DNA of 64,000 nucleotides from the NCBI GenBank assembly GCA_039654915.1, contig JBDJPA010000011.1, positions 1,364,001-1,428,000 on the forward strand. Direction: 5' to 3'. Shown here piece after piece: positions 1 through 64,000 of the stretch. Position numbers and translations under genes: made by a program. The first letter of the stretch is position 1; each line of letters opens with the position of its first letter. Under the pieces are notes generated by a model that had not been told where the DNA came from, did no database searches, and saw only the letters and a list, made by a program, of their open reading frames with translations. Origin of the DNA: Aquilaria yunnanensis. Taxonomy: Eukaryota > Streptophyta > Magnoliopsida > Malvales > Thymelaeaceae.

Positions 1-446
1 ATTCCATGTCTATCAAATTGTACCGTCCAGAATTTTATAAAAATTTTATCATAAATATTTCAAACTACCTACATTACTTGATTTGTTTTCTTTTGAAATT
101 CAAAATAGTTTTATGTAAAATAATTTTAAAACTTTTTTTAGAAAATCTTGAAAAGCCAGGGGATTTGCGGATCTGATTGTTCTTAGCATATGGATTAGTG
201 GTTGTATTAATATGACGTTCAACTGGAGCACGAAACATCAAATTAAAGAAGTTGAAGGCATAATTGAAATGAATACAAATTCAGTGTCCATATTAGAAAA
301 AAAATGTAAGTTCAGGGTGCAGACCGGTTATTTTACTCTCCGGTCATCCTCGCGAGATGTCCGCAACGCTACCACTCTCTTCCATCCCGTCTTCCATTCC
401 ATGCACATTGGGCGAAAAGAATACTGACCTGGTTGAATGAGTTGAC
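1..446. other. Intergenic, downstream of the acyl-activating enzyme gene
   Basis: AT-rich sequence at the window edge. A short open frame at 212-427 has no recognisable domain and I do not regard it as a gene. The part next to 447 should contain the 3' UTR of the minus-strand gene, but no polyadenylation signal stands out. Confidence 0.5.
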
Positions 447-2078
447 TCAGGCCAATCGCTTAGCGATCTGCCGGAGAACGAACTTCTGAACTTTCCCGGT
501 GGAAGTTTTCGGCAGCTCCTCTTGGAAAACCACCGTCTTCGGAACCATATAATGCGGCAACCTCTCCCTACAATACTCTATTATCTCTCTTTCTGTTGGC
601 TTCCGACTCAAGTCGTCCTTCAAACTCACAAACGCGCACGGCGTCTCACCCCAGAACTTGTCCGGCTTTGCCACCACCGCCGCCTCATTGACCCCCGGAT
701 TTGAGTATAGCACCGCCTCCACCTCAGGACTGCTTATGTTCTCTCCGCCGCTTATGATCACATCTTTCGACCGATCCTTGATCTCCAAGTAACCGTCCGA
801 ATGCATAACCCCGACGTCGCCGGTGTAAAACCAGCCGTTCTTTATACTCGCCGTTGTCCCTTCCGGATCCTTCAGATAACCCAGCATCACCGGTGAGCCA
901 CGAAGGACGACCTCCCCCAGCGACTTGCCGTCGCGTTTCACGCTTTCCCCTTTCTCAGCATCCACTACATCGACGTCGGCGCAAGCCAATGTTTTCACAC
1001 CTTGCCGGGACTTCATTTTCGCTCTCTCTGGCGACGGAAGATTGTCCCATTCCTCTTTCCATTCACAGGTCACCAAAAGTCCGCTCGTCTCCGTCAACCC
1101 GTACCCATGGCTCACGACAAAACCCATTGACTCGGCCCGGGATATCACTGGCGCTGGCGGCGGAGCCCCGGCAGTTAGTATTTGAACTCGTTTATCGAGA
1201 GGCTCCAAGTCGGAAGAATTCGAAAGCATGTTGAGCACAACGGGTGCGCCGCACATGTGTGTAACGTCGTGCCTTTTGATCGACTGATAGATCGTGCTGG
1301 CGTCGACCTTCCGGAGGCAGACGTTGGTCCCGCCGACGGCAGCCATCCCCCACGTGTAGCACCATCCGTTAGCGTGGAACATCGGTAAGGCCCACAAGTA
1401 GACCGGCCGAGAAGGGACCGACCAATAGACAAGAGCGCTAACGGTGTGAACGAAGAGCCCTCGGTGGCTGTGGACGACACCCTTTGGGTTCGATGTGGTG
1501 CCGGAGGTGTAATTCAAGACCATTGGGTCCCATTCGCTCTCGGGTCGGACCCATTTGAACCTCGGATCTCCGGAGTTTACAAGCTCTTCATAAGAATCCA
1601 GGAAACCGACAGCCGATGACGACATTTTCACGTCCGACTCGTCCTCGATCAAGACAAGAATCGGCGGTTTGGAGTCGCGCGGGAAGAGAGACACGGCCTC
1701 AAGAAGCAATTTGCTGGAGAGGTGGTCGACGAAGACCAGTTTGGATTCACAGTGGCGGAGGAGGACAGAGAGAGAGTGGGCGTCGAGGCGGGTGTTGATG
1801 TTGTTGAGGACGGCGCCGGACATTGGGATGGCAAACTGAAGCTCGTACATGGATGGAGTATTGGGAGCGACAACGGAGACGACTTGGCGGCGGCCGATGC
1901 CGAGGGAAGCTAGGGAGGAGGCGACCTGGAGGCATCGGCGGTGGGTCTGGGCCCACGTGTAGGAGACGTGGTTGTACACGACGGAGGGGCAGTCGGAGTA
2001 AGCGACTGCTGCTCTCTCCAAGAAGCCCAAGGTGGTGAGAGGGCAGGAGTTAGCGGCGTTGGGCAAGAGGGCCTCCAT
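447..2078 (-). CDS. Acyl-activating enzyme (AMP-dependent acyl-CoA synthetase), AAE family
   Basis: A single uninterrupted 543-codon frame encodes an AMP-forming acyl-CoA synthetase, which adenylates a carboxylic acid and transfers the acyl group to CoA. Visible motifs: the phosphate-binding TSGTTSNPKG at about residue 191, YGLTE at 326-330, the TGD motif at 419-421, the hinge region KDRSKDVIISGGEN at 434-447, and the catalytic lysine context PKTSTGK ending at 529. Length and layout match the plant clade that includes peroxisomal AAE1/AAE11-like and benzoate-CoA ligase enzymes, and several of those genes are also intronless. The C-terminus is KRLA, so the SRL or SKL peroxisome signal of many relatives is absent and a cytosolic location is possible. 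The start is the first ATG of the frame, followed by a normal AAE N-terminus. The substrate cannot be read from sequence. Confidence 0.93.
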   Translation of the reverse strand: MEALLPNAANSCPLTTLGFLERAAVAYSDCPSVVYNHVSYTWAQTHRRCLQVASSLASLGIGRRQVVSVVAPNTPSMYELQFAIPMSGAVLNNINTRLDAHSLSVLLRHCESKLVFVDHLSSKLLLEAVSLFPRDSKPPILVLIEDESDVKMSSSAVGFLDSYEELVNSGDPRFKWVRPESEWDPMVLNYTSGTTSNPKGVVHSHRGLFVHTVSALVYWSVPSRPVYLWALPMFHANGWCYTWGMAAVGGTNVCLRKVDASTIYQSIKRHDVTHMCGAPVVLNMLSNSSDLEPLDKRVQILTAGAPPPAPVISRAESMGFVVSHGYGLTETSGLLVTCEWKEEWDNLPSPERAKMKSRQGVKTLACADVDVVDAEKGESVKRDGKSLGEVVLRGSPVMLGYLKDPEGTTASIKNGWFYTGDVGVMHSDGYLEIKDRSKDVIISGGENISSPEVEAVLYSNPGVNEAAVVAKPDKFWGETPCAFVSLKDDLSRKPTEREIIEYCRERLPHYMVPKTVVFQEELPKTSTGKVQKFVLRQIAKRLA

Positions 2079-2116
2079 ATCTTCCGATCAGCTTCAGAGA
2101 CAAGTGGAGTGTGATA

Positions 2117-2126
2117 CATATAAAAA
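2117..2126 (-). promoter_or_regulatory. Possible TATA box of the AAE gene
   Basis: The minus strand reads TTTTTATATG about 40 bases upstream of the ATG. It is the only TATA-like match close to the start and would give a very short leader, so the call is weak. Confidence 0.3.
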
Positions 2127-2139
2127 CAGGGAATTAAAA

Positions 2140-4639
2140 AAGTGTTGATAGATCATTAATGTTTTCGTTGATGTGGGTGTTAATTATGGGGATATCGTGA
2201 CGAAAAGAAGCAGCATTAGAATAGTGACACATCATACCATCTATCTATTAGGGTGGATGTTCACTCGTAAAGGTGAAATTACTAGTGTTAGTTTTATGGC
2301 CTCTCAGGGGGAAGATCGATTAAGGGAGGTAAATTAACAAATTTTTAGTTTAATACTTCATTTTTAGTTGATTTTGAAAGGTTAAGTAAGTTAATTAAGA
2401 TTTGTAAGTTCCGTGAGGTTTATGGCACTAAATGTGGTTGGAGACAAAATAGTAATTTTGCATCTTGAGGTGTTGAGCCATAAGCCTCCAATGTTAAAAA
2501 TATATTTTCAAGTTTAAAGCCAAGTTTAACCTTAAATTTTGATTAATTGTTTAATTTCATAAGTGAGGTTACTATTTGGGAAAAAGGCTTTTTACAAAAA
2601 TTAGAAAAGGTGGAGGAAAGGGAGCATTTAAGCTTAAACTTATGAGAGAATTTGTTTTCTCGCCACTATTCACTCCACTTATTCCATCATTTTCGTAGCT
2701 TCTCTTGCTTTCTTTTGTTTCTTGCAAAAATCTCTTCAAATCCTTGCTTTCTTGGTGGAATTTGAAGGCTTAAAGGGTACTCAAGCCATGGGTGGCTTGT
2801 TTTAAGCTTGTGTTATGCTTTTTAGGACCTTTGCAATGTTTTTCTTGCTTGGGTGCTGTTAATTTGTGAGGTAACTTGATTTCCTAAGTGATTTCTTTTT
2901 TCTTTGGCTTGTGGAAGCTTCGATTTTACTTGGGTTAAGTTAATTTAGTGCTATTGCGTCAATTCTTTACCTTAAAACCCAGGAAACCTAAAGGATTGAA
3001 AGGGGATTGCTTAGTCTTGAATAATCTTGGAATTGAGGAAAGGGATTAGTTGTTTTGTTTGCTAAATTGATGTATGGAACTTATATGTTTTCCATGGAGG
3101 TTGATTTGGTGAGTTATTGCTTGAATTGAGCCAAGGAAAACACCCATTTAAACCTAGGCAACATGAAGAACAATGTGAAGCTTTCCTAGGTGATGTAAAT
3201 TCACCAGCCCATGGTGCGTTCGCTTAAAATCCAGAATTGAGAAGCTGACTAATATGCAGATGCACTATATGGCTAGTGCATATGTATCACAGAGATGAAA
3301 ACGCACCATATCTATGATACGTACTCATCGTGGCTTAAAGAGCTAGATTGAGTGCAGGGGTATTCTCAAGGCCTTAGGGGATCTCGAGGGACCCTAGTTA
3401 AACTTGCTAAGCATCTTCATGGTTAATTAAACATTAATTTAGTAGTGTAACCAAGTAATGGTGGGTAGTTATGTACCATTGGTGAAGGTTTAGAACACTT
3501 TGTGACCCAGACAATTATTGAGGCACAAGTGAAACCTATTGCACCTTTGGTATGAAATATGGTGAGGGCTTAGTACACAAGTGACCTAGTCAAGCCTAGG
3601 AGCTTGAGGCACTATGTGGAGACCTAGAGCACCTAATGAGTTCCTTTAAACTCAAGCAATGAATGCCCACCATATTACCTGTACGACATAAAAGAAAGTT
3701 GAACTGGTGATTGAATTCGCTAGTTAGACTAGCAAGTGATGCTTGCTAGTAGACAAGACTTTTCCTTGTAGTTAAAGACTAGGTAAAGGACAAGTTTCAA
3801 GGGACTGAAATGCACATAAATTAGCCTCACACTGTTTTAAGCTCACAATAAATTACATATATATATATGTTGCCCTTAACGTTTTTCATGCAAGCTGAAG
3901 ATCCCTTACTAAGAAGTAATGATTCTCACTCCCTTAGTTTTATGTTGTGTAGATTCTGACGTTGTTGAGCCTGACAACCACTAATGGTTGTTGATGTAGT
4001 ATTTTGATAAGTACAATATTAATTGAATCCTTTAGATTATAAAATTATCATTTACTTTTTAGTATTTACACTAACTATAGTTTTCTTAGCCGCAAAAGCT
4101 AGCAAAGCACGTGGATGACTTCTGGAGCTTGTCACCGGGAGTAATATCTAAGGTGGAAGGTAGATGCATAGATCTTGGTAGTGTTAGCCTTCGTGCATGT
4201 CATGTACCCTAGTCGCCTCCAATGTGGATGGATGGAGTAGTGAACTCTAGGGTTGCTTTTGGGTGATGGGTATAATTTTATTTTGTATCGATGCCCACAC
4301 ACGATTGGTTATGTGTAGATATACTTATGATAATTTGTGATGGCTTTATATGCTTTGACATCTTGACTCTTGGGTTTATAAAAAAAATGCCTATGCTATG
4401 TTTGTATTTTATTGGTTTTAACTAGCTTATGTCAAAACAACTCATGCATGCATAATTGCATCTTAGGTTAAATTACTAGTGACATTAAGGTTTTTAACAA
4501 GGGTACATATAATAAATTAGCTAATTGCAACTAGTATGAGATTTGTTCTCATAGTTTGCCTGGGCTAACCATGAGTGGCCATGTCAATTAGGTAGTTATT
4601 ATTAATAACAAAAGGGTTACCATTTTAAATAAATGGTAT
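2140..4639. other. Intergenic, probably decayed retroelement sequence
   Basis: No gene is visible. The stretch from about 2600 to 4400 has the texture of an old plant LTR (mixed composition, many short repeated phrases, no reading frame), but I found no paired copy, TG/CA ends or target duplication in the window. The retroelement reading is therefore only a suspicion. Confidence 0.3.
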
Positions 4640-5011
4640 GATGGAGTAGTCTTTGTTGTGTCTATCAGCCTTGTGTATGATGGAGGAAGCCTTTTATACA
4701 TGGAAGCATTAGCCATTTTATGGAGGTTGAAGGAAGATCATAGGCAAGGGATCAATTCAGTGATACTGGAATCGAACTCTCATTAGCTTATTTCAAACCT
4801 TCAAAATTAGGGTTCGTCTCCCTCTTTGTGGTACTTTGGTGTGTTATTAGATGCATCTAAAGTTTTAGTTAGTTCCTTTCATTTGTGTGTTTTCTTTTTT
4901 GTTAGACGTTCAGCAAATGGTGTTGCTATTGCAAAGCAAGGTCTTCATTTGTTAGCTAGAACTTCTTGGGACTCGCCATTCCCTACTTGGTTGTTGGCCA
5001 CATTGGTCTAA
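4640..5011 (+). pseudogene. Non-LTR retrotransposon relic: RNase H-like C-terminal domain
   Basis: The plus-strand translation gives degraded matches to the RNase H-like domain found at the C-terminus of plant LINE polyproteins. The upstream half reads like the ALAxLWxLK...VILESNS helix/strand segment. The open part at 4826-5008 contains FFVRRSANGVAIAKQG, matching the usual VRRxANxVAHxLAK motif. Stops and a frame change separate the two halves, so it is dead. No reverse transcriptase is attached on either side. Confidence 0.6.
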
Positions 5012-5214
5012 TATAGTATTCTTTTCCTTAAAAAAAACTATAATTATAGAATAGATAAGGTACCTATTATTAGGAGATGGAGTTACCGTTTTCAAAAAAC
5101 TCTATAATCATCCAAGAAATCATGGTCAAGATTTTAATTATTACTGTAGAAAAAAATCTCTCATTTTCAAATGAAAATGTTAGCACAATCACAATTTGGT
5201 GTGTAACGTATATA

Positions 5215-5560
5215 GAATTGGTGTCATATATTGATTGAACTAATGTCTAGAACTATTGTTCCAGTGTTTAAAACTGCTTTTCTGATGTTCATTACTGATT
5301 TTTTGGTACCTAATTATGTCATATTTGTGTATAAATTAGTTAATCTAATATCTAGTACTATTATTTTAGTGTCTAATACTTTTGTCTTGGTGCCTCGTAA
5401 CGTTTATCTAGTATTTAGTTATTTTAGTTTGGTGTATAAATTAGTTAGTCTAATGTAGGACTATTGTTCTAGCATCTAGCTCTATTGTTCTTGTGCATGT
5501 GACTAGTTTTCTGGTATCTAATTATATTAGGCTAGTGTATAAATTAATTAGTTTTAGTAT
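5215..5560. repeat. Degenerate short-period minisatellite
   Basis: Phrases such as TATAAATTAGTTA, CTAGTACTATT and TTAGTGTCTAATA recur with small changes in this T-rich stretch, roughly every 23-25 bases, as in an old minisatellite. A short open frame over it (5231-5455) comes from the repeat, not from a gene. Confidence 0.45.
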
Positions 5561-7640
5561 TGGCTGATGTCGATTAGAATATTAAAAGTTTAACGTCAAA
5601 TCTGGTACATTGTAATTGATTTGGATTCCTTAACAATAGAAACAATAAAAGAATTTTTATTCTATAAAATATCATGATTATTTCTTCAATTAATGATCAA
5701 TTTTAAAAAATAAAAAAACTGCATTATATATCTAATGTTAATATCATGAGCGTTCCATCTAGTAATGGACGTCCACCAAAGTGGACACGAGAATTCGCTA
5801 GAAGGAGAATTATATAACGACTGAAGTAAGATTAAACAATTTCTTGGGCAGTTAATTAGTCCTTGACAATGGCGGGTGTGATGGCGACACTTAATTTGGA
5901 TCAGTTAAGTATAACGTATTGTTGTTATTAAGTTAAATTTAGAATTGATTTGTCATCTTCTTCCTTCCGGGGAAGCCTTGCATGGGTAACAACTTGCCGT
6001 ATTACCCTCTCTCCACCTGATCAAGATCATTAAATTCCTTAGCAGTAAATCAGTTGACTTCACCATATATTGAGAGAGTCACCACCAAAATTAAAATTTA
6101 GATCTCCAATCTTGTGCAACTTTTTGAGGATTGGAGTTTGAATGCTGTACTTTTATCATTTTTCATTCATTATAGGAATTTGACTTAATTATGCGTAAAA
6201 AAAATGACGTGTTAAGTTGTGCATCATTTATTTGTTGGGATAAGGCTCTCCTTTGCATGGACCACTGGGCCTTGTGCTGTAAAACCTACATGGGCCGGCA
6301 TGGGTCTATAATAACACTAGAATAATCTGTTTATGAGAAAAATAATTTCCAATCGCGTGGTTAACTGGTTGTGCATGTGTGATCAAAAATTATTTTTAAT
6401 AGTAAAAAATTATATTTAATAGCTTACTAATTTGAATAATTTATTAACGATAAAAGTTGTTCCTAATATTTGGTATTACCATAGTTAGGAAACTAGCGGC
6501 TTATTACACGGACACAGCGTTTATAATACTGTCCAATTTAAACCAAATAAAGTGATAAAAATACAAATTGAAAGTTACGGAAAAAAGAGTTTACTAACTC
6601 AAATGAAAATGTCATATAGTCTATTGGGCAAACGTTTGGCACAAGGTTTTAAGAGTTATGCGGAAACTGATAACTGATGGATAGCAAGCTGCAACCGTAA
6701 CCCTGTTGGGTGCTGTATTAGCGTTAGGGACGAAATGGATGGATGCCTGAAAATATCCACGTTTGACTTAGTTCATTTTCTTCATATAGTATATACCACT
6801 CCGGCTCCGGCAGTCTATCTTCATACTGGTATTGACACGTCGGTCACCAACTTTAAGTAATGTGTTAGTTCGGTCCATAATCTTCTGGAAAATTCTTGAC
6901 TGAGAAACCAAGTGGAACAGTTGGATACCCTACATCTGATTCAGCGATTCTTATGTAGAAAGGCTTAGGACTCTGGCCAAGTCGGAAATTCTCATGCAAC
7001 AGTCCTTAAAGAAAAACAAGGGAAGATCCTATCTCTAGTTAATGGAAGACGAGACAGCTCATACGTGCCTCACATGTCAACAAATCAAAGAACCCAGGAC
7101 CCAGCATACTTACTTGCAATCACTAGCCTCTAGGATGTGCAAATTTACCCGCGACTGCGGCAGCGGATGAAATCCAGTTTATTTCAGTTTATTCTTTTTT
7201 TTTTTTAATCCCTTAAGTGGCATAAACACCAAACTAAAGTTGTCATGATTTGCGATAAATTTAAACTAGTCATTCTAAACTTACAAAACTCACTTCCCTA
7301 ACAGATCAGGCAACATTCATTCCTCAGAACAATAAGTGAAAAAATAGGCCAAGTAAATTTAAAAATGAAATTTCGGCGTTACCATTACCCATGGTGCACT
7401 GCACTAGCAGTAAAACTAGAACAACTCTTCCATTCTTGCATTACCCATAAAATGAAAAACAGAGACAACAGTTAATGCCATAAGACCGCGTTTCAGACAG
7501 CAGAGTATATAACAAATGACAAGGAAATTTATCATACACTTCAATTATACAACAGTTTTAGAATTTCCCCATTATACAACATTTCTGAGCAACTTTGTTA
7601 AAGCCCTAAGACTATTTACCTCGAGTACAAAATTCAGCAG
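5561..7640. other. Intergenic, nothing recognised
   Basis: AT-rich sequence between the minisatellite and the 3' end of the PHD-finger gene. I saw no coding frame, RNA gene or transposon terminus here. The part nearest 7900 should include the PHD gene's 3' UTR. Confidence 0.4.
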
Positions 7641-7921
7641 TCAATGGCTCAATATATCACTTCCAACAAACTGACCTGGACACCTCTTGTCATGCAGGGA
7701 TCTTGTGCATCACAAAAAATGTATAAGGTCCCAAAAATGATTTGTCACCTGCTCTATGTATTAAAAATGTCAGAATTATCTAACAGAAACTGCAACATTA
7801 AAAATGGTACTTTACCACCACAAAAGAATCGGTCAAAGCCTGATCAGTCAGATGTGTCTGATGTTGCTAACAGAAAATCAATATAACCACTCCCCCAAAA
7901 GTAGGATCTTCTCCAAGTCAT

Positions 7922-10900
7922 CTAGGTTGTCACCATCTCCTCCAAGTTTAATGTGTTTGCTGCTGTTAGAAGCATATCCATTCCACCCCTACTTCTATCC
8001 AATTCCACTCTCGTTGTCTCAGTAATTTCAATCTCTGCAGTCTCCTTTGGCCCTTGTTCCTCAGTGCCTCGCCTATATATTTCCTGTTCAATTGCCAGGT
8101 GCTCATATGCTCTTTTTGCTCTCCGTATGCGCTGGATCCCAGCATTACATTTTCTGCAAAACCATTTGCCTTTGGGAATCCTACTGCGTGGAGGTTTCAT
8201 ACAATATATGTGGTAAGCAGCATCACAACTATCACATAAAACAATCTTGTCATCATCTTGGTCAATTAGGCAAGATCTACACAGGCAAGAAGGGCAGTAC
8301 CAATGGGGACCATAAGATTTTAACTGTTTCATAGTTAAACACCTCACGTGATAGTATTTGTTCAGGCAGAACGGGTGCTCACAGATCTTGAACCTCCCAG
8401 AATTATTGACATCGCTCCCACAAATTTTACAAAGGCACATTTTATTGCTCCCAACTGAAAACTGATGCCCATCATCAAAACTGAAGTTAAGAACACCTCC
8501 ATGCTCTGCAATTGCTTCTCCATTTCTGCAATAATTTCCTCCACCAAAATTATTCAATGTCTTTGGGGCATTCAACCTCTCACACACTGCACAGTTCTCA
8601 TGAGGGGACCCCATTCCTTTTCCAGTGCAGTTTGCACAATACCAACTTTTTGGAGGAATTTCCTTGACAGCAGGCTCTATACAGGTAACATGGTACATTT
8701 CCTCACAGGAATCACAAACTAAACAGCTTCTCACATCTGCCTCCCCACCACATCGCTTACAAGTGCATATTTTGTACACACCAGGTGGTTCTCTGGGCTC
8801 TCTTTTAGCACAAGATTCTAATACCTGGAATATCATCCCTCTCAGTTCAATAAAATGCATGGAAAAATGGATTCATTGGATTTCAAAATAAAGAGTTTAT
8901 TTAAATAAACGAATTGGTAAACAAATATAATCACAGAATATCCTGGTGACAGGAATGGCAACACAGGATTGTCTATGGCCATCATCACCATCATACTGCA
9001 CCTTAATCCCAACTATGTTAGGGTCATGGCGTGAAGTTTATAGTGTCCAAGTGTTACACTAGATGCCAGTCCTTATGAACAACCTCTTACAAGGGAATAA
9101 TGAGATCAAATCAAAATTGTCATTAATCATTAGTTTTTTCTTTTCTCACTTGCATGGAAAAATATCATGAGATGGTGATGAGAAAACAGTTTCTATAGTC
9201 ATGTTCCATTACAATCAATTGTGAACTCAACATGCATATCATGATGCACAGGATCATATATAGTAATCCACAAAAAATTCCTACATTTGGCACAATTGTC
9301 AGCTCAGTCCACATCCTTTCCAAATCTCAGATATGACCACAATAATAGCAAAAATCAATGGGCCAGAACCGTAAGCTGAATACCTAAATCACCTACAAAA
9401 AGTTGTTGCTCAGGATAAAAAGCGTGGAAGAGAAAGATAACAGCAACGTAAATTCCAAAATTGAAGTAAAACCACCAACATTTGGAATGCCAAACAAGCC
9501 CACTACAATATCATGCACTGTATGGCACCAATTGCTTACTAAATTATGATAGCATGGGAGGAGAATAAAGTTGAATTAGACAAAAGAGGGAAGGATAGAG
9601 ACTATGAATCCTCCTCACTAAGTTCTCACCCAAATTACATAGAACGCAATGCAACCTAAACGCTTGACTACCCAATTCACCCATACATAACTCTTAAGGA
9701 TGTTAATTTGGTTGCTTCAAGTGCTACTAATCTGAATACAACAATCAAATCCATTTTAGCTTCCATAAAATTGATCCTACCAATCAATGAATTCAACCGT
9801 AATAGAATTCCAAGTGTCTACGGGGAAAAAGAGAAATTCAAGCATGTTACCTCATGTTTCTCCTTGACCGCACCCCCAACAGAGCATCCCACCTGAAATA
9901 GAAAATTTCAGCATATATCATGTAAACATAAGGTAGTTGAGACAAGGCAGCAAATTTCACAGGCAATAACTGTTTAATATAAGAAATACTTTAAATTCAT
10001 GCATTTTAACAGCAATATCACTGTTAGCTTGTTTCTCACTTGATCACGACAAAAAATCCTTGAAATGTCCGAAAGGCTCTTTGAAAGGGATACCATCTCA
10101 GATCCAATCTCATTAAGCTTTCTCCATACCTACATTTCAGTTAAGAAACTGACAGTTACAAACAGAGAAAACATTTTTTTTTTCTCCTTTTTGAACAAGG
10201 AAGTCATATTCGTAAAAAAGAAAAAACTAAATAGCAACTTGCAGTTCAACCTATATTCTGACATTCATACATAGCAGAGCTTTCTTCTTTCTTAAATATA
10301 CAGATAGTTAAGAACTTCTTTAAGGTGGAGAGCTCCTAAGGAAGAGAAGTTTAGGATACAAATAATATCTTTCAGTGGTATCCCCCTTTACAATTGACAC
10401 ATGTTTCTTTTTGGATAGATAATCAACACATGTTTACTACACTAATCAACCACTGAAGAAAACTGTAGGCTCAGGCTTTAGAAAACAGAGGACTACTAAA
10501 AAAACCCTTAAAAGGGACTCAGAGCACAGAAAAATCTAAATAATAAGAACCTACAAAGAAAACTATCAATATATTGTAGCAATAGATACAAGCAGCAAGC
10601 CCCGCACATTAAGGGAGAAAATCATGAGTACCACTTGGAAATAAATAGATAGAATATCAACCAGCTAAACCACTTGAGCAAATAAAAAACACAGGCTTTG
10701 AAAAAAAATTAAAAAAAAAAAACAAAAGGCACATCCATTTTGACAGAGCAAATGAAGAATTTAGCAAACAATAATTTCCTCATAACTGCAATCATTGATT
10801 TAACTCAAAATTAAGCAAGAAGTTGTTCCACCATGAAATCACACTGCTCATTCAATTCTAATGTGCTTATAACACATCGCAGAGTCCATTCATAACAGGT

Positions 10901-11589
10901 CCAGCTATATGGGGTTTCTTGTATCACTAAGGAAAATTGAAAAAGAAAAAATCAAGGCATCATCTAAACATGTAACAGGCAAAGAACCACTCGTTAACTG
11001 CAGAGCAGGAAAACAAGGATTGAAACAGACCCAGGATCCAATCAGTAGTATTTTGCACTTAATGCAAGAATCAACCTCTTTCATCCACGGTACAAGAAAA
11101 AAGCAAAGAGATAACAAAATTTATCCATGGTGCAAAAAACAAAACAAGAAAAAAACAAAAAAAGAACAAAAACAAACAAATAAACAAAAAACAAAAACAA
11201 CAACACAAAAGCACTGAAAAAAAACTAAGAGATAACTAAACTTATGACTGACATGACCAGCTAGATAGTGTGATGGTTTATAACAAAATAATGAAACCAA
11301 TTATCCACAAAACTTCCATGTAGGGAAACAACTAGCTAACAGAAAAAATGGAAAGAAATCCCTGGGCTGAACAAATACAATAATTATAGAAGCTAAAACA
11401 GCATACTGACAGGGCCGACCATTCAAGTACAAACTTTAAAATGCCCATGTGGACTACTAAATTAATCACTAGAGCAACCATGGAACTATGGAAAAACACT
11501 TTATCCAAGAACCTCAAGAGTCAAGTCTATCAGGGATTTCTAGGTTTTTCACTTCCCATGTTAGCTTTCTCCCCCACTCTGCTGCCATC

Positions 11590-11620
<31 letters not shown>

Positions 11621-13369
11621 TTGAATGCTATTCTGTGCATATCACACATTGTCTTCTTCCTTGTTCAAAACAATATATCTTCACAGCGAGTACAGTAGGT
11701 GTTCTATTGTGACTATAGAAAGGTGAAAATATGAAAAGGGGAGATAAACCTAATTCCCTGCAACATAAATGCAAGATCATGCTGCTATCAACAATCTAAA
11801 AGGGGCAGGATACCAAGCAAGGGTATAAACTCTATTCAGTAATTGTTATGTTTCCTTAGAAAGAAAGGGGTTCATATGATTTACGATAAATTATCAGTAA
11901 GAATAGAAAGCTATTGCGACTAGCCAATATAAAAAACATATGTAAAATTCACAAGCAACTTCTTCTTCCCACTGAAAGGCCGGTTTGGGCACGCAAATCA
12001 CAAGCACCAGTTGCCACAGAAACCTTCTACATGCCTTCCAAACAATAGAACAGACCATCTGCAAAATCAATATCTGCAAATAAATAAGACATTAGCTCAC
12101 CCGTTCAAGATCTTCTGAGAAAAGCATGGGTGAACATGCATAAACTCCTTCTTTCATCCTTGAGTTTATAAGATTCAAATGGAGGAGATTTTCAGGTTTG
12201 ATTCCTTTGAAATTGTCAGATATTAGCTTGCAGAGGGAAGTGAACTTGTCAGAAACTATGATATCAGCAAAAACTCGTTGACACTTCTCACTGGTGTTTC
12301 TACAGTTTGATTCTCCTAGAGAACCATTAGGTACAAAACCAGGGCAGCTATCATGTACATGATTAACTCCATTTGGAACAGGCCCTGTCTGTGAAGGGCA
12401 TCTGTCTGTAACTCCATTGCAAATATCCGGTTCCTGTAGACAAACATTAAAAACAGCATAAATCCTTTTGAAGGAAAAAGAGGGAAGAAATCTAAGATAA
12501 AATGAGGTGTAGCATCACATTAAAACAGTAAATCATCCAGCACAAACCTTAACCACTATGCTAGAACCAACTTCACGATGAAACATGGTCATGTCCTGAA
12601 CACAACACTTTATTACTCCCTCCTCGTCATTTATTGACTGACATGTATTCTCCATCAAAATGTTCTTCCACTGTCTCTTTAAATGACCATTTGGACCATA
12701 TAATGATACATAACTCTCTGTCTGGGGAACCTGAATCTGCTACAAAATATACTGCCAGTGAGTGAGAATGCTTTCTCCTTCACAGGAACTAAGATGTATT
12801 AGGAAACAAGGTCATTAACATCTTGACACAAACAAAGAATGCTAGGGATGTTTTTGGGGTGGGGACATGGAAGCATCTCTCGGTAGTTCAAGATATTCTA
12901 ATTTCAGTAATCATCTGTGTCAATAGAGTAAAGCATGATACTCATAGAAGTCCATCCTTTACACATATTCATTCATTCTTTCCTTAAAATCAACCTATAG
13001 GATGAGTCAACAGGCCTGGAGTTCTACCAGATTTTATTTAACTAAACTTTCATCCAAAACTAGAACACAGAGAACTGGTAACTGACTAACTAGAGTGCAG
13101 AAAAATGTCCTAAAATGTCCAACATTGGCATATTTACAAGCATACCAGACATATACCTCATCTTGAGCAGCATCAACAGAAGCTGTTCTGGATTCTGGAC
13201 TTAACCTTGCATTCTTTCGTCTCTTGTAAGTTCGTAAGCCATCACTCATACCTGAGCTAGCAGAATCCGCATCTCTAGACCCATTATCCAGTTTCCCATT
13301 ATTCTCACAATGCATCTCCTCTCGACATTCTACGCCCTCCATGCTCGTAGTCCCATCTTGAAATCCCAT
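7922..13369 (-). CDS. PHD-finger protein, EHD3-like (six coding exons)
   Basis: Coding exons on the minus strand are 13157-13369, 12548-12730, 12101-12433, 10040-10129, 9851-9892 and 7922-8824. All have GT/AG borders and all splice in phase 0, giving 587 aa. The N-terminal 71 residues are acidic and basic with a [10 protein letters not shown] stretch. The middle holds a conserved helical region ([20 protein letters not shown]...[11 protein letters not shown], then [20 protein letters not shown]), typical of plant EHD3-type proteins. The last exon carries three Cys/His-rich modules at about residues 307-356, 417-470 and 469-514; the last two are fused into an extended pair. The EHD3 family acts as nuclear chromatin readers and includes a rice flowering regulator; that role is not shown here. 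All zinc ligands look present and no frame is broken, so the gene is probably functional. Exon borders were inferred by eye. Confidence 0.88.
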
Positions 13370-13847
13370 CTAAAAAGCATCCCACATCAGAAACCCTAAT
13401 CCACTGAGCATTTCACCGAGAACAAAGTCTCACTTGGGTGCCACATCTTACAGTACCACAATTAACATAGTTTCACAAGACAGAAAAACCAGTAAAGACC
13501 TAGATTCTTAGCAGAGTTGGCAAAAGAACGATCCATCCGGAAGACAAAAAACCATGAAATGGAAAAGAAAAGACACAAATTGCAACTACAACATGCCCCC
13601 AATGCGCTGCATATAAAAGACGCAACAAGCAAGAAACCAAAAGAAGGTAGAAGTAAATAATACTAAAATTCTCGAACTAAACTTGGTTCCGGTCAACTTC
13701 TGCCTACCATGCTCAAACGAAACTAGTAAAACCTCGAGATTCAGAATCCGTATCTCCGAAGTATTTATGCACATTTCGCGGTGAGCAAATCGCAGAGAGA
13801 AAATGTAAAAGAAACAGCAAGAAGAGGGAGAGACAGAAGAAGCTTGC

Positions 13848-13990
13848 CTGAGCGGAAAATCTTGAGACCGAAATCTGAAACTCTCCTCAAATCAGTCTTC
13901 GCTCTTGGGAGGCTTACGGCAACTGCTCTTATCCGGCTATTTTTTAAAACCAGGGCCAGGCCAGAGTCATTGTCTAGTGGGCTTGGCCTC
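13848..13990 (-). promoter_or_regulatory. Probable 5' leader exon of the PHD-finger gene, possible GC-AG intron
   Basis: The sequence TTTTTAG ends exactly one base before the ATG at 13369, which suggests a leader intron spliced directly onto the start codon. Upstream, the minus strand reads CTCAG followed by GCAAGC, a good GC-type donor, with exon end at 13848. The 5' end of the leader is an estimate and no clear TATA box was found. Confidence 0.4.
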
Positions 13991-14859
13991 TCATCTTTTC
14001 TCCCTTCGTTCTCTCTCACACGTATGAGAGGAGAAAGAGGCTATCCAATTAAAAGGTTGGGTTTTTTTCGACAAAAGAGCCAATTCGGCCGTCTTTTTTT
14101 GCAGCTTAATCCAATACTGTTTTATCCCTTTTCTTATGTTTGACTCATTTCAGGGATGTTAAAAGAAATACTATACCCGTCCCTGTCCTGCTCAAATTCA
14201 ATCACCTAAATTAGACCTTACCTGTAAGATTATAGAAAGTATAAGTTTAACTAATCCTATTCAACCTTAATCATATTTTTTTTAAATTAGTATATTTATA
14301 TTTAAAATATAATTTTAAAATAAAATTATAATCTAACATAAATTAGAATATCCTATACTTTAGTTTATTTTTCAGTTATTAATTGATTATAAATATATGC
14401 ATTCTTTTGGAAATATATGTAAAAATATATAATAAAACAAAGTTTAACAAATGTCTTAAATAGGTTTACAGGTAGTATCTACCTATCCACTTGACAGGTA
14501 ACCTGATTACTCGTGGATTGAGAGGTCAAAGGTGATAGGCTAAATCATAGATGGGCTAAAGGTTGCACTTCTTTTAAATTGAAGGGCTGAATTATGTTTG
14601 ACCAAAGTGGGCCACTTTTAATCTGTTAGTCTATCCGACCCGGGTTGATTAATGCAGCTAGATTAATGGCCATTAAATCAATCCAAATTGGCCCTAATCC
14701 TTTTCACTTCTCCCTACATTATGTTTAAAAGACTTCATAAAATTAATGCTCTTCTCCTCAATTTCAAATCCTGCTTTTACAATCTCACCTCACACACTCA
14801 CCACGACTTTCCTCAATACTTTTTCCAACCCTTCATCTTTCTCTAAGAGTTCCCTTAAT
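13991..14859. other. Intergenic, upstream of the PHD-finger gene
   Basis: Promoter region of the minus-strand PHD gene followed by AT-rich sequence without a gene. Phrases resembling transposon termini occur around 14170-14210 and 14470-14510, but I could not pair them into an element. Confidence 0.4.
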
Positions 14860-16189
14860 AATTCTGACTCACAAAACATCTTTCTCCTTTCTAAACTGCC
14901 ACCACCACCCCCTTAATAAACCTAGATTTTTTACATCTAAGCTACTACACCAATACTTTATACTTAAAGTAACGCACACTATATTCCTACCCTCTCCTTG
15001 ACCCCCTCCCCCCCCAAATAATTGATTTCTAACACTCTTGATGTCTTTAATTACACTTACTCTAGCATGAAACATAAAGACAAAGGAATGGTTTCAAGCA
15101 TGGACTTAATTAAGGTTAGCCTTTCACCCACCAATAACAATTTTGCTCTAAAATTACTAAGTTTACATTTAATCATATTAACTACCTGCTATCATGCATT
15201 GAATCTTCTCGTATTAGCTCCAACTGAAAGTCTAATATATTTAAATGACAAATTATTTAACCTATAATTTTATCTTTTTTGCCAATGCTTGAATTTTTTT
15301 GCTTTGGTACGCAAACACCAAACAACCTGCTTTTGCTTAAGTTTACCTTCAACCCCAACAAAAGCTGAAAACATTCAATAATCTCAACAAATTAGCACAT
15401 TCTCTCATTCTGTTCACTAGCAAACAATATCAACATATTGGAGATGAAAAACCACCAACCCTTCATTGCCAATATTAAACCTTTAAAAATCTTCTTTTCC
15501 TCTGCTTCTATTATCATCACATGCAAAATTTCTGCAACTATCACTACTAAAAAAACCTTTTTTTCCAATGGCCCATTTTCCAACGGCCAAGTTGTTGGAA
15601 ACTATGGAAAAAAATTGACATTTGTGAAAAAAAAAACTTCAACGGGTTGAAAAATTTCCAACGGACACTTTTCCAACTGCCTAAACTGCTGGAAAATATG
15701 TAAGTAAAATTGTGCATCTTAGTATTTATTGTTTCCAATGGCATAAACCATTGGAAATTTTTTTTATTTTTAATAGTAAGTTAAATTGTGCATCTTAGTA
15801 TTTAAGCCGTTGGAAAATATGTAAAGTAAACTGTGCATCTCAGTATTTATTGTTTCCAACAGCTTAAGCCATTGGAAAACATTTTTTATTTTTCCAACAG
15901 CCTAGGCCATTGGAAAATATTGTTAACGTAAAATTTAAATATATGTCATAATATGCATTTATCATAATATATTAGTATAATATATAATTTATCATAATAT
16001 AATATATTATATGTTAAAATGTATCATAATATATATATATAATATCATAATTATAAATATTATTATAGATATTTATTATAATATGTATGTACGTATTGTA
16101 TATATTATATTATAAATATTTATCATATTTATTGTATAATTTTAGAAAGTAAAGTAAGTATTTTGAAAATATTTTGTTATAAACAACAA

Positions 16190-16218
16190 CAACAACAACA
16201 ACAATAATAATAATAGTA

Positions 16219-16275
<57 letters not shown>
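16190..16275. repeat. Compound microsatellite (AAC/AAT/ACAT/AT)
   Basis: Consecutive runs of AAC, AAT, ACAT and AT units lie inside the CACTA-like element. Such sites are prone to length change and to assembly error. Confidence 0.9.
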
Positions 16276-16382
16276 CATTAATAGATATATGTATATATAT
16301 AATTTTCCCCAGTCCAAAAAAATGATCTACTGGGCCAAAAAAGCCCAAACCCAACCCTAACTGACCCTAACTATAAATACTA

Positions 16383-16674
16383 CTCTCTCCGTCCCAGTTT
16401 ACTTGAAACATATTCCTTTTTTGGATGTCCCAAAAGGTTGAAACGTTTCCTCTTTTGTAAAAGTTTAAACAATTAAATAATTCTTTTACACAAAACCCAA
16501 TAAAGACTCTTTTTTTAATATCCTCTCAATCTCTCACTACACAAAACCCAAAAAAGAATCTTTTCTTTTTTAATCATTATTTAAACTTTTACTACATAAA
16601 AAATTAACACAAATTACATACACTTTAATCTCCGTGCCCAGAGAAATGTTTCAACTTAATTGGGACGGAGAAAG
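16383..16674. mobile_element. Stowaway-like MITE nested in the CACTA-like element
   Basis: Inverted ends beginning CTCTCTCCGTCCCAG on the left and CTTTCTCCGTCCCAATT on the other strand at the right match the Stowaway/Tc1-mariner terminal consensus. TA dinucleotides flank it at 16381-16382 and 16675-16676. The 292-bp length is normal for this family and no coding is expected. Confidence 0.85.
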
Positions 16675-17867
16675 TATCACTTACCCTCCCATCTCCTTCA
16701 AGCCCTCGTCGTCTCTGCCTCCTCTCGGCCCTTTTCATCTCCGTCTCTCCCTCTCCCTCCTCTCAGCCTTTCCCCCTCCTCTCGCCCTCTCCGTCTCTGC
16801 CTATTTTCCGCCTCGCCATGGCCGTCCTCTTCTCTTCGTCTTTGGCTCTCTTCCGCCTTCGTCATCTCTAGCTCTCTTCCGCATCACCGTCGCCATCTTC
16901 TTCCGCCTTGCCATCGTGCCTCTCTCCTCCGCCATGCTCATCGACCTCATATCTCACGTCTCCTTTTTGTACGCTTTAGCTTCCATAGCCGCTGTGCTCA
17001 TTGGCATAGCCAGTCCACCATGCTCATCAACGTCGCCAGTCTGTCATCCATGTAGCCCATCCTCAGCCCTTCCATCATCCACCGTTTCTACCTCTTCCAC
17101 GTCCTCCCCATCTCCACGGCCTCCACGCCTTCCTTGGTGGCCAGAAGATATGGGTTCAGAAGAGATGGATTTTGATTTTGTATAAATCTGTTTCGCATTT
17201 TTTATTTGGGTACAATTTTTTTTTATTTTTTTTAGATCCATTCGAATATTTGATTTCTTGTTCAGATTTGTTTGGATTTTTTACTTTTGATTTTGATTAG
17301 ATCTATTTCGAATGATTGATTTTTAGTTTAGATTTGTTTGGATTTTTTATTTTTGATTTTGGTTAGATCTAGTTGTATTTTTTGTTTGGTTGATTTTGTG
17401 TTAGGTCAATTAGATTTTGTATTTTTGTGATTTTTAAATTTTTCGTAATAATGTAAATATACTTTTAGTAATAATAATTTTAATTTTTTGAACTAATGCA
17501 AAATATAATTTTGCTAAATCTTAAATAATAAATATAAAATATTTAATCATATATTTTTGTTTATTTTCCTGAAATAGTTTTCCAACGGCCCTACCCGTTG
17601 GAAACTTCCATTGGCCTGAGCCATTGGCAATGTTCCAATGGTCCTGGCTGTTGGAAAACTGTGTTACTGTTCAAAAAAACTTTCAAAAGAATTGGCTGTT
17701 GGAAATACCAACGGTTAATCATTGGGCTGTTGGAATTTTTTTTCCAATTCATGCTTTACCAACGCGCCTGTCTCCAATGGCTCCGTGTTGGAGATTGTCA
17801 ATTTTCCAACGCGAGACTGTTGGAAATGGCCGTTAGAAAATGCATTTTTTTTAATAGTGAGAAACAA

Positions 17868-18002
17868 ACAAGGTGAAAGCTGGTCATCTTGTCTTACTCC
17901 TTTCTCCAATTTTAAATTACAATGTAGGGCTCTCATTAACCAGTACTGAAATAAAGGGTGAATCCATACAAGATCTAATCTATCCCCTCCATTTTTATTC
18001 AA
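17868..18002 (-). other. LINE RT motif block (RQDDQLSPCLF)
   Basis: This flank of the CACTA-like insertion contains the LINE motif in the form GVRQDDQLSPCLFL on the minus strand. It proves the target of the insertion and fixes the LINE's orientation. Confidence 0.8.
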
Positions 18003-18255
18003 AACTCATCTGCAATATAATTGAATCTAGAAATTTTCAATTTATGTTGTCATATGCTCACTCGAAATTCACCTTAAAAAGCATTATTTTCTGTCTTTTT
18101 TTTTTCTTTGCCAAATATACCAACTCATTTGCAATAAGAACACCATCTAAAATATGTCTTCCTTTAATAAACCCTATTTGCACCTCATTAATGACACTCA
18201 AGATGACCTATTTAATAATCTTTTTCACTAATATCTTTGTGATAACTTTATACTG

Positions 18256-19030
18256 ACATATGATTTGGGGACGAAGCTAGAACTTCAGGTTTGTGGAGCA
18301 AGACCTAAGAATTTTTAATGTAGAAATTCTATATAAAATAAATTTATTTATGTTGCAAGAAAAATATACTAAAATTATAATTTGAGCCCTTACTATTAAA
18401 AATGTTAAAACTTACCAATTTCGATCTTCGCAAACGTGCAGCAGTTAATTTGAAGCACCAACTCCATATTAAATCATGAGCTTCCATGTCAATAAACGTA
18501 TTTATAGAAAAAATATCTATTATTTCATTTTCAATGTGACAATCAAGTAATTTTAGTATGAAATTTATTGAAATCAATAATATAAAAAAAATTGATAAGT
18601 AACTAATGGAAATTGGGAGATGGCCAACATGGAGAATGGCTTTGCAATTTCCAACTTCCAAAAATTGTTATGGCTGCGGTGGGGCTGTTTTTTGTTTGAG
18701 CACAAGATTAGGGATTCTAATAACATGAGACTATGAGAAAGAGAAAATTGAGAGAGAAATATAATGGCGTTTAAAAGTTCAATTTTTTAAAATATAATTC
18801 TATGTTCTTTTAATACACAGGAAGGTAAAAAATTTTATACGAGAACAAGTTAAAACCAGTATTTTGTTATTTTTTACGGTTTATATTGTATGTGTTTGCG
18901 TGTGTATGGTGAAAAATATATATAGTGTTTGATTAGTTTTCTGAAATACTTCATAAAGTATACATACATTTGCGTGTGTATGGTGAAAAATATTGGGGAG
19001 GGCAAGACACCACAGCCTCTTACCTCCACC
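18256..19030. mobile_element. Second insertion inside the LINE relic, unclassified
   Basis: LINE similarity stops at about 19030, after the SLI of the N-terminal RT block, and resumes at 18256 with YKVITK. The 0.77 kb between is foreign and AT-rich. Its ends carry phrases common at plant DNA transposon termini: GGGGACGAAGCTAGAAC on the left, and TTGGGGAGGGCAAG followed by CTCCACCACTG on the right. I found no target duplication, so class and exact ends are open. Confidence 0.45.
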
Positions 19031-19500
19031 ACTGATATCTAATCAAACTTCTGAGTCGCCACTCCCCTAGACTAACTGGATTCCTCCTTTTAGGCACCAA
19101 AGTCACAAACGAAGAATTATATCCCCTATCAATCTTTCTGAACCTAGGAAAGTGTTGACAAATTTCACAACATCCCAATTTTTTCTTCAAAAAGTTGAAC
19201 AAGAAACGATCGAGTCCCGGGGCTTTTCTCCCACCATAACTCCACACTACTTCTGTTATTTCCTTTTCCTCATACGTACAGTTTCTTCAAACTTCGAACT
19301 AATTAGAGTATCACTCAATCTCCTGAAACGATCATGTTTAAAAACTGGCCATGACATATTTACTTCCTGAAAGTTCTGTACTTGAAAATAAAGAAAGACC
19401 TAGCTCCTCTTTAACAGACTTCCTGCCTCATCTCCCATATTAATACATAAAGCTTTGATGGTGTTTCTCCTAATCTTTCCTCTAACCTCTGCATGGAAAT

Positions 19501-19996
19501 AACTTAAGTTTAGCATTATCAGTGAAGATAACTTACAAGATTGTAAGTAATTAATATATAAATAAAAACATTCAAATATTACCTAAATATTAAAATGATG
19601 CAATGAAAGAAAAAGACATATATGTTTTTGAATTACTTACTAGATGCATTGCACTATTTTTATTAAATTTAATTCTAGTGTATGGTCCACATGTTGAACG
19701 CAACGTAACAAAGAAAATATAGGTAGCTATAAATATCATTATATAATCATCACATGGATAGGTAAAATATACATTAATTACTTGAACATATAAGAAGAAA
19801 TTAACAACACGAAAACATAACATCTAAGGTGGTATATAAATGATATACATCCATGATCGCAGAGTAGAACCACTCTAGAAAATAAAGAAGTTATGAGTCT
19901 ATATATACGATGGTCTATGACCAGCGAGGACACATACAGGTCATGGGATCGCGTGAAAATAATGAAGTACATATATATGTTACTCAGTAGCTAGCG
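19501..19996. other. Intergenic, downstream of the CML gene
   Basis: No gene seen. Open frames at 19590-19972 on the minus strand are AT-rich and have no recognisable domain. Confidence 0.4.
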
Positions 19997-20455
19997 TTAA
20001 TTAGTATTATTAGTCAACATCATGCTCTTGAACTCTTCAAAATCCAGGTAACCATCCAAATTGGTGTCGTACACGCAGATCATGCTCTTGCAATCTCTCC
20101 CTTCTTCCCACAGCCCAAGCCTCTCCAACACGCTCTGTAGCTCCTCGCTTGATATGAACCCGTCGCCGTTCAAATCGAACACGTTAAACGCCTCCGCAAG
20201 GTCATCAACCCCTTCACGTTTTCGGTTCGAAATGTTGTTGTAGAAGAACACGAACTCTTCCAATCTGAGGCTTTGTTTGCCAGTCAGAGACAGGAGCTCC
20301 TCCGTCTCGGTCTCCACCCCTCCTATCCTCTCCAGCAGCCAGTTCAGCTCCTCCAGGCTGACCAGACCGTCGCCGTTCCGGTCCAGCTTCTCGAAGATTC
20401 TCCGCAGGTCGTCGGGGCTGAGAGGAGAGGAATTAGAAGCTGCGGACGACGACAT
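19997..20455 (-). CDS. Calmodulin-like EF-hand protein, CML43/44 type
   Basis: An intronless 152-codon frame encodes a small soluble calcium sensor. Three EF-hand loops look competent: residues 25-36 (DRNGDGLVSLEE), 94-105 (DLNGDGFISSEE) and 130-141 (DTNLDGYLDFEE). The expected second hand at about 58-70 has lost its acidic loop residues (SLTGKQSLRLEE), as is common in the CML42-44 branch. The N-terminus is a short serine-rich stretch without an obvious membrane or lipid signal. A TATA box lies 93 bases upstream. Plant proteins of this group relay calcium signals, often after wounding or pathogen attack; that role is inferred from the family. The flanking MULE-like element starts 0.42 kb upstream of the ATG, so it may influence the promoter. 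Confidence 0.92.
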   Translation of the reverse strand: MSSSAASNSSPLSPDDLRRIFEKLDRNGDGLVSLEELNWLLERIGGVETETEELLSLTGKQSLRLEEFVFFYNNISNRKREGVDDLAEAFNVFDLNGDGFISSEELQSVLERLGLWEEGRDCKSMICVYDTNLDGYLDFEEFKSMMLTNNTN

Positions 20456-20547
20456 TTTGTTTGGTTGGCGAGAAACTGGCTTCTCAGTACCATTAATTCG
20501 AGGTTACTTGTTCTCCGTATGAAAAGATTTGGTCGTTCCGGCGCACG

Positions 20548-20555
20548 TATTTATA
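20548..20555 (-). promoter_or_regulatory. TATA box of the CML gene
   Basis: The minus strand reads TATAAATA 93 bases upstream of the ATG, in a GC-richer context and at a normal distance for a plant leader. Confidence 0.7.
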
Positions 20556-21262
20556 GATGCGGAAATGCATGGAATTGGAAAGCTTGGAAATTTAGTTTAG
20601 GGTTAACGGTCAATTGTACTGAAACGTACAACAGATGAGGACAGAATCGGGGCTTATGGCGGAAATATTGTCGAGGAAGGTAACAAGAAGCTTCGCAGCA
20701 AATGACAATGAAAAAGACACACAAGTGGTTGCCATCATCTACATGATTTTTTCAGTCCCCGATCCTTCTGGAATTTTTGTGGAGTATGGAATTTTGTTCC
20801 TCTATCTCATCATGATTTATAGTATTTTTTATTCCTGGATTTGAAATTTTACTTTATCATTTTCTTTTCTTCTTAAGTGGGCCAAACTATTATACTATTT
20901 GCCCCTAAACTTGCACAACTCAAGCAACTTAGTACAAAACTCAAAACTCATTAAAAGTTATCACCTGAACTTTGTGGAAGTTGACAACTTGCTCCATTTA
21001 TCACCATGCATGACTGATGTGTATGTTTTAAGGGTGAGCTAGCTGGATGGTTGGCTTATGTTGTGGGAAAAGTGTTATTTTTTGTTAGGCTGATAAGGGA
21101 AAAAACAATAATAATTGGTTATTATTTTCAAAAAAATATTATTAAATAGGTAACATGTTAGTTTTAGACAAATAATAATAATAATAATAATAATAATAAC
21201 TAATTAATTACAAATATCAAGAAACTTTTTAACAGAACTACCATTATACATGCCTTGAACAT

Positions 21263-21406
21263 CACCCAGCTATAATTTAAAAGTTAACTATTGGATGTGT
21301 TTTTCATTAAATACATAATCATTTTTTATAATTTCACCCAGCTATAATTTAAAAGTTAACTATTGGATGTGTTTTTCATTAAATACATAATCATTTTTTA
21401 TAATTT
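21263..21406 (+). repeat. 72-bp tandem duplication in the MULE-like element
   Basis: Two nearly perfect copies start with CACCCAGCTATAATTTAAAA at 21263 and 21335. The near identity implies a recent event inside an older element. Confidence 0.9.
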
Positions 21407-21639
21407 CAAAATTAGTACAAAGAGATGACATATATTAATGACCACACCATTTTATTTTTTTTTTTTGCTTTAGGGATAATGATTGATCAAAATTTGCATG
21501 AAAAATAAAAAAACCTATAACAAAAATAGAGAAATAGCGTAATATATTTTAAATATATAAGATAAAAATGGCATGATTTAGATCCCAAGTCAAGCACATG
21601 CATGATTTATTCTTGCACAATGATGTATTAAGATGGCAT

Positions 21640-21640
21640 G

Positions 21641-21696
<56 letters not shown>
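21640..21696 (+). repeat. ATT microsatellite
   Basis: About 18 uninterrupted ATT units lie in the right arm. The left arm at 21170-21200 carries the complementary AAT run, so the two can pair. Confidence 0.95.
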
Positions 21697-21697
<1 letters not shown>

Positions 21698-22162
21698 AAA
21701 CTAATATTATTTCAAAATTAATATGCTACTTACTTAATAATATTTTTTTAGAAATAATAACTAATTATTGTTTTTTCCTTACCCAGCCTAATAAAAAATC
21801 AGTTATGCACAGTGACAAATGGACCAAGTTGTCAATTTTTGTAAAGTTCAGGGGTCAACTTTTAATGAGTTTTGAGTTTTAAACTAATTCGCTCTAGTTG
21901 TAAAAGTTTAGGGGCCAATTGTACATTTTGGCCTATTAAGTACTATTATTATATTATATATACAATAGAGGTTTTAGTTCAGTTGCAAATTCTCCCAAAT
22001 TGCAGTAGGAAAACCTATTTAAAGTTAACTTTTTAAATTTTAGTTTTAGTACTTTAATATTTTTGCTATTAATAAATTATTTAAATTCTAACGGTAATAA
22101 TAAAACCCTTGCCTAACTAGATCTGTGAGACATTTCCATATGGCCCGCCACATGAAATGCAC

Positions 22163-22302
22163 TTCTTTTCCTTTTCTTAAACTTTTAACTTATAACTGAT
22201 TTTTTTGTTAAAAAAAATAATGTGATCCTTGTTTCTTTTCCTTTTCTTAAACTTTTAACTTATAACTGATTTTTTTGTTAAAAAAAATAATGTGATCCTT
22301 GT
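22163..22302 (+). repeat. 70-bp tandem duplication
   Basis: Two adjacent copies starting TTCTTTTCCTTTTCTTAAAC at 22163 and 22233 are practically identical. No gene is involved. Confidence 0.9.
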
Positions 22303-24310
22303 ATATATGCATATCATTGAAATATTATCCAGAAAGTGTATTTTGATCCTAAAATTTGTTTCCTTTTCTTTTCTTTTCTTTTCTTTTTTTGTTTTAGTTC
22401 TTCTCTATAACTTTTAATTTTTCTAAGTTAGTTCTAAAACATTATTAAAATGTTAAGAGTTTGTCCATAGAACAATGCGTCATATAATTAAAGAAAAATT
22501 AATAATTTAAATGATCTATTAATTAATTGTCAAACAAATATATATCAGAGTTTAAAATTTATTCAAAGATGATTATAGAATATTTTAAGTTGTAATTATT
22601 TTAAAAAATTGGTTTAAAAAAGTAATCAATTCTGAAACTAACTATTTATGCAGTTATAAGATTTTAATACTCGTTTAAAAACTGAAAAATTATAATACTG
22701 TACTGTTTATGCAATTGCAAAGTGATTTAAAACGAAGAACAATTTTAGTAGTAAAATAAAAAAAAATATGTTAAATTTCAGGACTTAAAATGCATATTTA
22801 TAAATTTTTTTATTAAATGTTATGACGCGCACATAAGTTGTGGATTTTCCCTTATTAAATTTGTAGGGAAGTGAATTTTGTCTTTGATACGCGTGGACGA
22901 TGCAAAAACCTTAATTTTAGAGGTGGATGGCCAATAATTACGTGTACCGCTTGAATTCCTGAAACGATCTAAATTAGTTGCATGACATGCGTCCACGTGA
23001 TATCTTCAAAACACTTTGTAATAGTTTTATATACAACAATAATTAATAAATACTTAATCAGAAGAATAGACCCGTTTCAAAGCCTTTTCACGCGGCGGGA
23101 ATTACCGTATTGGTAGCTGTTTCCGATTCCCCTCTCCTACGCTAGCAGCGGAAATCGTACGGTCAAATGGATTAAAGTCCCATGACGTTCAATTGATAAT
23201 CGCTCCACTCCGGCCTCCGGGAGGGCGGGGGGTCTCGCCCCTATATTTTTATTCATAACTATATATATAGTTTATATTTTACTAAGTATTTTAAACTAGT
23301 TTTATTTTTTTTATATATAAAATTTATGTTTTAATGCCTATCAAAAAGACCTGATCAAAAATAATATTTAAAAACATATTCTTAAATGTCACCGTCTCCC
23401 GCTCTTAGTTTTACCTTTACTATATCAAAATTCATACTGTTGTGACTCTTATCTTGGGAATTAACAGCCATCGTCTGACTACTATATTCCCCCACAATAA
23501 CTATTTCCATGTTGATAGTTGTAATTATTTGCAATTTTCCAAGGCATGCAGTGGCAATTTATTTTGTGTTTATTTTTATTTTTTAATATTATTTCTTTGT
23601 CTTGTTGTTTTTGTTATCGATTTCAGATAATTTCATTCTAAAATTATATTTTTCTCTTATTTTTTATTATTTTCATCCGATTTGTTGGTACTGTTACTCA
23701 TAAACCAACAAATAAATAGTTTGATATAAATATTTAGTGTTTTTTATTTCCTAATTCCAACCTCAACCTGAAAATCCTAATTTTGACCCTGCGTTCATTA
23801 ATGAACTAAGTGACTCAAAGTGTCATAAGAGTGGGAATGAAAACTAAAGCTAAAAATCGTCACATTTTAAAATTAAAGTAAGTTAAAATGTTATTAAAAT
23901 GAGAGCGGAACCACAATTGAGAACGAGAATAATAATTCAAAGTAAGAGAAGCTTACATACGGAAGGAGTGAAAATGATAGGTGTTCATTATTCGCTACAT
24001 ATTGGTGAGACTACTTGGTTTAGATGATGTGCTGGAAAGATATATATAGTATGTATCTACCGTAGGGATAGGGAAGATGTATGAAAATAATATAAGATTA
24101 GGCAAAAGTGAAAATAGGCAAGTTTCGGTATATCTTGTTTTATTCGATTCCGCCTTCTGGCGTTTTCCGAGAGAAAGCAACCTCTGGTTGAGTCTACCCA
24201 CAACATCTGTTGATACTCTTTGGAGAGTGTTCGGTTCGTATCCACTTTCATTACCGAGAGTTTTACCTACATTCACTTTGCATCCAACGGAAATTACTAA
24301 CTCATAGTTA
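22303..24310. other. Intergenic, nothing firmly recognised
   Basis: AT-rich sequence. Weakly complementary phrases at about 22330 (TATTTTGATCCTAAAATTTG) and 22790 could be the ends of an old MITE, but no target duplication was found. A minus-strand open frame at 23995-24333 has no recognised domain. Confidence 0.35.
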
Positions 24311-25709
24311 GGCAAAATGGACAAATAGTCCACTCAACTTTATTTCCTAACAGACATTAGTACTAAAATTTTTCTATAGTTAAAAAAACCATTTTAGTTT
24401 TCGTCAGCTATAATATTGACGACTAAAATTTGTGATGTAGACAAATGAGCTATCTTTGGTATTAATTGACGGAACATTTCGTTAAAATTTGGAATGTTCT
24501 AGCAACTAAGGTGATGGTATTGCTAATTAAAATGATAAATTATAAAATTCATCATTGAACTATATGCTCTTATACACACTAATCTTTTAGCTAAAAAATA
24601 AAGTGAAATAATCATCTTCTTCCCATAAGTAAAAAATTTTGCCCCCAAAACCCTTAGCTCCAACCAATTCCCCAACAATTTCTCACCTTTCCCATCCGAA
24701 TCGATGAAATTTCTCACCATTCCCAAAATTCCTTAACAATTTTCCCACCATAAGTGGACAATTTCATTCCTAGAGCTTCCTCAAAGCATCAAAAATCTGA
24801 AACCATTCCTGGAACTTCCTGGAGCTCTCTAGATGCTATTAAACCCAACATTGTTGGGGAATTTGGGGAATCCACCTATTTGCAGCTAAATTTACCATCG
24901 ATTATATTGCGAGAGAGCGATAGATATGAGGACAACGACGGGGAAGTGGGGACTAGGGTGGGCATCTAGAAGATGAACAACAATCTATAAGATGATGGCA
25001 ACAAGGCATAGCACAACAGCCAGAAGATATCCAAAATGAGCAAAGCAGCCCTTGAGAGTTCTCTGGCATCGATAATTGACAACATCAATGATATTTTTGG
25101 CCTTGAGGGTTCTTCGGCGATTAAGAAGGCTGGTAGCGAAATCAATGACATTTTTGCCAGTAAAAAGAGGAAGAAATCGGCGCTAGATAATGCCAATAAT
25201 TTTAATTCATCTAGGAAATTTGAATTCGCCGATAATAAGCACAAACCGGTGAAGAACAAAAAGAGATTGGTCGAAGGAGATTCAATTCACTATTTAATTT
25301 GCGATGATTATCAACAAATAGATTCTTTGTTGATCCAATCGGGATGACAAGATGGATGTAAAGCTGTTTAAGTCTTTGTAGGATGTCGATGGAATTGACG
25401 ATGGAGTATCAATGTGTTTGTCAAAGGATGAAGACAATGGTGAAAGAGAGAAAACATAAAGTTTAGGGATTATTTGTAATGCATACAAAAGTTTAAGGGC
25501 TAAGTTAGGATAAACTATACCACATCATCATCCACACAAGTTGCCATGTGGACTACACTAACAACATCATTGTCCACTTTGGAGGCCGTAACAGGAGTGG
25601 CCCATTTCTACCAAAAGCCGACATTGATGATAAATTTAACAATAAAAAAATAATGGTGACTGATCTGCCTATTTCATAAACTTGAGTTGCTAATTTGCCC
25701 CCTTTTCCC
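24311..25709. mobile_element. Pack-MULE-like element carrying a gene fragment
   Basis: The left end from 24311 (GGCAAAATGGACAAATAGTC) and the reverse complement of the right end (GGGGCAAATTAGCAACTCAA) align over about 60 bases as diverged terminal inverted repeats. CATAGTTA occurs at both borders (24303-24310 and 25710-25717), an 8-bp match in the range expected for a MULE target duplication. The interior has no transposase but contains a frame similar to a conserved eukaryotic protein (25036-25347), the hallmark of gene-capturing MULEs. Confidence 0.7.
25036..25347 (+). pseudogene. DUF1764-like gene fragment captured by the MULE-like element
   Basis: The 103-codon frame reads ...GSEINDIFASKKRKKS..., resembling the EIDDIFxxKKRKK core of the DUF1764 family, small conserved eukaryotic proteins of poorly known function. 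The family's conserved C-terminal cysteine-containing block is absent: after KNKKRLVEGDS the frame runs into unrelated sequence and stops. It therefore looks like an N-terminal piece of a host gene. Assignment rests on recalled motif similarity only. Confidence 0.5.
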
Positions 25710-25717
25710 CATAGTTA

Positions 25718-26965
25718 TTACCTTATAAGGCATAAATGCCATATCATAGTTGATGTATCAAATTAAATTTACTTAATATAAAAAAAATTACCATGTAACT
25801 AGAATATTTAGGTATGGAAGTTTTAGATTATGTGATATAATCTTTTTATTTTGGGTCATCACTCCCACTTCTGCTCTTAATTTTGCTCCTGCTCACATTT
25901 TTAGAAAATTTTTATGTACTTAAATTTTAAAATGTGATATTTTCCTTCTCTCGCTTTGAGGACATTTTGTGTGACTTATATTTTAAGCACTTTAAAGAAA
26001 ATGAGTTGTACACGTTTTTTAATTAATGATGCAAAAATGTTAAGCGTATTCTTCCCCCTTAAAAAAAATTCAGTATATATGTGACAACACAGTTGTGGGC
26101 CACTGGACCTTGTGGCGGTTTGAATTTGCGTGATTAGATTTTAAGGCCCACTTCGCAATTATTTCGGTTAATCCTGATCCTTTATAATTAAAAGCAACTG
26201 ATTTAGCCGCTTGTAGGAGTTGCTGAAAACCTAGGCGAGCTTCTCTTTGGATCGCCTAGGTCTGGTTATGCACTACCCCTATTCGAATTTTTCTGATTTA
26301 TATATGTTAACACTAATTAATTGATTTTTTTTTTGTCGTATAAAAGTGTAAATTTTATATTCAAAAGTAATAACTTTTGCCCTTTTTAAAATATAAGTTT
26401 TATATTTTTTAAAACAATAACAATATAAACAAATTAAAGTCATAGTTAAGTTAAAAAAATGAATTACTCAACGATTATTTCGGATAGAGGGAGTAGTTAC
26501 CATTCATGTTTGTCTAGTGAAAGTACCATTACAACATAAGATAAGATATAAGAAAACAATGATGACTAAATCATCTAAGTTTAAGACCCAGGATGAAATG
26601 GCCATAATTGTTTTTTTCTTAAATAGTAAATATTCTAATAAAAATTTAAGAATTTTTTATATTAATCATCTAGTGGCCCTAACAAGTTCACCATGCAATT
26701 TGAGTTTCATCCTCCCACTACAATAACTGTTATATGACAACCATAAAGAGGTTACTAAAACTATGACAGAAGAAAACTGGTTACCTATAACTACCATCAA
26801 ATATATTAGAAACTATGTTACCTTTTGTGATGAATATTTGCATCATGGCAACTTTTTCTTTTTTATGAGAAATGTGTATCATGACAATTTTAAGTCAAGA
26901 GCAAGTATTCTCAACGTATTATCATTTGTAAAAAATAAAAAAAAAACTATACTATTTTATTTGAT
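25718..26965. other. Intergenic, nothing recognised
   Basis: AT-rich sequence without a gene. A solitary Stowaway-like end (GGATAGAGGGAGTA at about 26483-26496) has no partner that I could find. Confidence 0.4.
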
Positions 26966-27498
26966 GGGTAAATGTCATTAATGGTTTCAAAATTTAATTT
27001 TCATTGTAAATCAGTCCCTAACATTCATTTCATTACAAATTGGTTACAAACATTTTGTAATTCATTACATATTGGCCCCTAGGTCTAGCAGGTATAGAAA
27101 CTCGATTTATAGAGAAAAAAAATTGATAGTTTAAATTGTCCATTAACTATGAGAAAATTATGACATTGTTTGAATTTATCAGAATGCAAATACCAAATAA
27201 TTTAAATTCATTAACTCACACTAATTATTTAACATTAACTTTTTAAATTCTAATTTAAACTGCTCAATAATTATTTTTTCCATAAATTGAAATTGTGTCA
27301 TAATTTTTTTAATAATTAATGAAAATTTTAAGCTATCAATTTTTCTTCTTTTATAAATAAAGTTTCTGTGTCTGCATAAGGCTAGGGGGCCAATATACAA
27401 TGAATTATAAAGGTTTTAGACCAATCAGCAACGAAATGAAGGTTAGGGCCAATTTATAATAGGAATTAAAGGTTTAGGACCAATGATAGGTTTTACCC
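26966..27498. mobile_element. MULE-derived MITE, 533 bp
   Basis: Both ends start GGGTAAA when read inward, and the arms match over about 140 bases, with shared phrases such as TTCATTTCRTT and CATTRYATATTGGCCCC. The flanks TTTATTTGAT (26956-26965) and TTAATTTGAT (27499-27508) match at 9 of 10 positions. The element is non-coding. Confidence 0.75.
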
Positions 27499-28269
27499 TT
27501 AATTTGATAGATTTGAGTTTGATACACACATTGCAAACATTATACATATAAGAAAGTTGCCAAAACATTCTTTCAATATATTCTTGCCAAAACATTCTGA
27601 CTAATTAAAGTTGCACATGTTTTCGTAAAAAAAAATACAAAAAAAGACCGACACCCATAGCAAGTTATCTTCGTAATATTGACAAATAATAGTTATGTAA
27701 TCTTGCATATATTTTTTATTTTTTTCTAAACAAAAAGATTATAGTATAAAATTTACCAAATAATAGTTATACAGTCATAAATCATTATCAAGATCATCTT
27801 CAATAACATTATTGACGGGGTCACCATCATTAACATCATCAAACAATAATTCATCTTCCTTAGCAATGTCACCTATATCCCTTAACGCAACATTTTAGGT
27901 AATAAGAGGTGTTTAAACATCTACAATATCCAACTCATAGTATTGTTATTTGTTATTGTCAATCGTTGCCGTAAGTCCTTCATCAGCGGAGATAACCCAA
28001 CCCATTATCATTTGCCTCGTTTGCACAACCATTTGCTCAAATCGAAGGAGGAGATCTCGACATTCCACTATATATCTCACCCCAAATTTGCCACTACGTT
28101 GCCAACTTTATTATTGTTTATTCATCCGGTCGCATCCCTCAATTATGCCGTTCATATAGCTTGCGTCGGTATATATGTCAGTAAAAATATTTAAACCGAC
28201 ATTTCACATTTGTATGTGTTGGTGAATGATAATTTTGTTTTTAGGTGATAAAAAAATATGAGTCTATTA
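27499..28269. other. Intergenic, possible transposase-derived fragment
   Basis: At 27780-28190 the minus-strand translation contains an acidic run (DEELLFDDVNDGDP...) and other pieces that could be a decayed transposase or gag fragment. The frame has stops and I cannot assign a family. Confidence 0.25.
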
Positions 28270-28501
28270 CTCCTTCTGTCTCAAAAGTTTTACTCCATTT
28301 ATTTTTGATAATTAATCTATAATTTTTTATTTTTAACATTTTAATATATAAATACAAAATCTTTATATATAAATGATAATTAAAGATATGTAGTTTCTAA
28401 ATATATTTTTTTTAATTTTTTTTAACAAAAAAAATATAAATAAAATTGAGTCAAAATATAACAAAAAGTCAAATGTATCAAAATTTATGAAACGGAATGA
28501 G
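28270..28501. mobile_element. Stowaway-like MITE, 232 bp
   Basis: The ends CTCCTTCTGTCTCAAAAGTT and, on the other strand, CTCATTCCGTTTCATAAATT form a Stowaway-type inverted repeat. TA dinucleotides flank both ends (28268-28269 and 28502-28503). The interior is AT-rich and non-coding. Confidence 0.75.
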
Positions 28502-29246
28502 TAGTATTTAAAAGATCCCACGTATATCTCGAAAAATAAATAGTAGTCTGTTTGATTATGTTTTCACTTAAATATATGCATATATTAATGGTTGTGTGGG
28601 CTTAACATCTCTTGCAGTTTTTTATCTTTTGTAAATTCCTCGATCTCCTAAAAAGTACAAAATACATTTTTTCTTTTGCACGCAAGGAAAAGAAAAGCAC
28701 ACCAAAAATTGTATATATAATATCGGTAAAAACTATCAATAAATAATCACTTTTTTGGTTGAACAAAAGCACATCTTTAAATCATTAAGGACGACTAGTA
28801 CGGAGAAAATCAAACATTTTACCCAAGCCACAAAAAATAGTGCACAGCCGTGCTAGGACCAACGTAGTGTATGTGTATCATGACATAGACCAACAATGGC
28901 ATGTGAATATCGTTTTCGCGAAACGTAATGGCTTTGCCACCCTCCTACATCCAGCTAAAGCCCGAGACTCTAGAATAACAAAAGCTAGAATAGTTTTTAA
29001 AATTAATATTATAAATTATCAATAGTTGAAATAATTTTTTCAGATCTTTAACCTAAAAACTATTATTAGATAGATTTTCTAATCTCTAAATGTTGAGCCG
29101 TTCCCAAAAGAAGCCAAAGTTCTTTTCTTTTCTTTTTTTTTCTTGATTGCCTTTACAGCACCAAAGTTATCTTCATGATGGCATCCTTGAACCATGTTGA
29201 CTTGGATTTTTTGCCTCCCAAAATTGAAATCAGCACACTTTGATCC
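28502..29246. other. Intergenic, nothing recognised
   Basis: AT-rich sequence without coding signal or paired termini. Confidence 0.4.
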
Positions 29247-29254
29247 CTAAATTA

Positions 29255-29998
29255 TAGGGGTGAGCATGGGTCGGGTTGGTTCGGTTTTATGGTGAAACCG
29301 AACCAACCCGAAATGACCTCGGTTCCAAAATTTTTCTACCCAACCCGAGAACCGAAAACCAAACAGAACCAGAACCATGGTTCTGGGTTTCTCGGTTCTG
29401 GTTCTCGGGTTTTTCGATTTATACTATATAGCTATAACAACACCAAAATTCAATAAATTTACATCCATAATCAGTTTTATGACATATTCAACATAATATA
29501 CAATTAAATTAATATTTAAATATATGTACTTAGATACATTCAAAATAGTTTAAAATGTTGTTCTTACAAAAATAGTTCAAAAGAGTTGCTTGGCAAAATG
29601 ACATAGGAGTAATAGGTCTATGAAGCAAAGTGACTTAAGTAAATATGGAGAAATTTTGTAAATGATCCAACAATTTTCATACTGTTTCAATTTGGAATAT
29701 CAGTTTAAGAGTTTAATATAAAAATACAAAATGACCATCATAATACTTCAAAGAAATATGTGTGTGTGTAGATGTATTAGTAATACTATAATTTTTATTA
29801 TATAATTATATATATATCTCGGGTTCGGTTCCACCTCGGGTTGGTTCCATATGGAACCAGAACCAACCCAAAAACCATCGGTTCTCCTATATGTGAAACC
29901 AACCCGCGAACCATGATCAATTTTTACCCAACCCAACCCAACCCAATGGGGGTGGTCCGGGTTGGGTTTCGGTTTTACCCAACCCATGCTCACCCCTA
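29255..29998. mobile_element. hAT-type MITE with perfect 8-bp target duplication
   Basis: Terminal inverted repeats TAGGGGTGAGCATGGGT at both ends are followed by the GGTTCGGTT/AACCGAACC-rich arms typical of hAT MITEs in plants. CTAAATTA occurs at 29247-29254 and again at 29999-30006, an exact 8-bp duplication as expected for hAT transposition. The 744-bp element has no transposase. Confidence 0.92.
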
Positions 29999-30257
29999 CT
30001 AAATTATCAACACCTCAACATTTTGGTCATTTGAAAAATGAATTCAATTACGTGTCTACACGTAACTGAGTTACTGAGTAAAAAGAGTAAAGAATTTGAG
30101 TCACCATACTATAGGGATCAAGTGTGTTGGTTTGAAGTTCAAGAAGCAAAGCGTCCATGTCAACATAGTTCTAGGGTCTAAAGCTTTTTCATGATTCATC
30201 AAAAGTATTAATAACTATAGCATACATACTTATGATGTGCTCTGATATTTATGAAAA

Positions 30258-30714
30258 GGGAAAATTACAAAACCCTCCTGTGATTTGATGTAACTTATAG
30301 TTTGCCCCCTCTATTTTGAGAAACCTACACTTTGACCCTTATATTTTTTACACTGTCTGATAACAACTTCTGAAACTGTATTTAAACTGTATGATAATAA
30401 TGTTCTAATAATTTCAAGATTTTTGATATTTTGGTCATAGCCAACCTACCTTTAGAAAATACTGATATATAATTACAGGTGGGAAAGTACAATTACAAGA
30501 AGGAAAAACTGATAGTTTAAAATGTCTATTAACTATAAAAAAATACTGGACAAATTGTAATTACTGGAAGATGATTATCGTATAGTTTAAATATAGTTTC
30601 AGAAATTGTTACCTGGCAGTGTAAAAAAATAAGGGGCAAAGTGTAGATTTTTCAAAATAGAGGGAACAAATTGTAGGTTAGACCAAACCACATGGGGGTT
30701 TTTGTAACTTTCCC
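30258..30714. mobile_element. MULE-derived MITE, 457 bp
   Basis: The ends read GGGAAAATTACAAAACCCTC and, on the other strand, GGGAAAGTTACAAAAACCCC. The arms match over about 150 bases. The flanks TTATGAAAA (30249-30257) and TTATGGAAT (30715-30723) agree at 7 of 9 positions. No coding. Confidence 0.75.
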
Positions 30715-32591
30715 TTATGGAATTGTATACTAATAAAATCATGGATGAAGTCGAGATTTTTTGTTTTTTAAGGGGCTGAGTTAAAATTAATACTGTATAT
30801 GATATTTTTTAAACATAAACAATTTTTTTGTCGGCAACGTAAATATAAGTATAATATGTGCAAAATTTTTAGTACTGCGATCATAGTCATATTGCGAATG
30901 TAGTAACATTCATTTTTTTGCAATAAAATTCATGAATTATTCTTTTCAAAATAGATAACATGTAATTTAAATATGTATAAGTATCTTCTTCTCTCATTAA
31001 ATATACATAAGATATTTTTTTAGGGATTTACTATTTATTACATGGAACATTAGCGTGGAGTTGGGGGGGTTGGATAATGCCTAGGACTTTCAGATTCCTA
31101 CTCATCTATCTTCTTTTCTTCTCTTTCTGCTCCCTTGTCGAGTCCGAATCTAATTCTTCTCAAACAATATTTAGACTCCAAATTTATCAGCTCACTAAAA
31201 TCATCTAAAGCACAACTGTAGAACCCAGCTATGCAGAAGTTCTAAGGAACCCCAAAATCACTCATTTCCACTTAATAATTCAAAAGAAGAAATCGCCAAA
31301 ACATCAAACATAGCAGATACAAGGACAAAGTGAGATCTCTTTAAGAATATATAAATACATACACAGGACTTATTCCTAGGTAAAATAAACAACCAAATCC
31401 ACAATCGGAACAAATACTATCAGGAAAACCCACTTCATAAATTTCATCAAATCACAAGTTTCCATCAATTTTGGCCATCCAAAATCAGATACTTTTCTTG
31501 ATTCCCTTCCCTTTTTTGGCACAATTACCTTAAACAAAGCAACACCCAATGTCGTCCTAAATCACCAAGGTTTAAGTACAGTTTTGTAGCTAGCGACCAT
31601 CTTCTTCCTCTAGAACTCGGGGGGGTCGGTTAGGCCCCAAGGTTTTGACGTACACCCAGAATATTCAAACAAAAACGTAGAATGGTGAAAGAGGTCGCCG
31701 ACCTTTGTGTGGCTGTCCTTGGTGGCGATGACTAAGGTGCCACCGAGGTCGAGGAGGAACATCGAGATCAGAAGAATCGAAAGGAGGGGGCGACGAGAAC
31801 ATGAGGCAATGAGATTTGATTTTTGAGCAATTGGAGGAGGACGGGAGGCAGTAAGATTAGAGGAAGACAGAAGGCGGAACCCTTGTGGCCTATGATTTCG
31901 GGGTAGAAGTTGGGCAGCTGGGGGATGGGTCGAAAATCTTGGTTCAGAAATTTCGTGGTTGCAGAGAGGGCGTAGATGAGGGAGACAGTGGAGAGGGAGA
32001 GCTTCTGGGCGGAGATGGCACAGATGAGGGAGAGGGATTGATTACTTTTTTTCCTGGGAAGTCGGAATGAATGAGACAGAGATATATAAAAAGCTTTTAA
32101 ATTTATAGATTAAGGGTGCTTTGAATGAGAGGAAGAAAATGTAGGGATTAAAGTTGACATTTTCCCTAAAATTTCATTAAATGTAACAGTGAAATTGACA
32201 AAAAAATCATAATTGGGACATGATTTGACATGTTGAGAACTTTAATAAAACAAAATAAAGATTAAGAATCCACTTAGGACAACTAAAAAAAGTTAGAGGC
32301 AACAAATGAATTTTACCCAATTTATATAACAAGGTTTTAAAAGCTATAGCCGACCTTTAATGTCACTGAGTTTATTGAACCTATCAAGCCTTGAGGTATT
32401 TAAGCACGGCTTGGCTCATTACATCCCTACCCTCAAACCCCCCATCAGCTCCTTTTATATGAAACAATATCATGCATTGCGTAAAAATATGTAGGAAAAT
32501 TTACAAAAATCCCTCGGGCTATACCCTAACCTACACTTACCCTTTATATATTGAAAAACCTATAGTTCACAGCCCGAATCCTAACCTTTGT
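30715..32591. other. Intergenic, nothing firmly recognised
   Basis: AT-rich, with a GC-richer patch at about 31600-32050 whose open frames are short and lack domains. At about 32495-32560 a phrase (GGAAAATTTACAAAAATCCC, then TACCCTAACCTACACTTACC) resembles a MULE-type terminus whose inverted partner may be the similar text at about 51390-51450; too diverged and distant to join. Confidence 0.35.
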
Positions 32592-33681
32592 GGGGTAAAT
32601 TGCACACACTACTCCCAACCTTTAATTGTTGTTTCACTTACCCTAATCTTTAATTTGCACATTATGTGTCTCTAACCGGATTAAAACATTTCATTTCAAC
32701 CCCTAAATAGATAGAACTCGTTAAAATTGACGGGAAACGCCACCGTAATGCCTAGCTGACACCAAATTGTCTACACAGGCACAAAAAGTTGAATTGTTAA
32801 AATAAAAAAACCCCCTCCCAGCATCTCAACCTTCTCCCAACCATGGTTCTCTCATCCCTCTCGCTGTCGCCATCTCTCCACCTCCCACTCCCCGCTGTCA
32901 TCTCTCCGCCTCCCTTTCGCCCTTCCTCTTGCCCTTCCTTTTGGCCCTCTCGGCTCCCCTCTTTGCCTCCTTCCTTTCCCTCCCTTTCCACCACTTTCCC
33001 CATAATCACGATCGGCCACGCTTCCCACCATCACTCACCCGAACCTTCAATTTGCTGTGGAGATCATGACAACCTCACTTGATTGGTGGAAAGATGGCAA
33101 CAATATTGCTGAAAACGAGTCGAGCCGAGCCAAGTAGTAGGCTGATCATTTTTTGCTTGAATAATTTATCGAGCTTAATATTTTGTTCGTGTTTGAATTG
33201 AAAACATTACGAACGAGCTGCGAACGAGCTTTTATCCAATTGAGCTCGAGTTTAAATTAAAGAGAAAATCTAAAATTAGACCAAGTCGAGTCGAGTGGTA
33301 AGCAAATTGAGCTTTGTTTGAATTGTATATCAAGTTTTAAATTTTGTTCAAGTTTGGCTTGATAAACTTTTCGAATAAGTCACAAACGAGCTTTAAATCG
33401 AGTTGAACTCGAGCTGGGCTTGAGTTGTTTGTTCATTTTTCACCCCTAAGCAACAACCACTACCAATTCCTACATCCCCTCCATCATCGTTACGATCTCC
33501 ATCGTGATTCTCGTTGCAATCTCCGTTCGCGATTCTCATCGCAATTCTTGTTGCAATCTCCGATCATGATTCTCATCACAATCTCCATCGTGATATCCGT
33601 TCACAATTCTCGTGTAAAGTAAAGGTTAGGGTTAGAGGTGAAACAATAATTAAAGGTTGGGGTAGCACGTGCAATTTACCC
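32592..33681. mobile_element. MULE-like element, 1.09 kb
   Basis: The left end GGGGTAAATTGCACACACTA and the right end, read on the other strand, GGGTAAATTGCACGTGCTAC start arms that match for about 60 bases (CAACCTTTAATTRTTGTTTCAC). The flanks AACCTTTGT (32583-32591) and AACCTTTAT (33682-33690) match at 8 of 9. The interior has a C-rich open frame at 32843-33079 of low complexity and a GAGCCGAGCC-type patch at 33110-33450 ending TTTTTCACCCCTA, which may be a separate hAT-related insertion. No transposase seen. Confidence 0.75.
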
Positions 33682-34350
33682 AACCTTTATGACTATTTGT
33701 TGAACAAAAAAAAAAGATAAAACCCAGCTTTTTGTCTGTCATTCTCTATCTGTAAACTATGACCCTAAAATTTTGTATCTGATAGATTAGCCATCATCTT
33801 CAACTAGTCAACTTCGCCTCTCCTTCCAACTTTAGATATATTATTTCTAATACAAGATACTAAGTTGTGGTTTATTCTAATTAATATTCTTATCTCTTTA
33901 ATATTAATTATCTATAACTAATATTATCCTAGTGAATAACATTATTAAAATTAAATATAATTCTTTTTTTTGTATTTTCTGAGGTGACAATCTTGTTTCT
34001 GGTGAAACCTGAGGTGTCCCATACTGCTGCACATTATTCTCCCAAAACATTTCAAGCAGCAAAATTGGGGGAAATTAAAACAAACAAACAAAAAAAACAA
34101 GAAAAGGGAAGGGAAGTTCTCCGGATTTAGCCGTCTTCTCCGCCCCTCCCTTTCTCGGTCTCCCTAGCCACCGTCGTGAGCCCAACCCTTTCACCACTCA
34201 TATCTAGATAAGCCAGTCAAAACGGATCCTAAATCTGAATGCAAATTTAAACAAGCATGTTAAACTCCCCAAAATTGGAGCAGCTCATGCCGAATTTATC
34301 CACACAGAAATAAACCGATCAAGAGCTCATAAAAACCAAACAACTCTTAC

Positions 34351-34431
34351 TGGAGGCGAAGCTTGGGGAACATGATTCTCAGCAGACGCAATCGCAGTTC
34401 CGGAATTAATCGTCTCAAGGGCGTTGGTCAT
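34351..34431 (-). pseudogene. Solitary first exon of an unidentified gene
   Basis: On the minus strand an ATG opens 27 codons (MTNALETINSGTAIASAEN...) that end at a good donor, CCA followed by GTAAGA, in phase 0. The upstream sequence looks like a GC-richer leader and the downstream sequence like an intron. No further exons follow towards lower coordinates, and the LTR retrotransposon lies only 0.25 kb upstream. It may be a truncated gene or a captured exon; I do not recognise the product. Confidence 0.4.
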
Positions 34432-34671
34432 ACCCCTTCGCTTCTCATTTCTGATCGATTGCCTAACCGAAATGAAGAAGAGAACGGCAGAGAGTTTGGA
34501 ATTCCCGGTCTAGAAAAATGAATCAATAATCTATAAATCTAAATCCAAATCCGAATCCATGTGACATCTTTGATCTTTCCCTGGAAAAAGTTTCCAGCTT
34601 ATGGTATTGGTAAAAGAAACGGAAAAAACTAAAATTAATTATAGGCTTTTGAGGTCAAACACACGGCAATG

Positions 34672-34676
34672 CTAAT
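34672..34676. repeat. Target site duplication CTAAT, left copy
   Basis: CTAAT here and at 49679-49683 flank the element exactly where the LTR ends are set. Confidence 0.9.
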
Positions 34677-35869
34677 TGTGGCAATGTGACGGTCGTTTTC
34701 GGGAGTCGCCACCGATCGGTTTTCGCTTAGGTCAATTGGACACCTTAAAATTGGTCTGCGAGAGTTCGGGGGTTCGGGAGTACGGTTACGTTAAAACAAC
34801 TTTGTTAAAACGCCCAAAAATTGGTACCTTAGTTGATTTTAATTTTGTTTTGCTTTGCTTTTTTTAAAAAAAATATTCAGTTAATGTTCAAAACAGAAAT
34901 TTTAACTGAATTAGTCAGATGTGGATTTTTAAATTAATGTGGTTCTTCAAAATATTCAGTAACTAATTTGATAAAATTTGATATTTCCGAACCATGGACT
35001 CTGCCGAGTCACCCGGACACGGAATTTTAATGAAATTTTAGTTAATAGATCTAAAAATATACTTAAAAAAAATTTAATTTTTGTTTTATGAAATCGTTCA
35101 GTTATGATTTTTTTTTAATAAAGGAAAACAAAAGGTTAAACTTTTTTGTTACTTTGAAGGAATAAAAAGGATAAGTTTTAATATTTTAATTAGTGTTTAA
35201 AATAATAATAATAATAATATGTATTCCATATAATGATAAAGGGTGAAGGCTTTTGTTATAATAAAAATAATAAAATAAGAATAAAGTAAGGAAGTAAGAT
35301 GACCGTTGTAACCAACTAAAAATGGTACATAAATAAAATAAGGTTAATCACACACATAAAGAAAAAATGAAATTGCAGAAAAGTAAATAAATAAATAAAG
35401 TGGGGGCGTTTAACCATTTGTAGAAAAAGTAAATAAAGAAATGAATAAAGTGCAGAAATTAAATAAAGAGATAAATAAAGTGCAGGAAAATAAATAAATA
35501 GAGAAAAGTGGGGCGTTTAGCCGCCCACTTAAAAAAAATTCATAAATTAAATAATTGCAGGAGTTAAATAAATAAAGAAAAGTGGGGCTTTTTGGCCATC
35601 TACCTAAAAAAATAGGAGGTATAACCTTCCATGAAAAAAATAATAATAATAATAATAACAATAATAATAATAATAAAAGTTAGTTGCTAGTAAAGTTAGT
35701 AAAGTTAGTAAAGTTAATTGTTAGTAAAGTTAGTAAAGTTAGTTGTTAGTTCTGCAAAAATTAAAAGGTTAGTGATGATAATAATACTAATAATAATAAC
35801 AAAAATTAGTTAGTAAAGTTAGTTCTGCAAAAATTAAAAGGTTAGTGACCTGAATGGAATAATAATATC

Positions 35870-35914
<45 letters not shown>

Positions 35915-37455
35915 CATATAAAGATTATTTTTAGTTCTGCAGAAATAATAAAAAAAAGTTAGTGACTTGTATAAATGAAATAGAAAAAAAAAATTAGAGG
36001 ATTAAAGAGGAATTTTACTGTAAATTTAAATCGACTTTTAATCGAGGCGTAGGATCACGATCGGATTTGGCCTTTGATTTGATATCGCTCGACGGTGGAC
36101 GATTGGATTGACGACGGATGCTGTGCTTATTAAATGATTTTTTTTTGTTATTGTTTTGTAAGGTTTTTAGATGATTATCCAAACCATGGATCTTATCAGA
36201 CCACCCGGACATGGATATTATAACTTACTGGTTTGCGATTTGGATTTTCGTTATTTAATTTTAATTTTTTTTAATATCCAAACCATGGATCTTACCAGAT
36301 CACCTGGACATGGATATGATCCGTCTTAGAATTTTATCAAACCTACTAAGAACGGATTTGCAAACATTTAAATATTTCTTAACCAATAATTTGGTACACA
36401 TTTAATATATTACAAGAATGAAAATTAAACTATTCTAAAATCCAATAAATATACATGAATATACATATCAAATCAAAATCCTATATTGTTCTCCTATGTC
36501 AATTCAATGATCAAATTTAATGCAAGGTCAAACCAATATTAATAAAGAAAACAAAGAAAAGTATGAATAATGAAAATCTTGCTGTCAGGGGTTAATCTGC
36601 AACATAAAATATGTTAGTGACTTAAATGAACAAAACAAAGAAAGCTAAGGACTAAACAAGGATTTTACCAAAAAAAAGTAAAAGAACAGTCTTTGACTTA
36701 GTCAAAAACGAAATCTGTTCTTCGTCTTCGTCAATGGCTGGGAGGTTGCGACCGAGAGAACGATGGCGCAAGGGAGGCGGGACGCGAGGAGGTTGGAGCG
36801 GTGGCGTGGGAGGCTGGCAGAGCGTCGGACGGGGCAGCACGACGCAAGGGAAGAGCAGCAGCCCGAGCAGGAGGCTGGGCTGGAGACGCGAGGAAGAGGT
36901 GGAGCGGTGGCGCGGGAGAGGTGCGTGGAGCGGCAGCGCGACGCGAGGGAAGAGCAGCAGCACGAGCAGGAGGCTGGGCGCAAGGCGAGACGGCGAGGGG
37001 AGTCATCGGCGGGGGAGCTGGCCGGAGGGATGAGATGGCGGAGATGAAGGAGGAGGAGTGATTAGAGCAGAGAGGAGTCGGTGAGAAGGAGGGGAAGATG
37101 AGAAGGAGCTCTGTTCTGAGCTCTCTGTCTCTCAGAGAGTGGGATCGAGAGCAGAAAAGAAGGGGGGAAGAGAAGCTTTTGGAGAGCGCGAGAAGAGAGA
37201 GCCGTGTGGAAGTGAAAGAAGAGTTTTCTTTTCTTTTTTCTCTTTTTTTAATTATATACATATAGGTATCTATATATTATTTTTAACTAACCTTAAAATG
37301 CCCCCATAAGCTATTTAATTTTTAAATAATTTAATTAATTAATAATAATAATTAATTTAATTAATTTTTTTAATTTTAATTAATTAATTTTTTAAAATTA
37401 ATATTTTTTTTTATTTTTTTATTTTTTAAGGATCGGACGAAATTGGGTGTCAACA
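34677..37455 (-). repeat. 3' LTR (2779 bp)
   Basis: Downstream LTR of the minus-strand element. It contains AAT microsatellites (about 35640-35910), repeated AAGTTAGTAAAGTTAG phrases, and a GC-rich block at 36730-37100. In that block a 98-bp unit (GACGCAAGGGAAGAGCAGCAG at 36841, again at 36939) is duplicated relative to the other LTR. Open frames in the block, for example 36731-37258 on the minus strand, are low-complexity and lack domains. Confidence 0.92.
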
Positions 37456-37470
37456 GCTGCCCCCCTTTGC
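37456..37470 (-). other. Polypurine tract
   Basis: The minus strand reads GCAAAGGGGGGCAGC directly before the LTR start TGTTGACACC. Its position and purine content fit the plus-strand primer of reverse transcription. Confidence 0.85.
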
Positions 37471-37569
37471 ATGCTTCATGGGGCATGATGTATGCAAAGT
37501 CGTTACCAAATTTCGTCCGGCTTAGCTAGGCATTGAGGACCTTTTCGCCGCCTAAATCATGAGGTTATG

Positions 37570-38437
37570 GAATCCTCTTTAGAACCTTGACGATAGGAAC
37601 TCTCCTATCATTGAAAGTTTGAGTGAATGAGGTTAAGGAACTCTCCTTAGAACCTTTGCGATAAGAACTTTCTTATCGTTGAAGAAAGATTGATAATTGA
37701 TTATTTGAGGTTTAAGGAACTCTCCTTAGAACCTCGACGATAGAAACTCTCCTATCGTTGAAAGTTTGAGGTTAAGGAACTCTCCTTAGAACCTCGGCGA
37801 TAAGAACTCTCTTATCGTTGAAGAAAAATTGATAATTGATTGTTTGAGGTTTAAGGAACTCTCCTTGGAACCTCGACGATAGGAACTCTCCTATCGTTGA
37901 AAGTTTGAGGTTAATGAACTCTCCTTAGAACCTCGGCGATAGGAACTCTCCTATCATTGAAAGTAAAATTAATTGAATGAGGTTAAGGAACTCTCCTTGA
38001 ACCTCGACGATAGGAACTTTCCTATCGTTGAAAGTAAAATTGATTGAATGAGGTTAAGGAACTCTCCTTGAACCTCGATGATAGGAACTTTCCTATCGTT
38101 GAAAGTAAAATTGATTGAATGAGGTTAAGGAACTCTCCTTGAACCTTGAAGAGAGGAACTTTCCTATCGTTGAAAGTAAAATTGATTGAATGAGGTTAAG
38201 GAACTCTCTTTGAACCTCGACGATAGGAACTTTCCTATCGTTGAAAGTAAAATTGATTGAATGAGGTTAAGGAACTCTCCTTGAACCTCGACAATAGGAA
38301 CTTTCCTATCGTTGAAAGTAAAATTGATTGAATGAGGTTAAGGAACTCTCCTTGAACCTCGACGATAGGAACTTTCCTATCGTTGAAAGTAAAATTGATT
38401 GAATGAGGTTAAGGAACTCTCCTTGAATCTCGACGAT
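37570..38437 (-). repeat. 71-bp tandem array with two hairpins per unit
   Basis: About a dozen units follow one another; the last six (starts at 38050, 38121, 38192, 38263 and on) keep an exact 71-bp spacing and are nearly identical, while earlier ones are more variable. Each unit has two perfect or near-perfect palindromes: AGGTTAAGGAACTCTCCTTG with its AACCT partner, and CGATAGGAACTTTCCTATCG. The array lies just upstream of the PPT, so every genomic transcript would contain it. Function is unknown. Confidence 0.92.
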
Positions 38438-38947
38438 ATTTATACAAAAGCAATTGAAATCGAAATATCTTTCTTCGAAAGTGTGAATTTTCATAGCAGA
38501 CGTGTACAAAAATTTAGACTTCGATAAGATGAGTGAATCTTGATGATGACAATAACACTGACAAATTATGTAAAGGGAACGAATGTTTGGAATCAATATC
38601 CAAGGTTTCATCTAATATTTTCTTCAGTAAATATAGATTCCCTTGTGAGATATGTCATCCAAATAAGGTTGAAGCTTAACTACCCCAAAATGTCATGCCT
38701 AGTAGACCTAAGAGGATGCGTCTCAAGAGCAATTAAAATTACTCTTTACTCAGCCATTCCAACCTAAAGGTATTGTTCTATGGTTTTAATATCAGCATGA
38801 ACGAAACTATCTTATAAGATAACGAAATTCCCTGAAAAGAAAAACTGAAATACGAAAGAAAATGCTGATAATAAAACTAAAGGACAAGAAAAACAGATCG
38901 GATCGCTTCTTCTTCCACAATACTTCAACAGGGTGAGTAGAGGACAA
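38438..38947. other. Internal spacer between the LOG-like gene and the tandem array
   Basis: Probably the 3' flank of the LOG-like gene. No coding signal recognised. Confidence 0.4.
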
Positions 38948-39571
38948 TTATGGGATCAAACTGGTCGGGAAAGACTGTCGTGTCCAGTCTATCTGAATCA
39001 TTGCTGGATCTGGTTCAGGAACAAAAGCTTGCATTTTATCTAGCAATTCTTCAGCAGTTGTTGCGGATATTATGATTCGTCGTGCCACTCTTGATATGAA
39101 ATTCTTCTGCATAGCATAATCCACAAAAGCTATCAGACCTGTAAAGAAATTGTTAACATTCAACAGCCCAATGGGTTTCTTATGCAAATTAAGTTGGGCC
39201 ATGGAAGCAATTTGAAAGACTTCTCCCAATGTGCCAAAACCACCTGGTAGAGCGATAAAAGCATCAGCATTTAAAAGCATTTGTAACACACGCTCTTACA
39301 AATTTTTAACCACTAATTCTTCTCCAATCGTGCCCCCAGAAACAAATTTCAAAGGTCCAGGGATAATACCCAAAACTTGGCTTTCTCCTAGAGATGCTGC
39401 TGATGCTACACCTCCCATTAATCCAACACTACCTCCTCCATAAACTAAGTGTATTTTTTGCTCAGCTAATACCCTACCCAAATGGTTGGCTGCCTTTAAG
39501 TACTCTTCATCTTTTCCAGGAAAGGCTCCAGAAAATACACAAATACTTCAGGATTTGGAAGTTTTCTCCAT
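38948..39571 (-). pseudogene. LOG-like cytokinin riboside 5'-monophosphate phosphoribohydrolase, intronless, two stops
   Basis: One reading frame of 208 codons including the terminal stop matches a full-length plant LOG protein, the enzyme that releases active cytokinin bases from their ribotides. Seen in order: SICVFSGAFPGKDEEYL near the N-terminus, YGGGSVGLMG, GIIPGPLKF, and the family signature PGGFGTLGE within DAFIALPGG, then KPIGLLNVNNFF. Two in-frame stops break it, TGA at codon 8 (39548-39550) and TAA at 39293-39295; otherwise no frameshift was found. Known plant LOG genes have several introns, so this copy probably derives from a spliced mRNA. Length equals the family norm. A TATA box lies about 45 bases before the ATG. 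It is colinear with the retrotransposon and follows the cysteine-rich ORFs. Readthrough or reinitiation at a downstream ATG could yield only partial protein. Confidence 0.88.
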
Positions 39572-39611
39572 TCCTATCCTCATCCTTGTGAGAGAAGGAG
39601 AAAAAAGGATA

Positions 39612-39619
39612 TATTTATA
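39612..39619 (-). promoter_or_regulatory. TATA box before the LOG-like gene
   Basis: The minus strand reads TATAAATA, 41-48 bases upstream of the LOG-like ATG, with the 84-bp spacer repeats directly upstream. The arrangement looks like an independent promoter inside the element. Confidence 0.55.
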
Positions 39620-39639
39620 GAGATAAAGAGATAATTTTA

Positions 39640-39985
39640 TTTTCAAGAGTGGATATATTATTGTCGGAAAAGGAGAAAATTTTCAAAAGTGACAGTTATA
39701 CATATTAATCGTGACTATGACTCATGTCAGGAATGGGTACATTATCGTCAAAAGAGGAGAAAAATTTCAAAAGCAACTAGCATACACAGTAGTCGTGACT
39801 GTAGCTTACGTCAGGAGTAGGCACGTGATTGTCGGATGAGAAGGAAAATTTCAAAAGTGGCAACTATATACAGTAGTCATAACTGTACCTCATGTCAGGA
39901 GTAGGTACATTATTGGGAGGATAATTTCAAAAGTGACAGCTAGCATGTACAGTAATCGTGACTTTGGTCCACGTCTTCCACTGAT
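39640..39985 (-). repeat. 84-bp promoter-like tandem repeats with a TGACGTAAG box
   Basis: Phrases GTCAGGA, TACATTATYGTC, ATTTCAAAAG and ACAGTARTCGTGACT recur with about 84-bp spacing (GTCAGGA at 39726, 39810, 39894). Related text separates the cysteine-rich ORF copies at about 40720-40800 and 41540-41650. One unit reads TGACGTAAG on the minus strand (39805-39813), the core of as-1-type plant and viral enhancers. Other units have degenerate forms. Confidence 0.6.
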
Positions 39986-40025
39986 TTTTTTTTTTTTTTG
40001 CATCCAGTAATGGCTTCAATGCCTT

Positions 40026-40590
40026 CTATGAATCGGCGATTTGCATCCCATCCAGTTTTCTCACAAACTGGCAAACTTGGTCGTTTAAAGTCAGATTCCC
40101 AAGACTGTAACGATCTCGTTCTTTTTGGAGAATTATCCATAATCCAACAATCTCAAATTGCACTATTCCGCAAGAATGCGCTTCAAGAACCTCTCGGATA
40201 TCTTCCAGAGATTCCTTACGCAAGCCATTCTTAATGAATCTTATTCTATCATTACGATTTCTGGTGATCACTCCTGGAGAACGACATTTATTGCCGCAAA
40301 TCTACCATCCACAATTATGACAAACACCTAGCCTTTTTGCTCTTCTTTTTTTTGGCATAAGCGCTTTTACCAAAGCCGGGCATACGGGGAAAGAACGCTT
40401 CTGGAACTTCACCAGCTGAACGAACCTTAGCTTCGATTAGCCACCACATATTATCAAGAATGCCTTTGTGCATAAATACTCTGAATCGTTCACATCTAGC
40501 TTGATAAATCTTTTTAAGAACATTTATTGGGAAGGAAGGAAAATACTTTCGTAAGGCGGAAAGAAAAGACTCCATTGATGAATGAGACAT
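40026..40590 (-). pseudogene. Cysteine-rich basic ORF, copy 3 (viral nucleic-acid-binding-protein-like), broken
   Basis: Third and most damaged copy of the repeated small gene. The N-terminal part from the ATG at 40590 is open to 40315, but the frame changes in an A-rich tract near 40340-40360 and the cysteine block (C-x2-C...C-x3-C) continues in another frame with a stop inside it. The C-terminal part is open again to 40026. Strong similarity to the other two copies over the whole length shows all three descend from one gene by tandem duplication. It lies between copy 2 and the LOG-like gene, all on the same strand. Confidence 0.75.
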
Positions 40591-40683
40591 TTAAGAGAAA
40601 AAGAAAGAAATTAGTGATTGTAGGAAACGAAAATAACTGACTTTGAGAGTCATGGAGTACCGTATCCAGCAAGAAGAACACGC

Positions 40684-40690
40684 ATTTATA
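40684..40690 (-). promoter_or_regulatory. TATA box before copy 3
   Basis: TATAAAT on the minus strand 94 bases upstream of the copy 3 ATG, in a spacer shared with copy 2. Confidence 0.5.
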
Positions 40691-40839
40691 GTGATGAAAG
40701 GATAACGCGTTTATTACGCTTACAGAAGCAAGTACATTATTGTTAAAAGAAAAGAAAAATGACAGCTTATATGTACAGCAATCATGACTGTGGCTCTCAT
40801 CTTCTACTGGTTTATGTCCAGTAATGGATTCAATGCCTT

Positions 40840-41388
40840 CTATAAGTCGGGGATTTGCTTCTCATCCAGTTTTCTTACAAGCTGGCAAACAGGGTCATTT
40901 ACAGTCAGATTTTGGGGACTGTAACGGTCTCGTTATTTATGGTAAGTTCTCCATAAATCGACTATTTCGCATTGTACTATTCCACAAGAATGTGTTTCAA
41001 GAGTCCCTCGGATATCCTCCAGAGATTCCTTACGCAAACCATTCTTAATGAATTTTCTTTTATCTTCACGATTTTTGGAGATGTACCCTAAAGAGCGGCA
41101 CTTAGTATTGCAATTTCATCGTCCGCATTTATAACAGACATCTAGCCTATTTGCTCTTCGCTTTTTGGCATAAGCGTTTTTACCTAAGCCGGGCATACGA
41201 GGCATGAATGCATCTGAAACTTCACCAGCCGAACGGACCTTCGCTTCAATTATCCACTGCACATTGTTAGGAACGCCATTGCGTATAAAAACTCTGATTC
41301 TTTCACATCTAGCATGGTAGATCTTTTTAAGAACATTTATTGGAAGAAAAGGAAAGTACTTTCGCAGGATAGAAAGAGTAGAATCCAT
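40840..41388 (-). pseudogene. Cysteine-rich basic ORF, copy 2 (viral nucleic-acid-binding-protein-like), broken
   Basis: A 549-bp unit with the same total length and frame as copy 1. It is open from the ATG at 41388 to a stop at codon 91, which replaces the tryptophan of the cysteine block (CYKCGR, stop). A second stop lies further on. The basic stretch YAKKRRA before the cysteines is kept. The preserved length but broken frame indicates decay by point mutation after duplication. Confidence 0.8.
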
Positions 41389-41508
41389 TGATGAGAGAAG
41401 AATTTGAGGAATGAGGGAAATGACTCAGTTATTGTAGAAAACTGAAATAACCGACTTTAGAAGTCACAGAATACCGTATCCGCTGCTTAATCGGAAAGAA
41501 GAACACGC

Positions 41509-41515
41509 ATTTATA
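41509..41515 (-). promoter_or_regulatory. TATA box before copy 2
   Basis: TATAAAT on the minus strand 121 bases upstream of the copy 2 ATG, within the repeated spacer that also carries ACCGTATCCGC and GAACACGCA phrases shared with the other units. Confidence 0.5.
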
Positions 41516-41677
41516 ATGATGAAAGGATAATGTGTCGATTACACTTCCGGGAGCAAGTACATTATTGTCAAAAGAAAATGTAAATTTTTCCAAATATGAC
41601 AAATTGTATGTACAATAATTGTGACTGTGGCTCACATCTTCCACTGGTCTTATGTCCAGTAACGGCATTAACGGCTT

Positions 41678-42226
41678 CTATGAGTCGAGGATTTGTTTCC
41701 CATCCAGTTTTCTTACAAGCTGGCAAACAAGGTCGTTTACAGTCAGATTCCCGGGACTGTATCATTCTCGTTCTTCATGAAAAATACTCCATAAACCAAG
41801 AAGTTCACGTTGCACAGATCCACAAGAATGCGTATCAAGAGTCAATTGGATATCATCCGATGAGTCCTTACTCAGGTCATTCTTGATGAATCGTATTTTA
41901 TCTTCTTGATTATTAGAGATCATTCCTAAAGAACGACATTTAGTATTACAAGTCCACCGTCCACATTTATGGCAGACTTGTAACCTTTTTGCTCTTCGCT
42001 TTTTGGCATAAGAGCTTCTGCCTATACCAGGCATGTGAGTCACAAATGCCTCTGGGATTTCACCTGTTAGACGAACCTTAGCTTCGATTAACCATCGTAC
42101 ATCTTCAAGGATTCCTTTGTGCATCAAAACTCTTAATTGTTCACAGCGAACTCGGTAGATCTTTTTGAGGATGTTCATTGGGAGAGAAGGAAAATATTTT
42201 CGTAAGGCAGAAAAGGTAGGATCCAT
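41678..42226 (-). pseudogene. Cysteine-rich basic ORF, copy 1 (viral nucleic-acid-binding-protein-like), nearly intact
   Basis: Best preserved copy: open for 154 codons from the ATG at 42226, then one TGA (41762-41764), with the frame continuing to a shared stop at 41678. Residues 75-81 are KKRRAKR, and cysteines at 85, 88, 93 and 97 form C-x2-C-x4-C-x3-C, preceded by GIGRSSYA. The order glycine-arginine, tyrosine, basic run, CxxC is the signature I recall for the small cysteine-rich proteins at the 3' end of carlavirus-like genomes (Pfam Carla_C4 and Viral_NABP), which bind nucleic acid and in several viruses suppress RNA silencing. The N-terminal helical half is also of that type but longer. 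Viral origin and function are inference; an unrelated zinc-binding protein of the retroelement is the alternative. Confidence 0.7.
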
Positions 42227-44010
42227 TTTTTAGAGGGAAGTAAAAGAAAGAATGGAGGAAGAATCAGTTATTATGGGCAACTAAGAGAACCGACTTGAGA
42301 GTCACGGAGTACCGTATCCGCCGCTTAACCGGAAAAGTGGATCCTACTTTATTTTGATGTGATTGATATTTCTTATCTTTGATATTCCATCCAGCTGACG
42401 TCGATCCAGTCCTTGATTATTGAATCCATTGTCCACTTTTGACAAAGTTTTCAACGACAATATTTCTTGATGTCCGCCTTATCTTTGACCATAGCTATCT
42501 CTTATCTTGGATACTGCTAAGCTGGCACCAATCTTTTCCTTCCAAGTGTAGCCTCGATTATTGAATCAATTTCCAGGCTTTTGACAATATTGTCTACTTT
42601 ATCATTGAATTCCTGATGGGGTTGATTCCAGCGTATTAGCTGTGCATCCAGTAATATATTGGTAAGAGCTGATATCATTGAGGTCTCAGCTTATACTGCT
42701 GTAACTGTGCCGTGGATGTGCTTCCCATTTGATCCCTGTCATGTAAAAGCCATGCATGTATGATGTGAAATGCATGAATGCAGAGCATGCGTAATTGATG
42801 GTTCCTTTTTTTTGTTTTGGATTTTTTTTTTATGGATCTAGTTCTTCATATCTTTGCTTTACTGGATCTTCTTTATGATTGCCTTCTTGGACTATCATTG
42901 AATCTCTTTATGCTTTCCAGCTTTTGTTCATTGCCTCAAAAGCCCAACTCTTTTCAAAAATCCCCTTTCTTTGACTTGTTCTTTAAATTTTGGCCTCAGC
43001 TTCTTTAATGTTTGCCCGCCTCATACTTTATGCCTTTCTTTGGGTACTCATCCCTTGTCATGGATTTCATAGCATCGAAGGCTTAACTTTCAATGTCTGC
43101 CCTTTTTCTTGTGTCCGGGCTTACACATACTTATCCCCATGTTATAATCTGAATGATTGCTCTTCCTTAAACTCAAGTTTTGCTCCATAAGACTTGCCCC
43201 CTTTGTTTATTGAGCTTCTTCATTGACAGTACTCTTCTAACGCTTCATAGAGAGTACTTTGCCCCCCTGAATATGGTGTTTATGTGGATAAAAGGTATCA
43301 TCTCGCCTTTGATTTAAAAGAAGGTCGAGCATTTCTAGACCTTTGTGATGGCCCTCAATCGTGAATTTCTCTTACAAGAATCACATCTTCTTAAAGAATG
43401 TCTCAAGCTATCTCCTCACTTTTAAGTCTACACACATTAATGAATAATGGTTTGGCCTTAAAGAAAAACTTTCATCAATTTGCAAAGCTTGAAAAAGTAA
43501 TTTACGGTCTTTGTCTTTAATTAAAATGTCCTGTCATTCTTCCCCTTTCCAACTCGAAGACATAAACTATACAAGGCAATAAGATAGAAACGTAATTCAT
43601 AATGATAGTTTTTTTATGAATGAGGATGATATCAAGAGGTAAATGTTAGGTCTGAGGAAAGTTAAGTTTGAGTGGTGTGAAAGAAGGGTCTTTTAATACT
43701 ACTCGTGAGCATATCTAATTACGGTGAAAAATTCAATAGTGAAGACCTCAAACTTGCCACCTTTTCCAGAAAGTTAGACCTCATCTGTTGCCCCCCAACT
43801 ATTGTAATCTTTATGTACGCTTGGTTTGAGGGTTTCTTTTGTCTTCTAAACCGCCTTTGCAGGTTTTCAGTCTAGAATCCATAGCTCACTTTTTTTTTTC
43901 TTTTGCTTTAACTTAAGCCTCTTTTTTTTTTGTTTATTTTTTTTTTGTTGTTGTTGTTTTTTTTTTTGTGTGAGCTATGGTGATGACATACTTGATAACT
44001 CTATTGAAAT
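42227..44010. other. Internal region of the retrotransposon, no domain recognised
   Basis: This lies between the cassette and the gag side, where pol would be expected in an autonomous element. No PR, RT, RH or INT motif could be read in any frame; open frames are short. A second purine-rich tract (GTTGGGGGGCAAC on the minus strand, about 43787-43799) resembles a PPT without an LTR behind it. Confidence 0.5.
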
Positions 44011-44320
44011 GAGATGACTCAAGTGGCTTTGCTTGCTCGTGCTTGCTCTCTGTCTCTTTTTTTGGTTTTGAATTTTCCCTTGTTGCCTTTTGATGGAAGG
44101 GATGAACTTCTTTTCTTTTTGGAGTTTGTGTTGCGGAGAACCGAGATTATAGCCTTCTTGAAGTGAGATGACTCAAGTGGATTTACTTGCTTGTGCTTGC
44201 TCTTAGTCTCTTTTTGTTTTGGATTTGAATTTTCCCTTGTTGTCTTTTGATGGAAGGGATGAACTTCTTTTCTTTTTTGAAATTTGTTTTGCGGAAAACT
44301 GGAACATTTTTTTTTTGTGT
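44011..44320 (-). repeat. 154-bp tandem duplication
   Basis: GAGATGACTCAAGTGG occurs at 44011 and at 44165, followed by closely similar text (GATGGAAGGGATGAACTTCT in both). A lysine-rich minus-strand frame at 44019-44357 spans both copies and owes its internal repetition to the duplication; it has no recognised domain. Confidence 0.85.
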
Positions 44321-44935
44321 TGAGCATTTGTGAGAATTGGGAGGCGACTGAAGTCATTTAATATGAGAGCTACCTTCTTTGGAAGCTAACCCGAGACTTC
44401 TTGTAAGAATGTTGATAACCACTGTGAATTCTTTTTTTTAGAGTTGAGGTGCAAACATTTGAAATCCTTCTTACTAGATTTGGCAGCACTTTCAAGGTCA
44501 CTATTATCAAATCTCCCTTAACTTTCATTTTTACCCACGAGTAGTATCTTTTACAAAGTAAAATTTGATGGCAATAATGGGTAGTGTAATGGCAAAGAGT
44601 GAGAGATAGATGTAAAAATGGAATTTTTGGTAAAGAGTGGTAGAATGTGTGGATGTAAAAATTGAATTTTAGGTAAAAAGTGGTAGAATGCACACATTAC
44701 ATCTTTTTGTTGTACCAGAAAAAAGAATACCAAGTGTCCATTTAACAAAGACTACACCCTAGATTCTGGACTAAATCTAGGAGATTTTTACTATTAGATT
44801 ACTTTGACAAGCTCTCAAAGATGTAAGTTTAGTAAAAGGATTCCCTGTCATTCAAAAGTGTGTGCGAACTGTTAGGTCAGATCTAACTTGGAGCTCTTCC
44901 AAAATCAATGTAATTCCAGCTCGAAATCTTCACTT

Positions 44936-46230
44936 TCAATTACCAATCACATCATGGCCTAGGAATTTGGACTCGACCAACTGTTGGACCCTGAGTTTCA
45001 GTGTCACACAATTTTCAGTTGAATGCCCAATTGAGCCTATATGATATTTGGCATTTGGGTCATACCAACTTGGAAGAGGAGGCCATTTGATCTTTGCTAC
45101 CGTTGGTATGGGTGGTAGCAGGTTTGTAGCTTGTGGAAATTGAATCGACTTGAGTAGCTTTCTTCCCATGAGTGGTATGTAGTACTGATGAGGGAGCCTT
45201 GAAGATTATAGTCTCAAAAGGATGTCCTTTCACTTGTAACGTGAGTGGTATTGGACCATAGGACTTGGAGATGATGTTTCGGACAACTCCGCTTCTTCAT
45301 TGAAACATCGTCCAATTGAAGAATCGACCAGCTTTCCTGTTTTAATTTCAAATTCAATCTTTTCTCCAGATAACACCATATTTGAAAAGCTACTTGAAGT
45401 GTTCCCAACTAGTTTTTCATAAAATGGTCTATTTAGTGTTTGGATAAACAGGGTGATCCGTTCTCTTTCTATCATAGGTGATTGAACTTGTGCAGCTAAA
45501 TTTTTCCACCTTTGTGCGTACTCCTTAAAGGTTTCTTGTTCCTTCTTCTTCATATTTTGGAGAGTTTGGTGATCCGGGGCCAAGTCCATAACATGCTTGT
45601 AGTTATTGATAAAGGCCTGAGCAAGGTCATTCCAAGTTTTGATGTTTCTTGGACCTTAACTTAGATACTACTGTAATGCTGATTTTGTAAGAATTTCCTG
45701 AAAAAGTGCAATCCACACCTTTTCGTCTTTTGCGAGTGGTTGTAGTCTTCTTAGAAACAACGTGATGTGAGTGACGGGATCGCTCGTTCCATCATATTTC
45801 ATGAAGTTTGGCACCTTGAAGTCTGAAGGAATCACAACGTCTGGCATCAAGCAAAGATCGTTCACCGAAAGAGATCCAAATACAGTGCCTCTTTTAATGG
45901 CCCGAAGTCTCTTTTCTATTGTTCTCAAGTTTTTTTTTTTTGTATCCTCTTCTTCTTTAAGTAGCGGCTTCTTTTATTCAAAAATGGGATTGTGCTTTAG
46001 ATGAATCTTATCAGATGGGCCTGAGTCGTGAAAGAGCTTCTCTTGAACTGAGACCCGTTGTTGAGTGAATCCAGGAGGATAGGTGGGATCTTGTGGTTCT
46101 TTGATGGGAACTTGGGTTACTTTCCCCTTAATTAGCTCCCTTAATTGTTTTCATTTGGTCGGCCATGCTTTTTATCTTGGACTCCATATCTATGATACGA
46201 CCTTCGGTTTGCTCTGCCATTAGTCTTATT
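44936..46230 (-). pseudogene. Decayed gag of a Tat/Ogre-type Ty3-gypsy retrotransposon
   Basis: Separate open pieces on the minus strand follow the order of a plant Tat-type gag. 45668-45928 has PDVVIPSDFKVPNFMKYDGT and DEKVWIALFQEILTKSA. 45230-45589 has EQETFKEYAQRWKNLAAQVQ, ERERITLFIQTLNRPFYEKL and the FSNMVLSGEKIE segment. 44936-45169 has WYDPNAKYHIGSIGHSTENC, the usual Tat gag C-terminal cysteine/histidine module, here with a cysteine lost (YHIGS instead of YHxG after CxY). Stops and frame changes separate the pieces, so no working Gag is made. Its place next to the 5' LTR and its strand agree with the LTR orientation. Confidence 0.85.
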
Positions 46231-47074
46231 TGGAGCCGAGTTGAATATTGGTGTTGAGGTCCAATTTTACCTTTTTTAAAGTAAGATTTATTTTATTAGA
46301 CTCTACATGTATGTGATTGATGTAATGTATGCATGCAATGAGTGAGTTTGATTATCTACTATTGTGGAACTTTAAGACTTCTAGTTATTATTAGAAAGAC
46401 CAAAAAGTTAGCATAGTTTGATGCGTGGTTTTGATGCATGAAGAATAATTGCACAGAACAGAAGTATAACAAAAGAAAAATAAGGTTATTAACAAGTTAA
46501 ATAGCAATTAACAACTCATGAACTATTATGAAAAAATGAATTAAAATCATAAATATAAGACACTAAAAAAATAAAAGTGTAGAGCAACAACATAGCATAA
46601 CAAGGACATGCTTATGGCGTTGGTAAATGGGAGGAATACTATGGTCAGTTCTATGGTTAAGTGGGGAGTTCTATATGCATAGGGTGGTTTATCAAAAGGC
46701 CGAGGGTAGTTCCCGAATCCCATCACTAAATTATAGTGACAGCCCAATTCCTTACCCTCTAGGGTTTATGTAAGGAAAGGATTAATTCGAGTCGTAGCTT
46801 TTCGTGGGCCCATGCAGAGACTAACCGTCTCAGGAGGCAATACACTACTTTGCTACTTTGAAACCGATGAAGGCTTGGAGACCATGGCCTCATAAGGACA
46901 ACAACACCAATTCCGCTTAGAAAGAACGTGTTCGATTTGAGGAAGCTCGAGTATAGAGCTTCATGTCGTGAATGCATTATGCATGTTTACTTAAGTAGAT
47001 ATAGCACATAAATCCACATAAAATAAGCAAAGCAGAACAAAACAAATCAACTTTTAGGCTTGACTCACTAACCG
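46231..47074 (-). other. Untranslated leader of the retrotransposon
   Basis: Sequence between the PBS-like site and gag. Short open frames (for example 46759-46977) have no domain. Confidence 0.5.
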
Positions 47075-47097
47075 GGTCCCCAGTGGAGTCGTCAAGC
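47075..47097 (-). other. Primer binding site-like stretch
   Basis: Directly after the 5' LTR the minus strand reads GCTTGACGACTCCACTGGGG followed by ACC. The ACGACTCCACTGGGGAC core resembles the stretch found at this place in Tat/Ogre-type elements, usually attributed to a tRNA-Arg primer. The tRNA match itself was not tested. Confidence 0.55.
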
Positions 47098-49678
47098 TGT
47101 GGCAACGTGACGGTCGTTTTCGAGAATAGCCACCAATCGGTTTTCGCTTAGGTTGATTGGACACCTTAAAATTGGTCTGCGAGAGTTCGGGGGTTCGGGA
47201 GTACGGTTACGTTAAAACAACTTTGTTAAAATGCCCAAAAATTGGTACCTTAGTTGATTTTAATTTTGTTTTGCTTTGCTTTTTTTTAAAAAAATATTCA
47301 GTTAATGTTCAAAACAGAAATTTTAACTGAATTAGTCGGATGTGGATTTTTAAATTAATGTGGTTCTTTAAAATATTCAGTAATTAATTTGATAAAATTT
47401 GATATTTCCGAACCATGGACTCTGCCGAGTCACCCGGACACGGAATTTTAATGAAATTTTAGTTACTAGATCTAAAAATATACTTAAAAAAAAGTTAATT
47501 TTTGTTTTATGAAATCGTTCAGTTATGATTTTTTTTTTATAAAGGAAAACAAAAGGTTAAACTTTTTTGTTACTTTGAAGGAATAAAAAGGATAAGTTTT
47601 AATATTTTAATTAGTGTTTAAAAAAATAATAATAATAATATGTATTCCATATAATGATAAAGGGTGAAGGCTTTTGTTGTAATAAAAATAATAAAATAAG
47701 AATAAAGTAAGGAAGTAAGATGACCGTTGTAACCAACTAAAAATGGTACATAAATAAAATAAGGTTAATCACACACATAAAGAAAAAATGAAATTGCAGA
47801 AAAGTAAATAAATAAATAAAGTGGGGGCGTTTAACCATTTGTAGAAAAAGTAAATAAAGAAATGAATAAAGTGCAGAAATTAAATAAAGAGATAAATAAA
47901 GTGCAGGAAAATAAATAAATAGAGAAAAGTGGGGCGTTTAGCCGCCCACTTAAAAAAAATTCATAAATTAAATAATTACAGGAGTTAAATACATAAAGAA
48001 AAGTGGGGCTTTTTGGCCATCCACTTAAAAAAATAGGAGGTATAACCTTCCATGAAAAATAATAATAATAATAATAATAATAAAAGTTAGTTGCTAGTAA
48101 AAGTTAGTAAAGTTAGTTGTTAGTAAAGTTAGTAAAGTTAATTGTTAGTAAAGTTAGTAAAGTTAATTGTTAGTTCTGCAAAAATTAAAAGGTTAGTGAC
48201 CTAAATGGAATAATAATAATATCAATAATAATGATAATAATAATAATAATAATAATAAACATATAAAGATTATTGTTAGTTCTGCAGAAATAATAAAAAA
48301 AAGTTAGTGACTTGTATAAATGAAATAGAAAAAAAAAATTAGAGGATTAAAGAGGAATTGTACCGTGAATTTAAATCAACTTTTAATCGAGGCGTAGGAT
48401 CACGATCGGATTTAGCCTTTGATTTGATATCGCTCGGCGGTGGACGATTGGATTGACGACGGATGCTGTGCTTATTAAATGATTTTTTTTTGTTATTGTT
48501 TTGTAAGGTTTTTAGATGATTATCCAAACCATTGATCTTATCAGACCACCCGGACATGGATATTATAACTTACTGGTTTGCGATTTGGATTTTCGTTATT
48601 TAATTTTAATTTTTTTTAATATCCAAACCATGGATCTTACCAGATCACCTGGACATGGATATGATCCGTCTTAGGATTTTATCAAACCTACTAAGAACGG
48701 ATTTGCAAACATTTAAATATTTCTTAACCAATAATTTGGTACACATTTAATATATTACAAAAATGAAAATTAAACTATTCTAAAATCCAATAAATATACA
48801 TGAATATACATATCAAATCAAAATCCTATATCGTTCTTCTATGTCAATTCAATGATCAAATTTAATGCAAGGTCAAACCAATATTAATAAAGAAAACAAA
48901 GAAAAGTATGAATAATGAAAATCTTGCTGTCAGGGGTTAATCTGCAACATAAAATATGTTAGTGACTTAAATGAACAAAACAAAGAAAGCTAAGGACTAA
49001 ACAAGGATTTTACCAAAAAAAAGTAAAAGAACAGTCTTTGACTTAGTCAAAAACGAAATCTGTTCTTCGTCTTCGCCAGTGGCTGGGAGGTTGCGACCGA
49101 GAGAACGATGGCACAAGGGAGGCGGGACGTGAGGAGGTTGGAGCGGTGGCGTGGGAGGCTGGCAGAGCATCGGACGGGGCAGCACGACGCAAGGGAAGAG
49201 CAGCAGCACGAGCAGGAGGCTGGGCGCAAGGCGAGACGGCGAGGGGAGTCACCGGCGGGGGAGCTGGCCGGAGGGATGAGATGGCGGAGATGAAGGAGGA
49301 GGAGTGATTAGAGCAGAGAGGAGTCGGTGAGAAGGAGGGGAAGATGAGAAGGAGCTCTGTTCTGAGCTCTCTGTCTCTCAGAGAGTGGGATCGAGAGCAG
49401 ATAAGAAGGGGGGAAGAAAAGCTTCTGGAGAGCGCGTGAAGAGAGAGCCGTGTGGGAGTGAAAGAAGAGTTTTCTTTTCTTTTTTCTCTTTTTTTAATTA
49501 TATACATATAGATATCTATATATTATTTTTAACTAACCTTAAAATGCCCCCATAAGCTATTTAATTTTTAAATAATTTAATTAATTAATAATAATAATTA
49601 ATTTAATTAATTTTTTAAAATTAATAATTTTTTTATTTTTTTTATTTTTTAAGGGTCGGATGAAATTTGGTGTCAACA
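47098..49678 (-). repeat. 5' LTR (2581 bp)
   Basis: Upstream LTR of the minus-strand element, colinear with 34677-37455. It lacks the second 98-bp GC-rich unit and has shorter AAT runs, which explains most of the 198-bp length difference. Scattered substitutions between the two copies (for example GGGAGTCGCCACCGATCGG against GAGAATAGCCACCAATCGG) record time since insertion. Confidence 0.92.
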
Positions 49679-49812
49679 CTAATATTAATTAGAAACATAA
49701 GATATAAAATTATTTAGGAAAACACAAACCTTTTAAAAATATATTTAGGAAAAATGGGTTAGTGACAGCCTGATATCAACCATGGAGTTGATTTGCGTGA
49801 TTCTTAAAAATT

Positions 49813-51296
49813 GGGTAAAATCCAACGGGGGTCACCTAGCTTATTTTTTTGTCCTAAACAGGTACCTTACCTTCAAATTGTCCTACCGAGGTACCTTACT
49901 TCTTATTGCGTGTCCCATCTGGGTACTTTCCGTTGATTCCATCGTTAAGTCTCACGGAAATTGCTGACGTGGCATTAATTAATGCTACAATAAACGTAAA
50001 ATAACAACTTTGGACCCTAAACTTTTCCAACCACTAATTCTAAACCTAAAATTTACAAATCTAACACCTAAATCACTTTTTTTTGTTGGATCCACCAACA
50101 TCTCCTTTTACCCGCCTGATTCTCTAAGTGAATCCAAAACCAGATCTAAAATAATAAAAGAAAAGCCAATAAATCTTTCCAGAAATAACAATCAGAACTA
50201 ATACGACTTTGTTACTAAAATTTCCAGTATCACTATCGTTGAAATTCGGCCATCTCTCTTGCGCCGCCGAATCGGAGCTCACCAGAAATGTCACTGCAAA
50301 GAATACTGAATCGCTGCCCTGCTCTCGTCATGTTCTGGGCTTCCGGTTATGAATTCGCCACAAAACTACGTCTTTGTCCATCAATCGCACCAACTGAGCC
50401 GGCTTTATCCACACCTAGCGTGTTACCCCCTTCAACTCCTGTTCTTGTTCTTCTTGCTCCTTTGGAAACACGTGGTCGATTGTTCTGGCTTTGACAGCAA
50501 CGAGGCAATTTCTCGAGATGGAATTGAAATGAAATTGGGAAAGACTTGAACTTTGAACCTTAACCCCTCATTCCTCATCGCCTTTTCCATCTCCCCCCGT
50601 CTCCTCAAGTTCCAATTCGGCACCCACATAGTGACAGCGCCTTCAAGTCCCTCTGTTCCCCTTGATCGCTTCGATAGCGACCACGGTGACAGCGTCGATC
50701 TCAAGGGTTTCAGGTTGGATACAACGCGGACAGAGGCAGGTTGGTGCGAGTTTAGGATTTGGAAAGATCGAAGGATCTGATGAACAAGAAACAACTCCGA
50801 TTCTGATGGCTGATCGGAGCTCCCAACGGTGGCAATGGTGGCGGAGAGAGAGGTAGAGCGCGGCGGAGGGAGAGATCGGGGGGCGGCGAAGGGAGATGTT
50901 GGGGGCGACGGAAAAGGGAGGACGATGAGGATGAATCGGAGGACAAATCGGAGAATACTGCGGAGGACGGGGAGGACGACATAGAGGTCGAGGGCGGCTG
51001 GGATGGTGGGCGACAGAGGAAGAGGTTGACGGTGGCTAAAATGATTTTGGTGGAAGTTTAAGGGTTAGAATTAGTTATTAGAAAAGTTTAGGGTCCAAAG
51101 TTATTATTTTACGTTTATTGTAGCATTAATAAATGCCACGCCAGCAATTTCCGTGAGACTTAACGATGGAATTAACGGAAAGTATCCAGATAAGACACGT
51201 GATAAGAGGTCAGGTACCTCGGTAGGACAATTTAAAGGTAAGGTACCAGTTTAGGACAAAAAAATAAGCTAGGTGACCCCCGGTGGATTTTACCCC
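49813..51296. mobile_element. Pack-MULE-like element with exact 9-bp target duplication
   Basis: The left end GGGTAAAATCCAACGGGGGT and the right end, read on the other strand, GGGGTAAAATCCACCGGGGG begin arms that match for over 200 bases, including GACGTGGCATT/GGCGTGGCATT and AACTTTGGACCCTAAACTTT. TTAAAAATT occurs exactly at 49804-49812 and 51297-51305. The interior (about 50220-51060) is GC-richer than its surroundings and has open frames on both strands (50432-50794 minus, 50553-50780 plus) without recognised domains; it looks like captured gene sequence. It lies 135 bp from the LTR retrotransposon. Confidence 0.85.
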
Positions 51297-51478
51297 TTAA
51301 AAATTTATGGGTACTAATAGTATTTGAGCCCAATAACTTAACAGCCAAACTAGCAGAGATTAAGATTTGGAGACAAACTGTAGGTTTTTAAATATATAAC
51401 AGGTAAGTGTAAGTTAGGGTAGGGGGACTGTTTAAATTTTCCAAGCATTTAAGAAACATATGAAAAGGATACGGTAAG

Positions 51479-52520
51479 CAGCATCTATCGTTCTTAAACT
51501 AAGACTCATGTTTTGGATTCATTCTAGAATTACAAAACATTATATCACTCATACTCTAACTATAAAAATGTTACACAATTCATGCTGTCGTTAACTCTAA
51601 CTGTTAAAATAGACTGAAAAGAAAGTAAAAACAATAATTTTAATCTTTGAAAACTTTTCATTTACCTTATAAATCTCGAAACTTTCACATCTCACAATCA
51701 AAACACCTTCTCCTATTTCCCAATTGGGGGAAGTGGACGTTCTTCTTCACCGTTGATCACGCTGTCTATCGTAAGTTGCCGTTTTGCTTACTTTCGATTC
51801 TCTTTTTCCATCGACGAGCAATTGGCCGTCCGGCTCAGTTGTCTCCTATTCCCCTCCCCACCGGCCACCATAGCTATTGGATCCGGCTCCCAAAACCCAG
51901 ATTTGACCCATTGTTGCGTACAATGACACCTCTTTCTCCCCACGTTTAATCCTCGCCCTCCTTCACCCTTCCTCCGGCAGTCCTCCCTGCTTCCATACAC
52001 CATCCCCGCCGTCCCAGCTCCCAGTCGGCTCGCCTTTGGTCCCCTCCATCATTCACTCCGGTCATTTTTCTCATCTATTGCTCCGGCGGGTATGAAAGCC
52101 GAGTGAAAAAGGAAAGTCTGAAAGCAACTTGAAAGGCTTTCTAGATTTTTTCGCTCTAATACCCAACTCTAACCAGTTCGTTTCTCACGTTAAACAATGA
52201 CAAGAAATCGTTATGAGTTTCCACGGTGATGCCGATTTGAAACACCCAAGGCTTAAATAAACTGTAGAGAGAATAAAGCAAGTTTGAGAATGTGCTTTGA
52301 TTATATGATGTAAAAATTTTGAGGCTTTTAAGACAAATGTAAAGTTTTCAGGGGCCTCCACTAGTTTTTCACTTTTTTTGCTGTATCTATTTCAACTGTT
52401 AGAGTTAACAATAGAACAAATGATGTTACATTTTCATAATTAGAAGATGAATGGTGTAAAATTTTGTAGTTCCATGATGAATATGAAACAAGGATCTTAA
52501 TTCAAAGACGACAGTTACTG
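51479..52520. mobile_element. Long-TIR DNA transposon, MULE-like, ends approximate
   Basis: The sequence from about 51479 (CAGCATCTATCGTTCTTAAA) and the reverse complement ending at about 52520 (CAGTAACTGTCGTCTTTGAA) match imperfectly over some 200 bases, with GTTAACTCTAACWGTT as a conserved phrase. The interior at 51730-52100 is C-rich. No target duplication was found, so the exact ends and the class are uncertain. Confidence 0.55.
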
Positions 52521-53253
52521 TTTAGCCAGAAGGATATTACTCACTAGTATCTCAAACAGTTAGTACATGTACACATTGTTTAATCTTCATTATACAACGA
52601 TCCAATATTATTCGAGAAGTGTCCACTTATACTGATTATTAAACCTGGGAGGACATGTTCTAGGGAGTACCAAAAAAGGGTTACAAATAAAGATGAAATA
52701 AGAAAGCATAAACAAAATAAATTTATACCTACAGCCAAAGTCTTTACCTAGTAATCAAGACTTGTGGCTGTTACTAGGAGCTGTGAAGATTTGCATGCCT
52801 TTCTCGATTATACCAAACAACAACAACTACTACTACGAAGACAAAACATAGCGTGTGAATACGAATAATTGGTTAAGGATACGTTTCCTCTTTACCATGC
52901 GCAACGAGCTCTATAACTAAAAAGGACAGGAGGAGAGACAGGATTACAGAACTCTTCCTCCCCAATGACCATTTTGAGATATCTAGGCCACAAGCCTCTT
53001 ATTCAAGTGGTGAAAGAATTGCACATGTGAACACAGTGTCATTTGGTTGCAAAACAAAAAATTAAGACTCGGAGGTGTGGTAAAAAATCATATAAACCTT
53101 CACCTCTCGCAGCTCTTACCCATCACCTGACTTCAATGATTACCGGAAACTAATAATTACTGACTAATTGTTACTGGCATAGACAAAAACTAGTTTGACT
53201 AAGATTGGTGAAGAAAAAAAAATGGGACAGAATTTTGTTCCTGTACGTTATCG
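52521..53253. other. Intergenic, downstream of the UDP-sugar pyrophosphorylase gene
   Basis: No gene seen. It should include the 3' UTR of the minus-strand gene next to 53254. Confidence 0.4.
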
Positions 53254-60907
<7,654 letters not shown>

Positions 60908-62479
60908 GATTGTGTTGTTGGAGGACGATAGAGAGAAGATGAGACGGTGGAAAGGAAGATAAGCGAAACAGCGAAGAAGGTGGCCAATAAAGAGAGGAGA
61001 GTAGCGCAGTTGGAGGCGAAAGATGAGCAGGTACAGTGAATCCCGGACATCCCCGATTACTTACCGACCGTTGATGTTTGATTTTGGAGCCCAATTCCAA
61101 TCCGGTACGGCACAGAGACGTGGCGCGTCGGATTTCAGATCGAGCTAACGGGTTTTATATTCGTCGGAGTCCGATCCTCTGTTCGGATACTTTTTCTTCT
61201 TTTTTTTTTTTTTTCAGTACGAGAAATATTTTCTTCTTGTTGATAAGCAACATCTCTTTTTAAAGAGGATCACTATTTGGATTAAACCAAACAAATTAAA
61301 AAATATAAAAAATTTTAAAAATTTGATTTGGCTAAATCAGTTTTTTGGTTTGGTTTTGGAGGAAACTGAAATAAGTCTTATTTAATTTTGGTTTGGTTTC
61401 AATAAGGGACTTTGGCTAATTTGATAATTGAATTAATCAAATTTTTATTTCCTTCAAATTTACATTTTTTTTTTTCGCTGGGTTACTAATACATACACCT
61501 TTACTTAATTAGACTTGACTTTTTTTTACTGGGCCCTAAATATCCAAAACCAAAATACACTACTCACACACACACACACGCACATGGACACAATGTACAC
61601 CGGACACAGTCCTACGCCCTATGGTTGCCTCGGCCTTTTGTAAGCTCTCTAACTCTTGATCGCTCTCTCACGGGCTCGCCTATGTGTCTCGCGGTGGCCC
61701 CTATATCTCGCCTTAGCTCCAATCTTATCTCGTCTCAAGTAAAGCTCCAATCGTCTTGTCACTCTATCTTTTGACACTCTCGGCCTTAAGTCCTCACTAC
61801 TCCAACACTCCCATCCTTCTTCTCTCGGCTTTCTCGCATAAATCATAGCCCCTCCCCACCAAGCTCAAATTGAATTAATAATGCTGGGTATTTTATTTTT
61901 TGTTGATTATTTGTTGTGTCATTATTAGATTTAGTTAGATTACTAATTAGGTCTTGAATAAAGAGAAAAATTGTAAAATTTTTTAATTCAGTATTTTGTA
62001 AATTTTGTTAATTAAGTATTTTGTAAGAAAATGTTGATAAGTGAATATTTTTAAGCTATATCATTTTTGTTTAGGAATTGGCCGAATAGAAAATGTTGTC
62101 ATGTTGATAAGCATTTTGTTAATTAAGTATTTTAAGCTGGATCATTACATAGTTTTCATTCTTAAGCAAAAGGGTTACTATGCTGATGAGTGGATTACTA
62201 ATTTAAGTAAAATTCTTTTAATTAGGAAGCCCATGCTTTTGAAAATTGTTGTTTTGTTATTCATTTGTATAATTTGATTGTATAATTTTTTTGGTATGTT
62301 GGAGCTTATATCTGATGAGATTAGCCGATGCAATGCAAGTATTTTTGTGATTGATTTTTATTACATGCTTCTAATGTATATGACGGATGAAAACGTTGGT
62401 CCCATTAATTTGGATCCTAATGCCAATGGCACGAAAGATGATGCCTCAAAAGATGATGATTTTCAAAATCCTCCCTTCA
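60908..62479. other. Intergenic, upstream of USP
   Basis: Holds the USP promoter. A CA microsatellite lies at about 61563-61580, followed by a GC-richer patch (61600-61860) with a basic minus-strand open frame lacking any domain. From about 62040 the sequence may already belong to the hAT relic on the right. Confidence 0.4.
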
Positions 62480-64000
62480 TCCAAAGTAAAAGATAAAAAA
62501 AGGTCAAAGAGGGCATTCAAACAGGAAAAAAAAATACTTGTAAAATGCAAATTCCATAAAGCCAAGATCAGATGTATGGAAGCATTTCATTAAATTTGAA
62601 GATACGGAAGGTGATAAGAACTGTAGGTGCAAGTACTATAGTAAAGAATATGTAGTGGATCTAAAGAGCAATGGAACAAGTTTAGCTCTTGCTCGTTGTC
62701 AATCATGCATGCTCAATCCTGATGTACAAACAAAATCCCAATAAACTTATTTGTATTTTGGGAATAATGAACTAGAAATGGTGCTTGGTTGTTGGAGGTT
62801 TGATGAGAAAGTTATTAAAAAGACTGTGAGCTTTATGATTATTATGGATGAGCTTTCATGTAAATTTGTGAAAAATGAAGGCTTTAGTCATGTGATGTAT
62901 GTTACATGCCCTAGGTTCCGCATTCCATCTCGTCATACGATTTGTAAGGATTGCTTTGATCTTTACAATGTTGAAAGAAATATATTGAAAGCTTATTTCA
63001 AATCTAGTTGTTAGATGGTTTCTCTTATTACTAATAGTTGGACTTCTATCCAGATAGTCAATTATTGGTCATAAAGGTAAAGCAATTGGTATGACTGTTA
63101 AAAATTGTTTACATGAATGGAAAATTGATAGAGTGTCAACCATCACTATTAATAATGCTAGCTCCAATGATAGTTGTTGAATATTTGAAAAGAACAATTG
63201 TTGATTGGAGAACTAGAATTGTCAATTGTAAATACATTCATATAAAATGCATTACACACATTGTGAATTTGATTGTTCATGATAGACTGAAGAAATTGCA
63301 TATATCGATTGCTCGTGTAAGGAATGCCATAAGATATGTTAGGCAATCATTACTAGGTTAGCCACTTTCAGAAATTGTGCTTAATTTAAAAGAATTGCAA
63401 GTAAAGCTTTTTTATCTTTTAACATAAGCACAAGATGAAACTCAATTTTTATAATGTTAGATGTGGCACAAAAGTTTAAAGGAGTCGTTGCTAGATATCG
63501 TCTGTATGATCTAAATTACATTATCAAACTTGTTGAGAATAATGGGGTTCCTATGGAAAAGAATTGCAAAAATGATAGATCATTAGTGAGCTTTCTTGAA
63601 AACTTTTATGAACTCATATGCAGGATATCAGGTTCTCTCTATGTCATTGCCAATAAATTCTTTTATAAGATTAGTGACATTGATGGCTTGCTAGCTACAA
63701 CAATGACAAAGTAGTAAGAATGTTAAATTTGCTCCAATGCCCAAGAGGATAAGGGAGAAGTATGAAAAATATTGGAAATTTTTTGAAAACATGAACATGT
63801 TGATTTATGTTACTGTTGTTTTTTATCCTTAATACAATCTGGTTTTTCTTAAATTTGCATCGGAAGAAATGTATGCTAAAAAAAAAAAAAGATATGGGGG
63901 CTAACATGAAAATAAAGTCAAGACTGTCATTTATGAGTTATTTGAATAATATAAGAAAATTGTCCAACCTCAATCTGCTGAATCAAGTTTAAGAACTCAA
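62480..64000 (+). pseudogene. hAT transposase relic (Ac/RICESLEEPER type), runs off the window
   Basis: Plus-strand pieces are in hAT transposase order. A BED-type zinc finger remnant (KNCRCKYYSKEYVVD, cysteines partly kept) lies at about 62590-62680. The region at 62751-63014 contains FVKNEGFSHVMYVTCPRFRIPSR, as in the conserved FxxVEHxxFxxL core. HIKCITHIVNLIVHD is at about 63236-63280 (the CxxHxxNLIV motif). The C-terminal pieces MLDVAQKFKGVVARY and SGSLYVIANKFFY lie at 63454-63680. Many stops and frame changes make it inactive. No terminal repeat was seen inside the window. Confidence 0.82.

What the first reader, a model, noticed from the sequence alone, without database searches (positions are those of the whole stretch)
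34677..49678. Pol-less 15 kb LTR retrotransposon carrying a multi-gene cassette
Ends, target duplication, PPT and PBS define one element beyond doubt, yet the place of pol is taken by four colinear small genes: three related cysteine-rich ORFs and a LOG-like gene. Cargo-carrying LTR elements with single captured exons are known in plants; a tandem cassette of whole genes with their own TATA-bearing spacers is, to my knowledge, unusual. The absence of pol and the decayed gag imply trans-mobilisation by an autonomous Tat/Ogre relative.
Basis: partly seen in the sequence, partly recalled or inferred. Interest (0 to 1): 0.9.

Follow-up and report, generated by a model that had tools for sequence, protein, structure and literature searches.

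The report
Jumping gene carrying virus-like genes
A plant jumping gene of the Ogre type carries three genes resembling a defence-suppressing protein of plant RNA viruses and one gene for a hormone-activating enzyme; the copy in this window is a worn, incomplete member of a large family whose fuller members carry the same set alongside their normal machinery.

Summary
The element is real: 34677-49678, minus strand, LTRs 2.5% diverged, 5-bp duplication CTAAT, decayed gag, no pol. But the cassette does not replace pol. Three fetched relatives in the same 842-Mb genome, with LTR pairs 98.2-99.9% identical, read LTR - PMD/DUF7745 ORF - gag-pol - three cassette genes - LOG - tandem repeats - LTR. 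Ten of ten sampled pol places carry all four genes, open, at nearly the same distance downstream. The window copy belongs to a dispersed pol-less subfamily (5 of 5 examined lack pol).

The three 'cysteine-rich' genes are homologues of the nucleic-acid-binding proteins of carlavirus-type RNA viruses (Carla_C4, Viral_NABP), 182 aa when open, as in Populus, Acer and Xanthoceras. The fourth is a LONELY GUY cytokinin-activating enzyme. dN/dS among open copies is 0.15-0.30 in 16 of 17 pairs: the genes are selected while moving with the element. LOG in LTR elements is published (PMC9289625); NABP cargo I did not find in the held library. I judge it a new variant of a known kind: an Ogre family with an RNA-virus-like counter-defence plus hormone module. 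The function is inferred, not shown.

The parts
34672..34676 (.). target-site duplication CTAAT (left)
   Evidence: direct reading; repeated at 49679-49683
49679..49683 (.). target-site duplication CTAAT (right)
   Evidence: direct reading
47098..49678 (-). 5' LTR
34677..37455 (-). 3' LTR
37456..37468 (-). PPT-like purine tract aaaggggggcagc next to the 3' LTR
   Evidence: direct reading
47072..47097 (-). PBS region next to the 5' LTR (tRNA not identified)
   Evidence: direct reading; tRNA match not tested
44960..46274 (-). decayed gag (Retrotrans_gag)
   Evidence: 2.1e-9; tblastn with the gag of a pol-bearing relative
43040..44935 (-). 1.9-kb filler of the pol-less subfamily; no tblastn match to pol
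   Evidence: 40 of 2358 candidates scored; matches at 40 places incl. the window; only a 67-79-bp DNA match to pol-bearing copies
42351..43039 (-). non-coding stretch shared with the pol-bearing relatives, between pol and NABP1
   Evidence: 76-77% to L020, L023, L026
42290..42332 (-). conserved leader upstream of NABP1, shared with L001
41681..42226 (-). NABP1: virus-type nucleic-acid-binding protein gene; stop at 41762-41764
41509..41515 (-). TATAAAT box upstream of NABP2
40843..41388 (-). NABP2 (early stop in this copy)
40684..40690 (-). TATAAAT box upstream of NABP3
40029..40575 (-). NABP3 (change of frame in this copy; its pieces do not match Pfam NABP models on their own)
   Evidence: open relative
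39613..39619 (-). TATAAAT box upstream of LOG
38951..39571 (-). LOG: LONELY GUY-type cytokinin riboside monophosphate phosphoribohydrolase (two in-frame stops in this copy)
37565..38440 (-). tandem repeats (mostly 71 bp) between LOG and 3' LTR

Best explanation
The window holds an old, pol-less member of an abundant Ogre-type (Tat) LTR retrotransposon family. Pol-bearing relatives in the same genome encode a PMD/DUF7745 ORF, gag-pol, then a sense-strand cassette NABP1-NABP2-NABP3-LOG, then tandem repeats and the 3' LTR. Shown: shared architecture, joint movement, recent insertions, purifying selection on open cassette genes. Inferred: (1) the pol-less subfamily is moved by the pol-bearing one's proteins, since it keeps LTR ends, 5' untranslated region and gag-related sequence; (2) NABP2, NABP3 and LOG are made from their own internal promoters (TATAAAT boxes), NABP1 from a pol-linked or spliced RNA; (3) the NABPs act like the virus proteins they resemble, binding nucleic acid and blunting RNA silencing of the element; (4) LOG releases active cytokinin and so favours dividing, meristem-like cells, where a new insertion can reach the next generation. 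My confidence is about 0.95 for the anatomy, about 0.45 for step 3 and about 0.35 for step 4.
For: Pol-bearing copies: domains; LTR identity 99.7, 99.9 (over the parts held) and 98.2%; RT piece: 40 of 1209 candidates scored, all 40 shown as 100% identical. Cassette: 40 of 3609 candidates scored, all 40 matched (window plus 39 at 90-93%); 10 of 10 sampled pol places (of the 40 listed) carry NABP1-3 and LOG with open frames; of the best 150 of 8182 NABP candidates 142 have no stop. Different target duplications: CTAAT (window), GGATG, GGTCC, TTATT (pol-bearing cassette copies), CATGT (C3:8.59 Mb, LTRs and filler found, cassette not checked). dN/dS: NABP paralogues 0.27-0.30, same gene between copies 0.15-0.23, against L001 0.16-0.22; LOG 0.15-0.22. 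Pfam at E<=0.01: 38 of 39 members match Carla_C4, 37 of 39 Viral_NABP. Foldseek: the best three viral matches are all named RNA silencing suppressor (weak E). LOG keeps PGGFGTLGE. TATA boxes at near-constant places.
Against: No expression, protein or activity data. One of 17 pairs (NABP3, L020 against L017) has dN/dS 0.57 at dS 0.05; only open genes entered that test, which favours low values. The NABP1 start is out of frame in L023, one of the three pol-bearing copies fetched, and gag-pol frames are interrupted in some copies. The zinc-finger spacing (C-X2-C-X4-C-X3-C) differs from that given for a carlavirus (C-X2-C-X9-C-X4-C, PMC3689765, passage). The structure model is poor (pLDDT 65, pTM 0.35) and no Foldseek E-value is below 0.04. 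A match to a virus family does not show silencing suppression. Genome searches score and list only the best candidates, so copy numbers are bounds and the open fraction is biased upwards. At C4:44.03 Mb filler and LOG lie only 1.6 kb apart, too little for three NABPs: some copies may carry fewer; not examined. Trans-mobilisation rests on shared ends only.
Confidence: 0.7

Rival explanations
1. One reading: a pol-less element in which a four-gene cassette was inserted in place of pol.
For: In the window copy only filler lies between gag and the cassette; the pol-less form is itself multi-copy.
Against: Pol-bearing copies carry the same cassette downstream of pol; the stretch 42351-43039 just upstream of NABP1 is shared with them.
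Confidence: 0.03
2. The cassette genes are passive host or virus fragments copied along by chance, without use to the element.
For: All four genes are broken in the window copy, and each of the three other pol-less copies with the whole cassette in one piece (L011, L014, L017) has at least one shortened gene; plant LTR elements are known to pick up host genes (PMC7264820, passages).
Against: dN/dS 0.15-0.30 in 16 of 17 pairs, all four frames open in 10 of 10 sampled pol-bearing places, 182 aa also the commonest length among the listed relatives in other plants, conserved TATA boxes.
Confidence: 0.07
3. The NABPs are not silencing suppressors but nucleocapsid- or movement-like proteins that package or chaperone the element's RNA, standing where env-like genes stand in Athila elements and retroviruses (position of env recalled).
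For: Basic stretch plus four cysteines (KKRRAKR then C-X2-C-X4-C-X3-C); position between pol and 3' LTR; in L001 the gene follows an integrase ORF by 0.2 kb.
Against: TATA boxes of their own for two of the three, unlike a gag-linked nucleocapsid; best viral matches are proteins named silencing suppressors, though that name is by annotation and the match is weak.
Confidence: 0.25
4. Direction of transfer reversed: the NABP family is native to plant LTR elements and RNA viruses took it from them.
For: Large family (995 proteins at E<=10 among 4320 candidates; best 120 listed, virus proteins not separated), found in Ogre-type copies here and behind an integrase in L001.
Against: No rooted tree with virus sequences could be built here.
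Confidence: 0.35

Closest known systems
Ogre elements of the Tat clade (PMC6317226, passages seen)
   Same: Second RNase H between RNase H and integrase, PMD domain in an extra ORF, 5-bp target duplication
   Different: A sense-strand NABP x3 + LOG cassette is not mentioned in the passages that I read
LTR elements with a YgdH (LOG) domain in Citrus and Populus trichocarpa (PMC9289625, section 12 read in full; it cites Steinbauerova et al. 2011, not held; recalled as Athila-like elements with LOGL4 similarity)
   Same: A LOG-type gene carried by Gypsy-type elements of eudicots
   Different: No NABP genes are mentioned in that section; here LOG is the last gene of a four-gene cassette in an Ogre-type family
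Phalaenopsis Gypsy elements with an AlkB-type 2-ODD ORF (PMC9289625, section 12 and passages)
   Same: Large Gypsy elements with an accessory RNA-acting gene of a kind also found in flexi-type RNA viruses
   Different: Different gene, single ORF, reported there only from two Phalaenopsis species
Cysteine-rich / nucleic-acid-binding protein of carlaviruses (PMC3689765, search listing and passages)
   Same: Pfam families Carla_C4 and Viral_NABP, basic motif followed by a four-cysteine motif
   Different: 182 aa with a long N-terminal part predicted helical; other cysteine spacing; three tandem copies in an LTR retrotransposon
Retand elements with antisense TRP28 ORFs (PMC11963269, abstract and passages)
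   Same: Tat clade, extra ORFs and tandem repeats between pol and 3' LTR
   Different: There the ORFs with known domains are antisense, mostly TRP28; here they are sense and virus- or hormone-related

Membership tests
Ogre (Tat clade) LTR retrotransposon | additional RNase H between RNase H and integrase (PMC6317226, passage) | tested here: met
   pol-bearing relative: RT_RNaseH in L022:8288-9998, RVT_3 at 11-121 and rve at 287-384 of L023:1-1719; cannot be tested on the window copy, which has no pol
Ogre (Tat clade) LTR retrotransposon | plant mobile domain in an extra ORF (57% of Ogre elements, PMC6317226, passage) | tested here: met
   L019:2981-4696 PMD 3.4e-9, DUF7745 6.2e-56; no match to this ORF in the window
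Ogre (Tat clade) LTR retrotransposon | 5-bp target-site duplication | tested here: met
   five insertions read, five different 5-bp duplications; two further places could not be read
Ogre (Tat clade) LTR retrotransposon | PBS of the Ogre type | not tested
   sequence read, no tRNA set at hand
Ogre (Tat clade) LTR retrotransposon | place in an RT tree with reference Ogre and Retand elements | not tested
   no reference RT sequences fetched; the choice of Ogre over Retand rests on the PMD domain
Carla_C4 / Viral_NABP proteins | score above the Pfam gathering cut-off | tested here: met
   window NABP1 26.7 (cut-off 20.9) and 24 (23), window NABP2 28 (23) but 18.9 (20.9) for Carla_C4; window NABP3 pieces do not match, NABP3 of L020 does, 26.6 (23) and 21.9 (20.9)
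Carla_C4 / Viral_NABP proteins | carlavirus zinc-finger spacing C-X2-C-X9-C-X4-C (as given for PVH, PMC3689765, passage) | tested here: not met
   C-X2-C-X4-C-X3-C in all three NABPs of L020
Carla_C4 / Viral_NABP proteins | similar fold | tested here: inconclusive
   model pLDDT 65, pTM 0.35; top three of 13 viral matches are silencing suppressors, E 0.04-0.54, TM at most 0.25
Carla_C4 / Viral_NABP proteins | suppression of RNA silencing | not testable with these tools
   needs an assay
LONELY GUY phosphoribohydrolase | Lysine_decarbox domain and PGGxGTxxE motif (motif recalled) | tested here: met
   Searches (1.7e-25 for the longer window piece; 1.7e-30 in L020), PGGFGTLGE, PDB relatives At2g37210 and At5g11950
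LONELY GUY phosphoribohydrolase | enzyme activity | not testable with these tools
   the window copy has two in-frame stops and is presumably dead

The most novel reading that the evidence does not exclude
NABP and LOG form a long-lived accessory module that circulates among plant LTR retrotransposons of different clades (Ogre-type here, an Athila-like integrase, by recall, in L001) and shares its suppressor-type gene with flexi-type RNA viruses, so that these elements fight host silencing and steer host cell division with genes like those of exogenous plant viruses.
Probability: 0.4. Interest if true: 0.9.

Novelty: new variant of a known kind. Interest (0 to 1): 0.75.

Why it matters
It would tie together three things studied apart: silencing suppressors of plant RNA viruses, hormone manipulation, and the success of giant Ogre elements. 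A retrotransposon family that keeps a virus-type suppressor homologue in triplicate and a cytokinin-activating enzyme under purifying selection makes it directly testable how plant LTR elements escape RNA silencing and reach germ-line cells. It also offers a source, or a sink, for the cysteine-rich proteins of flexi-type viruses. Practically, many LOG and 'viral nucleic acid binding' gene models in plant annotations may be retrotransposon genes.

Tried and rejected
Virus contig scans with the NABP and with its alignment found no relative. The one genome-contig scan gave one locus, L001, a 3.3-kb contig filed under a bacterial MAG that I read as plant contamination. PDB by sequence with the NABP profile: four chains at E<=1, best 0.094, none taken as a relative. 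First structure model poor (pLDDT 59), second 65; the fold search is therefore only a hint. A tree of 122 NABP rows did not resolve NABP1-3 against other plants; its window row was mis-framed by my slice and is disregarded. A tree of 65 LOG rows (60 of the 120 listed relatives, the LOG of L020, two Arabidopsis and two bacterial proteins) puts the family's LOG among multi-copy plant LOGs apart from those four, but holds few host LOGs, so it does not date the capture. A hairpin reading of the leader looked weak by eye and was not pursued. Rfam: nothing at gathering score.

Literature on NABP in LTR elements, held library only: searches gave 0 papers; one search gave 2, one opened and off topic, one not opened; one search gave 99, of which 20 were listed, and none of those titles bears on it; I opened none of them newly for that, and the top row (PMC12389679) holds all four terms and was not opened. 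LOG: one search gave 0, one search gave 22 of which only PMC9289625 was opened, one search gave 0.

The idea that the cassette is a separate later insertion was rejected, since the relatives examined have it at the same place.
Full report
Observation. The element is as described: 15.0 kb on the minus strand, LTRs at 47098-49678 and 34677-37455 with 63 differences in 2581 aligned sites (K2P 0.025; about one million years at the recalled rate of 1.3e-8 per site and year, which may not suit this plant), CTAAT on both sides, and a purine tract before the 3' LTR. gag is broken; tblastn with the proteins of pol-bearing relatives finds only gag in the whole window at E 1e-3.

The genes. Three tandem copies 814 and 838 bp apart encode proteins that match Pfam Carla_C4 and Viral_NABP, the nucleic-acid-binding proteins of carlavirus-type and related RNA viruses (window NABP3 only through an open relative). 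The fourth gene is a LONELY GUY-type cytokinin riboside monophosphate phosphoribohydrolase. In this copy all four are damaged: one stop in NABP1, an early stop in NABP2, a change of frame in NABP3, two stops in LOG.

Relatives in the same genome. The window lies in an 842-Mb genome held in 345 contigs. The NABP cassette: 40 of 3609 first-look candidates were scored and all 40 matched, the window plus 39 places at 90-93%. LOG: 40 of 2584 scored, 94-97% apart from the window itself. I took six cassette places with 30 kb each. Three (L019-L021, L022-L024, L025-L027) hold between gag and the shared stretch before NABP1 about 6.6 kb that the window lacks. Open frames there carry gag, G-patch, RVT_1, RT_RNaseH, RVT_3, integrase zinc finger and rve, and a 572-aa ORF with DUF7745/PMD precedes gag (Pfam was run on pieces of L019, L022 and L023 only). 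Their LTR pairs are 99.7, 99.9 (over the parts held) and 98.2% identical. In L020 and L026 all four cassette frames are open; in L023 the start of NABP1 is out of frame. The other three (L010-L012, L013-L015, L016-L018), like the window and C1:78.23-78.24 Mb (L038, L039), have gag, a 1.9-kb filler and the cassette, and no pol match inside the element (L012 was not put to tblastn; the RT match in L015 and the weak integrase match in L010 lie outside the element). So 5 of 5 copies of that form examined lack pol. In each of L011, L014 and L017 at least one cassette gene is shortened. The filler alone: 40 of 2358 candidates scored, matches at all 40 places.

Does pol always come with the cassette? 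An RT piece of the pol-bearing form: 40 of 1209 candidates scored, all shown as 100% identical. From those 40 I chose 10 places on eight chromosome-size contigs and fetched the stretch 2.9-6.7 kb downstream. All 10 hold NABP1, NABP2, NABP3 and LOG in the same order with open frames, at the same distance to within about 25 bp. A NABP protein search listed the best 150 of 8182 candidates; 142 of those 150 have no stop, a sample biased to good copies. Not every copy need carry three NABPs: at C4:44.03 Mb filler and LOG are only 1.6 kb apart, which I did not examine.

Movement. Target duplications: CTAAT (window), GGATG, GGTCC, TTATT (the three pol-bearing cassette copies), and CATGT at C3:8.59 Mb, where LTRs and filler were found but the cassette was not checked. 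Two further places (C1:78.23 Mb and C5:25.43 Mb) could not be read, because their 5' ends were not found in the fetched pieces. The LTR search shows paired hits 11-18 kb apart on several chromosomes.

Selection. Nei-Gojobori dN/dS on open frames as they stand, 17 pairs: NABP paralogues of one copy 0.27-0.30; the same NABP between copies 0.15-0.23 with one exception of 0.57 at dS 0.05; against the NABP of L001 0.16-0.22 at dS above 1; LOG 0.15-0.22. Broken genes were not measured, apart from the shortened window NABP1. Every NABP measured is 182 codons long except the window's NABP1 at 154; 182 aa is also the commonest length among the listed relatives.

Other plants. Named NABP relatives: Populus x canadensis and P. 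alba (182 and 145 aa rows), Xanthoceras sorbifolium, Rhamnella rubrinervis and Acer yangbiense (182 aa), Orobanche gracilis and O. hederae (176 aa). LOG relatives: 35 of the 120 listed rows (of 7850 at E<=1e-10) are Reevesia pubescens genes on 16 chromosome numbers, others Paulownia, Populus, Diplodiscus, Xanthoceras. L001 holds an integrase ORF followed 0.2 kb later by a 182-codon NABP on the same strand; no RVT_3 match was found in the 118 residues before its integrase zinc finger, where Ogre and Retand have the second RNase H, and by recall its sequence is Athila-like. Its integrase region is 31% identical (142 of 451) to that of a pol-bearing copy.

Expression signals. TATAAAT stands 127 nt before NABP2, 115 nt before NABP3 and 40 nt before the LOG start in L020, and upstream of the same genes in the window. 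In six further copies checked it was found for LOG in 6, NABP3 in 6 and NABP2 in 5 (in L037 my pattern did not find NABP2); NABP1 of L020 and of the window has none within 400 nt. The leader of NABP1 resembles that of L001 far above shuffles (score 34 against a maximum of 13 in 60 mononucleotide shuffles; NABP2 17 against 13; NABP3 12 against 12 and LOG 8 against 12 are not above), although synonymous sites between the two genes are near saturation (dS 1.15). I cannot say what it does.

Virus link. At E<=0.01, 38 of 39 aligned members match Carla_C4 and 37 of 39 Viral_NABP. A Foldseek search with a poor model lists RNA silencing suppressors of Fig latent virus 1, Potato virus H and Grapevine Kizil Sapak virus as its best three of 13, none below E 0.04. 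For the carlavirus Potato virus H the protein suppressed local silencing in preliminary results (PMC3689765, passage from the abstract). The cysteine spacing differs. I therefore say homologue, not proven suppressor.

Literature. LOG (YgdH) domains in LTR elements of Citrus and Populus are in print (PMC9289625, section 12). PMD and second RNase H as Ogre features: PMC6317226, passages. Retand extra ORFs: PMC11963269, abstract and passages. NABP in LTR elements: nothing relevant seen, 81 of the held library, which lacks most subscription papers.

Conclusion. The finding is real and more interesting than stated, but differently: not a pol-less curiosity, but one worn copy of a large Ogre-type family with a virus-like counter-defence (by homology) and hormone module.

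Noticed in passing
L011:7630 to L012:10000 (C8:84.12-84.13 Mb): The repeat that spans under 1 kb in the window runs for over 12 kb, to the edge of the fetched piece, in this relative (about 69-bp units), as if a satellite array were growing out of the element.
   Followed up: no
window 49813-51295: Inverted repeat of 245-nt arms, 91% complementary, 993 nt apart, right beside the element: a TIR or foldback element.
   Followed up: no
window 43040-44935: Filler of the pol-less subfamily with internal repeats and no pol homology by tblastn; source unknown.
   Followed up: partly
LTRs of window and pol-bearing copies (L019, L022, L025): The window LTR matches those of the pol-bearing copies mainly over about 350 bp at the end next to the PBS (78-82%); most of the rest has diverged beyond recognition.
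   Followed up: partly
window 42290-42332 and L001:1670-1745: Non-coding leader of NABP1 conserved with L001 far above shuffles while synonymous sites are near saturation.
   Followed up: partly
G000 C4:44.026-44.031 Mb: Filler and LOG only 1.6 kb apart on the same strand: a copy with fewer NABP genes?
   Followed up: no
L001: A contig filed in a Nomurabacteria MAG looks like plant retrotransposon DNA by content, i.e. a contaminated bin.
   Followed up: partly
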